From: Aphrocallistes beatrix
Lineage: Eukaryota > Porifera > Hexactinellida > Sceptrulophora > Aphrocallistidae
NCBI GenBank assembly: GCA_963281255.1
Contig: OY725492.1
Location: forward strand, 2,279,696 to 2,343,695
DNA: 64,000 bases
Reading direction: 5' to 3'
In this document: piece after piece, positions 1-64,000 of the stretch
Layout of the letters: each line of letters opens with the position of its first letter
Numbering within the stretch: position 1 is the stretch's first letter
The notes under the pieces: generated by a model
Told to the model about the DNA's origin: nothing
Seen by the model: the letters and a program-made list of their open reading frames with translations, nothing else
Databases searched by the model: none
Translations under genes and position numbers: made by a program

Positions 1-724
1 CGGGGTTAAGCGATGCAAGCTTCTCATCGAAATATTCACGTGCCTCTTGGACTGCACGCGACATCATGTAAAAATATTTCTGGTCACAGCTAAGTTCGGT
101 CAATATATCTTGTGGTAAATGCTCGACATTCCCATCAATCTGTTGATAATTAACTATGCTGAGTTTTTTAAAATCATCTGTAATTTTTTTACCTGGCTCA
201 CTTAAGAAAGATGATGGTCCAGTAGTTTTCGAATAGAAATTTGAATGGAAGTTCGTTGAAGTGAAGGTAACAAATCATTCGTTGTAAGGGTCTACCTAGA
301 CATAATTATAGGATGCGAAAAATACTTCCATTACGTCCGACATTAACATTGCTGCCATCACAGCATACAGCTTTTAGAGATTCTTTAAACATTCTTTAGC
401 ATTTAGAGATTTTTTAACAGTGTAGAGAGCTTTTTGCTACGATTTTCCAATTTATACTTTTGCATTATCCTATCTAGCATCGAATGCGATTACAAATAAT
501 CCCTTCCTTTGTTCTAAATTCATCTAAAAGATTGGAGTTTTGGAGCATAGCATTGCAAATTGCAGCAACTGCAAGATCTGAAACACCATATCTGATAGCC
601 ATTTCAGCAAGAGAGTATTAACGCTTGTCCTGCGATCAAATCTCAATTGTACTTCAAAATCGCAATCTTCACAATCAGAAATATGCTCAAAGCCTTCATC
701 TAATGGAGATACAGTGTGTTTCAT
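1..724 (-). pseudogene. decayed repeat-linked gene (GRPLQ..C.LH.NELP family)
   Basis: Minus-strand translation gives, in order, fragments that resemble a large family of unnamed, high-copy proteins I recall from arthropods and cnidarians. An N-terminal part (about 724-470) reads AVAAICNAMLQ. A middle part (about 340-230) reads CCDGSNVNVGRNGSIFR and then GRPLQRMICYLHFNELP. A C-terminal part (about 222-1) is open to the window edge and contains LPQDILTELSCDQKYFYM. The pieces fall in different frames and the middle is shortened, so this copy is broken. The gene would continue left of the window. The family is probably tied to a mobile element, but I cannot name the enzyme activity. The match is from memory of the motif pattern, so family assignment is moderate and function is unknown. 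Confidence 0.5.
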
Positions 725-1610
725 AATTATTGGAGCTAGACTTTAACTTAATGTAGTATCAAACCTGTACTTGGAAAGAGTACTATAATTTCAGTATAAA
801 TTCATGTATTTATTTTCTTACTATATGTACATTGTTTTGAGCCACACTTTCATACCATGTGATTACCCAACATCTTGTTTAATTAAATGTCAAAAAGGAA
901 TCAACAGTTCCAAAGCAGATTTCCTGAAGGCACAAACTTTGAATGCTTCAGATCTAATCAGTAACATTGTGAATACCTTCTCAGCACATCAGTCACAGTT
1001 TTCTCTGATGGACAAATCCAAGTTCAAGAAAGTCTGGGTTATATATAATTTCTACATTTTTGAAAATCAAAAATGTATGCTCTACCTCCTATATTTCAAA
1101 AAACGCAGACCAAGAATCTCGGGTAATTAACGTTGTCAGTGAAAAACAGGATTTGAGGTGAAAAGTATAAACATAAGTAAAGCTTGAAAAAATCTTATTA
1201 TGAACATAGTACTCGGAATTCAAAAGTCAACACCCAGGCTTCAGATCGGGGAGGGGGGGCAGGCCCCTCAGAAACCCACAATGGCGCCTATGAGGCAAAT
1301 AAACATCAAGGAACACCTGGGTAGAATTTTTGACTGAGTGGTCGAAAAAGTAGCTTTCGAAAACTTTCAATTTTAAACATCAGTCTTTAAACTTAATTTA
1401 CATTTTTAATAGTTTTGAGACGCAGTTTTACCTCAATACTATTATAATGGTTCTTACCTCCATTTGAAATTGTTATAGGAAGAATTTTTTAGTATCCGCA
1501 AAGTGATATATATTTCACGTCTGGCATCCTGCAGCCCAAGCAACACTTTTAATTAAGTTAAAAGAATACAAACCTACTAGAACAATTCTAAGAAAAGAGA
1601 AAAATTAAAC

Positions 1611-1757
1611 CTGTGAGACATTCCAAGAATAAATGAATCAACTCCCAAATCTGAGGATGTCTCAATAATACGATTTAGTGCAGGAATAAGAACATCGGCA
1701 CCTTCAATCCCAAATCTTTTTTCTGAAGACCACTTTTTGGACAAAAATTCTTCAAAC
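1611..1757 (-). CDS. OGDH: 2-oxoglutarate dehydrogenase E1, one internal exon
   Basis: A 147-nt exon of the thiamine-diphosphate E1 subunit of the 2-oxoglutarate dehydrogenase complex, the mitochondrial TCA-cycle enzyme that decarboxylates 2-oxoglutarate. The 49 codons read [19 protein letters not shown], then [16 protein letters not shown] and end at ILGMSHR. This matches the animal OGDH segment [19 protein letters not shown]...GMPHRGRLN almost residue for residue; the paralogue DHTKD1 is clearly less similar here. The exon is bounded on the minus strand by TCTATAG (acceptor, AG at 1759-1758) and CACAG|GT (donor, GT at 1610-1609), splitting an arginine codon at each end, as in animal OGDH genes. 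No stop or frameshift is present. The next exon, which should start GRLNVLAN, was not found to the left, and none of the upstream exons was found within the next several kb, so the introns are large and full of repeats. It is the only clear host coding sequence here. A retained exon of a dead paralogue is possible but nothing shows decay. Confidence 0.85.
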
Positions 1758-1919
1758 CTATAGAATATATCGAGAGAAAATAGAAGAATGAACATATTGG
1801 TAAGAATAAGGTCATAATTTTTTAAAACATGTCTGTCGGTTGAGCTATAATGTAGCTCCAGGAAGTTACTCGAAGGAACGTGAATTGTGAATATCGAAAT
1901 ACATCGAAAATTCATAATT

Positions 1920-2280
1920 TAGAGCATTCTAAGTGTGAAATTTGAATTCTACACATTGAAATACCCTCTATTGACCGTTGGGAGCGTTTAAAAGGTCTAA
2001 ATATAAATAAGTCTTCACGGTATTAATCTCAAAGTGAGAAAATCGGATTCTACAGATTAAATCTCCCTATATTAGCAGTTGAGAACTCGCTTTTAGCTCA
2101 AAATAAGACTTTTTTTGTGAAGAAATGTATATACACATATACTAACCGCATAAAGTATTCATATTTTACTTACAAAGTGCGAAAATCGGATCAATCATTG
2201 TGAGATCCCAACATTAGTCGTTGAGATCGTACTTATATCTTTAAAAAAGCTTTGCGGTGGAAGTGTTAAAATATGAACAC
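1920..2280. other. no gene seen
   Basis: AT-rich sequence between the OGDH exon and the first R element. On the minus strand it would be upstream intron of the OGDH gene. No exon with splice borders was recognised. Confidence 0.5.
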
Positions 2281-2412
2281 ATCCTTACTATTAAAACTCG
2301 ATTAATGTTTATATATATATTATATACAAGCGCGCTTCGCTTGCTTGGGCTGCGCGGCTAGCAGACACTTTGTGTCCGCCGGAGGCTCCCTTCGGTCGCC
2401 TGGGGTCACATT

Positions 2413-2800
2413 CATAGAGGTCGTAACCCACCAAGGCACCCGGCAATGACCGGGCGGCCCAGAGGGAATACCGGGTAGTACCCGGTATAGTGACCGGGTA
2501 GCACCCGGTATATGCCCGGGTACTACCTGGTATAATGCCGGGTGCTACCCGGTAAAAAGACCGGGTACTACCCAGAAAAAGCTGAGTGCTATTATGTACT
2601 GGTAATTGGCTGTTACTGTTATTGTTATAACATTTTTTACTTTCGTACTAATTCCTCATGTAGATCAAGGGATCATGGCCCATTTGGCTGACGGTAACGC
2701 TGGATCAACTGAAGATACGGCCCGATTAACTGACATAACGGCCCTGGATTATTGTGGCCGGGCAGTCCAAGGGTAGGCAATAAAGTTTACGACGCCTATG
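2413..2800. mobile_element. 388 bp MITE with 8 bp target duplication
   Basis: The R sequence is cut at GTCACATT (2405-2412) and resumes at GTCACAAT (2801-2808), an 8 bp duplication with one change. The insert begins CATAGAGGTCGTAA and ends TTACGACGCCTATG, an imperfect inverted repeat. The first half (about 2462-2575) is a run of short self-complementary units of the type ACCGGGTAGTACCCGGT, about 22 bp apart. Family unknown; 8 bp duplication suggests hAT, P or Mutator-like machinery. Confidence 0.7.
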
Positions 2801-3161
2801 GTCACAATAGGTAATTATAAGGGAGATCACTCGAAAAATCAAAATTTGTTAATTTGAAAAACATTTTGATGCGTAATAATGACGTCATAACAGAGTGATT
2901 ATTTATCATTTTTTGATAGTAGTTACAACATATGTGAGGTATATTAATATGCACATTCAAGGAAAATTTCAGCCTTCACTTAAAATGGTTAAGGTCGAAA
3001 AACTGAAATTTCTAATTATAAAAATGGTGACAATGACGCCATAATTCCATGATGAGTCGACATTTTCGTACGAGCTCAGAACTTAGTGGAGCAATATCCA
3101 AAAGACTCCCATATGCTAAAAATCAGCTTTCTGTGACTGGCAGTTTCTTCAATTAATTCGT

Positions 3162-3212
<51 letters not shown>

Positions 3213-3950
3213 TAGGGCGCTCCAAAAATTCCAAAGTTTAAATCTTATAATGCACACTCTTCAAATGGTTTACCTTGATTACCAAGTATTCACCATAAAA
3301 TTTTCATGCAATTTGGAGATGGTTTAGTGGTTTCGCAAGGTAGCCTCCCTAATTTATAATGGGATATGTCCGGGTTGAGGCCAGAAGTTGTAAAAAGCCT
3401 ACTTCTGACATTTGGATAGATTAGTAGCTTGATTTTTGTGTTATTTGAGGGTGGTTTTATATCAGCTAATAATACATTTTAATAACTTAAAATCAACCGG
3501 TTCCGAGATATTGGTGAAAACAGTTGGGACCAGCCTTCATACTTGAAATTATTAATGGTCTAGTCAGGTGGCTTAGTGAAATAATGGGGACACGGTGGAC
3601 AAAAGCACCAAATTTTTTTCACGACATCTTTAGATGTAGTACTTTAACTTTTTAATAGGCCCCAAGTTCAAATATCATTTTTTCGTGTCAAAATTTTATT
3701 TTTAAAATTTTCACTTTCTGCCTCCTTTCCCAAAATTAGGGTGTTTTTAAAAAATATTTAACTTCATTAAATCAAATCTAATCATTTATTATTGGTAATA
3801 TTCTTTATCTATAATGAATTTCAGTCACACGAATAGATTCCGACCACTTTTGAGAATGGAATGTGGTAACATTCCATTGTTGCTATATCGTTGCTATGGT
3901 TAAAAATTTAAAAATGTCTGAATACATTCAGGTGGCTTAGCAAAACAACT

Positions 3951-4352
3951 CTAATTCACACAGTTACAACTACAGAGTTCAGTACATGACCAGTTAGCCT
4001 TTTTACAGCCACATCTGGCACCACAACCATTGTTATTCTTGCACCCACACTTTATTAGTTCAGCGCAAGTTTTGCTAGCAAGAGGTAGAGTTGTCCAAAC
4101 AGGAGTCCAAGATAGGATTTCGTTGTCCCAACCCCAGCCCCAATCCTCTGGGCTAGGCCTGTCCTGTTTTGTCAGTTCACTAGTGGTCCAGACACCAGCT
4201 TGATATGCTGCACGTTTCGAGTGCTGTAAAAGAGCTGCTTTAGTAGGTGGGATTTTCTCCATTGTTTTGTTCCCGTGACAGAATAATTCCATCCTTGATT
4301 CATCAACGCTTTCCAGTCCGCTGGTTTTGTTGTAAAGAATTACTGTGAAGCG
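3951..4352 (-). pseudogene. C-terminal fragment of a CXC (tesmin-like) domain protein
   Basis: Open minus-strand frame of about 133 codons ending at the stop near 3951; first ATG at 4292, but similarity continues upstream to about 4352, so the ATG is not the real start. Segments in order: RMELFCHGN, MEKIPPTKAALLQHSKRAAY, SPEDWGWGWD, then a cysteine-rich tail CGCKNNNGCGARCGCKK and CTELCSCNC. The tail resembles CXC (tesmin/TSO1-type) zinc- and DNA-binding repeats; the IPPT...LLQH...YQAG plus DWGW plus CXC layout is one I know from unnamed, often high-copy animal proteins. The N-terminal majority is missing. The last third of the fragment lies inside the left arm of the foldback and is repeated in inverse at 6627-6750, where a single-base loss breaks the frame after CGARCG. 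It was therefore probably captured by the foldback, or is a leftover of its own coding sequence. Confidence 0.6.
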
Positions 4353-4518
4353 TCACTCTAAAACGCATGCTTACTCGCTCCCGTGCCTATCAACCGACCC
4401 TAAAATGCCTTGGACTGCTCCCTTTCCCGTGTTTCGTTTCCTACCTAAAAGCGTCGCTTAACCGTCCCTTATTCTAAATTTCTGGCCTAAAATGCTCATC
4501 GAATCCTCGGATTATCTA

Positions 4519-5864
4519 CAGGGTGTATCATAAGTGTTGTCGGGTAATATAATTGAATGTAAAAACCCAGAATGTATATCATGTATATATTTTCACTTAT
4601 TTATGTAATCTCCTCGACTATCTATTACTGATTTAATACGATCAGGCATACTGGCGACTAGATTTTCCAAGATATTCGGGTCAATGCTTGCCCAGGCCTT
4701 TTTTACTTGAAAAATCAGGTCTTCGATTTTAGTGACATTCTCCATTTGACTGACACTATCCTTCAAAATCGACCATAGATTCTCGATAGGATTGAGATCG
4801 GGTGAGTTGCCTGGCCACTCCCCTTTACGCCAAAACCCTGGGAAATGCTCTGCACACCAGACTTGAGTTAAATTTGCTGTGTGTGCTGGGGCACCATCCT
4901 GCATGAAAATAAAATTCGACATGTTTGAGAGCATTGACTTCTTCATTATTGAACCATAATCCGACCTACGTTCAATGGCATCTTTACAGGTCTTTTCCAG
5001 AATATAGTTTCGGTAGTAACAACCATTTATCGTCTGTTTTTGCGGAATAATATGCAACTCAGATACTGCACGATGTGACATCATGCCCCAGACGTTAATT
5101 TTTCCAGGAAATTTGACTTGAACACAAGGATCAACCTCAGCTGAATTCCGAGCCCAAACACGATCATTTTGTCTATTTGGGGTATTGAACAATTGAAAGG
5201 GTGCTTCGTCGGACCACAAAACGCGTTTCCAATCCTCAACAGTCCATTCTTTGCGAAATTCAGCAAATTTTAGACGGTTTTCCTTCATTTTGCACTCAAT
5301 CGTGGGATTTTTGGCCTTTTAAAGGATCTCACTCCTAAGCTATCCCTGAGATATCGGTAAACAGTTGAATGGGATATAGAATATCCCTTATTACTCACTA
5401 TTCTTGCCAGTTTCCTAGTAGATTTTCCTCTCTTACCGAGAGATTTCGAAATCATAATTTTGGTGGCCTTTTTAACAGTTGAATTTCGTCCGGGGCGACT
5501 TTTGGTCTTTTGAGATTCTCCAAGTTTCTCCTTGTGCCACCAACGTTCGATTGATCTCAAACTAACTCGGAGCTTTAGTGCAACATCCTTCTGAGTCATT
5601 CCTGCATTCAACATCCCAATGGCCTGCGTACGGAGCTCTAAACCATGATCTCGGACATTCATTTTCCTGGAAATAACAGGTTGACAGCGATAGTAAAATT
5701 CTGGAATTTCAGTTTAGCTAGAAATAGATTAAGTAATTTTCTACAAAGTGCAACCGGATACTAAGCAATACTGAACTAATAAATGAAGACTACTTGTGGT
5801 TATAATACAATAGTATGACTACTTTGACAATTCTACTACCCGACAACACTTATGATACACCCTG
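4519..5864 (-). mobile_element. Tc1-like DNA transposon, DD37E, 1346 bp
   Basis: Complete element nested in the core of the foldback. The ends are a perfect 28 bp inverted repeat starting CAGGGTGTATCATAAGTGTT, flanked by TA on both sides (4517-4518 and 5865-5866), the Tc1/mariner target duplication. One transposase gene fills most of the interior on the minus strand. Perfect ends and a single coding lesion indicate recent arrival. Confidence 0.95.
4593..5662 (-). pseudogene. Tc1-like transposase, DD37E, one frameshift
   Basis: Cut-and-paste transposase of about 355 residues if read through. The first frame (ATG at 5662, stop at 5285) is a paired DNA-binding region with two helix-turn-helix units (MTQKDVALKLRVSLRSIERW; a second around RKLARIVSNKGYSISHSTVY) and the linker GRNSTV. 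The second frame (5288-4593) is the DDE nuclease: first Asp in LWSDEAPFQLF, second in FMQDGAPAHTA, Glu in SPDLNPIENLW. I count 37 residues between the second Asp and the Glu, so DD37E rather than the DD34E of classical Tc1. The two frames overlap as ATGA at 5288-5285, in a run of four A where a fifth would restore frame, so a one-base loss is the simplest reading. All catalytic residues are present. A ribosomal slip on the A run is conceivable but unsupported. Confidence 0.93.
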
Positions 5865-8096
5865 TACATTCCATTCCTAAACCCTACCCGCAACCGTTTC
5901 CATTAGTTTCCATTAGTTTCCATTAGTTTCCATTAGTTTCCATTCCATTTGATCCATTTCCATTCGTTTCTTACATATTTTGCATAAAATTTCTCGTTTC
6001 GTCCACTTTTATTCCATTTCTCGCCAAAATTCCACAATTCGTCCCTTAGCAACCAATTCCCAATCAAAAATGCCTCGATTCGCCACTGATTCCCATATTC
6101 GCAACTTAAAAGCACCGTTTCTACTAGTTTCAACCATTTCCTATTAAAAATGCCTTAAATTACTCCTTGGATTCGATTAGTTTCACAAAAATGCCTTAAA
6201 TTAGCTTAGTTTCCACAGTTTCATACAAAAATGCCTTAGATTAGCTCCTTAGCAACGTAACTCACTATTAAAATACTCGTCTTATCCACAGTTCGTATCT
6301 ACATTCCTTTAAATTACTTGCATCGTCACTCTTACCATTCCCTAACAACAGCACCCATACAATTCATCGGATTTCATTCTTACTATCAACCTCTCACACC
6401 TTACAGAACTGATGAAAGCTATAAATTAGCCGAAAGTCCTAATATTGTAACTTTTCTCTACAAATCAATTTCTGTACTATGTTCACTTTCTATTAAAATA
6501 CCTAACTATCTACAAACGTTACAATTTTATCTCGCTGCAAAAACGCACAAATTACCTATTTTATGAGGCTTACTGCCTCTCCACAAAAACACTCCACTTC
6601 GCCCCCTCCACAACAACATTCAACAACAAAAAGCTTGCGCTGAACTAATAAAGTGTGGGTGCAAGAATAACAATGGTTGTGGTGCCAGATGTGGCTGAAA
6701 AAGGCTAACTGGTCATGTACTGAACTCTGTAGTTGTAACTGTATGAATTAGATTTGTTTTGCTAAGCCACCTGAATGTATTCAGACATTTTTAAATTTTT
6801 AACCATAGCAACGATATAGCAACAATGGAATGTTACCACATTCCATTCTCAAAAGTGGTCAGAATCTATTCGTGTGACCTATCAAATTGCAGGAAATTCA
6901 TTATAGATAAAGAATATCACCAATAATAAATGATTAGATTTGATAGAATGAAGTTAAATATTTTTTAAAAACACACTAATTTTGAGAAAGGAGGCAGAAA
7001 GTGAAAATTTTGACACGAAAAAATGATATTTGAACTTGGGGCCTATTAAAAAGTTAAAGTACTACATCTAAAGATGTCGTGAAAAAAATTTGGTGCTTTT
7101 GTCCAGCGTGTCCCCATTTCATAAAAAAATGGTACTAAGCCACCTGACTAGTCCCAGCTGTTTTCACCAAAATAACGGAACCAGGTAGATTTTAGCTGTT
7201 AAAATGTATTATTAGCTGATATAAAACCACCCTCAAATATTACAAAAATCAAGCTACTAGTTTATTTAAATGTCAGAAGTACGCTTTTAACAACTTCGGG
7301 CCTCAACCCAGACATATCCCATTATAAATTAGCACGAGGGGGAGGATACCTTGCGCGACCACTAAACCATCTCCAAATTGCATGAAAATTTTATGGTGAA
7401 TACTTGGTGATGAAGGTAAACCATTTTAAGAGTGTGCATCATAAGATTCAAACTTTGGAATTTCTTGGAGCATCCTAATATACATATATAAACATTAATC
7501 GAGTTTTAAAAGTAAGGATATACACTGCCTGAACAAAAGTATTCGTACACCCCATAATTCCCCATATAAATAGTTAAAATACTGATTTATTTAGCGTTTC
7601 AAGAATATTTAATTTGTGAGAGATACACTAAATTTGACTTCAAATTCGAATTCTCCACATTCAAATGACCAACTTTATAAGTTTTCAACTTAATTACTCT
7701 TCTTCAAGATTAAGTATTTTCAGCATTTGCTTTCATATGCCACATGTCGCGAGTGATCACCATTGTATATGATGGCATTGGTGGTATGAGGTGGCACAGT
7801 TTGAAAATCTTTAACCTTGTGGGAGTGTAAACAATTTGAAAGATGTGAGTAATTCGAATATGGAGAATTCGAATTTGAAGTTAAATTAAGCGTATCTCTT
7901 AACAATTAAATACATTGCCTCGGTAAATAGATCAGTATTATAATTATTTGTATGGGGAATTATGGGGTATACCAGAGGTGCAGCGGTCTGGACTGGACTG
8001 CGGTCCAGACCGGTCCGGATCGGACCGACCGGTTTCAGCTCAGTCCGGTCCGCCTTTTTAAAGTTCGGTCTGGACTGCTTCGAATTAGCGATCTAA

Positions 8097-8348
8097 CGGT
8101 CTGGACCGATTCATCGGTCTGGACCGAACAATCGGTCTGGACCGAATCATCGGTCTGAACCGAATCATCGGTCTGGACCGAACAATCGGTTTGGACCGAA
8201 TCATCGGTCTGGACCGAACAATCGGTCTGGACTGAACAATCGGTCTGGACCGATTCATCGGTTTGGACCGAATCATCGGTCTGGACCGAACAATCGGTCT
8301 AGACCGATTCATCGGGCTGAACTGATCCATCGTTTTGGACCGATTCAG
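8097..8348. repeat. 18 bp minisatellite, 14 units
   Basis: Fourteen head-to-tail units of the form CGGTCTGGACCGAATCAT with substitutions, mostly alternating between endings ATCAT and ACAAT. Each unit contains the near-palindrome CGGTCTGGACCG. Confidence 0.95.
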
Positions 8349-8613
8349 CATCCTAGTATATCGGCAAAACGATCTATTACCCATTGTTATAATACTATAA
8401 TTATATGAAGTTAGAAATACGTAGATAGTATTAGCTACTCAGTCTCTAAAATCTAAAATTTTAATGCGTAAAATAATAGTAAGCAATATCGGCATTTACA
8501 TAAATGTGTTTTACACATTTATGCTAATGCCGACCGACCCCGGTCTGGACTGGACCGCGGTCCAGACCGGACCGACGGGTTTCAGCTCAGTCCGGTCCGA
8601 ATTAGCGATATAA

Positions 8614-8739
8614 CGGTCTGGACTGGTCCACCGGTCTGGACCGATCCATCGGTCTGGACTGGTCCACCGGTCTGGACCGATCCATCGGTCTGGACTGGTC
8701 CACCGGTCTGGACCGATTCATCGGTCTGGACCGGTCCAA
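8614..8739. repeat. 18/36 bp minisatellite, 7 units
   Basis: Seven 18 bp units alternating CGGTCTGGACTGGTCCAC and CGGTCTGGACCGATCCAT, so the real repeat here is a 36 bp dimer. It is a distinct higher-order state of the array at 8097-8348. Confidence 0.95.
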
Positions 8740-8870
8740 TATTTTAATCGTGCAGTCTGGACCGTCTAGAGAATATATATGACGGTCCGGTCCGGTCCAT
8801 GAAATCACCGGACCGCTGCATCTCTGGGGTATACGAATACTTTTGTTCAGGTAGTGTATATATATACATA

Positions 8871-9120
8871 TCTGTAACGAAATGATTGAAGAAACTGTCA
8901 AGCCCAGAAAGCTGATTTTTGGCATGTGGGAGTTTTCTGGTTATGGCTCCAGTAAGTTCTGTGCTCTGACGAAAATGTCAACACATCATCAAATTATAAC
9001 GTCATTGTCACATTTTTTATTTTGAAAAATTCAGTTTTTCGACCATAACTCAGCCATTTTAGGTGATAGAAGGCTGAAATTTTAATAGAATATGTATATT
9101 AATATACCACACATATGATG
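8871..9120 (-). repeat. R element 2, truncated
   Basis: Begins CTGTAACGAAATGATTGAAG, runs through the conserved body (GATTTTTGGCATGTGGGAG) and stops at CATATGATG where the Tc1 element at 9121 begins. Confidence 0.85.
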
Positions 9121-10730
9121 CAAAAAAGGCCAAAAGTATTCGTCCATCCTTCTATATACTAAGTAAGCATGCGTAATGAATAGCTGGAATACAATTACCT
9201 TTATCAAAGTACCATAATACATTTTTCATTGTTCAAATTTAAAATGCATTCAGTACTTTTCGATTGACAAATTAAGTTTTGAATTATCTTCCATGCCTAT
9301 CAACTATCTAGGATTTAGTGATAATCATTGGCTTTAGAGTCCTTCAATGTTATTGTATATTTTGATAGACTCGATATTCGAAACAGTTCTAATTCAGACT
9401 CATGTTCATGTCTACTATAAATTCCTCAATTTATTATTTTATCTTTTAGCAATATTTTATGGTGAAGAAGATGGAGATTCCTCTTAATGTACGTTACCAG
9501 ATTGTTGGTTTGTACAAGTGTGGACATTCTCAGAGATATCTCTAAAATAGTTTCTGTACCTAGAAGCACGATCCAATCGATTCTTAAAAGTTGGTTGGCC
9601 AACGGCACTACGGAAAATCGTGCAAGAAGTGGAAGGCCGAAGAAACTGACAGACAGTAATTTGAGATCTCTGAGAAGAAACATATAGGAAAATTAGATGG
9701 TCTACTTTATCCACCATTACTGAGCATTTTAATAATGATGTACTAGCTCCTATGCGAATTTTTCCTAAGACAGCATGACTTCGGATGCACGAGATGAGGT
9801 ACTATGCTCGCGTAGCCAAACGAAACCATTGATTTCACCAAGGAACAAGAAAAAAAGATGAGTTTTTTATAAAACTCATAAGGCGTGGAGTTTATCCAAT
9901 GGAGAAATGTCATTTGGTCAGATGAGAGCAGGTTCAAGCTGTTTAAATCCGATGGGAGGCCTAGAGTATGGAGAAAAAAGGGAGAAACCTATAAATCTGA
10001 TTGTATTGTGAATACAGTGCAAGGTGATGGTGGATCTGTATTAATATGGGGATGCTTTTGTCATGGTAAGCTGGACCCTTGCATTGTCGTCGATTCAAGG
10101 TTGAATTTCACTCTTTATATCAATGATGTTTTGAAACCTTTTCATCGCAAATTTTATTCAAATTTAGTAAGAGAAAGGCCGAATCTTGTTCTAATGCAGT
10201 ACAACGCACCTAGCATTAAACTTCTCACATGGCCACCTCAAAGTCCGGACATGAATCCCATAGAGTCTCTTTGGGACATCCTCCAGAGATGTATCAATGC
10301 GAGAAGCAACCGTCCAAGGAATTTAAAAGACCTCAAAGAAGCTATATTACAAGAGTAAGAGTCTGATTTAAGATTCGAAATCTTCACATTCGAATTAGTA
10401 ATAGTTGAAGATTTCAAACAAATTGCACAACCCAATGAGTAAGATTATCAACCTGTCGCACAAGGGGTAGTACATCACCATCATGTATAGTGATAAAAAG
10501 GGACATATATGGCACAAGGTGGCAGTGATTGATAATTTGAAATAATTGGGAATTAGTATTTGATTAGATAAATCCTACAATAACTAATTCGAATGCGAAG
10601 ATTTCGAATTTGAAACTCGATTAGTTGTATCACTTACCGTTTCGGAGTTTTAATCTTCATGAATAGATCCACTTTAGTATTAAATGTACGTAAGATAATG
10701 AAGTGTGCAAATACTTTTGTCCGGGTACTG
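9121..10730 (+). mobile_element. Tc1-like element, decayed
   Basis: Right end is CAGTACCCGGACAAAAGTAT read inward from 10730, followed by TA. The left end CAAAAAAGGCCAAAAGTATT at 9121 is recognisable but eroded and lacks the flanking TA. Interior carries a broken transposase (9459-10358). It is the likely coding relative of the CACTGCCTGAACAAAAG and CACTGCCCGGACAAAAG MITEs in this window. Confidence 0.8.
9459..10358 (+). pseudogene. Tc1-like transposase pseudogene
   Basis: The start ATG at 9459 opens MVKKMEIPLNVRYQIVGLYK; the frame is lost after GHSQR and resumes one frame over as DISKIVSVPRSTIQSILKSW, the Tc1 helix-turn-helix, followed by the GRPKKLT linker. A middle part is scrambled. The nuclease part (from about 9885) shows WSDESRFKLF, VLIWGCF, then LMQYNAPS, where the second catalytic Asp has become Tyr, and SPDMNPIESLW with the Glu kept. 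About 17 residues are missing between these two motifs. It cannot encode an active enzyme. Confidence 0.88.
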
Positions 10731-10732
10731 TA

Positions 10733-12008
10733 TATCTCTGTAACGAATTGATTGAAGAAATTGTCAGGCCCAGAAAGCTAATTTTTGGCATGTGGGAGTC
10801 TTTTGGCTATGGCTCCACTAGGTTCTGAGCTCAGACGAAAACGTAGACTCATCATGGAATTATGACGTCATTGTCACATTTTTAAAAGTTAAGCAATACA
10901 GGGTGGCTCATAAGTTCTGATACAAGCTTCATTATGTATAAAATGATTTATACTCGAACTATCTTGGTTATTATGATCTTTAGAGAACGTAATTCGAATA
11001 TTCTCAATGATGTAAATAGATTTATCGAGTCTAAGACCTGGAACTGTGTTTTGTATGGTGAGTTCTATGGGGAAAAAATGTGTCCTGGCACGCAGCGAAA
11101 ATCGAGAATCAAGGTCTCAACTTCTGTAAAAAATGTCTTTATAATCGATGTCCTATGGCGATTTAGCACCGGATACCTTTCATTCACCATGGAAATATTT
11201 CATAAACCCATTGAATTCATTATCAGAAACGAGAGAAAGTTATTATTTCACGATATCAAATTAGGTACATTTTGCAAAATCACCCAAAATTGCACTTTTT
11301 TTCACATCACCAGAAATATGATCGAAATGGTTCTCAATATGTACTGATATAAACATCCTATATTTCTACAAATTTAGAGTGTTCGAGGGAAATGTGAGAA
11401 CCAATTTTTCGAAGAATTTGAAGACTCTAGAAAGAACATTTGAAAAGCAGTGGGGCCTGCTACTGGATTTTCGCTACGTGCCAGGACACATTTTTTCCCC
11501 ATAAAAATTACCATACAAAACACAGTTCCAGGTTTAGACTGGAAAAGTCTTCTAAATCATTGAGAATATTCGATTTAGAATCTCTAAAGACCATAATAGC
11601 AAAGATTGTTTGAGTATAAGAAATTTTTACACTTAATGAAGCTTGTCACAGAACTTATGAGCCACCCTGTACAGTTATTCGAGCATAACTCAGCTATTAT
11701 AGGATATGGAAGGCTGAAATTTTAATAGACTCTGTATATAAACATACTTCACATATGATACAACTATCATCAAAAAATGATGACCCCTCACTTTGTTATG
11801 ACGTCATCATTACTCATCAAAAATTTTAAAAATTGATAAATTTGGTGATTTTCCACGCGATATCGATTATAACAGTAGGACAGAACTATTTAGAGATGTT
11901 ATTTCCTCTATAATTAATCAATGGTGACCACAGGCGGCCAAAGGGCGCCTCCGGCGGACACAAAGTGTCCGCCAGCCACGCAGCACCAGCAAGCGAAGCG
12001 CGGTTGTA
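10733..12008 (-). mobile_element. R element 3, with nested MITE
   Basis: Runs from CTGTAACGAATTGATTGAAG to the GC-rich block (GCGAAGCGCGGTTG near 12000). It is split by the MITE at 10899-11669. Contains two TGACGTCA sites. Confidence 0.88.
10899..11669. mobile_element. 771 bp foldback MITE
   Basis: Ends CAGGGTGGCTCATAAGTTCTG in perfect inverse, with TA on both sides (10897-10898, 11670-11671). Inverted arms extend about 215 bp with scattered differences. A 137-codon open frame (10934-11347) overlaps the left arm and resembles nothing known to me. Tc1/mariner-type target. Confidence 0.9.
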
Positions 12009-12382
12009 GTCAATATCGCACGAAAATCATCAAAATGATCAATTTTTAAAATTTTTGATGAGTAATGATGACGTCATAAAAAGTGATGAGTCATCATTTT
12101 TTGATGTTAGTAGCATGATATGTGAGATATGTTTGTATACAGATTATATTAAAATTTCAGCTTCCTATCTCATATAATGGCTGAGGTATGCTCGAATAAC
12201 TGTATTGCTTAACTTTTTAAAATGTAACGAATTGATTGAAGAAACTTAAGGCGTAGAAAGCTGATTTTTGGCATGTGGGGATATTTTGGCAATGGCTCCA
12301 CTAAGTTCTGAGCTCAGACAAAATGTCGACTCATCAATGGAATTATGACGTCATTAGCAAGCAAGCAAGCGAAGCGTACTTG
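12009..12382 (+). repeat. R element 4, fragment
   Basis: Body sequence starting TCAATATCGCACGAAAATCA and ending TGACGTCATTAG, joined to a reversed scrap of the GC-rich block (GCAAGCGAAGCGTACTTG). Two TGACGTCA sites and one TGAGTCA. Confidence 0.8.
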
Positions 12383-13089
12383 TCCTTACTATTCATACTC
12401 GATTAATATTTATTTGTATATATATAGATATATATACAAGCGCGCTTCGGTTGCTTCCTTTGCGCGGCTGACGGACACTTTGATTAATTATAGGGGAAAT
12501 AACATCTCTAAATACGTCTGTCCTAATGTTAAAATCGATTTCGCATGAAAAATCACCAAATTTGTCAATTTTAAAAATTTGGATGAGTAATGATGACGTC
12601 ATAACAAAGTGATGAGTCATCATTTTTTGATTATAGTTGTATCATATGTGAGGTATGTCAGTATACAGATTCTATCAAAATCTCAGCCTTCTATCTCCTA
12701 CAATGGCTGAGTTATCCTCTAATAACTGTATTGCTTAAATTTTAAAAATGTGACAATGAAGTCATGATGAGTCGACATTTTGCTGTGAGCTCAAAACTTA
12801 GTGGAGCCATAGCCAAAAGACTCCCACATGTCAAAAATCAGCTCTCTGTGCCCAGCAGTTTCTTCAATCAATTCGTCACAGAGATATATATACAGTCGAT
12901 TTAATCGGGTCACTTTTGGCAGGAACGCAATAGCTCTCACACATAGAGGCTAATATAAAAATATTTTCGGTTAATAGGGTGCTCCGCTTATTCGGGCCAA
13001 AATATGCCCTGACCGATGTGACCCTATTAAGCGGAGTCGAATGTATATACTATATGAATAAATATTAATCGAGTTTTAATAGTAAGGAT
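12383..13089 (+). mobile_element. R element 5, both ends present
   Basis: Left end TCCTTACTATTCATACTCG at 12383, right end CGAGTTTTAATAGTAAGGAT at 13089. The GC-rich block is shortened after the first hairpin arm. A pogo-like MITE (12893-13043) is inserted in the TA-rich stretch near the right end. One exact TGACGTCA site (12594) and one TGAGTCA. Confidence 0.88.
12893..13043. mobile_element. pogo-like MITE, copy D, shortened
   Basis: Begins CAGTCGATTTAATCGGGTCA and ends GCGGAGTCGAATG with TA flanks. About 37 bp of the left side present in copies at 20754, 20948 and 43208 is missing. Confidence 0.85.
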
Positions 13090-13110
13090 ATATATATATA
13101 TATATATATA

Positions 13111-13604
13111 TCTGTAACGAATTAAAATAAAAACTACCAGGCCCAGAAAGCTGATTTTTGGCATGTGGGAGTCTTTTGGCTATGCCTCCAGTAAGCTCTG
13201 AGCTCAGACGAGAATGTCGACTCATCATGGAATTATGACGTCATTGTCACATTTTTAAAAGTTAAGCAACACAGTAATTGGAGTATAACTCAGCCATTAT
13301 AGGAGATAGAAGGCTGAAATTTTAATAGAATATGTATACTAACATACCTCACATATGATGCAACTATCATCAAAAAATGTCGACTCATCACCTTCTAATG
13401 ACGTCACCATTATGCATCAAAAATTTTTAAATTGACAAATTTGGTGATTTTTCGAGTGATATCGATTATAACAGTAGCACAGATATATTTAGAGATGCAA
13501 TCTCCATTATAATGAACCAATGTGACCACAGGCGACCGAAGGGAGCCTCCGGAGGACACAAAGTGTCCGCCAGCCGCGCAGCGCAAACAAGCGAAGCGCG
13601 CTTG
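13111..13604 (-). repeat. R element 6
   Basis: From CTGTAACGAATTAAAATAAA to the GC-rich block ending GCGAAGCGCGCTTG, flanked on both sides by TA repeats. The next R copy starts 16 bp beyond. Confidence 0.9.
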
Positions 13605-13619
13605 TATATATATATATAT

Positions 13620-13690
13620 ATCTGCAACGAATTGATTGAAGAAACTGCCAGGCGCAGAAAGCTGATTTTTGGCATGTGGGAGTGTTTAAA
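13620..13690 (-). repeat. R element 7, first 70 bp only
   Basis: CTGCAACGAATTGATTGAAG to GGCATGTGGGAG, then unrelated sequence. Confidence 0.85.
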
Positions 13691-14927
13691 AATCAAAATA
13701 TAACTTACTAGAAAATACACTCTTACACTGCTGTGCAATAAAAAATTTCGACAGACTTCAATGAGCTATAACCACATACAAATCTGTTCTCTTTGGCCGG
13801 ATATAGCAGATTGAACAGGAAGGGAATGTTGAGAAACTCAACTCTAAATCTGATGGCCACCTGAGTTACAGAGGGTTGAAGACGATTCGTGTTGATGAAG
13901 TCATCGGAGCCCTCCGCAGGAGGATATTAAGGTTGGCCTGTCCTATGGGCATTTAGTTTTTTATCAAAAATTTGCCAAAAGACCTTTTTAATAATTTTTA
14001 GATCCCTAAAGGAGTTCTAAACATTAATTTCGATTTTTAGAATTTCAACGCCAATTTTTCGCCACTTAGAGCCAATTGTACCACTTGGTGTTCCCCAAAA
14101 AAGGACACATTTTTGAACCGAAATGTCTCATATCCATAACTTATTTGAACTATGTCAGATCATTATTTTTATGCTAAATTAGTGCTGAGCAAAAAATGAT
14201 GATCTGACATGTTTCAAAGAAGTTATTGATCTGGAATTCCTATTGAATGTGGCCATTTTTGGGTGTTGCTATTTTTGGGAGTGACCAGTTTTTCAAACTT
14301 TTGATGGTGAAAAATTTTGATATACCATATTTTGAAGTTAATTACTGCTATAATTTGTAGAAAAGGACATTTGCATGTTATTTAATATTCCAAAGCAGTT
14401 AAAACTAATGGAAATTGAGGGACAAATTTAAATATGTTCTAAATCCTATTTTCTGAAACTTTTTTTTCAGCAATTATAAAGGTAATAACTTTTTGTAAAT
14501 TCAACAAAGGAGCGAAAACAACGGTTTTTGATAGATCTCGAAGAGTATAACATAATAAATAGAGATAATTTTGACATTACGAATAAAAAGAGAATTATGA
14601 AAAAAAATAGTGTCAAAATTACTAAAAATATTTTCTTCAGGTGTTTGGTGTGAATTTTTAACAATTTTCAATTTGAAAGTTTATAAAGGATTGTAAGCAT
14701 ATTGTGTCTGATTTCTTCCTTGTAATTTGACCAAATTTTTATTTTAAAAAAATTATATGTTGAATTATTTCAATTATTAATGCAGTTTTGCAGATAACTC
14801 TGCGATTCAAATCCGCACTGAAAAAATTAAATGAATCGGTTGAAAAAGTCAAAAGTTAGCTATTATAGGAAAGGCAACCTAACTCTCTAAAGAGGGTAAC
14901 AAGGCTTCCAAGACTTCCCAATTCTTC
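13691..14927. other. no gene seen
   Basis: AT-rich, no supported frame. The stretch runs directly into an S-type repeat end at 14928 and may be the body of a diverged S copy. Confidence 0.4.
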
Positions 14928-14987
14928 AATCAATTCGGGCAAACACAAAAAATATCTAAAAAATCCTAGCATTTTAATATATAAGGT
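14928..14987. repeat. S-type repeat end
   Basis: CAATTCTTCAATCAATTCGG followed by ATCCTAGCATTTTAATATAT. This is the inverse of the start of the S copy at 57784. Confidence 0.75.
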
Positions 14988-15123
14988 TAAAGTAAATACT
15001 GAAAAATATCCATGATAAGCCTAAAGAATACATTAATAATACTTACCATTAAAACTAGATTAATAATCTCGAATCGGACAAAGTGGTTATTTTTGTACCT
15101 CACAAAAATTGGAGTCTTTTTGA

Positions 15124-15230
15124 ACCCCACTTAGTCTTCTACGTAGTATTACTGGCGTACATTTGTACCCTACCTAGTCTTCTAAGTAGTATTGCTGGGG
15201 TACATTTGTACCCCACTTAGTCTTCTACGC
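15124..15230. repeat. 43 bp tandem repeat, 2.5 units
   Basis: Units start ACCCCACTTAGTCTTCTACG and contain GTACATTTGTACCCC, itself partly palindromic (GTACATTTGTAC). Confidence 0.9.
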
Positions 15231-16604
15231 AGGCCCGGATTATCCATGAGGCAATGGAGGCAGTTGCCTCCGCCCCCGATTTTTACCGGCCCTGAAAACT
15301 GGCATCATTGATCGTCCTGAGTTATGGGAAATTTTTTATGGGTTACTTGAAACAATATATATTTATATAATATCACGTAACAAAGACATTATACACATTA
15401 TTGTGAAAATTTTTGCTAAATAGAAATACTTAAAATTTGAATAATAATAATTTTGGCATCACTCTACAGTCACCGATTACTGCTTACTTGTCTGTGATAC
15501 TTTCGGTCCAGCCGGACCAATAACTTGTAATACCTTGGAACAAATATTTCAGCTAATTTTGTTCAGCTCGGACTTAGTAAGTCGCCAAGGAAGGGCCAGG
15601 AGGGACAAGATCAGACCCCACCATTCGCAGTCAGAGTCGATATCTTTCCCACTTTTATTTAAGGACAAATCAATCAATCTTTGATAGCTGTACAATGTTG
15701 GACTTTCTACTTAGAGGAATAGAGACTAAAACTACTCGGTTAACTCGGTTGATTTGGTTGATTCTGTGCCTGTGACTTTGATCTATATCACTGATTAATA
15801 AAAGCCATTTTATTATTATCAATTAATTCATCAATCAATTGAAAGATAAATTTCATAATCGCTCACATTTGAGGTTTTGGACAGTTCGCTTCTAAACATA
15901 GGATCGTAGGATCCGCCTGTTATAATGTTAAAAAAAGTTATAACCCTATCTTGTATGAACAACTTAGATAATTATAAGTTAGGATATTTTAGACACTTCC
16001 AATGGATTAAGGTAAAACATCCTAAAAACTGTAAAATCGTCCGTTCAACATAGCGTGCTTTAGAGGAATTATCTCATGAATTGTTAATAAATACTTGTAC
16101 TGCGAACTTCGTATTATATTGCTTTGTAATCAATACTGTTAAATTCAATGGAATTGCCAGATTTGACATACCTATGGTTGAATTCTCAATAAGCGCGAAT
16201 GAAGAAAAAAGTGATACAAAGTGATACAAAACCACGGTACACTAGGAGGGACACTTTAGAAAAAGGCCAACAGTCAGAGCATAAATCCCAATATGGAACC
16301 CCGGTATATGAATCGAATCGTAATTATCCGAAAATTCATTAGAAGTGTCATAAATGTTCTAATTCTTATCTAATATGTCATGCCAGATTGGGTTACGAAC
16401 TTTTTGAATGGCCTAAGTATATGGAAAATATCGCCAAAAATTCCTGATATTTTCACGATACTTCAAAATTAACATATTTTCTATAGTAATTATTTTAAAT
16501 ATTTACGAATATGTACTAAAATAGCTAAATAGTAAATAGTTATCGACATTGGGGATTTCCGATTTATCATATTGATATCGGGGTGTTCACAAAAGATTGA
16601 TATA
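15231..16604. other. no gene seen; possible hAT scrap at its start
   Basis: At 15231 CAGGCCCGGATTATCCATGA resembles a hAT tip, but no matching inverse end was found. The remainder is AT-rich without a supported feature. Confidence 0.35.
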
Positions 16605-17131
16605 CAGTAGAACCTCTATAAGTGGGGGAGGTTGGGCCGGCTAGCATGATGATACTCCCCCATTCCCCACTTATGATTCCAATTGTAATATTCCCATAAA
16701 ACAAGCTTGCCTTAGTATGTATTACTATGAGAATTCTCTATTCTACTTTCCCTAAAATTTATTATTACTTTCTTACGATTTTTTAATGGTTTATTAAGGG
16801 TGTAATGATATGAGAAAGGGTTGATTTGTGAGGCACGAAATTTCCAGCAAATGGTATAGCACAATCCCAAGTTCCGATTCATCTGTGAATGGTTGTTTTG
16901 ATTCATATCCAATTTCGCATAGAAAAACTCTTATCATATTCCCCACATATAGAGGTTAATCTTAGTGTCGTGAGGTATTATTAGCCTAAAAGTCACCCCC
17001 ATTCCCCGCATAATGGCACTTCCCCACTTATGGAGGTTTATCTGTATGGAAATGAGCAAAGATGTCAAAAAATTGCCCCACTTATAGAGGTCCCCCCACA
17101 TATAGAGACCCCACTTATAGAGGTTCTACTG
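16605..17131. mobile_element. pogo-like MITE, 527 bp
   Basis: Ends CAGTAGAACCTCTATAAGTG and inverse, TA on both sides. Nearly identical to the copy at 40171-40691, which is in opposite orientation. A 66-codon frame inside is shared by both copies (two differences) but only reflects their DNA identity. Confidence 0.92.
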
Positions 17132-17174
17132 TATTGTATATACTATATAATATTGTGATACATAAAAAATGAAT

Positions 17175-17830
17175 AGCAACATTATGAAACATCTCAAGCC
17201 ATACAGAGGTAAACAACTTTATCTTGAGATGTTTTCGCCATAAATATTATCTAATATTCATTACGAGAAAGACATCACAAATGATATTAAGCAAAAGCCC
17301 ACTGCTATTTTAGATTATAATAACATAATGTGGGGTGGATAAGTTAGACCAGAATATTAAAGAATTCAGACCTTATTGTGCCATTCAGAGATGGCTTTGC
17401 GTATTACTTTTTGATTTGATAGGGATTTGCTCCCTGGCATCCTGGGTTTTATATTGAATAAATTATCCTGATTTGCCTCTTTGCAAATCTAAAAACAGGA
17501 AGGAATTTTATATGAGCTAGGAAAATAACTAATTACTCTTTTGTTAACTTCGCGTCGGAAAAGCAGTAATCATCGATATTTGTCTGTACATATAAAATAT
17601 GTTATTGAATCTATTCTTATTCCAAAGACCTTACCTATAATGTTCAATTTGATGAACCCTTGGCCTCTTTAGAAAAATCTAGGGGTAAATTTGGTCGTTG
17701 TTCACTATGCGAGAGAACAAAGGATAAGAAACAAGAAACACATGTTTTTCTTGTAAGCAACATGTTTGTAGTGATCACTGTAAACTTGTTTACTATTGTC
17801 CCAATTGTGAGATAAATGTATCACTTTAAT
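17175..17830 (+). pseudogene. piggyBac transposase relic (C-terminal half)
   Basis: Translation in shifting frames parallels the intact gene at 41589-45186. KQKPTAILDYNN matches KQKPQLILDYNR; the third-aspartate region is destroyed; FRPYCAIQRW with CVLLFDLIG matches the HRPYRATRRW, CVLFFDLIG segment; and GRCSLCERTK with SCKQHVC and CPNCE is the C-terminal cysteine-rich finger. Several frameshifts and stops are present, including around the former GVDVLDQ motif. It is an old member of the same subfamily. It lies directly beside the palindrome at 17899. Confidence 0.82.
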
Positions 17831-17898
17831 GATTTCTATTTTGATTCTTCAAAAAGATTTTTTTATTTTATTGAATACTACAAATTTGAATGATAGTC

Positions 17899-18965
17899 CA
17901 TAGCGTACTCTAATAATGCCTCACAGTAAAATAACCAAGGATGCGGTAATAGCCGAATGGATTAATACACGATTAACCTAAAATCGTTAATCATGTATGA
18001 TAGGCATTAAGAATGTATTACGAGCATATATAAACATGGTATCAAAGTACATATATCCGTTGTCAAAATTTCGATTAGACATCATATCATTGCGCAACAG
18101 GTCATTATATGGAGGATTTTGGTAATTTTTCAAGTTGTTTTAAGCCTACTTCTAAATGTCATTAAGGTATAATTTTTGTTTAGAACTAAGATTAGTACGA
18201 GTTGATCTGAAAAATTTAGAATTTTTCAATGGAATGTTGTTACATTCCCGCGTTGCTATGGTAAAGCATTTTGATCAGTTTGAGCCATATCCTGCAAACT
18301 GTAAGAACTAGGTTTTCAAATTTGATCGTATTTGATAGGCAATTGGCTACTTCCTATTAGGTGGTAATACAAATTTTACTTCTAAATTCACAGACTACAG
18401 AGTTATGCGACAATTTAGTGTTTTGGTCACATTCTTAAAATCAACCCATAACTCAAAACTCGCTGAATTTAGAAGTTCAAGTTGTATTATCACCTAATAG
18501 GAAGTAGTCCATTGCTTATCAAACACGATCAAATTTGGAGCTCTAATCATTACAGTTTGCATGAAATGACCCAAACTGACCAAAATGCTTTACCATAGCA
18601 ACGCGGGAATGCAACAACATTCCATTGAAAAATTCTAAATTTTTCAGATCAACTCGTACTAATCTTAGTTCTAAACAAAAATTATACCTTAATGACATTT
18701 AGAAGTAGGCTTAAAACAGCTTTAAAAATTGCCAAAATCCTCCATATAATGACCTGTTGCGCAATGATATGATGACTAATCGAAATTTTTCCAACGGATA
18801 TATGTACTTTGATGCCATGTTTATATATGCTGGTAATACTTTCTTAATGCCTATTCTGCATGGTTAACGATTTTAGGCTAATCGTGTATTAATCCATTCG
18901 GCTATTACTTCATCCCTACTCCATGATTTTCAGTCTACTGTGAGGCATTATTAGAGTAGGCTATG
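17899..18965. mobile_element. foldback FB-1, 1067 bp palindrome
   Basis: Two arms of about 495-500 bp in inverse orientation around a loop of roughly 75 bp (about 18399-18471). Tips CATAGCGTACTC and inverse CATAGCCTACTC. Exact 7 bp target duplication GATAGTC at 17892-17898 and 18966-18972. No coding capacity. Same length as FB-2 (38036-39102) and very similar to it. Confidence 0.92.
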
Positions 18966-18972
18966 GATAGTC

Positions 18973-19780
18973 TTTATTCCTTAACCCTTGATTATCGAGA
19001 ACTCGCGATATCGCGGATGTCTCAAGCCATTTTCATTGGGAAAGAAGACATAAAGTTGTACCACTGTAGTACATTTCGGTAGTCTTAGGTTAAATCACTT
19101 ATATGCAGTAAGTCTCTGTAGTTTATGTAATTTTACAGGGACTTTTATAATCAAAAAGAGTTTTTATATTCATTGTTAATGCATCTAGGCTAGAGTCTAA
19201 ACAGCATTCATTCCTAATTATTAGGGAATTAAAATATTGATCAAATGAAAAACTAGCCTTCGCACCATTTCTATATTAAATGATGACTTTAAAATACTAT
19301 ACAACAATTAAATGTAATGGGGTTAATGTATAACAATACAAGGATATATACTGAATTACTCACTTGAGTGACGGATGTTAAAGACTGAAATACCTATTCA
19401 CAAACCATCTGAAACTTTTTTCACACTTTTATTTGAATTCTCATTTTCTTTCCGCGATTAAAACTAGAGTTTTCGTATGTGTAGATCCTGAATACGATAT
19501 TTTTGACGCCTATTCCACACCTTTTGATGAATTTTCAAACCAACGCGAGTTTAGCTTTCAAAGGTTAAACTAAATTTTTCGGGTACCCATATTATGAAAC
19601 AGAGTATCCGAGATGCCCATTTCACATCGATATATGCTGTTAAAGATATTTTAACTTTTTAATTCTAGGTTGCTTCAATAACAACCCGAGAGAATAACTA
19701 GGCCAAAATCGTGATAGGAAAATAGTGCAGGTACCCCACTTGCACTAAAAAAGTGTTTAGCAAATGGCGATTAACGCGGA
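18973..19780. other. no gene seen
   Basis: A TTAACCC motif at about 18981 recalls a piggyBac-type tip, but no matching inverse end was found. Nothing else supported. Confidence 0.35.
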
Positions 19781-19834
19781 ACGAAGTGTTCGCAAGCCGC
19801 GCAGCGCAAGCAAAAAAAGCGCACTTGTATGTTA
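19780..19834 (-). repeat. GC-rich end of an R/S-type repeat
   Basis: GCGGAACGAAGTGTTCGC hairpin followed by CCGCGCAGCGCAAGC and GCGCACTTGTA. Confidence 0.75.
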
Positions 19835-20097
19835 TAAAATTTTTAATAGCATATACAAGCGATCATTGGCACATTAATTAAGGGGTCCACAAAATGGAGT
19901 TCATCTTTTAGGAAATAAATTGGTATAATTATATGTGGAGGGGCGCAAATTTTAATTCTTAGCAAAGTTGTTCGTGTAACTACAATTTATCTAATCTAAA
20001 ATATTACATATTAAAGATCATTTATTACAATATTTATTGATACACAACATGGGAAATAATCTTCATTTTGAATAATTGCTATATTCTATAGGATTCT

Positions 20098-20338
20098 AAT
20101 CTAAGTTGACTAATTCATTGAAAGATGATGAAGAATTATGAATTATTCAATTAATGAATTATTCAAAATCTCAAACATTAGTGCAGATTCTATGCCCAAA
20201 AGTGGTTAAAAGGTTGCTCATGTTATATACCTCTAACATTGCTCAGTCCCTAGGCGAAATATCGAATATTTTTTTCATTATTTTATTTTTAAATTTTGAG
20301 TAATTCATTGAAAATTCATGAATTAGTCAACTTAGATT
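20098..20338. mobile_element. small MITE, 241 bp
   Basis: Inverted ends AATCTAAGTTGACTAATTCA and inverse. The flanking TCTA on both sides may be a 4 bp target duplication. Family unknown. Confidence 0.65.
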
Positions 20339-20753
20339 CTAATATTATTTTACTTATTATTTATACACAACATACAATGTTATATTTATATACTTGCACA
20401 TTTGCTGATAGATAAATGTGTAGGTGGAATTCGTCTGAAAACATAAATGTATGAATGTACTTTCTCTACTGTAATCTGGGAATAGCAATTTGTCCAATGT
20501 TAAATATAGGAAATTGTCTTACAGTAACATTTGGATAATTCTATGATAACCGTTAACCGGATCTATAGCTCTAACTCAGACAAAAATTCACTTTGAAATG
20601 TTTTTGATTTGATCTATCTGCGATTTTTAACGTCTTTTTTCATCCCTAAATCCCTAAATTGTTCCAAAATCTATTGAGTTAAGACGAATTTCTATTATGA
20701 CAATTGTTCATCAGTAATACTATGTAGAATACTAGGTGATATATATATATATA
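20339..20753. other. no gene seen
   Basis: AT-rich, ends in a TA microsatellite. Nothing supported. Confidence 0.5.
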
Positions 20754-20941
20754 CAGTTGACTCCGCTTAATAGGGTCACTGTTTAATCGGGTCAACCGCT
20801 TAATCGGGTCACTTTTGGCAGGACCGGAATAGCTCTCACAAATAGAAGCTAATACAAAATATTTTCGGTTAATAGGGTTCTCCGCTTATTCGGGCCAAAA
20901 GCTCCTCTGACCGATGTGACACTATTAAGCGGAGTCGACTG
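20754..20941. mobile_element. pogo-like MITE, copy A
   Basis: 188 bp; ends CAGTTGACTCCGCTTAATAG and inverse CAGTCGACTCCGCTTAATAG, TA on both sides. The CTTAATCGGGTC repeats inside are typical of pogo/Tigger-derived MITEs. Confidence 0.92.
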
Positions 20942-20947
20942 TATATA

Positions 20948-21134
20948 CAGTCGACTCCGCTTAATAGGGCCACTGTTTAATCGGGTCAGCCGCTTAATCG
21001 GGCCACTTTTGGCAGGACCGGAATAACTCTCACACATAGAAGCTAATACAAAATATTTTCGGTTAATAGGGTCCTCCGCTTAATCGGGGCAAAATGTCCT
21101 CTGACCGATGTGGGCTTATTAAGCGAGTCGACTG
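20948..21134. mobile_element. pogo-like MITE, copy B
   Basis: 187 bp copy of the same family only six bases after copy A, in the same orientation. One base is missing near the right end (AAGCGAGTCGACTG). Confidence 0.92.
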
Positions 21135-21158
21135 TATATATATATATATATATATATA

Positions 21159-21650
21159 CACTCGAACCTCTTTTATCCGGACAGTGCCGGACCGGAGGGT
21201 TCCCGGATATCGGAGGTGCCCGGATATCGGAGGTCCGGATAAGAGAGGTGTCCGTAACTCAGAAATCAACTTGAATAGCAGTTTATAGTGTTAAAACTGT
21301 CAATTTGTATAATGGGTGAGTTTAAACAATATCTAGTGCCCGTAACTTAGAGGTTATCAAAATTTGAGTTCCGGATAAGAGAGGTGATTGTAAATAGATA
21401 TTCTATAAAGGAAAAGAAACTATTCCATTGCGATTGATTAATACATTTTAAGCAGTATTTACCCTTGAATATATTAGATGTCGCAATTATCTTCCAAATT
21501 CATTATCAAAGTTCATTAAATAATATTACATGATAAATATTGCTGGAATTGTGGTTAATAATTGACTTGAAAATAGGACAATGCATATTGATTAAATGTC
21601 GAAAGGGCTGCCCGGTTGAGAGAGGTGCCCGGATAAGAGAGGTTCGAGTG
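21159..21650. mobile_element. pogo-like MITE, 492 bp
   Basis: Ends CACTCGAACCTCTTTTATCC and inverse CACTCGAACCTCTCTTATCC, with TA flanks. Internal runs of CCCGGATATCGGAGGT. Separate family from copies A-D. Confidence 0.88.
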
Positions 21651-21654
21651 TATA

Positions 21655-22072
21655 TATATATAAGTGCGCTTCGCTTACTTGGGCTGCGCGGCTTGCTGAC
21701 ACTGCAGGTCCGCAGAGTCGCCCTATGGGCGCCTGGAGTTACTCAATCTATCCTATTTTGGGAATTTGTTTAATTTATATAAATATTGTCAACAAAAGTT
21801 AACCAATAATTTCTCATATGGATCTGAAAATATGATTCTGCACCCTAAAAACCCCATGTCAATAGTTGGAAGCTAGTCTCTAGCCTATTTTTGTGATTTG
21901 TTTACTTTATGTATCAATTGTAAACAAAAGTAAACAAAGAATTTATCATATCGATCTGAAAATATAATATTCGAAATCTACACACCTAAAACCCAAGTCA
22001 ACCGTTGGAAGCTAGTCTCTAGATTAATTTTCAAAAAATCATCAAATCGTGGGAAAATATGTACATATATAA
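21655..22072 (+). repeat. S-type repeat
   Basis: GC-rich block AAGTGCGCTTCGCTTACTTG, then a body with two diverged tandem units containing TTGGAAGCTAGTCTCTAG. It is the inverse counterpart of the S copy at 57784-58561. Confidence 0.8.
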
Positions 22073-22076
22073 AGGT

Positions 22077-22161
22077 TCAGCCTTCTATCTCCTATAATGG
22101 CTGAGTTATGACACGCAGTGTCCGCAAACCGCGCAGCGCAAGCAAGCGAAGTACGCTTGTA
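22077..22161 (-). repeat. R/S fragment with GC-rich end
   Basis: TTCAGCCTTCTATCTCCTAT from the R body joined to ACACGCAGTGTCCGC and the GC-rich end block ending TACGCTTGTA. Confidence 0.75.
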
Positions 22162-22235
22162 TAGTACGAGGGTTAGTGCAAAAGTTTTGTCGTACACCAG
22201 TTCTACTCAGCGTACAGACTAATAATTTATAGACT

Positions 22236-22804
22236 ACAAGCGCGCTACGCTTGCTTGCGCTGCGCGGCTGGCGGACACTTTGTGTCCGCCGGAGGCTCCC
22301 TTCGGTCGCCTGGGTTCACATTAGTTAATTACTATGTATAAGGGAGAGAGCATCACTAAATATGTTCATCTTAGTGTTAAAATCGATATCACTCGAAAAA
22401 TCACCAAATTTGTCAATTTTAAAATTTTTGATGCGTAATGATGACGTCATAACAGAGTGATGAGTCATCGTTTTTTGAAGGTAGTTATATCATATGGAGG
22501 TATATTAATGTACACACTCTATTAAAATTTCAGCCTTCTATCTCCTATAATGGCTGAGTTATGCTCGAATAACTGCATTGCTTAACTTTTAAAATTGTGA
22601 CATGACGTCATAATTCCATGATGTGTCGACATTTTCGTCTGAGCTCAGAACTTACTGGAGCCATAGTCAAAATACTCCCACATGCCAAAAATCAGCTTTC
22701 TACGCCTTACAGTTTCTTCAATCAATTCGTTACAGATATATATATATATACACATATACTATATATATATATATACACATTAATCGAGTTTTAATAGTAA
22801 GGAT
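22236..22804 (+). mobile_element. R element 9
   Basis: GC-rich block with intact hairpin at the left, conserved body with two TGACGTCA and one TGAGTCA, TA microsatellite, and right end CGAGTTTTAATAGTAAGGAT. The left inverted end is absent. One of the best copies from which to read the family. Confidence 0.92.
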
Positions 22805-23073
22805 AAGATATAACTGATTTTTGGGAGTCTTTTGCCCATGCTCTACTAAATTTTTGTTTCTCGACTATAAATCAGTCATTTTAGGTGATTAGAGGCTGAA
22901 ATTTTAATAGAATGTGAATATTAATATATCATAAAATTTTGTATTAACTGGTTTAACTTTCTTTTGGTTCTGTTCGAAAATGTTAATCTAAATAATTAGA
23001 GTAATTTACACGTGCAACAGCAAATCATTAGACATAGGACGAGATCGTGATAGTTGGGAGGCATGTATCAGTG

Positions 23074-23233
23074 CAGCGGTTTTCAACATTTTTGGGTTGT
23101 GGACCCCCTATAAAAATTTTCCTATATTCTACTAGTACAATTAACCGTAACACAAAATTTCGAATCCTGTGGTCCCCTTGATATCTTTTGTGGACCACTA
23201 AGTGGTCCATGGACCCCAGTTTGGCAACCACTG
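23074..23233. mobile_element. hAT-like MITE, 160 bp
   Basis: Tips CAGCGGTTTTCAAC and inverse CAGTGGTTGCCAAAC, with WTGTGGACC motifs inside. Flanks TATCAGTG and CATTAGTG are a probable 8 bp duplication with two changes, so the copy is old. Confidence 0.75.
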
Positions 23234-23397
23234 CATTAGTGACTTAATCACGATTTTGGGAGCATGTGCACTTTTAACTAGTCTATTCCGGATCATGCAA
23301 ATCTTAAATATTGTCTAAGAGTAACAAGAAGAATGTCCATGGAATGTCGTAAAACTCAATAATTTATAAATGTAACCAGTATTTAACCACAAAATTA

Positions 23398-23610
23398 ATG
23401 GTACATGAAATGTGTCGCATGGGTATTGCGGAGGTTGATGTGAACACCCGACTAATTCGTGTCCAATTATACTCTAAATACAAAAAAAGACCAAAAGACT
23501 CAAGGGATGATCCTGAATTTGCAAATCTATACATAAAATATGATCTTACTTTTAAAGAAAAGGCCCGACAAAAGAATTATGGCGTGAACTGAAGAAGAAA
23601 GTAGTGAGCA
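23398..23610 (+). pseudogene. LINE ORF1-like fragment
   Basis: A 64-codon frame with RLIRVQLYSKYKK, PEFANLYIKYDLTFKEKARQ. The pattern of a short RNA-binding strand, a spacer, then (N)xYIxxDLTxKExxxxK followed by a basic stretch is the C-terminal signature of several non-LTR retrotransposon ORF1-type proteins. The usual spacer is shortened and the frame ends at once. No endonuclease or reverse transcriptase lies nearby. It could instead be an orphan exon; assignment is tentative. Confidence 0.42.
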
Positions 23611-25515
23611 ACAGAGAAAGGTAATACCTTTGAATAATGATAAGAATGAGCATTGAATTTAATGAAATCACAAGTTAAGTAAATCGAAAATACTTAAAAA
23701 GATTATTTAAAATAAAAAATCAGAGTAAAATTGGTGAAATTGGGCTTTTATTGTAATGCTTTGTTAAACTACGTATATCTGATAATTACGTTTAGTTGTG
23801 AACTCGGAATTCAACGGAATAGGTGGATTAAATTTAATAGCAGAGTCTAGATCAAACATTATCGATACAGGTCATTCTAGCTCTATATGGTTTTCTAATA
23901 TAAATCAATAAAATTCCATACTAGTCATTTCGTATTAATTTACTTGGAAAGCATTAAGATATAATGATTATATTGAATTAGAGCTCTGAGCAGGCTTTTT
24001 ATTGAATCATGTCATGAAGTGGGGAAGGGTTGATATATCTAGTAAACTCAAATAAAAAACTCATTATGATATCCGTAATGCAAGATTGTGATGCTAATCA
24101 TCTAGATTCAGTGCCAACCTAATTGACAAAAGAGTATGTATGTTACGAGTATACAAGAGGCACCATCAATGGATATGAACCTGAATCATAGTATCAAATA
24201 AATTGCTTGTTGCTGACAGTGAAACCTTCAAAGAAGTAATTGACCTTATTGAGTAGCATATTAGTATCCAGAAAGAAATGATTGGAGTTAGAAGCAAACA
24301 TTTTATAGAGTATCTATAGGCTTTTTTCCCCACATTCTGGGCTTATGACTCCAACCAAGTCAACACTTCCACGAGAAGTACATAGATTATGACAGATTTG
24401 GAACTGAGGGAGTGTCAAATGCGATGGGTATTCCATTGTTTAACTTCCACATAAAAGGTCGCTAGACCTTAGAATTTAGCTAAATAACTAAGGCAAACTG
24501 GCAATAAATGCGCAGGCGGCACAAGATCAAAGTAGAAATTGGATGAAACATGGATGCAGTTCAATTAATAACTCAAAATTGACTGTTTGTTTTGCAAACT
24601 CATTTCCGGTTAAGTTTTTTTGGGGGGAAACCTAGGAAATGTAGGGGCAATCTAAAATAGAAAGGACCCAAAGTACGTAATTGTAGGATTTTAAATTTCC
24701 AAATAGAAGACAAGATTTCAGGTATGGCTAAGAAAAGAGAGGTACCATATCTGTTTGTGTGGAGGACTTCTCACTCTGTATTTTCCATATTACACAATTT
24801 TAAATGCATTCCAAATTCCTAGATCCCAGTGCTAGAAGGCCAAACACTTGGCCAAACATTTTTTTGCTGATTGCTATTGCCAAAGTATGAAAAAGCAGAA
24901 CTAAAGCGAAAAAGATTGGAACTTTGCAAATTACTTGTAATTCTACTAGGGTATGATTATAATTTTTCGAATGCCCTGTATCTCTGCTTGATCTATCTGA
25001 AATAGTCTTAAATATTTGAAAGATTCCTAAGAGAATTCCAATCAGGAAATCTGATAATAAATCGTGGGAAGGTCAAAGCATAAATTAGGTATTGATAAAC
25101 AAAATTGATTATATTAAGTAAATAAGTTACATTGTTGAAGCAATTAGATCAGATAGGAGGTTTTGACGTTCTCTATTAGATAAACAAGAAATATCAGGTG
25201 TTTCAAACTTGTTTCTCAACCAATTGCCTAAGAATAAACATGATAAACAATATATAAAAGTAGTTATGTTAAATTCAAGAATCCAGAAAAGTAGAAATTG
25301 AGATTTTCCAATTTAACGAATTAATATTTCATACAATTTGGTAAATATGTCGGGGTAGTCTATCGACAAATTAATAAAGAACTAGAAGCGATAAAATCAT
25401 GTTTCAATAAAGTAATTTTGTACTTTAGTCCTTCAATATAAAATAAAACTTTAAAACAAAATAACCATTACGACAAAAAGAGGGATGGGAGTTCACTTTT
25501 ACATTTCCTAAGATA
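23611..25515. other. no gene seen
   Basis: About 1.9 kb of AT-rich DNA without a supported frame, repeat end or tandem array. Confidence 0.5.
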
Positions 25516-25575
25516 GTACAATACATGAATAAGACGTTGGATCTCAGTACCCAACGTCTTATTCATGTATTGTAC
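25516..25575. other. perfect 25 bp hairpin
   Basis: Arms GTACAATACATGAATAAGAC plus GTTGG at 25516-25540 and exact inverse at 25551-25575, with a 10-base loop. No homologue seen elsewhere in the window. Confidence 0.9.
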
Positions 25576-25809
25576 AATCTCAGATGACGTATTGTCCACA
25601 TAGTATACGGCTGACATTTCGTTGTAGATCTTGGTGCATGTTGACTGTTTGTTTCCAAAGAAACAATATTATGGACCGCTTCCATTACTCATGGTGTTTA
25701 AAATGATTTTCAAAAACCTTGTATAATACAGTAGAATATTGTACAAACAAAATCAAATTGCTCTTATCTATACTTCATCGAAGGCCAATTATATGCTTCT
25801 ATAAAAATA
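25576..25809. other. no gene seen
   Basis: Short AT-rich interval between the hairpin and the next MITE. Confidence 0.5.
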
Positions 25810-26257
25810 CACTGCCTGAACATAAGTATTCGTACACCCCATAATTCCCCATACAAATAGTTATAATACTGATTTATTTAGCGAGTCAAGGTATTTAATT
25901 GGTAAGAGATACGCTTAATTTAACTTCAAATTCGAATTACTGACTTTTAATCTTTCAACTTGTTTAAACAAAATTTTCAAACTGTGCCACCTTATACCAC
26001 CAATGCCATCATATACAATGGTGATCACTCGTGATATGTGGCATAGGAAAGCAAATGCTTAAAATATTTAATCTTGAAGAAGAGCAATTAAGTTGAAAAC
26101 TTATAAAGTGGGTAATTTGAATGTGGAGAATTCGAATTTGAAGTCAAATTAAGGGTATCTCTTACCAACTAAATACCTTGACTTGCTAAATAAATCAGGA
26201 TTATAACTATTCGTGTGGGAAATTATGGGATGTACGAATACTTTTGTTCAGGCAGTG
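25810..26257. mobile_element. Tc1-type MITE, 448 bp
   Basis: Ends CACTGCCTGAACATAAGTAT and inverse CACTGCCTGAACAAAAGTAT, with TA flanks. Near-identical in the outer 100 bp to the MITE at 7523-8856, and self-complementary inside. Confidence 0.92.
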
Positions 26258-26707
26258 TATAATTAATCGAATCACATTAGCAGAAATTTGAAAACGTAAC
26301 AGAACTTTTAGAATAACCTTCATAGCATTGGGTCAAAACTAAGTATCAAATTAAGTATAAAATACTTAGTTTTCTTAAACCTATGTACAATACTTAGTAT
26401 ATCTCCTTAGTTTTTTACTTAGATTTTTGTGCAAATTTAATTATTTTTTAAATAGAAATCTGAGGAGACTTAACTTCAAAAATCAATTTAAATAATTTTT
26501 GTTAAATATTTATTCTTATTTTGGATTTGGTATTTCTGCTACTTTAACGTAATAGACATGATCTGCATTTCAAATACAGTACGTATATCAGCAGCAATAT
26601 TTCCCATCCTTACCTCCATTTTCCAGCAGGATAAAAACTAAACTAAATATATTTAATTATGTTGTGATAACTCATTTTACACTAACTAATTAAAATAATC
26701 GTTTGTT
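26258..26707. other. no gene seen
   Basis: AT-rich; a few TACTTAGT repeats near 26340-26400. Nothing supported. Confidence 0.5.
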
Positions 26708-27369
26708 ATAGATTGACAAATTTCCTGCTCACTAGACGTAAATAATGTGGTTCGATTTCAATATCCTGTTCGAATTCAATAGACACTTCCTGTTCCAATT
26801 GTAACCTATGCTTAACACAAATATTTTGTTATATCATTGTTGATACCACCAGTTTGCAAAATCTCAGATAGGAGTGGAATGAATAAATTGTAGGTGTGGG
26901 GATATCCACTATCTGAGAGGAATTATCCATTTACTATTGGAATTTCCCCACTTGTACGTAATTATCTGATCAATTTCAGATTGCCTCCAAATGAAAGAAT
27001 CATGTGTATTCTCTGGCCATCTTGCAAAGATATCGCTAAATTTCAAATTGTGATAACAAATTGCTTGGATGTTTCTCGAATGGCCATTCTTTCTATTAAC
27101 TAAATTGTTTCGTTCTCTGAAGTTGCAATAATTATGACATGTGAGCAGTCAATGCCTAGCACTAAAGGAAATCCATTCTTCTCTAGAAACGATTGATGAA
27201 TTTTTAATTGTCCTTCTTGATTTGGAAAAATTATTTTGCATGTACATAAAATGAATTTGGTACAGCAGCGATGCACCTTGATACAGAGGCTTGAGAAATT
27301 TGAGAACCAGCCAAAAGAAACTGAAGTGGGACAGCCAGTTGAGTTAATGTTGGAATAGAATGAGTCCAA
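26708..27369 (-). pseudogene. PIF/Harbinger transposase relic (HARBI1-like)
   Basis: Reading down from 27369: GQLKIHQSFLEKNGFPLVLG and CSHVIIIATSENETI match the Harbinger nuclease signature (F..xxGFPxVxGxIDxxHIxIxxPxxNE). The first catalytic Asp is kept within GIDCSH, with Gly changed to Cys after it. Further down, in other frames, pieces fit W.xSTHDSFI and the LSDSGYPHTYNL segment (normally GDSGYxxxxxLxTP), and a C-terminal stretch RLQLEQEVSIEFEQDIEIEP. Multiple stops and frameshifts; dead. No associated MADF/Myb gene was found. Confidence 0.75.
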
Positions 27370-27389
27370 AAGAGACTTGACAATTTAAC

Positions 27390-27455
27390 ATTTTCATCTG
27401 AGGTCAGAACTCATTGGAGCCATAGCTACGTAAAATACTCCCACATGCCAATCAT
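27390..27455 (+). repeat. R element 10, 65 bp scrap
   Basis: TTTTCATCTGAGGTCAGAAC through ACTCCCACATGCCAA, matching the 3' body of R. Confidence 0.75.
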
Positions 27456-28600
27456 GTAGATGTTCACTTTTAGCCCATCTTATTCGCTAGATATAAATTT
27501 TATTACAAGATGATGTGATAGATTTTAAAAAAGTGTGTTAAATTAATAACAATCAAGACTAGTGGCTCCCGATGGGGAGGATAATGTTGGTCAGTTTGGG
27601 AAGAATGCGAAAAAATTCTCAAAGGAGCAATTTTGCAAATAAAGTTTATCGATTATTTTCAAATCAAATCAAACCGAAACATATGGTTTTCTATTCTTTT
27701 ATTCTAGAATTAAGATTATTGGTTTGAAATAATGATTTCAAAATTGGCACATAAAAGATAAAATTACCTACGATAGCTCAGTTGATTTTGGTTTACTTCC
27801 TTTTGGAATAGATATGAACTAAATTTGCAATTGGAAACCGATTTTGGAGTTTAAAGGGAATAATCAGAAAGTTTAACAAGGTTCAAAGCCCAAAGATTCC
27901 AAGTACCAACCTACAATTCTCTTCAAAATGATTAGAAGATTTTCAAAAAATAAATTTAGCCCAGTAATATCCCTTTTAAGGAAAATTTTGAAAATATTAG
28001 GATTCAAAATGTCATTACTGTGTCAAAGGAACTTATTGGAAAAAGAAATCAGTCAATCCGAGAAGAGGAGACAATTCCATCTCTTTTTGGTTAAGATCTT
28101 TTGATACAACCAATACCTTTTAGTTAAGATAAGACCCCAATTTCACAAATGGAGTTTGAAGTTTGTAGGACGCAATTGTACAATAAAGTATTAACAGATT
28201 AAAAATGTTTTGTCAAAAGGTTGTAGCTCCTTTTAGTAGTTTTAAGAGCTGTAACAATTCAATGTGAGCTGACAAACAATTCAACTACCAACTCACTTTA
28301 AATTCAAAATATGTGATTTGAGATTTCAAGGTTAATATTGCAAAGATGTTTGGCATATGGACACTTCAAAACGCGACAGAAGTCGATAGGATGACAAGAC
28401 ATGCGGTCAATTTAATTTATAACGTAGTTCACCAAAGAAATGACAATATTAAAACTATAATATTAGGAAAGAAAAGTTGGCACAAAACGTAAATAAATTA
28501 ACCCAAATTCATCCTAATTTGATGCGGTAAACTAACTAAGTAAATCCATCATTTAACGATAGAAAATTCCTTGACGCATAAAACCATAGGTTAAATACAA
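27456..28600. other. no gene seen
   Basis: AT-rich, no supported feature. Confidence 0.5.
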
Positions 28601-28614
28601 AAACAATTGTCTAC

Positions 28615-28725
28615 ACGTACAGTTAATAATAAGGGAGTTACAGTCATCATTCTGATTTTCAGGACACCTCCGGGCACCTTGGAACTGACCCCGGTTTAAT
28701 CCACTTCCGGTGGTCAGATTTGGTA
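28615..28725. repeat. fragment of the 31.5-35.1 kb inverted-repeat element
   Basis: GGGAGTTACAGTCATCATTC, TTGGAACTGACCCCGGTTTA and CCACTTCCGGTGGTCAGATT match the right arm at about 34960-35050. Confidence 0.7.
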
Positions 28726-28910
28726 GATTTTTTCTGCTAATTTTAAAACTTCGGATTTTTTTATTTTTGATCTAAGGCAATTACGAAACATCCCATGAAG
28801 TTGACCAAGGCTTGGATGAGGGAAATATGCAGAATATGTCGATGATTGACCAAATCAGTCTCTAGTTCTGTTGTGGATTTGTTCGCTTGAATAAAAAATT
28901 CTGATTAAGA

Positions 28911-29154
28911 AGGCTCCAAGGAAATTAAAGCGGAGTTAACCGAGATATGGGAAAGTATCAATCCCGAAATTCTGAAAGAACTTTGGGTGTCAATGGCTAA
29001 GAGGTTTCAAATGGTAATTGCTAATAATAAACTTTAAATAAAATATCAAATTAAACTATACATTTATCCAATTTTCATTTTAATTAATTATCTACACGTT
29101 TTAATTTTCAAGTAATTCATGATTTAAAATTGCAAAAAATTATCGGACAGACTG
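28911..29154 (+). pseudogene. Tc1-like transposon right end with transposase tail
   Basis: Codons 28921-29038 read EIKAELTEIWESINPEILKE and WVSMAKRFQMVIANN, then stop. This is the usual end of a Tc1-type transposase (helix ...IWxxIxPExLxxLxxSMxxRxxxVI). The element tip follows at 29154 (inverse CAGTCTGTCCGATAATTTTT) with TA after it. The left nine-tenths of the element are gone. Confidence 0.78.
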
Positions 29155-30153
29155 TATATTAAGTAAGGTTTAACAACCGTATATATTCCCCATATAAATG
29201 GCTGTAATATTTTTAACAAATGCACTACACATTCCAAGTATAAATGGAAAATATATTATGTTCTAAAATAAATTACTCTAATCAAAAAATTTATCTTATT
29301 ATTTGCAATCTGAATTTAAAATTTAACAATAACTTTCAATATTAAGAGTGAATTGACGTAACCATTTAACAAACTGGAGGATAAACAGATTGGGATAACT
29401 ATTGAAACTGCATCAGATTTAATGCTTCGATGTCAGTCCAAATCTTCAATTGAGAACGCACCTTTACTTTTAAAATTTGAATTGACTAACTATCTCTCTA
29501 TGAATTGATTAGAAATTTGGAGTCACTAAAAGTTTATTTTTAACACCAGGTTATTCTTAAAGAGCTTCCGTACAAGTTATATTAGGAACATCCAAAGTAA
29601 ATAATGTAAAGCAATCTATCTTTTACACTAATATCTGATCAAATGTAATGTATAAATGTTTCATGCAAAACTCTAAATTAATTCATCTACTCAGTGACAA
29701 TCAGTAGCTTAGTTAAACATGACTGTCATACGCCATGAAAATACTATAATGCTACAATTGTTCAACAAAACGTATCTCCATTGTTCAGAATTTACATATC
29801 GTCAGGATGCATTTTTAACAATTTAATACAAGAAATACAAGAAACTTTGACCTGGAATGTTTAGTTACAAATTTAGTTTGTAGCTTTGCTTACTCAAATA
29901 GTTCGAATAAAAGTCTTAAAATTCGGGGTGAGAAAGAAAAGCGTTCACGAATGATAGGATCAAAATAAGGACATTTGAGAAGATTTTCGGTAGCTGTTGT
30001 GTTTTGAATGAATTGACCTGGATAGTTTCATTTTAGCATAGTTTATTAAGCAAAGCAGTAGGTGTTCAATTCCATTGATTAGGCAATGGATGTACCACCA
30101 AAATTAATAGAGGTAATTGAAACCTAATTCTACATTTTAGTTAAATAACAAAG
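29155..30153. other. no gene seen
   Basis: AT-rich; nothing supported. Confidence 0.5.
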
Positions 30154-30528
30154 CAGGGCTGGGCTTAGTTAACCGATATTAGTGCTCGGTTGTTTTGATT
30201 TCCTCTAGGGCGGTTAACTGGTTAACCGAGGCGATGTCGATATAAATTGGAAGAAATAAGGATTTTTGGACTAATCTTTAAACTGATATTGGAATTTGGA
30301 ATATTTGATAATTTTCAGTAGTTTGAAATATGCTTTATGATCAGAAATTAGAGTTTATTTGTATTATCAATTTTCAGAAGTAAATTCATGAATCTCGGGC
30401 GAAAAAGTTGCAATTAGTGGATATATTTAGAAAATAAAGCAGATCGGCTAACCGATCTTATATTTTCTCAACCGTTAACTGAAATTGACGATGGTTAGCG
30501 GTGAACGGGTTAACCGAATCCAGCTTTG
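30154..30528. mobile_element. hAT-like MITE, 375 bp, old
   Basis: Tips CAGGGCTGGGCTTAGTTAAC and inverse CAAAGCTGGATTCGGTTAAC. GTTAACCG repeats are scattered in both orientations through the interior. No clear target duplication. Confidence 0.6.
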
Positions 30529-30620
30529 TTATGGGGTTGACCAAAGAAGTGGCTGCCTCATGATAGCTCATGAGGGGGAGCAGAGTGAAAGGTCATGGAA
30601 ATTTGGGTAGGTTAGATAAA

Positions 30621-30935
30621 CACTGCCTGGACAAAGTATTTGTAGACCTCAATAATTTCCCTCTAAATTATCATAAAACTAACCGATTTATGAAGTTAAA
30701 ATATTGAATAAGTAACAGATACTTAAATATGGCTATATATATATCACTAGATATCACAAATGTATATGATTGCATTGGTGATACGAAATGGCACAGTTTG
30801 GCTTTGTGGGGGAGTAATCTAGTTGAAAGTTATAAAGTGAGTAATTAGAATGTAGATAATTCGAATTTGAGACGAAATTAAACGTATTACTTACAAATTA
30901 AAAGCCATTTATTCGATAAATAGGTTATTACATGT
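30621..30935. repeat. Tc1-type MITE, right end lost
   Basis: CACTGCCTGGACAAAGTATT at the left, then diverged interior like 25810-26257. The right tip is missing. Confidence 0.7.
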
Positions 30936-31560
30936 ATATTATAACTTTTTGCTAGTTCCCTGGGTTGGAAAAGTATACATTAACCAATATCAATCAAAAT
31001 AAGATAAATTAAGCATACTTACCAACACTTCAGGGATCCAGGGATTTTGTGCTTTTAACTAATCTATAATCATTTCCATTATTGTAATATACTTGTAGTT
31101 ATGTAATTCATTGAGTAATTCTGTGTTCCTCATTATTTAGCAAGTCTTCTGGAATCCAGGAAAATTTCTTGGAACACGAATTTCAAAATTGTTAGAATTT
31201 TGATCAAGTTATTTTTTTACGAGTTAGATGACATTACATCTCCTGAATAAAATTAAAAATATATTATCATCCGAGGGTTTATTATTGAAATCCAGGGAAT
31301 TTTCAAGAGGGTTTGGTAAGTATGATTAAGTACTTGAAAAATTTCGAATTCAATAGCAAATCATAGTTTAATTAATATTCTATATAGAAAAGGTGATATA
31401 AATCCCATAACTGAAACTTAAAAGAGTTGCAGCCCGTTTAGGCATTGCAACTATTACTTTAATACATTCCTCAGATGATCAAAATCGTGAACAATTCATT
31501 AGAATTGATTATCACATAAGTAGACGAGTCAAAATAAGGTATCACTTCTAAAATTTTCTG
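30936..31560. other. no gene seen
   Basis: AT-rich; nothing supported. Confidence 0.5.
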
Positions 31561-31920
31561 AATATGTCAACAGTGTTTTTCCTACGTGCTAGGTGTTTTC
31601 CACGACAGAAAAAGGTTATCAAATCTGACTACCGGAAGTGGGTTAAACTATTTCCAAGGTGACAGGCAGTTTCCTGAAAATCTAGAAGGCGACTGTTACT
31701 TCCTTACTATTAAGTGTTTAAGGGTCAAGGAATTCTTTGGTGCCAATAATATTCAATCTGACTACTCAGTACTCAGACCTTTGAAAATCAAGGATTTGGG
31801 CCAATAGTGGCCGGAAAACTATAGTTTTGTCCCAAAAATTTTGTCTCTCGAATTGAGTTAGAGGCTGTTATTCCATCGTTATGGAGGTGGCTGAGATAGT
31901 ATTAGTATTCGAACACCATA

Positions 31921-32362
31921 CAGTCGAAACCGGGTTTTTTTGACACCCCATTTGCACGAAAAAATGTCAAAAAACCCCAGTGTTGCGCATTCTACAACGA
32001 AGAAAATATATTTTCTTGACTCCATAGTCCTTGGCAATTGCCATCAGAGGGTGACGCTTGTCGAGACGCAAGATTATCTCGTGCCATTCCGTCAGGGTCA
32101 GACGTTTCTGTTTTGTTATGGATGTCATGAACTAATTGAAGAAAATTGGGTGTCAAAAAAACACGGTGTCAACTGTACATAAAACTCAGATTTTACGCGG
32201 CAATAATTGTCAAAAAATACCGATTGTCAAATAAACCCAGTGTCAAAAAAACCCGAAGGAAATTCTATAGTAGAAACATGAAAAAAACAATCTGCAGCAA
32301 AATATGTCAATAAAATACGATTGTCTAAAAAACCCAGTGTCAAAAAAACCCGGTTTCGACTG
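31921..32362. mobile_element. pogo-like MITE, 442 bp
   Basis: Ends CAGTCGAAACCGGGTTTTTT and inverse, TA on both sides. Related to the element at 54206-54650. Confidence 0.92.
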
Positions 32363-33489
32363 TATTGCTTTACATCATAAATAATACTAAATGAATTTAT
32401 CCATTGAGACAAATTGATTCAAACCACGACAACTAATGAAAATCTGGTATCCAATTCGAAATCTATAAACTAGAATTACTCAGTTTTGAATTTTCTAAGA
32501 ATCAATTACCTCAAAGTAAATTGATATCGCTTATACCACCTGGAACCACTTGTTCTCATTATATAGAATTGTCGTGGGAAGTTGCACGTGGAACAAGGTG
32601 TTGCAGTTGCTGACGCTTTGAAAAGGATTAATAAGGGGAAACTTCTGAACTGAGTAGTTGAGTGTGTAGATTCCGAATTTGATTCAGTTGCTGTGGTGGT
32701 TTGAATGAATTGGCCTCCATGGATAGTCCCATTTTGGTATTATTTATGATGGAAAGTAATATGGTGTTCGAATATTTGGCTAAGCAGGGTAGCTGTACTC
32801 CGGATTTCCATGGACAACCTGAGTCTCACAGAAAAAGTAACTAGACTTGCTGTTGAAATGCAAAGTAGACATACGTGCACTTCTTTTCAGAGGAATCATT
32901 TTTCTTCTGTTGATTCTCAATGTTGTGTTGATTTATATATCGTTTACAACAGTTAACATTTATCATACAACCAGGAGTCACAACAATGTTATCAACTCTC
33001 CTAACACTTGATTGATATTATCAATACTTTCTGACGAACTTTGACACCATTTCTATCTCCAAACCTTTCTTTGCAGATCGGGCAAATTTCATAAGGTAAG
33101 CTTGAAACATTCTGTTCTGAAACTGAAACATATTTTAAAAATCAATGTTAAAGAAAGTTTCCCTGAAAGAAGGTCAAAGTATGCGATAGTTAACTTCAGG
33201 TGGTGATATTTTGAAAGACTTTCCCCATCGTTTGAAAATACTTAATAAGTAAGAATAAGTTATCACAAATTTGCATGAATTGCCTCTTTAAATTTGACAT
33301 TGAGCATGAAAATTAATGTAATTTGATGATGTAGTTCCAATTTTTATTTCTTTAACATTTCTTTATCTTCATATCTCAGGGACTTCCATAACGATAGGAT
33401 AACAGCCTCTAACTCAATTCGAGAGATAAGGTTTTTGGGACAAACTATAGTTTTCCGGCGACTTTTCAATGGTCTGAGTAGTTACTCTA

Positions 33490-34868
33490 GGGATCCGAAT
33501 AAACGGGGCCCCCCCGCTTATTAATTTTTGAAAAAAATTCACCCCCCCGTGCTTATTCCAACCCCCCCGCTTATTAATTTTTGAAAAAGTTTCCACCCCC
33601 CCGTTTATTAAATTTTATATTAATTGAAACTATAATTTTTACCAAACCATAGTTTCTGACTTGATGTTCTGAATCAGTTAGAATTCTCTACTATAATATT
33701 GTACTTTATTCTAATTACGTAGGCGTAAATATATGCTCGAATTTCTTTTTGTTGATTTTAATAATTAAATAATAATTAAATCCAATTAGCATGAGTCAAC
33801 GATACTTTTTACACAATGGGAGAAAAAGGGAGAAGTATACATTTGACGAGAAAAAGGCGCTGGGAGAATTAGTGAAGGAATGTAAAGAGGAATAACAAGA
33901 TGAACTAAAAGATCTCGAGGGCAAAAAGAAATATGATAACAAAAGAAAAAGGTGTGTCAGTGACACCTACATGGGGACCTCTTGTGAAGTCTGTTCGCTT
34001 GTTCTACGCCGATCTCAAGGACGCTAAAAACAGTGATCAACACTTTCAAAACGCTATCAAACTTGCTGAACGCTGCTACAATCCAAATAAAGTGCCGTCA
34101 CCTTCGCGTAATGAAATGATGCGAATGCTTAATTCTACTTGGAATAAATTAGATATTAACAACGTGCAGGCATTCAAAAAACTATTCGTCACCAACTCGC
34201 TTGATGGATCTCAGGACTATCTCGTATCAGACAAGCTGTTTAGTCTAATTGGAGAATCAATGAGAAAAATTACGCAAAGAACTTGTGAAAACCAAGGTTC
34301 CAGAAACACTCAAATTAGTTGTGCGATCATTGATACCTCCAAAGGGCATACGCAGAAAAATTTTGAAGGAATGGAACTCTTTGACAATGAAGGTTTGTTC
34401 GAGTTGATTCCTGATGAGGAATCTGATACAGATACTGATGCTGATTCATCAGATTATGAAAATCAAGCTAGAAACAATTTGGAGATACCAATCAACACAG
34501 ACGCCACACAAAATCCTGTCGTTCATGACATGGTCTCACTTGTACAGATTTCATCAAATATATCAGCCAAAAAAGATTAAGCTTTTTTGGATGGTTTCAG
34601 TGAGCTAATGGAAAGGTGTGAGACTTCTGAGTTATTCTTGCCATTCTTGACGAAATTCCGAACGACTTATTATGAGGCAAGGAAGAGTATAAAGCAGCGT
34701 ATCGCAATTGTAGATAAAGTAATTGAAATTACATTTTCTCATGTTCTAATAATTTTCTTGACTTGCTATTTTTTAACCCCCCGCTTATTCCAACCGCCCC
34801 GCTTATTAATTTTTGAAAAAGTTTCCACACACCCCGTCTATTCCAACACCCCCGTTTATTCGGACCCC
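33490..34868 (+). mobile_element. pogo-like element, internally deleted, 1379 bp
   Basis: Tips GGGATCCGAATAAACGGGG and inverse GGGGTCCGAATAAACGGGG, TA on both sides (33488-33489, 34869-34870). Just inside each tip are repeated CCCGCTTATTAATTTTTGAA motifs. Inserted in the right arm of the large inverted-repeat element. It carries the shortened transposase frame 33933-34580. Confidence 0.85.
33791..34580 (+). pseudogene. pogo-like transposase, N- and C-terminal parts fused
   Basis: From 33791 MSQRYFLHNGRKREKYTFDE begins an N-terminal region that is interrupted by one stop; the clean open frame starts at 33933 and gives 215 codons. Up to about 34085 it matches the second copy at 56870-57145 (VTPTWGPLVKSVRLFYADLK, AIKLAERCYN). 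Then it jumps to a C-terminal segment, RNEMMRMLNSTWNKLD, FKKLFVTNSLDGSQDYLVSD, LIGESMRKI, and an acidic tail rich in D and S (ESDTDTDADSSD). The copy at 57145 instead continues into the CENP-B-like DNA-binding part, so here that part and the whole DDE nuclease are deleted with frame kept. The product cannot cut DNA; whether it is made is unknown. Confidence 0.68.
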
Positions 34869-35146
34869 TAGAGTAGGTTGAAATATTATTGGCACAATAA
34901 AGAATTCAAAGACCCTTAAACCCATTGGTTAAATTCTAAAGTTATTGCTTTACACTTAATAATAGGGAAGTAACAGTTGCCTTCCTTATTTTCAGGAAAC
35001 CACCAGTGACCTAGGAACTGACCTCAGTTTATCCCGCTTCAGGTAGTTTTGCTGTCGTGTAAAACACCTACCACGTAGGGAAAACACAAAACTATTTTCA
35101 GAAGTTTTTCTTTCTATAATGACTCGCGTAAAGACATTGAATTGAT

Positions 35147-35425
35147 ATGCCACAAAGCAGCACAGTCAAATTTACTTATAATACTTATTACCACGATTGC
35201 ATAGCAATCCTTAAAATCGAATACACTACCAGGACAAAAGTATTTGACTATTTCATTGTTTCAAAGTCGATGAGTAATGATGTAAAGAAGGATTCGAAAT
35301 TGGAAATTCTACCAATGATCCACTGGGAATTTGATAGAGAACCAGAAATTCCAAAGGTTCTTAGTTCCAACAAGGCTGGATTCGATAAACCTGTTAACCG
35401 GCTACGCGTCGTTAATCTCGGTTAA
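35147..35425 (+). other. open frame of unknown meaning
   Basis: A 92-codon frame that overlaps a Tc1-type MITE tip at about 35222 (CACTACCAGGACAAAAGTAT). The tip explains part of it; I do not regard it as a gene. Confidence 0.25.
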
Positions 35426-35516
35426 TGGTTAAAGAAATCTTAGATTGGTTAGGCGATTTACTCTATTTTCTAAATATTTACACTAATTTATTGCTCTTCG
35501 ACGGATCAAACAGAAT

Positions 35517-35761
35517 TCAAGCACGCTTCGCTTGCTTGCGCTGCGCGGCTGGCATACACTTTGTATCCACGAGAGGCGTCCTTGGGACGCACCGGCTCAC
35601 ATTGATATAATTATAAAGTAGATGACATCTCCAAATACTTCTGTTTTACTGTTATATTCGATATCACACACAAAACCTAATTTCTCAATTTTCCACTTTT
35701 TGATGCATAATAATGATGTCTTAACAGAATGATGAGTCAATATTTTGGGTGATAGCTGTAT
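35517..35761 (+). repeat. R element 11, truncated
   Basis: CAAGCACGCTTCGCTTGCTT at the left with the GC block, ending in the body at GATAGCTGTAT where the minisatellite region begins. Confidence 0.85.
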
Positions 35762-35814
35762 ATTAACCCCTGTAACCAAGCGGGGTCTTTTTACACCCCC
35801 CAGGGACCAACCTT

Positions 35815-36118
35815 GCCAATGTGGGGTCCGCACAGACCCCCATTACTTTACCATAACATGCCCAGGTGGGGTCCGCACAGACCCCCATTACTTTACCATA
35901 ACATGCCCAGGTGGGGTCCGCACAGACCCCATTACTTTTCCATAACATGCCCAGGTGGGGTCCGCACAGACCCCCATTACTTTACCATAACATGCCCAGG
36001 TGGGGTCCGCACAGACCCCATTACTTTTCCATAACATGCCCAGGTGGGGTCCGCACAGACCCCCATTACTTTACCATAACATGCCCAGGTGGGGTCCGCA
36101 CAGACCTTCATTACTCTT
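35815..36118. repeat. 44/45 bp minisatellite, 7 units
   Basis: Seven units of CCAGGTGGGGTCCGCACAGA + CCCCCATTACTTTACCATAACATG type. Units 3 and 5 are 44 bp (CCCC, TTTTCC) and units 4 and 6 are 45 bp (CCCCC, TTTACC), so the array is growing as an 89 bp dimer. Each unit has GGGGTC and GACCCC six bases apart, able to fold. Open frames repeating GGVRTDPHYFTITCP on all strands come from the array. Confidence 0.95.
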
Positions 36119-36840
36119 CTCAGCATCATACAAGTTTTACTTGTTGTGAAGTAATAGGAAATAACATTATATAACTTATCAAGACCACCCAACTAGGGTT
36201 ATCTTTACTTCTAGTAACCTAGCTACATGAACTACATGAATAGGCTTTATTGCCAGTTATTAGTCATAAGTACGTATATGTATTTGGCGAGTCCTTGTTT
36301 CTGTTGGTGTTTTATATTTATGTTTTGTTTCTTTGATACGTATTAAGAGAACAACTTGAGGATCCACTGTATGTTAAAATTATTAGTATTTATTCTTTCT
36401 GTTTATTAATCCCCAATTGATTGAAGAATTTGCAATAGCTCGGAACGCGTGAAATTTGGAATAAGGTGTATCCAGGGTTTCATCTAGCCACCCATCAGAG
36501 GGCTAGTCCCCCTCCGAAAATACCTTTACGGATACATATCATTAATAAGGTAAATATCTAAATACACTTCGTCTTTCACTACTGGGGCCGGAGTTTGGAT
36601 GATTGCAACCCAAATCCTTCTGCTAACGTGTGTGCACCATCACTGCACAACTGTTAAATGCAAACTCGGTTAACTACAGCCCGCGAAAGCTAATAGCATG
36701 GCCCGACCGGATATGACGTTGTAGATTATCCATACATGACAGATGGATTATACATAATTATTCTGATATGATGTGTTTACGTACATAACGGAGAGGGCTG
36801 AATATCTATGCCACCTGGCGTTTTCACTATTTAAAATATA
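36119..36840. other. no gene seen; one S-type motif
   Basis: CCAATTGATTGAAGAATTTGC at about 36410 is the S/R boundary motif. Otherwise unassigned. Confidence 0.45.
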
Positions 36841-37012
36841 CGAGTCACTTGCTTGCTCGCCCTGCTAGGCTTACGCACTCACGCGTCCGCCGTGTTCGCC
36901 TTTCGTAATACCATTCTACATTCAGTCTCATTACTTGGACTCGGACCTTCGGTCCTCGTTTGATGTATTCCTCTAAATAGCCTTTGAGGCTAATTTCAAA
37001 TCGAAATTTGAA
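36841..37012 (+). repeat. T-type repeat
   Basis: CACTTGCTTGCTCGCCCTGC, ACGCGTCCGCCG, then TCTCATTACTTGGACTCGGA and CCTTCGGTCCTC. A second copy is at 57521-57695. The layout of the GC block resembles R and S, but the sequence differs. Confidence 0.8.
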
Positions 37013-37211
37013 AATTTAGCAATTTTCTTGCATTTATGTAATTTGTTTACTTTATAATTATAGTGCTTCCAGTGGCTTTGATGGAGGTAATTGAATATTT
37101 TTTCGCATGGATACTGTTAGTGTTGGAGAATAGAAATCTTTTAATCAGTTTGGATAAATACAATTATTTAGGAGGTCCCATTTATGTTATGAATAGTATA
37201 TAATCTATTTA

Positions 37212-37548
37212 CAGTAGGGTTCGCCTATTAGCAAGTTTTTTCTGTGCACGGAGCAAAGGTATAGGGATTTATGTATAAACAAGCTAGTGTATTAGCAATT
37301 CGCATATTAGTAAGATTTCCTAATACGTTTTTTTTAAGGTTCCAATGTCGTAAATTGTATTTTTTGTTTCTTTATTAGCTAGCTTGCCTATCACCAGGAA
37401 ATATTCTATAAAATGCAATTTGCGACTATAGTATGTATGTATTCTGGTACCTACCAGAATTTTAGTTCGTGTATTTGCAAAAAAGAACTTGCTAATAAAC
37501 GATTTTTAGTTCGTGTATTTTGGCAAGAAGAACTTGCTAATAAATATT
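37212..37548. mobile_element. probable pogo-type MITE
   Basis: Left tip CAGTAGGGTTCGCCTATTAG after TA. TTAGCAAG and its inverse recur through the interior (CTTGCTAATAAA near 37495 and 37538). The right tip is not clear. Confidence 0.5.
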
Positions 37549-38028
37549 AATGGTAATCAAACCGAATAATTTGATCAACCGAATAGTTTAGGTGACCGAT
37601 TAATTGGATTGTGAGTGAATACATTTTGACAAATCAGGATAATTATGAATCAATGGTAATAAATAGATAGGATGTGTGTATATATACTACATATATACTG
37701 TATGTATTCATCTTGGTCTAAGTACACGTTTGAATTATATCTAGTATCGGTTTTCAACCCAATACCAAATAATGATATTTGGTTAGAAAACAAATATCAA
37801 CTCTCTGTAAAAAATATTATTTGGTTAAACCGAATAATCAACTATTCGGTTACAACCTTGGTAAATACTGAATACATCCACTCCAATAGACTTATGTATA
37901 TAATGTTTGCACTTCAAAATGTCAATATCCACAATCTGGTAGTCAAAAAATGAGGTTCCTAGGTGTGAAATTATTTTCACTCCTACCCTGAATATTTCAG
38001 GTCATGATTTAGTTAACATCTAAAATAT
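37549..38028. other. no gene seen; AACCGAATA repeats
   Basis: Several inverted AACCGAATAAT / ATTCGGTT motifs (37559-37855) suggest an old MITE of the kind also seen at 47950-48120. Confidence 0.4.
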
Positions 38029-38035
38029 ATTAGAC

Positions 38036-39102
38036 CATAGCCTACTCTAATAATGCCTCACAGTAGACTGAAAATCATGGACTAGGGATGAAGTAATAGC
38101 CGAATGGATTAATACATGATTAGCCTGAAATCGTTAACCATGCAGAATAGGCATTAAGAAAGTATTACCAGCATATATAAACATGGTATCAAAGTACATA
38201 TATCCGTTGGAAAAATTTCGATTAGTCATCATATCATTGCGCAACAGGTCATTCTAAGGACAATTTTAGCGATTTTCTAAGCTGTTTTAACCCTATTTCT
38301 AAATGCTATTAAGGTGTGATTTTTGTGTAGAACCAAGATTAGTACAAGATGATTTGAAAAATTTAGAAATTTTCAATGGAATGTTGTTACATTCCTACGT
38401 TGCTATGGTCAAGCATTTTGGTCAGTTTAGGCCATTTCATGCAAACTGTAATGATTAGAGCTCCAAATTTGATCGTGTTTGATAGGCAATGGACTACTTC
38501 CTATTAGGTGATAATACAACTTGAACTTCTAAATTCAACGAGTTTTGAGTTATGGGTTGATTTTAAGAATGTGACCAAAGCACTAAATTGTCACATAACT
38601 CTGTAGTCTGTGAATTTAGAAGTCAAATTTGTATTATTACCTAATAGGAAGTAGCCAATTGCTTATCAAATACGATCAAATTTGAAGACCTAGTTCTTAC
38701 AGTTTGCAGGATATGGCTCAAACTGATCAAAATGCTTTACACTAGCAACGCAGGAATGTAACAACATTCCACTGAAAAATTATAAATTTTTCAGATCAAC
38801 TCGTACTAATCTTAGTTCTAAACAAAAATTATACCTTAATAACATTTAGAAGTAGGCTTAAAACAGCTTAAAAAATTGACAAAATCCTCCATATAATGAC
38901 CTGTTGCGCAATGATATGATGACTAATCGAAATTTTGACAACGGATATATGTACTTTGATACCATGTTTATATATGTTCATAATACATTCTTAATGCCTA
39001 TTCTACATGATTAACGATTTTAGGCTAATCGTGTATTAATCCATTCGGCTATTACCGCATCCTTGGTTATTTTACTGTGAGGCATTATTAGAGTAGGCTA
39101 TG
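38036..39102. mobile_element. foldback FB-2, 1067 bp palindrome
   Basis: Same family and exactly the same length as FB-1, in opposite orientation judged by its asymmetric ends. Tips CATAGCCTACTC on both sides. Exact 7 bp target duplication ATTAGAC at 38029-38035 and 39103-39109. Confidence 0.93.
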
Positions 39103-39109
39103 ATTAGAC

Positions 39110-40170
39110 ACTATCATACGATTGTATTAAGCCATTGAAATTGTGCAAAAATGAATGAATTCAGTGTTCAATCATTATATTGACCAGTCAATTTTGAGAG
39201 TTAAACGGTGTAAAAAATTGAGTTCAATATTGAAATATAGAATTCTGAAAGAAAGGTCCCGAGGTTAGTGATTGAACCGGTCGGATCTGACCGGTGCTGG
39301 TCTACCGGTCGAGATTTTGACGACCGATCAATATCTATCTAAAAACATACAAGTATCACTACTCAAATGGAAAGTCATTGTCTAAATTAGAACTATGTAA
39401 ATGATCGCATCATGATCACAGGTTGGTGTTGCCTCAGAATACCACGCAAGTTGAATATCCATGGTTAATTTGACTAGTGCCTCAAAATACCACGGTGCCT
39501 CAGAATACCACGCAACAGCTCTAATAACTTATATTTTGAAACTCGCGATTTTCTCTCGCTTTTTTTTCATCTTCGACCTCCCGCTTTCACTGCCTCCAAA
39601 AAAATGGAAGGAACCTACCACTTATTGGTTTTCAAAGGTTGGTATACCTGTAATCAATTTAGCAAAAAGAAAATGATCGAAATAGAATCTGAATCCACAG
39701 CTTATGCATCCATCCATGCAGTATAATATCCAAAGGTGCGAAAATATAAATGTTTTCGTCATTTGAAAATGTCAGAATTACATTCTACGGACCAGATTAC
39801 CTCTGATTAGCCGATAGATATACTTCCCTATTAGGACTTGGAGTAAAAACTTTTTTTATTGAAATATCCTAGGTCATCATTACTTTCAATTTCATAAACT
39901 TTCACTTTCAGTTTACAAAGTCTATTTGGGATTTTAATTAATAATGGTCACTATATCTAAAAGACACTCACTATCTCTATATAATTGTCACTATTTTCGA
40001 ATTGCTACCAGGCCACAAACCTCTCTATAGAGGCCACCTGTGCATTACGGCCAGGCCGTTCTATAGAGACAGGTTTGAATGTGATTGTTTGGCGAGATTT
40101 GAAAATGTAAGAATTCAATTCGACGCATCTGTTTACCCCAGATTAGCTGGTGGAAACTCATATATATATA
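39110..40170. other. no gene seen
   Basis: Three close repeats of GCCTCARAATACCACG (39431-39510) and one short GACCGGT-rich patch (39275-39330). No gene. Confidence 0.45.
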
Positions 40171-40691
40171 CAGTAACCTCTATAAGTGGGGTCTCTATAT
40201 GTGGGGGGACCTCTATAAGTGGGGCAATTTTTTGACATCTTTGCTCATTTCCATACAGATAAACCTCCATAAGTGGGGAAGTGCCATTATGCGGGAAATG
40301 GGGGTGACTTTTAGGCTAATAATACCTCACGACACTAAGATTAACCTCTATATGTGGGGAATATGATAGGAGTTTTTCTATGCGAAATTGGATATTAATC
40401 AAAACAACCGTTCACAGATGAATCGGAACTTGGGATTGTGCTATACCATTTGCTGGAAATTTCGTGCCTCACAAATCAACCCTTTCTCATATCATTACAC
40501 CCTTAATAAACCATTAAAAAATCGTAAGAAAGTAATAATAAATTTTAGGGAAAGTAGAATAGAGAATTCTCATAGTAATACTAAGGCAAGCTTGTTTTAT
40601 GGGAATATTACAATTGGAATCATAAGTGGGGAATGGGGGAGTATCATCATGCTAGCCGGCCCAACCTCCCCCATTTATAGAGGTTCTACTG
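40171..40691. mobile_element. pogo-like MITE, 521 bp
   Basis: Ends CAGTAACCTCTATAAGTGGG and inverse CAGTAGAACCTCTATAAATG, with TA flanks. Inverse-oriented near-identical copy of 16605-17131. Confidence 0.92.
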
Positions 40692-41588
40692 TATATAGGA
40701 TAATTTAAATATTCCACTAAAATGTGTGATAATAATTTATAAATAATTGTTTGCGAGATTTGAAGTTATCGAATTGAATTCTATGCACCCAATTACCCCT
40801 GGTTAGCCGATGGAAACTAATCTCTGGCACAATATTCCTTAATTCACTATAAGGCGTGAAAATGTGATTAATCGTATTATAAATAAGCTTGTTTGCACCT
40901 TACAGAATCTATCAACCAATAAATTGCACCCAACTATCAATTCAAATGCAGTGCAGTGTAAATATAAATACTACACTCAGTTACAATCTAGCCTATTGAA
41001 CTAAGTAATAGAATGCTAGATGTACTTCAGAAAGTCCGAAGCCTGCAATCTAATAGGTCAATTTTTACCACTCTTGAAAGGTGTGAAAATATTCAGTTTA
41101 GAGATAATCAAGACACCAGATGCTAATAAACGGCAATTTCACACCTGCCCTGAAATTTCAAGTCTCTATCTATATTAGTTTTGGTTTGGCTACTCTCGAC
41201 TAAGAAATACAAATATATAAATTACACCTGTGCCACACCACAATTACAATTTTATATTTTAAATTTGGAAAGCTCTTATGAATTATCCAACTTACAAAAT
41301 CAATTTGTAATTATGGTGTGTGGAATAGGGTATAAATCATTTCAGATGTTGTTTTCTATTATTGTTAGAGTTTTCCCCTGCAGGTTCTTGATTCCCTTTA
41401 TTTGAAAGTTTAAACACGCTACTCCTTGCATCGATCCCCCTTTTATCTCATAATCCCCGTAGAGGTTTCTTGTGGGAACTCGATAGAACTCCTGTAATTT
41501 TATGCCAGGATTCCTAGAGTATCAGATTATAAATCATTATTTTAATCTATATAATATTTAACACAAATGAATAGAGTAATTCGCTTTG
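40692..41588. other. no gene seen; 5' side of the piggyBac gene
   Basis: No TTAA-flanked piggyBac tip was recognised here. Promoter not identifiable by eye. Confidence 0.4.
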
Positions 41589-44500
41589 ATGGCCTCACCT
41601 AAACGGTTTCTATCCGATTCGTGTATTCCTGATTTACCAAGGGAATCTCCTTATGCTTATGATTCGGGAGACGAAGACTTATCCCTCAGCGATGATGAAT
41701 CGATACCAGCACTTTCAGACATAGATTCTGATTCTGATAATGATGACACTACCAATTTTTCGATGGGTAGTGGATCTGATTTAAGATCAGATATTTCGCT
41801 AATGGAAACAAATCAAGCAGGAATAATCATTTCGAATGATCAAACTAGATGGTCAACATCTCCTATCCCCTTCGAAAACATTTATTTTCCGGCTATTTCT
41901 CATGGAATCCCTTCAGAATGCAATTCATTCACTTCAGCAATTGGTTTGTTAAATTGTTTACTGAAAGTTTATGCTGTTTGAAAAATATTTAGTGTAAATA
42001 GCTAGGAATTCTATTTGTTTCGATATTATATAACACACAAGAACTTTCATCTGAATCAACATATTGTTGATGTGTAATGCGATAACAATATTGTGTTTTC
42101 CAGGTTAAAATTTTATAATGGCGTAATATTAACACCATGAGTAGCACTTTGTGAAATTTTTGCTCAGCTGGGTAGGAATTAGTGTTCTACTTATTCTATT
42201 AAATTATCAGACATTTATAATCTATATTAGCTGAGCACTGACCAAATAAGTGTTTCTTCGGGATTCCAAAAAGGTGAAAATTACGGCATAAATCAGTCTT
42301 AAGTGTGAATTTTCGTTAAAGACTTGAACCTGTCCGAGCCAAAAAGACCCGAATACTGCCGAGGTGTTACGAGCATATTAATATCTAAAACTTTTTGACC
42401 CAGAAAATTCATCAATTTCACACGCTAATTGTTCCGATACTGCATTTCTTCGAAGTCCGAATCAGTAATTCTTCCCGGAAGTAATCGGTTTTAATCAATT
42501 TAACTGCCTCCCTGCTTTTGTCGTCAACCTGAAGAGGGTGTTGCAATTGATCAAATTTCGACAGTTTGCAACTGATCAATAAACGTTTGCAATTAATTAA
42601 CTACATCGCTTGCAGTTGATCGACAATAGAAAATGCAGTGTTGATCAGTTCTCATATTGTCGGATTTTATCAACATTGACTGACAGTAGCCAAATATTAG
42701 ATGTAGATCTGTATCTGATGTGTTAAGAAGTGCTATACGTATTATTCGATGTAGATCTGTATCTGATCTGTGATAAGAAGTGCTATACGTAATATTAGAT
42801 GTAGATCTATATCCGATCTTGATAATTGAGTAGCAAATAGGACATTAATTCACAATTTGGCCACTACCTTGGCAGCATATAATTATAATTATTAATAAAT
42901 AAATTTGTATCCAGCTCATTTTAATAATTCAATGCAAATAGATGCTGAAGCTGTGTGTATTGCCCATCCTCAAGTTTCTGCTTACACTATCTCCTGAAAT
43001 TGTGACAAATACGAGTTTTTAGTACTTATTTGCAAGGGTATATATGTATACATATACACTATACGGTTGTGGTTTGAACTTCGCATTTGAGAAACTATAT
43101 AAACCTTTGATCAATGACTAAAGTGAGAAACAATCAATAGTATATAGGAATCCTATTAGAGGTTGTCAATTGATTAACAGAGCGTCTAATGTTGATCAAT
43201 TAAAATACAGTCGACTCCGCTTAATAGGGCAACTGTTTAATCGGGTCAGCCGCTTAATCGGGCCACTTTTGGTAGGACCGGAATAGCTCTCACACATAGA
43301 AGCTACTACAAAATATTTTCGGTTAATAGGGTCCTCCGCTTAATCGGGGCAAAATGTCCTCTAACCGATGTGGCCCTATTAAGCGGAGTCGACTGTATAT
43401 CTAGTTTATCAATTGCAAAGGTTAGTTGATCAATTGCAAACCATCTAAATTTCTCCGACTTTTTTCTTGACTTAATGAAGTCAGTTAAAGTGTTTTATAT
43501 GGACTCTTTATAGAATCTTTTAAGATCTTCTTCAATGATGCCATGATTTCTAAGGTTCTATACTATTCTAACTCAAAGTTAAGACAATTCTTGATCTCGA
43601 ATAAGCATGTCTCAGGGACGTATTTGAACGAATTCACCTTTGAAGAGATACAAGCTTTTGTTGGTTTGATGATTTTGACAGGCGTATTTCGGGTTAATAG
43701 AGAACCCCTTTCTAAGTTATACTGTAAAGACCCAAATTTTTCTCGCTTAATTTTCAAAGCAACTCTTCCAAGAGAGAGATTTAAAACCATTTTGAGATTC
43801 CTCCGTTTTGATGATTTCGAAACACGATTATCTCGAATATCTGAAGACAAGTTAGCACCTATTAGGGAAATATTAGATCATATTAAATATACCCTTAACA
43901 CCTCATATTTCCCTCATACATTTCTTACGATTGACGAACATATGTGTGCTTACCGCGGTCGATGTTCATTTCGACAGTTCATTCCGAGTAAACCGGACAA
44001 GTACGGAATCAAGATTTTCATTCTTGCTGACTCTACTACCTATTATCCGTATAACATTGAAGTTTATTCGGGAAAATTATATTTAAGTAATAAACCAGCA
44101 GATATTGTTTTACGATTGGTAGCAACATGTCGTCCAGGACATGTAGTTGTAGGTGACAACTACTTTACATCATTAAGCCTATGCAATTCGTTAGTTGATC
44201 GATATCAGATACGATATTTCGGTACATTGCGGTGTAATAGGCGCGAAGTTCCTAGCGAGATGAAGAACACGAAAAATAAGCCTCTCTATTCATCAAGATT
44301 CGTATATCATAAAGACACCACAATGGTATCGTATATTGCAAAGAAAAATAAATCTGTTTTATTATTGTCCAACTACCATCACGATGGTTCTATCAGCGAT
44401 ACTTATAAGCAAAAGCCACAGCTTATATTAGACTACAATCGTCACAAATGTGGCGTTGACGTACTAGATCAGCTACTTAAAGGTCATCGCCCCTACAGAG

Positions 44501-45186
44501 CAACCCGTAGATGGCCATGTGTGCTGTTCTTTGATTTAATTGGTTTGTCTTCCCATGCATCATATGTTCTATATACCAGTAAGTTTGTAGATAGTCATAT
44601 AGCCAGAAAGAAACAAAGAAGGGAATATTTATATATGCTCGGTATTGAACTCGTACTCCCACAAATTGTTAAGAGACGGAAGTCCAGTAGTTTCAGATAT
44701 TTAACAAAAGAGGTCCGTTCTTATATTGACGATTTATTGAAATCGAAATGTGGTTCACAAGACGTTAGCGTTGTTACACCTGAAATTACACCAGTTCACT
44801 GTTCAAGCATTCCTGAGTCATCTGCTGTTCCTGTGTCATTTCCAGCTCCTGAGTCAATTCCTGCTCTTGAATCGTCTGTTGCTCCTGAGTCATATGAATG
44901 CGTTACATCTCTACCACAAATTGAGTTTTCCCGTCCTACAGTTATCTCTCGACCAGACCTTCAAGGTGTAACTCAAACTATTGTTGATACGAATAGTATT
45001 TCTGATTTGATACTACCCTATGATGTTCCACAGACAAGTAGGGGAAGATGTACGAGTTGTTTACGACAGAAAGATGTCAAGTTGAAGTCATTTTGTAATA
45101 TTTGTTCCAAACATGTTTGCGTGAACCACTCTACGCGAATAACTGTATGTAGGAATTGTGAGGACAAAAAAGTTTCAATTGATTAA
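41589..45186 (+). CDS. piggyBac transposase, two exons
   Basis: DDE transposase of the piggyBac superfamily (TTAA-specific, nuclear). Exon 1, ATG at 41589 to 41943, encodes the acidic N-terminus (YDSGDEDLSLSDDES, DIDSDSDNDD) and the RW..SPIPF motif. Exon 2 runs 43514-45186. Joining att-g at 41943 to aa-tct at 43514 keeps frame and yields ...FTSAI-E-SFKIFFNDAMISKV, the family's usual entry to the nuclease domain; borders G|GTTTGT and TATAG|AA. Predicted length about 675 residues. Counting from the ATG at 43543, catalytic residues are D131 (FLTIDEHM), D205 (VVGDNYFTS) and D306 (KCGVDVLDQ). A Pro/Glu/Ser spacer (IPALESSVAPES) precedes a C-terminal RING-like zinc finger (CTSCLRQ, CNICSKHVC, CRNC). 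No stop or frameshift. I could not find the TTAA ends, so it may be a domesticated gene, a recently trapped element, or an element whose tips I missed. Confidence 0.85.
42697..42822. repeat. ~50 bp tandem repeat, 2.5 units
   Basis: Units begin TTAGATGTAGATCTGTATCT and include GAAGTGCTATACGTA. Confidence 0.9.
43208..43395. mobile_element. pogo-like MITE, copy C
   Basis: 188 bp, ends CAGTCGACTCCGCTTAATAG and inverse, TA flanks. Nearly identical to copy B at 20948. Lies in the intron of the piggyBac gene. Confidence 0.93.
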
Positions 45187-45327
45187 CTAATTTATCATTA
45201 ATATATTCATAAACATTTCAGTCATGTTTCATCAAGCTTTGTGCTTATTCCAATACAGGCATCTATCTATATTGTCTATTAATATTATTTTCATTGATTT
45301 ATCTTACTTGTTGTGTGAATGAATAAT

Positions 45328-45787
45328 ACAAGGTTTTCCCAAAAGTTCCTTACCGATTTGATAACGAATACAAGTACATATATTATTCAAATTCCTGGTC
45401 AAAATGTTTAATATATTCCTCCTTCAACTTTTTCAACCGCTCCCATCTCTCTGACAGTTTGTCTATGCCTATGGCAAAGAAATATGGAGGGGTACCTTTT
45501 ACTCAGTGATTTACTGCCTGCTCCAGGTCCTTGAATTCGCTAAATCTCTTGCCGCGTAGCGGTCTTTTCATTTCTTCGAAGAGCCAATAGTCGCTCCATG
45601 CTAGGTCTGGGCTATAAGGTGGGTGGGAAAGACATTCAAAGCCCAAGCGCCGAATGGCGTCATTTGTTTTATCACTGACATGGGGCCTCGCATTATCATG
45701 TTGCAGTAAAATTCCATGGGTCATTTTACGACGTCTCTCCCGCTTAATCACTTCCCGCAATTCTTCCAGTTCGCTTATGTACACGTA
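45328..45787 (-). pseudogene. mariner transposase, C-terminal half
   Basis: Minus-strand frame from 45787 down: LLQHDNARPHVSDKTNDAIR holds the second catalytic Asp, and YSPDLAWSDYWLFEEMK the third, 34 residues apart, the DD34D spacing of mariner. A TGA replaces the expected Trp after EQAVNH; beyond it KGTPPYFFAIGIDKL and HFDQEFE complete the usual C-terminus at about 45382. The tip near 45328 (AAGGTTTTCCCAAAAGTTCC) resembles mariner ends. The N-terminal half is missing where gypsy-type sequence joins. Confidence 0.85.
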
Positions 45788-47282
45788 GTAGTCACTATTG
45801 ATGGTACTTTCTCAGGAAGCCAGTCAATTGACAGTATATCCTTTCTATCCCAGAATTCTTTATACATATCGACCGACACCACTCTCGAATTCTTTCCCCA
45901 TCCACATTCCTTCCTTGATCAGAAATTACCACTCTCGGGTAACCATGTCGATAACACCACCCATGTATTAAGGCCTGGACAATAGACTTTCCTTCTTGAT
46001 CCTTTTACGGATACTGACCCGAAGTCCACGGTAATGTCGCCACATCATATGCTACTGTCATTCACTGAAATTGCCAACCCAAGTCACAAGAGGATAACGG
46101 TTCTTTGGGTTGTGACGACCTCTTGTTTCTCAAACACACCCTACATTCCTTACTGAATACAGAATTTACGGACGTCCAACCACATTTTCTTCCACCAAAA
46201 CGGGCGCTGTACCTCCCTATATGTTCGCTGTATTCCCGCATGAGTGTTGCAATGTACCGCTGAGATAATCACATTAGATATACCTCTCGGAATTACTAGT
46301 TTACATCTCTGAATAACCCACCATCTATCATCTGCATTCCTCTGACTTTCTTGAATTGTCCATCTAATATTCTCCCATGAGCCTCTAATTGAAACAACAA
46401 TTGCCTACAGTTCATGTCCTCCATCTGCTTCCTTTTGATCCATTCAAATGATATTTCAAATTGTGAAATTGTAAATACATGTCGCTCCAGGAACTCTTCT
46501 TCGTCGTTAATGGTCTGATCTAATTCAACTTTTGTTCGGCTAAGATAATCAGCAGCTACATTTTCGACCTCGTAATCAATGGACTCCAATTCTAATAACA
46601 ACCTACCGAACTTGCCACGTGGATCTGGCTGTTTTCTCATCCACTATAATGGATTGTGATCCGACGCAAAAACACTTTCGGGCGGCTTGTAGTTGCTTCT
46701 TCCATTTTCTGAAGGATGTTATTATCGCCCAGGCCTCCAGCTCCCCAGCGCTATAATTAGACTGTGTCTTACTAAGCTTAGAAGAGAAAAACGCCAATGG
46801 TCGACGTACCCCCTGAGAGTTGTACTGTGTGAGAATTCCCCTAATCGCTTGCTTCGAAGCATCCACTTCCTCAATGAACGGTAGGTCCCATTTGGCATTT
46901 TTGGGAATGCCAAAGTGACCGGATGGGACGATAGAGTTTCGCATAATTCATGAAATGCCTTTTCACACGTCTTACTCCATATATATAACGAATATTATTG
47001 CGAGTCAACTCATGCAACGGAGACGCCGCTCTTTCGAAATCTTGAATGAAACTCCTATAATAATTGACTAAACCCAAGAACGACTTTAATTCTTTGGCGT
47101 CCGACGGTCTCTTCTTGTTTAATTTTCTCGACTAGTGCCGGTATTGGCCGATTACCTTCTTTCGATAAAATGTGCCCTACGAATTCTATTTTCGTATATC
47201 TAAAGAAGCATTTTTCCCTTCGTAGCACAATGATTTTTTGCTTAAAATACTCGAAATAATTGCGCGCAAAAGTTATCACCAT

Positions 47283-47544
47283 TAATATATTCTATATACC
47301 TAAGTAAATTAATATTACTATATAAAAGCTTTCCAACGGTGGGAATTCTTGAAATATGATGCCTAACGTCCGGACGCGTCCTGAACCCTTTGGACGAAAA
47401 TGATCGTCTTGAATTTTTTTAACTCCATGATTTTTCGCTTCTTTTAGGTATACTAAATGCTTTCTAATCATGTATGTTTCTATCTAACTCTAATCGTCTT
47501 AAATACGAATATATCGATAAAGGAGTATACCTGGTATGTCATTG
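47283..47544. other. no gene seen
   Basis: Short unassigned stretch between the fossil and FB-3. Confidence 0.5.
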
Positions 47545-49522
47545 CATAGCCTACTATACATAAGGCCTCACAACTGATTGTGGATTTTGGACCAGGGATG
47601 CGGAGGAAGACCGTTGAACTAATGCATGAGCTGCCTTAAATCATTTACAAAGCACAATAGAGCTTAGGAATATATTATCAGCATATACAAATATGGTGTC
47701 AAAGTACCCATATCCATTGTTAAAATTTTGATTAGTCACCATATGGTTGCGCAATAGGTTATATTTGTGACAAATTTGGTGATTTTCAGACAGGGGCGTA
47801 GCCAGGATTCTGGATTGGGGGTGTCCTGAGCGAGCGAAGCGAGCTGTAATCGGGGGTCTGGGGCTTGGCCCCCAGCGAAATTTTTAAAATTACTGTAACT
47901 AACGACAAATTTTGTAGTATGAGAAACTCTTTACAGTAACCTCTATCCACTAACAATGAAACACTTTCAATATTCGGTTAGACCAAATACTATTTGGCAA
48001 ATAGTAGTTGATATTCGGTTGGAAACCGAATACCAGTATTCGTATTGGGTTGGAGTAGCCGAATATTATCAGTATTCGTATTCGGTTGGAGTAACCGAAT
48101 ATTATCAGTATTCATCAGGTTTTCATCCAGGCGTACTGGGCTCGCCTAGAGGCGCGTATTTGATCTCATGGATCATAATTAGGCGTATGATTTTTGAGGT
48201 TAGGCGCGCGGCATACGTATCACATCTCGACGTAGACTCTGTCGCATCTGTAGTTTCACTTTCTTTGTTGGGTGGTTGTTCATGCAAGTACTGAATCACT
48301 GCATTGGACTGCAGTCTACAATAGGCGGATCAGGAGCAGAAACTGGGAGAGCGCATTCACTTTCAGCTTCCACACTAAAATAGCGCAACATAGTGCATTG
48401 CCGCTTGGCTTCACTCATAGTTACAATGAAAGCAATATTTAGTTAGCATAACATTCCACAAAAATATTAACGAACAGCTGCAATATTAAATAAACATTTA
48501 ATTAACTGGAAATATAAGATAGTAATAAGTAACAGACATCGAACAAGTATTAGTAGACCCTATGGATGTTTTTGAGGTGCTTTTGAAGCGGTAGTGGTCC
48601 TCCGTTCCTGACAAAAAAATTCAGTCTACCAGGATTGGGGGGGGGCCTAGGCCACCCAGGACCCCCCCCCCCTCCCTACGCCACTGTTTTCAGAGGCCGT
48701 TTAGGGGCAGTGTTTTTACCGTAAAATTTTTCGCATAGAACTGAGATATGAATGGGTTAATACTAAAAATTTGGAATTTTTTCATGGAATGTTGGTACAT
48801 TCCAGTGTTGCTATGGAAACGTGTTTTGGTCAGTTTGGGTCATATCTTGAAAACCACAAGAGCTAGACATTTAAATGTAATTCCATTTGATTGGAAATAT
48901 ACTACTTCCTATTAAGTGATAATATAATTTCGACCTCTAAATTCAATAGTTTATGAGATATTCGACAATGTACCATATTGGTCACATTTGATAATTTGTC
49001 GATTATCTCATAAACCTTTGAATTTAGAGGTCGAAATTATATTATCACTTAATAGGAAGTAGTATATTTCCAATCAAATGGAATTACATTTAAATGTCTA
49101 GCTCTTGTGGTTTTCAAGATATGACCCAAACTGACCAAAACACGTTTCCATAGCAACACTGGAATGTACCAACATTCCATGAAAAAATTCCAAATTTTTC
49201 GTATTAACCCATTCATATCTCAGTTCTATGCGAAAAATTTTACAGTAAAAACACTTAGAAGTGCCCCTAAACGACCTCTGAAAATCACCAAATTTGTCAC
49301 AAATGTAACCTATTGCGCAACCATATGGTGACTAGTCAAATTTTTAACAATGGATATGGGTACTTTGACACCATATTTATATATGCTGATAATATATTCC
49401 TAAGCTCTATTGTGCTTTGTAAATGATTTAAGGCAGCTCATGCATTAGTTCAACGGTCTTCCTCCGCATCCCTGGTCCAAAATCCACAATCAGTTGTGAG
49501 GCCTTATGTATAGTAGGCTATG
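47545..49522. mobile_element. foldback FB-3, with nested hAT-like MITE
   Basis: Tips CATAGCCTACTATACATAAG and exact inverse. Exact 7 bp target duplication GTCATTG at 47538-47544 and 49523-49529. Without the insert at 47791-48686 it is about 1.08 kb, like FB-1 and FB-2, but it belongs to a distinct subfamily (AATGGAATGT block shared, most of the arms diverged). Arms match each other closely. Confidence 0.92.
47791..48686. mobile_element. hAT-like MITE, 896 bp
   Basis: Tips CAGGGGCGTAGCCAGGATTC and inverse CAGTGGCGTAGGGAGG, with exact 8 bp target duplication TTTTCAGA (47783-47790, 48687-48694). Interior contains AACCGAATA/TATTCGGTT repeats (about 47955-48110) and a GC-richer patch without a usable frame. 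Confidence 0.9.
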
Positions 49523-49749
49523 GTCATTGTATTTTCCCATAAGATTGGAGTTCACTCGACAGTATATTTTGTTAATTGAATTTATGCACTAGTTGTATAC
49601 TATCAATCGTGTTAAATATTAATTAAACCGTAGTATTTCCTGGAATTCTTGAGTAAATTCGAATTGAAATAAGAGTTATGGTACAGTGTGAGTTGTTACA
49701 AAAGTGATTAACTTCATAGCTTGTTTCAAAAATATCGTCCATATTAGTA

Positions 49750-50213
49750 TACAGGCGTCCGCGGCTGGCAAACACTTTGTGTCCACCGGAGGCGCATTTC
49801 AGGCGCCTGGAGTCACATTGATTAGTTATAAGGGAGGTATAATCTCTAGATACGTTTGTCCTAATGCTATAATCGACATAGCACAAAATTTGTCAATTTT
49901 TAATTTTGATGCGTAATGATGACGTCATAACAAAGTGCTGTGTCATCATTTTTTGATGATAGTTGCATCATATGTGAGGTATATTCATATACACATTCTA
50001 TTAAAATTTCAGCGTTCTATCCCCTAAAATGGCTGAGTTATGTTCGAAAAACTGAAATTTCTAATTATTATAAATAGTGACAATGACGTCATAATTCCAT
50101 AATGAGTTGACATTTTTGTCTGAGGTCAGAACATGTGTGTGGAGTCATAGCCAAAAGATTCCTACATGCCAAAAATCAGCTTTCTGTGCCTTGCAGTTTC
50201 TTCAATCAATTCG
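49750..50213 (+). repeat. R element 12
   Basis: Shortened GC block (GGCGTCCGCGGCTGGCAAAC), body with two TGACGTCA, ending CAATCAATTCG. Confidence 0.88.
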
Positions 50214-50476
50214 CTGAAATTTTAATTGAATGTGTATATGAATATACCTCACATATGATGCAACTATCATCAACAAATGATGACACAGCACTTTGTTATG
50301 ACGTCATCATTACGCATCAAAATTAAAAATTGACAAATTTTGTGAGATGTCAATTATAGCAGTAGGATAAACGTATCTAGAGATGATATCTCCCTTATAA
50401 CTAATCAATGTGACTCCAGGCGCCTGAAATGCGCCTCCGGTGGACACAAAGTGTTTGCCTGCCGCGGACGCCTGTA
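50214..50476 (-). repeat. R element 13, inverted against R12
   Basis: Begins inside the body (CTGAAATTTTAATTGAATG) and ends at the shortened GC block CGCGGACGCCTGTA. Same GC-block deletion as R12, so the pair arose from one subtype or by inverted duplication. One TGACGTCA. Confidence 0.88.
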
Positions 50477-51829
50477 TACTATTATGGACGATAGTTAAAA
50501 TGGTCACATTTTGGCTTTTTTGGGTTTACCGCGAAAACATCAATGAAAGAGTCCAGGAGAACCTGCAACTGCTTTTTCTCACTAGTCCAAGTTCTGGGTT
50601 GATATTCCAGCCTCCTTGTATAGTGATGTCTGTCTTCGATGTTATTTGCGCCACTCTAGCACGAGACAAAGTCCAACCTCCGTTTAAATTAGCTTCAGTA
50701 TCTTTCCATTTATTCCCTAGTCTGATGCGGTAGTTATCCCAATCGAATTCCGTGCAATGAAACTTTCGTAAGAAGTCCCTTCCGAGGATAAAGAAAGACT
50801 GTGCGCAGAATAATACTTGCAACTTCTGACCGACAACCTGTCCGTCCCCGACATCGATTGTTACTACGACTTCCCTACATACTTCAACAGGGTTGTCATC
50901 TAGTCCTTGGATCTGACCTCTGCAACCTGCAAATCCAATTCCCAAATTTCCAAGTGAAAACTTGTCAATTATCGACGGTTGGGCCCCCGAATCCAGCATT
51001 GCGGTCGATTCCTTCCCGTTCACCCTCACTGTGACCAAAATTCCAGCTTCTTTGACTGTGCCTGACACCCTTCCGACTCGTTTCCTATTACAAGGATATT
51101 TCCCTTTTGCACTCCCTCAAACTATGACCTAAGTGTCCACATTTCGAGCAATGTCTCCTTGGACATAACCTTATCAAAATGCCCAACCTCGGCACATATA
51201 AAACATGCGTTACCCCTCGGCTTGTGGCTAGTTTTCATATTTTCCCCTAGTCGACGATCCTGTTTTTGGTAAAGCGTTCGTTTGATATAATTCACTTCAT
51301 AACCAGCGTCTACCTTACTTGATGATAAGGTGACGTTATTTCCAGACGTCGCCGATCCTCCAATAATGGTGTAACTGCTGCCCTAAAGAGAGGTGCCCAC
51401 TCACTGATCAAGTCATCTTTTTGAAGCGGGGGGATAGCTAAGTTCGGAATGGTACCTGGCGTCCATCTAGCTTGTTTCCTCCACCCGGACTCATCTTCCT
51501 CTTGATTGATCATCCATTCGACTTAACTTCTCCCTCTGAAAATTCATGAGCCATCTTGATGTACAGGAATATGCAATTTGCATTTACGTATGTAATGAAA
51601 CCAGTTAGCACAAACGATATCTGGCGTTTAATAATTTCGTACGAGAAATACAAATTGCAAATGAGAAGTTCTCCTTGCTGTCCTATTAATTTGCCTACGT
51701 ATATATGCTACACACGTACTACTATCAATGAACTACGGCCGTCGCCTATACACACAAACTTGATTCTACCAATTCGCTGATTTACAAATCAACATTGACA
51801 ACACGTTTACATTACACTACACTCTCCCT

Positions 51830-52085
51830 CCATGAATATGGGAACTAATTTGCTTGATCCCCTTGAGCCATTTTTCCTCACCATCTCACTGGATCTCCGA
51901 ACAACTGGGTCTTCTTCGTCTCTCTGGTAGATCGTCTCGGGATTTGATTTAGGAATGGCTTATCCAAGCCCCTTTCGTCTCCATCAACCAAACTATGGTT
52001 TTCAGAGGGCGATGTAATTTGTTTCTCTTTACTGTGTGAGCCTTCTTGTAGATACCGTTGGAGAATCTTGGATCGTTACGTTTCC
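51830..52085 (-). mobile_element. gypsy-type fossil, pol tail before the LTR region
   Basis: A broken minus-strand stretch with a basic RRSSEMVRK-like segment, as at the end of many gypsy pol genes, followed by a purine-rich tract (GGAGGGAGAG) right before the LTR-like start TGTAGTGTAA at 51822. It fits the end of a second gypsy-type copy lying upstream of the first. Confidence 0.45.
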
Positions 52086-52113
52086 CTCCTGGGGCGCATT
52101 TTTAACCTTATTA

Positions 52114-52387
52114 CAGTGAACCCTCGCTAATCCGAACAGGAAATTTAAAAAATATCAGCGAGTTTTTTTTATAAACGAAAGTAGATACGACAATGCAATC
52201 GATTAATGAAACCAATCAACTATTTAATTCGATCATTTTGAATGTGGTCTATGTACTTGTTCAGATTATCGAGGTATACCCTAAAACCCAAAATATATGT
52301 ATCATTTGCATTCCGATATTCAGATTAGTGAAATTCGGATTAGCGAAGTTCGGATTAGCGAGAGTTCAGATTAGCGTGGGTTCACTG
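52114..52387. mobile_element. pogo-like MITE, 274 bp
   Basis: Ends CAGTGAACCCTCGCTAATCC and inverse CAGTGAACCCACGCTAATCT, TA flanks, TTCGGATTAGCGA repeats inside. Confidence 0.88.
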
Positions 52388-52495
52388 TACTTAACGATTT
52401 TTTTCAATTCATATTTCGTCTAGTGTGTAGTTATACCAATACGCATCCTTACTATTAAAACTCGATTAATGTTTGTATATATATACACTGCCCGG

Positions 52496-52960
52496 ACAAA
52501 AGTATTCGACCACCACGAAAACTTACATACAAATAGTATTAAATTAGATCTTTTTAAGAAGGAACATGTCCCTAAACAGTAGAAAATACTTTATTTTTTA
52601 GTTCAAATTCGCAATCTACACATTCTAATTACTCATAATTGAGAGTTTCAACTCAATTACATATTCTTATGTTGAAAATTATGAACCTATGCCACTTTGT
52701 GTCACTAAACGCCATCATATATAATGGCTGTGACTTGGGACAAGTAGCATCAAGTAGCAAATGTTGATATTTATTAACTTGGGAGTTAGTAATTAAGCTG
52801 AGGCTATCAATTATGAATAATTAGAATGTGTAGTTTACGAATTTGAAATAAAAAATAGAGTATTCCTTACAGTTTGAGAACATATTCCTTTATGAATAGA
52901 CCCACTTTAACACTATTTGTATGGCAGTTTCTGTAGTGGTCGAATACTTTTGTCCGGGCA

Positions 52961-52963
<3 letters not shown>
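52496..52963. mobile_element. Tc1-type MITE, 468 bp
   Basis: Ends CACTGCCCGGACAAAAGTAT and inverse CAGTGCCCGGACAAAAGTAT, TA flanks. Subfamily closest in tip sequence to the Tc1 element at 9121-10730. Confidence 0.92.
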
Positions 52964-53001
<38 letters not shown>

Positions 53002-53004
<3 letters not shown>

Positions 53005-53509
53005 TCGACTCTCGTTAACACGTACACCAAGGGACCGTGGAGATTTGTACTCCTTATCCGGAGTACGTGTTAACCGAAGTACGTACATAGTCACATTTGT
53101 CCAAAATACTTAATATACATAGTGATAACTACGTGAGAGTAAGAAATTGTACTTGTCAAATAGAGAACTCATTATCCATGTTGTATTAACGAGATTCGAC
53201 TGTATTTTCATTGAGAAATATTTGTTTAGTATCCATCTACGTACATACTACGTACCATATTCAAAGTGCTTGTAGGCACACACCTGTTCGTATTATCCGT
53301 GTTCGTATTAACCGATGTATTTAGTATTGAAAACGCACTGAAGGGGACCCCAAATCGTACTTATTATCCGATATTTCGTCTTATCCGTGTTCGTGTTAAC
53401 CGGAGTTCGTTTGTATATATTTTACCATAGATTAGATTGGGGAATCAAAACTTGTACTTCTTATCCGATTGTACTCCTTATCCGTGTTCGTATTAACGAG
53501 AGTCAACTG
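53002..53509. mobile_element. pogo-like MITE, 508 bp
   Basis: Ends CAGTCGACTCTCGTTAACAC and inverse CAGTTGACTCTCGTTAATAC, TA flanks. ACTCCTTATCCG and GTTAACCG motifs recur inside. Confidence 0.92.
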
Positions 53510-53723
53510 TAGTATATATATATATATCTGTAACGAATTGATTGAAGAAACTGCCAGGCGTAGAAGGTTGATTTTTGGCATGTGGGAGTCTTTTGGCTAT
53601 GGCTCCAGTAAGTTCTGAGCTCAGACAAAAATGTCGACTCATCATTGAATTATGACGTCATTGTAACATTTTTAAAAGTTAAGCAACACAGTTATTCGAG
53701 CTTAACTCAGCCATTATAGGAGA

Positions 53724-54165
53724 CAAGCGCGCTTCGCTCGCTTGCGCTGCGCGGCTGGCGGACACTTCGTGTCCGCCGGAGGCTCCCTTCGGTCGCCTAG
53801 GGGTGACATTGGTTAATTAAACGGGATATATCATCTCTAAATATGTCCATCTTAGTTTTAAAATCGATATCACTCGAGAAATCACCAAATTTGTCAATTA
53901 TAAAATTTTTTGATGCGTAATGATGACGTCATAACAGAGTGATGAGTCATCATTTTTTGATGATAGTTGCATCATATGTGAGTTATATTAATATACACAT
54001 TCTATTAAAATTTCAGCCTTCTATCTCCTATAATGGCTGAGTTATGCCCGAATAACTGTGTTGCTTAACTTTTAAAAATGTGACAATGACGTCATAATTC
54101 CATGATGAGTAGACATTTTGCTCTGGGCTCAGAACTTACTGGAGCCATAGCCAAAAGACTCCCAC
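53724..54165 (+). repeat. R element 15, right end lost
   Basis: Complete GC block with perfect hairpin, body with two TGACGTCA and one TGAGTCA, stops at AGACTCCCAC. Confidence 0.9.
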
Positions 54166-54205
54166 GGTAATGCGGAAATGGTCCGACTTTTCGAAAAAGG
54201 AAATA

Positions 54206-54650
54206 CAGTCGAAATCGGGTTATTTTGTCCATTTGATTACACTTCCAAAACGACAAAATAAACTAATAGACAAAATAATCCGATAGACAAAAAATCCGAC
54301 TGGCATAAAATCCGATGGTTGTATATAATTAGTAACAAATAACAGGGTAAGTGTTAATCTATTCTTACACAAGTATTACAAAGAGAAAAATTGTTAGTTT
54401 TGTTGCACATAGTCTCTTATGTCGCCCTGCTTTAACAAAATAACAGCTAATATAAAATAAAGGACAAAAATAAGCCAACAAATTATCAATTGTTCACCCC
54501 AGATAGACAAAATAAGACAAAAAAAACCGAAGACAAAAAAATCCGATTATTTTATAATTGAATTATGAATAAAACAATTTTTACACTGACTTGACGACAA
54601 AATAACCCAATGGGACAAAAAAACCCGGTGTCAAAATAACCCGATTTCAA
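54206..54650. mobile_element. pogo-like MITE, ~445 bp
   Basis: Ends CAGTCGAAATCGGGTTATTT and inverse AGTTGAAATCGGGTTATTTT. GACAAAATAA motifs throughout. Related to 31921-32362. Confidence 0.85.
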
Positions 54651-54663
54651 CTTTTTATCATTA

Positions 54664-55135
54664 CAAGCGCGCTTCGCTTGCTTGCGCTGCGCGGCTGACG
54701 GACACTTTGTGTCCGCCGGAGGCTCCCTCCGGTCGCCTACGGTCACCATTGATTAATTATAAGGGAGATAACATCTCTAAATACGTCTGTCCTACTATTA
54801 TAATCGATATCGCAAGAAAAAGCACCGAATTTGACAATTTTAAAATTTTGATGAGTAATGATGACGTCATAACAAAGTGATGTGTCATCATTTTTTGATG
54901 ATAGTTATGCTCGAATAAATGTATTGCTTAACTTTTTAAAATGTGACAATGACGTCATAATTCCATGATGAGTCGACATTTTGCTCTGAATTCAGAACTT
55001 ACTGGAGCCATACCTAAAGACTCCCACATGCCAAAAATAAGCTTTCTGTGCCTGACTGTTTCTTCAATCAATTCGTTACATATATATATATATATATACA
55101 CAAACAAACAATAATCGAGTTTTAATAGTAAGGAT
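54664..55135 (+). mobile_element. R element 16
   Basis: Complete GC block, body with two TGACGTCA, internal loss of about 110 bp after GATGATAGTT, TA tract and right end TAATCGAGTTTTAATAGTAAGGAT-type sequence. Confidence 0.92.
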
Positions 55136-55220
55136 GATTAATGGTTTTTTATTCGAGCTATTTCCTTTTTTGGAAAGTCGAACTATTTCCGGTTTTGGTT
55201 CGAACTATTTCCACCATACC

Positions 55221-55348
55221 AATCCCACATGCCAAAAATTAGCTTTCTGTGCCCGGCAGTTTCTTCAATCAATTCGTTACAGAGATATACGTATATATAT
55301 ATATATATACACATACACAAACATTAATCGAGTTTTAATAGTAAGGAT
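55221..55348 (+). repeat. R element 17, right end only
   Basis: From CCCACATGCCAAAAATTAGC to GTTTTAATAGTAAGGAT. Confidence 0.88.
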
Positions 55349-55449
55349 AGAAGGCTGAAATTTTAATAGAATCTGTATACTGTTAAAATAAATATGGACG
55401 GATTCACTAAATGAAAAGTTAAAGTTTTTACAGGTAGAAGGCTATTCTG

Positions 55450-55572
55450 ATTAGAGGAGGTGTATTCATTTCCCATAGAAATAACGTTATTTCACTAATC
55501 CGAACAAATTCACTAATCGGAACGGTTCAGATTTCTTTGAGACAGGGCTATTCGGATTAGCGATGTGTACTG
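55450..55572. repeat. pogo-type MITE right end
   Basis: TTCACTAATCCGAACAAATT and GATTAGCGATGTGTACTG before TA. Left end not found. Confidence 0.6.
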
Positions 55573-55574
55573 TA

Positions 55575-56110
55575 TTATAAGAATGACTTGTCTGCAACCA
55601 GACTCCCTGCAGTCAACTTCCACATTGACTCCCTTAGTTTGGATGATTATGGCCCTTGATACAAGGGTGATAACGAATCTCCTCGATTCATAGCCTGTAC
55701 GAGAACTACATCACCCACCTGGAACTTTCTGTGTGATTTTCCTCGGTCATAATATTTCTTTTGTTTGGTCTTGGCCTGAGTCGTGTTTGACTCAATCTCC
55801 CGATGCAATGCCTCGTTCCAGGATTGAAAATTCCAAAGCTCTTTTGCATCTTGAATCCAGGCTCGATTAAGGGTAACCACAGATCTACCCGAGATCTCAG
55901 ACATGTCCCATACATGGCTTTATGAGGAGATACTCCTGTACTAGTGTTTACCAACGAGTTCATAGTAAAAGTTACTTCATCTACCAACATAGGCCAATTG
56001 CTCTTAACGATCTCCAGGTCTTCCAGTAAAACATCTCATTACTTGTTTAAAACTTTCAACTGACCGCTCGGCCTGACCGACCTGATCACAGAAGAAGGGA
56101 GGAGTACTCA
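55575..56110 (-). mobile_element. gypsy-type fossil, integrase C-terminal part
   Basis: Old broken minus-strand integrase: core end (PFFCDQVGQAERSVESFKQV), the NTSTGVSPHKAMYG segment and the C-terminal domain (KKYYDRGKSHRKFQVGDVVL). A few breaks. Probably the same copy as the pol tail at 51830-52085, separated by the 52.1-55.5 kb cluster of younger repeats. Confidence 0.7.
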
Positions 56111-56115
56111 ATTAC

Positions 56116-56760
56116 CTATGACTGCTCGAAAGCAATAGATAGGTCGTCCTCCGTCTTGAGTGAGTCAATCATCTCCGTAGGCAGCATCGTGTATGAAGCC
56201 AGGTCAGGAGGTTTCCTCCCATAACGAACACAGTATGGAATCCTACCAACACCACTATGATAAACCGTATTCTTACTATACTGAACAAATTTCAATTCAC
56301 TCACCCACTCATTCATTGGCTTGCCCAGGGATGTGAAGCGTGTAAACAGCTGCTTCTTAAAGTCCTGGTTGGCTCGCTCCACAATCCCTTGGGCGGCGAG
56401 GTCTCCCGTGTATGAAGCGGGTATTCTTCCAGAGTTTAGCCACGACAGAGTACAGCTCCTTGTTCTTAAATTCCCCTCCATCATCCGTGTGCAAGATGTG
56501 TGACGGACCATGTTCACACAAGATGTGGATACCAACTGCTCGGCCACTTCCTCTGCTGACTTGGTCTTAACTGCTTTCAGAACGATAAACTTACTGAAAA
56601 GTCCTGGTAATTAAGGATATACTTGTAGACGTTATCTTCACCATGCACATGTTGACTAGGTCAGCTTGTTCGCGCATCCCTACAGAGGGAGGGATGATAG
56701 GCTTATGGATAATCTCATTGAGGATTTTCTTCGCTGCTTGTCTACTAAACACTTGCCCTC
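56116..56760 (-). mobile_element. integrase-core fossil, KRBA2/GIN-like type
   Basis: Minus-strand integrase core of a kind also found in vertebrate KRBA2 and related gypsy- or Ginger-derived genes: FIVLKAVKTKSAEEVAEQLV, QGIVERANQDFKKQLF and LKFVQYSKNTVYHSG. Broken, with a few interruptions. It lies directly against the gypsy-type integrase but is a different family. Age unclear, probably old. Confidence 0.65.
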
Positions 56761-56844
56761 GCTAATTTTTTACCAATTCATAGTTTCTGACTTGATGTTC
56801 TGAATCAGTTAGAAATCTATGCTGTACTATTATAATGCATAGTC

Positions 56845-57370
56845 AAAGAGTCAGCGAGTCAACGATACTATTTACACCCCGGGAGAAAAAGGGAGAAGTA
56901 TACATTTGACGAGAAAAAGGAGTTTGGAGAATTGGTGAAGAAATGTAAAGAGGAATACCAAATAGAACTAAAAGATCTCGATAGTAAAAAATATGATAAA
57001 AAAAGAAAAGGGCATATTTTAGTGACACCTACATGGTGACCCCTTGCGAAGTCTGTTCGTTTAATCTATGCCGATCTCAAGGACGCTAAAAACCGTGACC
57101 AACACTTTCAAAGCGCTATTAAACTTGCTGAACGCTGCTACAATAGTTGATCTGAGCTTGATGATTGCACCAAACCTCCTGCCAAATATTTCGAGCATCT
57201 GGAGGTGGAAGAAAAAGTCAGGCACCTGAATTGAGAGATGCACTATTCCAATGGTTCATTGATTTATGAGGAAAGTTTAAAGGGCGGCTATCAAAGAAGA
57301 TGTTTCAATTGAAAGCTCAAGGACTGTATGAAAATTGATTGAGAGATAATCCAGTTCCATCTAGTGAAAT
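56845..57370 (+). pseudogene. pogo-like transposase relic, N-terminal part
   Basis: Starts with the same N-terminal region as 33791 (GRKREKYTFDE, then AIKLAERCYN), and continues into EALFQWFIDL...GRLSKKMFQLKAQGLYENW, which fits the second helix-turn-helix of CENP-B/pogo DNA-binding domains. Several frameshifts and stops. It shows what the element at 33490-34868 has lost. No tips found. Confidence 0.65.
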
Positions 57371-57520
57371 ATTACAGTAATAGTTTCGCTCCGATCTCGA
57401 TCCTCACAAAGGATCACGATCCGGATCTTTCGATCATGGATAGAAATATACTAGTGACCCAACTATCTACATATACTATGATATGCTTAATTTATTGATC
57501 TTAAATGATGTATTTTTACT

Positions 57521-57695
57521 CTATAACGAGCTGCTTCACTTGCTCACGTTCCGCGGCTTGCGAACGCAACGCGTCCGCCGTTTCGCCCTTTGGACGTGCC
57601 ATTCTACATTTAATCTCATTACTTGGACTCGGACCTTCGGTCTTCAATTGATTTATTCCTCTGTATAGCTTTGAGAGCAATTTCCTATCGATATT
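57521..57695 (+). repeat. T-type repeat, second copy
   Basis: TTCACTTGCTCACGTTCCGC, AACGCGTCCGCCG and TCTCATTACTTGGACTCGGA as at 36841. Confidence 0.8.
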
Positions 57696-57783
57696 TGAGA
57701 GGTATTATTAATTAAACATACGTTAGCAAAAAAAAAATAGACAAACAAACAAAACATATTACAATTGTGGTCTAATAATTTAT

Positions 57784-58561
57784 CTTATATATTAAAATGC
57801 TAGGATATTTGTTTGTTTGTTTGTTTGTTTGTCCGAATTGATTGAAGAATTGGCAAGTCGTAGAAATACGAAAATTGGTATGTAGGTGTGAAATGATGAA
57901 TCTAGGATTAAGTTCGAAAAGCTGAGCGAAATTTTCACACCTCTGCAAAAAAATGGAAAACAATTTTTCGCACCTTTTCTATACAATACTATGTACGGCT
58001 TCAATATCACAATAGAAATAATTATATGACAATATTGTAGGCTGTAATTGCAATTAATACTTCAAAGCAATAACTTATATAAATGTCTCAATTATATATT
58101 AGTGTATGGCAGTTAAAAGGTTATTTGTATATTTTCACACCTTTAAGTACATATTTTCACACGATTTGGCGAATTTTGAAATTTATGCTAGAAACTAGCT
58201 TCCAACGGTTGACATGGGGTTTTCAGGGGTGTAGATTTCGAATATCATATTTTCAGATCGATATGATAAATTATTTGTTTACTTTTGTTTACAATAAATA
58301 CATAAAGTAAACAAATTACAAAAATAGGTTAGAGATTTGCTTCCAACGGTTGACATGGGGTTTTCAGAGGTGCAGATTTCGAATATCATATTATCGGATC
58401 TATATGAAAAAAATTTCACTGACCTTTGTTTCCGATATATATATAAAGGGAAAAAAATCCAAAAATAGTTTAGATTGAGTAACTCCAGGCGCCCGCAGGG
58501 CGACACTGCGGATACGCAGTGTCCGCAAGCCGCACAGCGCAAGCAAGCGAAGCGCGCTTGT
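57784..58561 (-). mobile_element. S element, full length
   Basis: Starts TTATATATTAAAATGCTAGG, a (TTTG) microsatellite, GTCCGAATTGATTGAAGAAT; ends with hairpin ACACTGCG/CGCAGTGT and GCAAGCGAAGCGCGCTTG. An internal ~150 bp tandem pair begins AGCTTCCAACGGTTGACATG (58198) and TGCTTCCAACGGTTGACATG (about 58338). Same architecture as R with different body sequence and a different microsatellite. Confidence 0.85.
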
Positions 58562-59091
58562 ATTATTAAATCACAATTGTTGTATGTTTGCTTGTTCGAT
58601 GCTAAGGTATGCTTAACTGGATTTTTCAATCTAAATTTATCAGTCTCGAAAAAGTCATATGTATATCTCTATGATTATGGTGTTTATCAAGAAAGTAAAC
58701 TTGTTTTAATTGACATAGGTAACGGTAACTAACGAATGCATGCTATGTAGTTTCAAAAATTGCGACAAATTTACACAATTGTGATATACGCAAATGTGCT
58801 GCTCCCCACATAATATACCCTGTATATTCTGAGCTAACCCACTTCATACCAGGGTTTAATCTGTCCTAGGACAGAATATACGGATATGTTCTAGGTCATC
58901 CCACTTCCTACCCCGCTAGCCCGGATTATACCCGGTTACATTCTAATGGGGGTATTCTGGGCTGCTGCACCGATTTCAACCTAGTATTCATACAATGGAA
59001 CATGTTACATCTGGAACACGTTAACATCTACCGCGGTGGATATAATGAAACCAAGTATGTATATTTTAAACTTTGGTATTACAGTACACCC
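58562..59091. other. no gene seen
   Basis: Nothing supported; a short GC-richer patch near 58800-58980. Confidence 0.45.
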
Positions 59092-59416
59092 TCGCAAATC
59101 CGAACAGCTTTGTTCCAATGTTCGAAAAAATCGTTCGGATTAGTGAATTTGTTCCGATTAGTGAAATAACACTAATTCAATAGGAAATTAATTATAATAA
59201 ATTTGTTCTGTTAGAATATCAAAGATATTACTATTTAGCTATGATTTCATATTATATGAGGTTTCTCAATCCTATTGAGAGATTTAAGTTTATATACGTT
59301 TATTCATAGCATAGAGGCAAATAAAATTATATTTTGGGTGTTCGGATTTTGAGAATGAAGTGTTCGGATTAGCGAGGGTTCGGATTGGCGAGGTTCGGAC
59401 TATCGAGGGTGCACTA
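59092..59416. mobile_element. pogo-like MITE, 325 bp
   Basis: Ends CAGTACACCCTCGCAAATCC and inverse TAGTGCACCCTCGATAGTCC, TA flanks. Confidence 0.8.
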
Positions 59417-59865
59417 TACTTAGAAATATTTAGCTCTTAAATTATGCCAATTGAAGCTATAATCAAGGATGTATTTGGAAGGTAGTTCTTTTGTTTAGAA
59501 CCCTTCAGCCTTCGCTTTACTTCGTCCGTGGTTTATATACAGAACTAATCAAGTATTGGATGCCATAAAACACGGACGGGATGCTATATGGAATTTACTG
59601 AAATATGTGTTCGGATAACTGAAATAATGTTTAATAAATCAATTCCATATGTTCCGAAATTGTGCGTAGCATTGTCAATTTGTTTGGCTATACATACGTG
59701 TAAGTGGTATTCAAATCATAATACGTTCTTTAATAACATCTAAGTTGGTACATGTGCATTTAAGAGCGTAAAATACGTATTTCGCTTATCCGAACGATTT
59801 CACTTATCCGAACACCAATCTTTGAACTAACAAACGGAGGTGTTCGGATAACCGAGGGTGTACTG
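59417..59865. repeat. second pogo-like MITE, right side
   Basis: Ends GGATAACCGAGGGTGTACTG at 59865, whose inverse CAGTACACCCTCGGTTATCC pairs with the tip at 59092. Either a partial neighbour or an outer element into which 59092-59416 is merged. Confidence 0.6.
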
Positions 59866-60282
59866 TATTTGGAGGTTTTAGCACGCATATAAACTATAAA
59901 GTCAACGTTAAATAGCGCCTAGACCATCAACCAAGGAGGCTGACAAATGCTCTTCTAAGAGATAGATCTTTAGCCCAAAGTGGTCCCTTTTATAATAATA
60001 AAAATTAGATCATCAGCGTATACATCAATACAATTAGAGTTTTGTACAAAAATATCCTTGGCGAGTATTTCATTTTTTAGAAAGTTCTGGTTATTTGGAA
60101 AATGGGTAGAGCTCTATATACGGCACTATTGGGATACGACCACCTCAAAATATAGCACGAACCCATAAATCCAATCAATATGTGGTTAGAATTGGAATAA
60201 AATGCAGCATTTATTTCAATGGTAATGAACGAGGGAAGCTACTTAAGTAACATACTACATAATAACAATCCTTTGGCAGAAC

Positions 60283-60382
60283 AAAATGCATCCGAATGTG
60301 GCACTTAAAGTAGTATTTTAGGGATGTTCTAAAAACGTTGGTAGAGCATCCCCACTTTAAGTGCCAGATTCGGATACATTTT
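60283..60382. other. 100 nt imperfect hairpin
   Basis: Arm AAAATGCATCCGAATGTGGC + ACTTAAAGT pairs with its inverse with two mismatches; inside it GGGATG pairs with CATCCC. Confidence 0.75.
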
Positions 60383-60713
60383 GAAGGTGTTAAAATACAT
60401 ATAACTGGTGTTAAATTACATATAAATACATATAACAGTATTAAACTATCCCACGGTTTGAACAAGCATGAAGTTGGCAGGGAATTCAATTTCAAAAACA
60501 ATGTTTACTTCAATCACATTTTAATCTAGTTCCTGTTTAACTAGAAGTCTAAACTTGATATCATTTGAAGGTAGAAGGTTGGTGGATTATTTTTATGACA
60601 ACATATTTGTCAAAATATGCATGATGAATTAGCAAAAGGCTATTAAATAACAACCCGACCATAATAAGCAATTTAACTACTTCATCCTCAATATTTCGAT
60701 CGTTGGTGCATTA

Positions 60714-62026
60714 CAGGGTGCGGCATAAGTTCTGTCCAATTTTTCAAGTATTCGTAGTTCTTGATAGCTTTACAGTATAACAATATTTAACTACCCATAA
60801 GACACTCTACTGTATACTTTTCAATGTCAATTAGTGCCTAGTTCTGTAGTTAGCTCTATACTGATATATTGCAATGACAGAGATACGCTCTACTATTATT
60901 AGCCTATTCATGGCTGGAAATTCGAATGGTGAGATTTTTAGAATTCTGAAAACCCAAAATGTTGGGAGGAGGCTTATCCATCGCACTATTCAGAGGTTCA
61001 AAGATACAGGGACTGTACAAGACAGACCCAGAACTGGACGTCCACGTATCATTCGGACCAGAAATCTGAAAGAGAAATTGCGCAAGAGAATTGCCCGAAA
61101 TCCTCGGCGTTCCATCAGGAAAATGGCTCAAGATTTCCAAATAAGTGATAGATCTCTAAGGAGAGTGATTCACGATGATCTGGGCCTTAAGGCACTTAAA
61201 AGAAAAAAGGTGCACATGCTTACCACAGCTATGCAGCAAAAACGGGTCGATAGAAGCACAGCACTGTTATCGCGTGCCACACCTGAGGTTTTGAACAATA
61301 TTTTATTCTCTGACGAAAAATTATTCACGATCGAGCAAGCTTCCAACTCCCAAAACGACAGAATCCTTTCACCCAGTGTTAAAGACATCCCCGAAAATCT
61401 TAGATTTGTTCCTCGATGCCAAAAGCCAGCTTCTGTGATGGTCCGGGCAGGAATTTCCGCTGATTCACGAACGGACCTCATTTTTGTCCCGGAAGGGATG
61501 AAAATAAATGCAAAAACTTACCGAAACTTATTCTAGATGCGGGAGTGAAAAACGCAGGTTTGAGACTTTTTAATAATAACAATTGGACCTTCCAGCAAGA
61601 TGGCGCACCGGTACACACCGCTAATATCACTCAGTAATGGTATCGGGACCAAAAAATCGATTTTTTTTGTTTCTAAGCTGGAATGGCCGCCATCAAGCCC
61701 GGACCTTAACCCCATGGACTATTGTGTGTGGTCCATTCTAGAGGAGAAGGCCTGTGCTAAATCTCATACCAATATCAGGTCTCTGAAAGCTTCACTTCAA
61801 CGTGAATGGCAAAAAATCCCCCAGGACCTCTTGCGGCGTTCCGTTCATCAGTTTCCATCACGTCTTAAGGCTGTAATTCAAAAGAAAGGAGGGTATGTTG
61901 AATAATTCTATTTGTATTCTTTAAAGTATAGTTATAGTAGTAAACGTGTGTAATATAAGGCTATTAGTTGAGTTTTTGTCAAAATATATTGAATTCCGTA
62001 TTGGACAGAACTTTTGCCGCACCCTG
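60714..62026 (+). mobile_element. Tc1/mariner-type element, 1313 bp
   Basis: Ends CAGGGTGCGGCATAAGTTCT and inverse CAGGGTGCGGCAAAAGTTCT (27 bp, one mismatch), TA on both sides (60712-60713, 62027-62028). Structurally complete with a damaged transposase. Confidence 0.93.
60874..61905 (+). pseudogene. Tc1/mariner transposase, DD~37D type, broken
   Basis: ATG at 60874 opens a 220-codon frame: helix-turn-helix in the first 60 residues (FKDTGTVQDRPRTGRPRIIR), a second one (MAQDFQISDRSLRRVIHDDL), then the first catalytic Asp in ILFSDEKLFTIE. A one-base loss after KTYRNL moves the frame; LDAGVKNAGL and FQQDGAPVHTANITQ (second Asp) continue there, followed by TAA where Gln or similar is expected. 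A further shift in a T run brings back the first frame as LEWPPSSPDLNPMDYCVWSI with the third Asp and the C-terminus to 61905. About 38 residues separate the last two acids, close to DD37D (maT-like) groups. At least two frameshifts and one stop. Confidence 0.9.
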
Positions 62027-62111
62027 TATGTCTCTCAAATCCTGTTAAAAGATCTTTCTTAACCTGCAAGATATGATTTTTCTAAAATGAACTATTTTGA
62101 CATAATTACTA

Positions 62112-62580
62112 CAAGCGCACTTCGCTTGCTTGCGCACCGCGGCAGGCGGACACTTTGTATCCGCCGGAGGCGCCCTAAGAGCGCTTGGGGTCACATTGAT
62201 AAATTATAAGAGAGATAGCATCTATAAATACTTCTGCCCTACTGTTAAAATCAATATCGAACGAAAAATCATCAAATTTGTCAATTTTTAAAATTTTGAT
62301 GTGTAATGATGACGTCATAACAAAGTGATGAGTCATTATTTTTTGAGGATAGTTGCATCATATGTGAGGTATATTAATATACACATTCCATTAAAATTTT
62401 AGCCTTCTATCACTTAAAATGGCTGAGTTATGATCAAAAATTTCTAAATATAAGGTGGCAATGACGTCATAAATCCGTGATGAGTCGACATTTTGGTCTC
62501 TGCTCAGAACTTAGTTGAGCCATTGCCAAAATCAGCTTTCTATGACCGGCAGTTTCTTCAATCAATTCGCTACAGATATA
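62112..62580 (+). repeat. R element 18
   Basis: GC block CAAGCGCACTTCGCTTGCTT, body with two TGACGTCA and one TGAGTCA, ending CAATTCGCTACAGATATA. R19 starts at the next base. Confidence 0.9.
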
Positions 62581-62925
62581 TCCTTACTATTAAAACTCAA
62601 TTAATATTTATTTATTCAAGCGCGCTTCGCTTGCTTGCGCTGCGCAGCTGGCGGATATTTTGTGTCCGCTGGAGGCGCCTGGAGTCACATTGATTAATTA
62701 TAAGGGAGATACCCGCTCTAAATACGTCTGTCCTACTGGTCTAATCGATATCACACGAAAAATGACCAAATTTGTCAATTTTTAAATTTTTGATACGTAA
62801 TGATGACGTCATGACAGATCGATGAGTCATCATTTTTAGATGATAGTTGTAGCATAAGTGAGCTATATTAATCTACCTATTCTATTAAATCTCAGCCTTC
62901 TATCACTCAAAACGGCTAAGTTATG
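62581..62925 (+). repeat. R element 19, right half lost
   Basis: Inverted end TCCTTACTATTAAAACTCAA joined by TTTATTTATTCAAGCGCGC to the GC block, which shows that this end belongs to the GC side too. One TGACGTCA and one TGAGTCA. Confidence 0.9.
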
Positions 62926-62978
62926 GCTGATAGATTAGAATGGCTGAGTTATGGTTGATAGATAGAGCTTTGGAATGC

Positions 62979-63056
62979 ATCACCAGTTATATAAATATAG
63001 TGTCAATGTACCCATCTCCGTTGTTAAAATTTAGATTGGTCATCATACGATTGCGT
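62979..63056. repeat. FB-family fragment
   Basis: GTGTCAATGTACCCATCTCC and GATTGGTCATCATACGATTG match the outer arm of FB-3. Confidence 0.75.
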
Positions 63057-63506
63057 TCCCATAAAGTTGGATCTACGATCCAATATAATAATATTGTTGC
63101 ACAGTACTCATTTGAAGGTGTAGTGCCGGCCGGCCGTAAGTGGTGCACAGACCAGAGTTTAAAAGATATCGCCCTGAAATCTTTTGTGAAGCTGCAGACA
63201 TGTATGTAGATGTGCACCAACTGATACGATTTTCAATATATGCTAAATCATCATCATTAAGTAGCATTTTGTGATTTCATTATTTTGCTTATTGCACAAA
63301 AACTAGAAGAGCTAGAAGTTGAGATTGATAAAACTGGCGAAGTATGAGGCCGTCTAAAACCTATTTCATTCCTAGATCCATCGGACATAGGACCTCTGAG
63401 CAATTTGCGGTTAAAAACTTTGTAGCGTCATCATCGCCTAATTTTAATGATAAATGCCTATTAGAGCTCAAATTTAAAAAGGTTGAGATAAACTATTGTT
63501 CAATAT
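63057..63506. other. no gene seen
   Basis: Nothing supported. Confidence 0.5.
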
Positions 63507-63708
63507 AGTGTTCAATATAGATGTCTCAACAAAATTATCTTAATTAATTATGCTTACGTCATCATGATGACACAACAATAATTATTAATGACTAAGAGTT
63601 AAAATGATAAGAAATAGAAATAAACATATGTTGTAGAAAGTGTTCAGCGTAGATGACTATACAAAACTATGCTAATTAAATATGCTGACGTCATCATGAT
63701 GGCACAGC
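63507..63708. repeat. two 70 bp direct repeats
   Basis: 63507-63576 and 63639-63708, both AGTGTTCA...ATTATGCTKACGTCATCATG-like, 132 bp apart. The second holds the one TGACGTCA outside R. Confidence 0.85.
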
Positions 63709-63758
63709 CAAATTAACATCCACGATTTTAATCATACAAACTTTAATTGGTAAGAAAT

Positions 63759-63862
63759 CCCCTCACAGACGGGCGTGGTGTGCTTCCAAATTCCTTGGAT
63801 GACATGTATTGTGTCATCATCCAAGGAATGTGGAACCACACTTCTGGCCCGTCTGTGAGGGG
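63759..63862. ncRNA. 104 nt hairpin, possible small-RNA precursor
   Basis: Base of 16 perfect pairs (CCCCTCACAGACGGGC with its inverse), then a mismatched part, then ATTCCTTGGATGA paired with TCATCCAAGGAAT and a small loop. Followed by CTTTTTCT. The size and bulged stem suit an animal microRNA precursor, but a miniature transposon gives the same picture. Confidence 0.35.
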
Positions 63863-64000
63863 CTTTTTCTGATTTAGATGGCAGGCTTTGTATCCAGAGG
63901 GCTATGCTTAGTTATTGAGGTATTTTGATTTATATAAAGTAGATAGAACTATTGCTTAGTCCTGATGCATGATATCTTGAGATCCTAGTATTAAGTAACC

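Follow-up and report, generated by a model that had tools for sequence, protein, structure and literature searches.

The inverted-repeat structure at positions 3215-7475 of the window (the whole 64,000-nucleotide stretch of Aphrocallistes beatrix DNA analysed here) is real, but it is made of three elements nested in one another and not of one foldback. The explanation that we regard as probable is a nest of three transposons, the inner of which is a non-autonomous foldback from an Academ-like, gene-bearing parent, with the 3' end of the parent copied onto the opposite end by repair.

Three Nested Elements

The outer element is a palindromic MITE of ~680 bp, nearly all inverted repeat, whose left half (3215-3560, plus strand, tip GGGCGCTCC) follows a TA target at 3213-3214 and whose right half occupies 7151-7475 on the minus strand. 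It is short and multi-copy, consists of an inverted repeat and has a short target duplication, as is expected of a MITE, and it is like palindromic TA-target MITEs in its size, near-complete inverted repeat and TA flanks. At least 28 further loci were listed, together with one diverged copy, a count that is a lower bound since 40 of 443 candidates were scored. In all 14 copies retrieved from the 28 listed, TA flanks are present and both tips lie within ~700 bp, so that the insert is absent from each of them.

These empty copies reveal the target of the inner element, a foldback at 3561-7150 (no strand assigned) with tips TAGTCAGGTGGCTTAG...CTAAGCCACCTGACTA. The empty MITEs read ATTAATGGTCCCAGC or near variants of it, and the window at that place reads ATTAATGGTC[TAGTCAGG...CCTGACTA]GTCCCAGC, which gives a 3-bp target duplication, GTC, found at 3558-3560 as the final three bases of the left outer half and at 7151-7153 within the right one. 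A TA duplication for the inner element was ruled out, the empty MITE having no TA there. Among the other loci with both ends, exact duplications were seen at L022 (TTT/TTT), L023 (TTG/TTG) and L027 (ATA/ATA); L024, in which the window's insertion is also present, has GTC/CTC, with one mismatch, and at L068 the flanks disagree (CTT/TTA), which may mean that the real 5' end of that locus is more distal. Copies of the outer MITE and of the inner element form separate sets, and the latter is also found where no MITE surrounds it. At all six of the other loci compared (L022-L027, with partial cover in L022), sequence 97.7-98.5% identical to the gene-side region (3561-4519) is present, which puts the structure of the inner element far beyond chance. 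A further place with the tips, C8:2492739-2495008, is too decayed to interpret.

The innermost insert (4519-5864, minus strand) has a DDE_3 match, inverted ends and TA duplications at 4517-4518 and 5865-5866, and in these respects it agrees with Tc1/mariner elements, from which it differs in that its transposase is split over two overlapping frames (DDE_3, helix-turn-helix). L023 provides an empty site for it. It lies inside a filler, the first part of which (4364-4516) adjoins the gene fragment, the junction having been set against the longer gene in L022, and the second part of which (5867-6629) shows ~69% similarity to a terminal 905-bp tandem array of contig C9; the telomere repeat TTAGGG/CCCTAA was not found in the 2158 bp at that end. 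Uptake of foreign DNA is thus possible, as the filler shows.

A Gene End Carried in Both Arms

The inverted arms (3226-4073 against 6630-7463) pair over six main segments, each 73-185 bp long and 88-99% complementary, and over a further one of 21 bp. Within the inner element, the gene-side arm (3561-4073, plus strand) comprises a 365-bp outer unit (3561-3926), an internal tip-like repeat (3927-3940) and then the gene end, and the opposite arm (6630-7150, minus strand) carries the same content inverted, with bases 17 to about 33 from the tip differing (ACCATTTTTTTATGAAA). The gene fragment is the 3' part of a transposon gene, an open frame of 133 codons on the minus strand (4352-3951) that ends in a cysteine-rich tail. 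The first-pass annotation had this frame crossing the arm boundary at about 4074, with its cysteine-rich end present twice in opposite orientation; both observations hold, the boundary being placed at 4073/6630 and the inverted copy at 6629-6751 (plus strand). The tail lies within the arms of the inner element only and not in those of the outer MITE, and two different end points of copying were found, near 4073 and near 4318. It had also been reported that one copy keeps the frame and the other has lost one base; the window frame is indeed open, and the second copy has one gapped base on each side and an in-frame TGA.

The 133-codon frame is free of stops at six of the seven best places, with stops and indels in other copies. 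Variants of the copied tail (3 synonymous, 16 non-synonymous and 1 stop; binomial p 0.44 in this small sample) fit neutrality, which suggests that the copied tail drifts neutrally. Its cysteine spacing resembles, we presume, that of CXC domains. No Pfam family was reached at cut-off by the window tail or by the nuclease-like gene pieces; the Pfam TCR profile (Tesmin/TSO1-type CXC) gave a single sub-cut-off match in the whole genome, at a locus outside the tail list, and none in 14 control genomes, and in PDB sequence searches no E value fell below 0.12.

The tail also occurs in a second foldback family. Among 11 further tail loci scanned, four have arms of 452-900 bp that cover the tail, all four belonging to one DNA family, and seven have no arms over it. 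The tips of this family are related to those of the inner element, the tail of the gene family lies inside the arms, and exact 3-bp duplications were found at four of the eight loci with both tips. In both families the bases near the tip differ between the two arms.

The Probable Parent Gene

Longer pieces of the gene lie between the inner tips on C8 and C11. At C8:4025412-4028128 (L022), read apart from 200 bp of the gene, a longer piece with the cysteine tail is enclosed by them, and at C11:2688061-2689689 the tips, as short inverted repeats, enclose a gene with an internal deletion (zinc finger, VRTVDTDVVVILI, FHSFSGCDTTSGFF, tail). In two of four further loci retrieved (L111 and L112) the zinc-finger end of the gene adjoins the tips; in the other two no tip stands beside the N-terminal end. 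No intact parent was found, the gene being deleted or truncated in every retrieved locus with these tips, a set from which several tip places are missing. Distant members of the gene family on C7 (protein L072, 414 + 126 aa) and C2 lie between long inverted repeats, where no target duplication could be recognised.

The first-pass annotation had offered, beside gene capture, a second option, that the coding fragment is a remnant of the element's autonomous parent, and had proposed a search for its tips beside a longer CXC-tailed gene. That search would have misled, the outer tips being the wrong ones: GGGCGCTCCAAAAATTCC occurs once in the genome, and the 14 retrieved MITEs with GGGTGCTCC tips are all without the fragment, so that for the outer element with tips GGGCGCTCC the idea fails by the annotation's own test, namely copies of the foldback lacking the fragment. 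For the inner tips TAGTCAGGTGGCTTAG the option is supported by the longer gene pieces on C8 and C11 and by the second family, and it holds in kind, with a putative transposase role for the protein.

The middle of the gene carries FEN1/XPG-like motifs that may indicate a nuclease fold. In an hhalign profile comparison it scored 23.6, above the 16.5 that 60 column shuffles reached at best, at a probability of only 3%; the default alignment spans 28 columns, and full length has to be forced to obtain the 195-column register in which EAD, D(T/S)D and GCD fall into line. The Pfam XPG_I model matched four loci, none from this gene family, and a scan of viral contigs with the nuclease-like protein returned three pattern matches, with no relative among them.

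Origin of the Nest and of the Arms

The nest and its order are shown by the copies: a non-autonomous foldback with TAGTCAGGTGGCTTAG ends entered a TA-targeting palindromic MITE at one GTC, and the Tc1/mariner element inserted into this foldback later. In the explanation that we favour, the ancestor of the foldback was a transposon whose gene would encode a zinc finger at the N terminus, a core like that of FEN1/XPG nucleases and a cysteine tail at the C terminus; the gene product may move the element in trans. Repair would have used the gene-bearing 3' end as template for the opposite transposon end, as proposed for Galileo, with a probable template switch into satellite DNA; since only a short distance separates the end of the gene from the 3' tip, such copying would have taken the tail along into both arms. 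Inversion of the 365-bp unit at both ends may predate the copying of the tail, as L111 carries the unit at a 5' end, in which case copying is needed for the tail part only. We hold as doubtful the bolder proposal that the sole mobility protein of a eukaryotic cut-and-paste group with TAGTCAGGT ends and 3-bp duplications could be a nuclease of FEN1/XPG fold whose ends bind zinc, with no DDE-type enzyme involved, tail-in-arm foldbacks being its regular by-product.

The original annotation of 3215-7475 as one foldback stands as regards the long inverted arms and not as regards a single element, the MITE and the inner 3561-7150 being separate. A single foldback with tips GGGCGCTCC, whose parent carried the tail gene, could appeal to the recurrence of the nest at C1:3898348, where the right outer half is reduced to ~25 bp; the left outer halves of these two places are 98.3% identical, as against at most 96.0% with the 14 other copies, and the nest therefore seems to have been copied once as a unit. 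Such an element is scarcely credible, at least 28 other listed outer loci (14 of them retrieved and checked) being without the inner part and inner copies occurring without the outer one; the empty MITE copies refute it, and one element with these tips is ruled out by the lack of the insert in all 14 retrieved. If, instead, an unrelated foldback had acquired the terminal part of a gene, cellular or repeat-linked, that has no role in its movement, the lack of an intact parent among the retrieved tip loci, the filler as evidence that foreign DNA is taken in and the neutral drift of the fragment would all be in keeping with it. We nevertheless judge such capture quite improbable, because the zinc-finger and cysteine-tail ends of the gene both adjoin the same tips, a second foldback family, whose tips are related and whose target length is equal, likewise has the tail of this gene family in its arms, and distant members on C7 and C2 are flanked by long inverted repeats.

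With the same parent, two 3' ends might instead have been joined head to head, without copying from one end onto the other; in favour of this, gene 3' ends are present in both arms with foreign filler in between. This route seems unlikely to us, since in each of the two families the arms retain different bases close to the tip and the 5' end of L111 is of the same variant as the gene-poor arm in the window, but the outer tip of L112 is the other variant. Selection for the retained tail as a short protein is a still weaker candidate; a transposition repressor of this kind, KP, is known from P elements, and the stop-free frame at six of seven places would suit one, but the 3 synonymous to 16 non-synonymous variants match, in a small sample, the neutral expectation and other copies carry stops and indels, which makes a KP-like repressor very improbable.

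Comparison with Known Transposon Systems

Foldback elements are often without a coding parent. Here two foldback families, with defined tips and target length, are tied to one protein family left unnamed by the Pfam searches, a link that yields a testable claim on which protein moves these two families. The X in AcademX stands for XPG. Our reading suggests kinship with the nuclease-coding Academ lineage; in the available sections of the source, target duplications of 3 or 4 bp and a nuclease within the element are described for Academ and its AcademX lineage (PMC10045372). Likened by these described features only, the inner foldback agrees with AcademX in its 3-bp duplication, which is exact in the window and at L022, L023 and L027, has one mismatch at L024 and is not seen at L068; the putative FEN/XPG-like core of its gene may correspond to the nuclease. 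It differs in that the gene seems short, at ~700 codons as roughly estimated from reading the gene pieces, and in that a separate transposase core was not recognised in those pieces. The available part of PMC11071193 holds nothing on Academ elements, and among the matches listed for literature on Academ, XPG-like nucleases, CXC domains in transposons and Galileo, titles and abstract openings do not describe the protein family.

Galileo of Drosophila, which has been assigned to the P superfamily through its transposase, is described in the available sections of the same study as having foldback-like arms lengthened by recruitment of internal sequence (TIR1-F1-F1-TIR2), copied from the other end (PMC3573991). 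The inner element differs from it in that the recruited piece is coding, the target duplication is 3 bp and no P-superfamily kinship was seen in Pfam searches at cut-off; it shares with Galileo the expanded terminal inverted repeats and, with the gene end present in both arms and in both orientations, it offers an example of inverted arms taking in the 3' part of a gene that belongs to the element itself.

Nested structure of the 3215-7475 region

The inverted arms are present as described by the first-pass annotation, and the gene frame 4352-3951 does run into one of them; the structure is real, though the annotation merged two elements into a single foldback spanning 3215-7475. When the arm 3215-4074 was used as a query against the genome (100.5 Mb in 28 contigs; 40 of 443 candidates scored, which makes the counts lower bounds), its parts 1-346 and 347-860 fell into different repeat sets. 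Query 1-346 corresponds to a palindromic MITE of about 680 bp with GGGTGCTCC tips (window 3215-3560 and 7151-7475), present at a minimum of 28 loci beyond the window and C1:3898348; one extra diverged copy adjoins another copy on C10. All 14 of the 28 loci that were fetched carry a TA on each side. The central ~40 bp of the MITE are flipped in two of eight printed copies (L030 and L033), as if a hairpin loop had turned over. In the window the MITE is located inside a TA microsatellite (3016-3214 and 7480-7520), and copies of these flanks also lie close to other elements (L022, L024, L027 and L072), so that the nest may itself sit within another repeat.

Query 347-860 belongs to a second foldback (window 3561-7150), found at six or more other loci, of which six, L022-L027, were all fetched, and its ends read TAGTCAGGTGGCTTAG...CTAAGCCACCTGACTA. 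A TA target was suggested by the TA at both ends, and is excluded by the MITE copies without insert, which read ATTAATGGTCCCAGC or near variants (six printed in this orientation, two with the centre flipped); the duplicated bases are therefore GTC. Flanks at the other loci with both ends are TTT/TTT (L022), TTG/TTG (L023), ATA/ATA (L027) and GTC/CTC (L024), and one end is missing in both L025 and L026. The outer left half of L024, the nest copy at C1:3898348, is 98.3% identical to that of the window, which reaches at most 96.0% with 14 other copies; on this sequence evidence the two evidently share one insertion, and the whole nest would thus have been duplicated, or copied a single time in one piece. 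Of the right outer half of L024, no more than ~25 bp are left. A Tc1/mariner-like element occupies 4519-5864 (DDE_3, 7.8e-11, with helix-turn-helix matches in a second frame), and its empty site with a single TA is present in L023.

Elsewhere the window holds an inverted repeat, GTACACCCCATAATTCCCC, at 7545-7972 (arms of 52 and 64 bp), tandem arrays with 18-bp units of the CGGTCTGGACCG type at 8097-8347 and 8614-8738, and a 45-bp tandem array at 35814-36115 (6.8 copies, 95% matches). Open frames of 565 aa (43489-45186) and 223 aa (60865-61536) presumably resemble a piggyBac-type transposase and a piece of a mariner/Tc1-type transposase, respectively.

Probable parent gene of the inner foldback

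A search with the cysteine-rich tail of the gene fragment listed 106 matches (E ≤ 10), the majority below 40% identity. L022 has window-type tips, and its arms extend as far as window 4318; the gene piece between them is longer, as read with 200 bases withheld. At C11:2688061-2689689 (L068, 1629 bp) such tips form short inverted repeats around an internally deleted gene, which retains an N-terminal zinc-finger-like piece, DTD and GCDTT motifs and the tail; its flanks, CTT/TTA, show no target duplication. N-terminal pieces were listed at four further loci, all fetched; window-type tips adjoin the piece in L111 (C12) and L112 (C2), and none were found by it in L113 and L114. C7 and C2 (L072 and L052) carry more distant genes, 48% identical in the tail region, which lie between inverted repeats of 223-335 bp with other apparent termini (tip-like TGGCGCC); no target duplication was recognisable there. 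The first-pass annotation had left the choice between a captured gene and the remnant of an autonomous parent. For the inner foldback, descent from the element's own parent transposon is well supported; the same reading does not hold for the outer MITE, both tips of which lie within ~700 bp in 14 of 14 fetched copies.

Distinct variants against the majority were counted among the tail copies in the window and in L022-L027 (L073 and L068 left out). Of these variants, 3 are synonymous, 16 are non-synonymous and one is a stop, where neutral shares are 0.25, 0.70 and 0.05 (p 0.44); this small sample fits neutral drift.

A second foldback family

An inverted-repeat scan of 11 other family loci found arms of 452-900 bp (88-98%) over all or most of the tail in L065, L067, L069 and L070, and none over it in L054, L060, L061, L062, L064, L066 and L071. 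In three of the four armed loci tblastn places the tail in both orientations. As the four form a single DNA family, distinct from the window's, they were counted as one further origin. Both tips of this family (TAGTCAGGTCAAAATAG and TAGTCAKRTCAATATGATGC) were found at eight loci, with exact 3-bp duplications at four (C19 TAA, C14 ACA, C12 GCA, C3 TAA), two of three bases agreeing at three and one at the last; at a ninth locus, on C13, the second tip was not found.

Formation of the arms

From the tip inwards, the arm consists of a 365-bp unit, a tip-like repeat (3927) and the gene end, the distance from gene stop to tip being 390 bp in the window family. The 365-bp unit also adjoins the 5' inner tip in L111, and the stretch between gene and 3' tip is different and shorter in L068 and L073; the unit may therefore predate copying of the tail at both ends. 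If it occupied both ends first, the copying model would be needed mainly for the tail part. The two arms differ at bases 17 to ~33 from the tip and are nearly identical over the remainder, which would fit retention of the original tip at either end; the outer tip variant of L111 is that of the gene-poor arm (6630-7150), and L112 has the other. In the window type the copied stretch ends near 4073, with ~920 bp of filler beyond it; in L022 it extends to about 4318. A 905-bp tandem array at C9:5005350-5018142, which reaches the contig end, shows ~69% similarity to the filler 5880-6625. A 746-bp filler piece gave 25 matches, 6 in element copies, 15 in this array and 4 elsewhere, with 68-73% identity outside the element. 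The array is perhaps a subtelomeric satellite, and may have served as template-switch partner when the arms formed. Copying between ends, of the same kind as in the model for the window foldback, is proposed for Galileo by Marzo et al. (PMC3573991).

Protein and classification

Pfam XPG_I matched four loci in the genome, none from the tail-gene family. The core of the family protein contains the motifs DG, D-x-Y, EAD, DTD and GCD, in the order known from FEN1/XPG enzymes. A family profile, for which two broken pieces of one locus were merged, scored 23.6 in comparison with the four XPG_I genes (one partial), and none of 60 column shuffles exceeded 16.5, but the probability is 3% and 28 columns are aligned; EAD, DTD and GCD stay in register in a forced full-length alignment; a putative FEN1/XPG fold of the core is likely. 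The first-pass annotation called the tail CXC, a name based on its cysteine spacing, which resembles that of CXC; no Pfam TCR/CXC match was found for the tail. The nuclease-like protein is a putative transposase and AcademX a candidate assignment for the family. Target duplications of 3-4 bp and a nuclease are reported for AcademX (PMC10045372); the inner foldback family has 3-bp duplications and a core that may be a nuclease.
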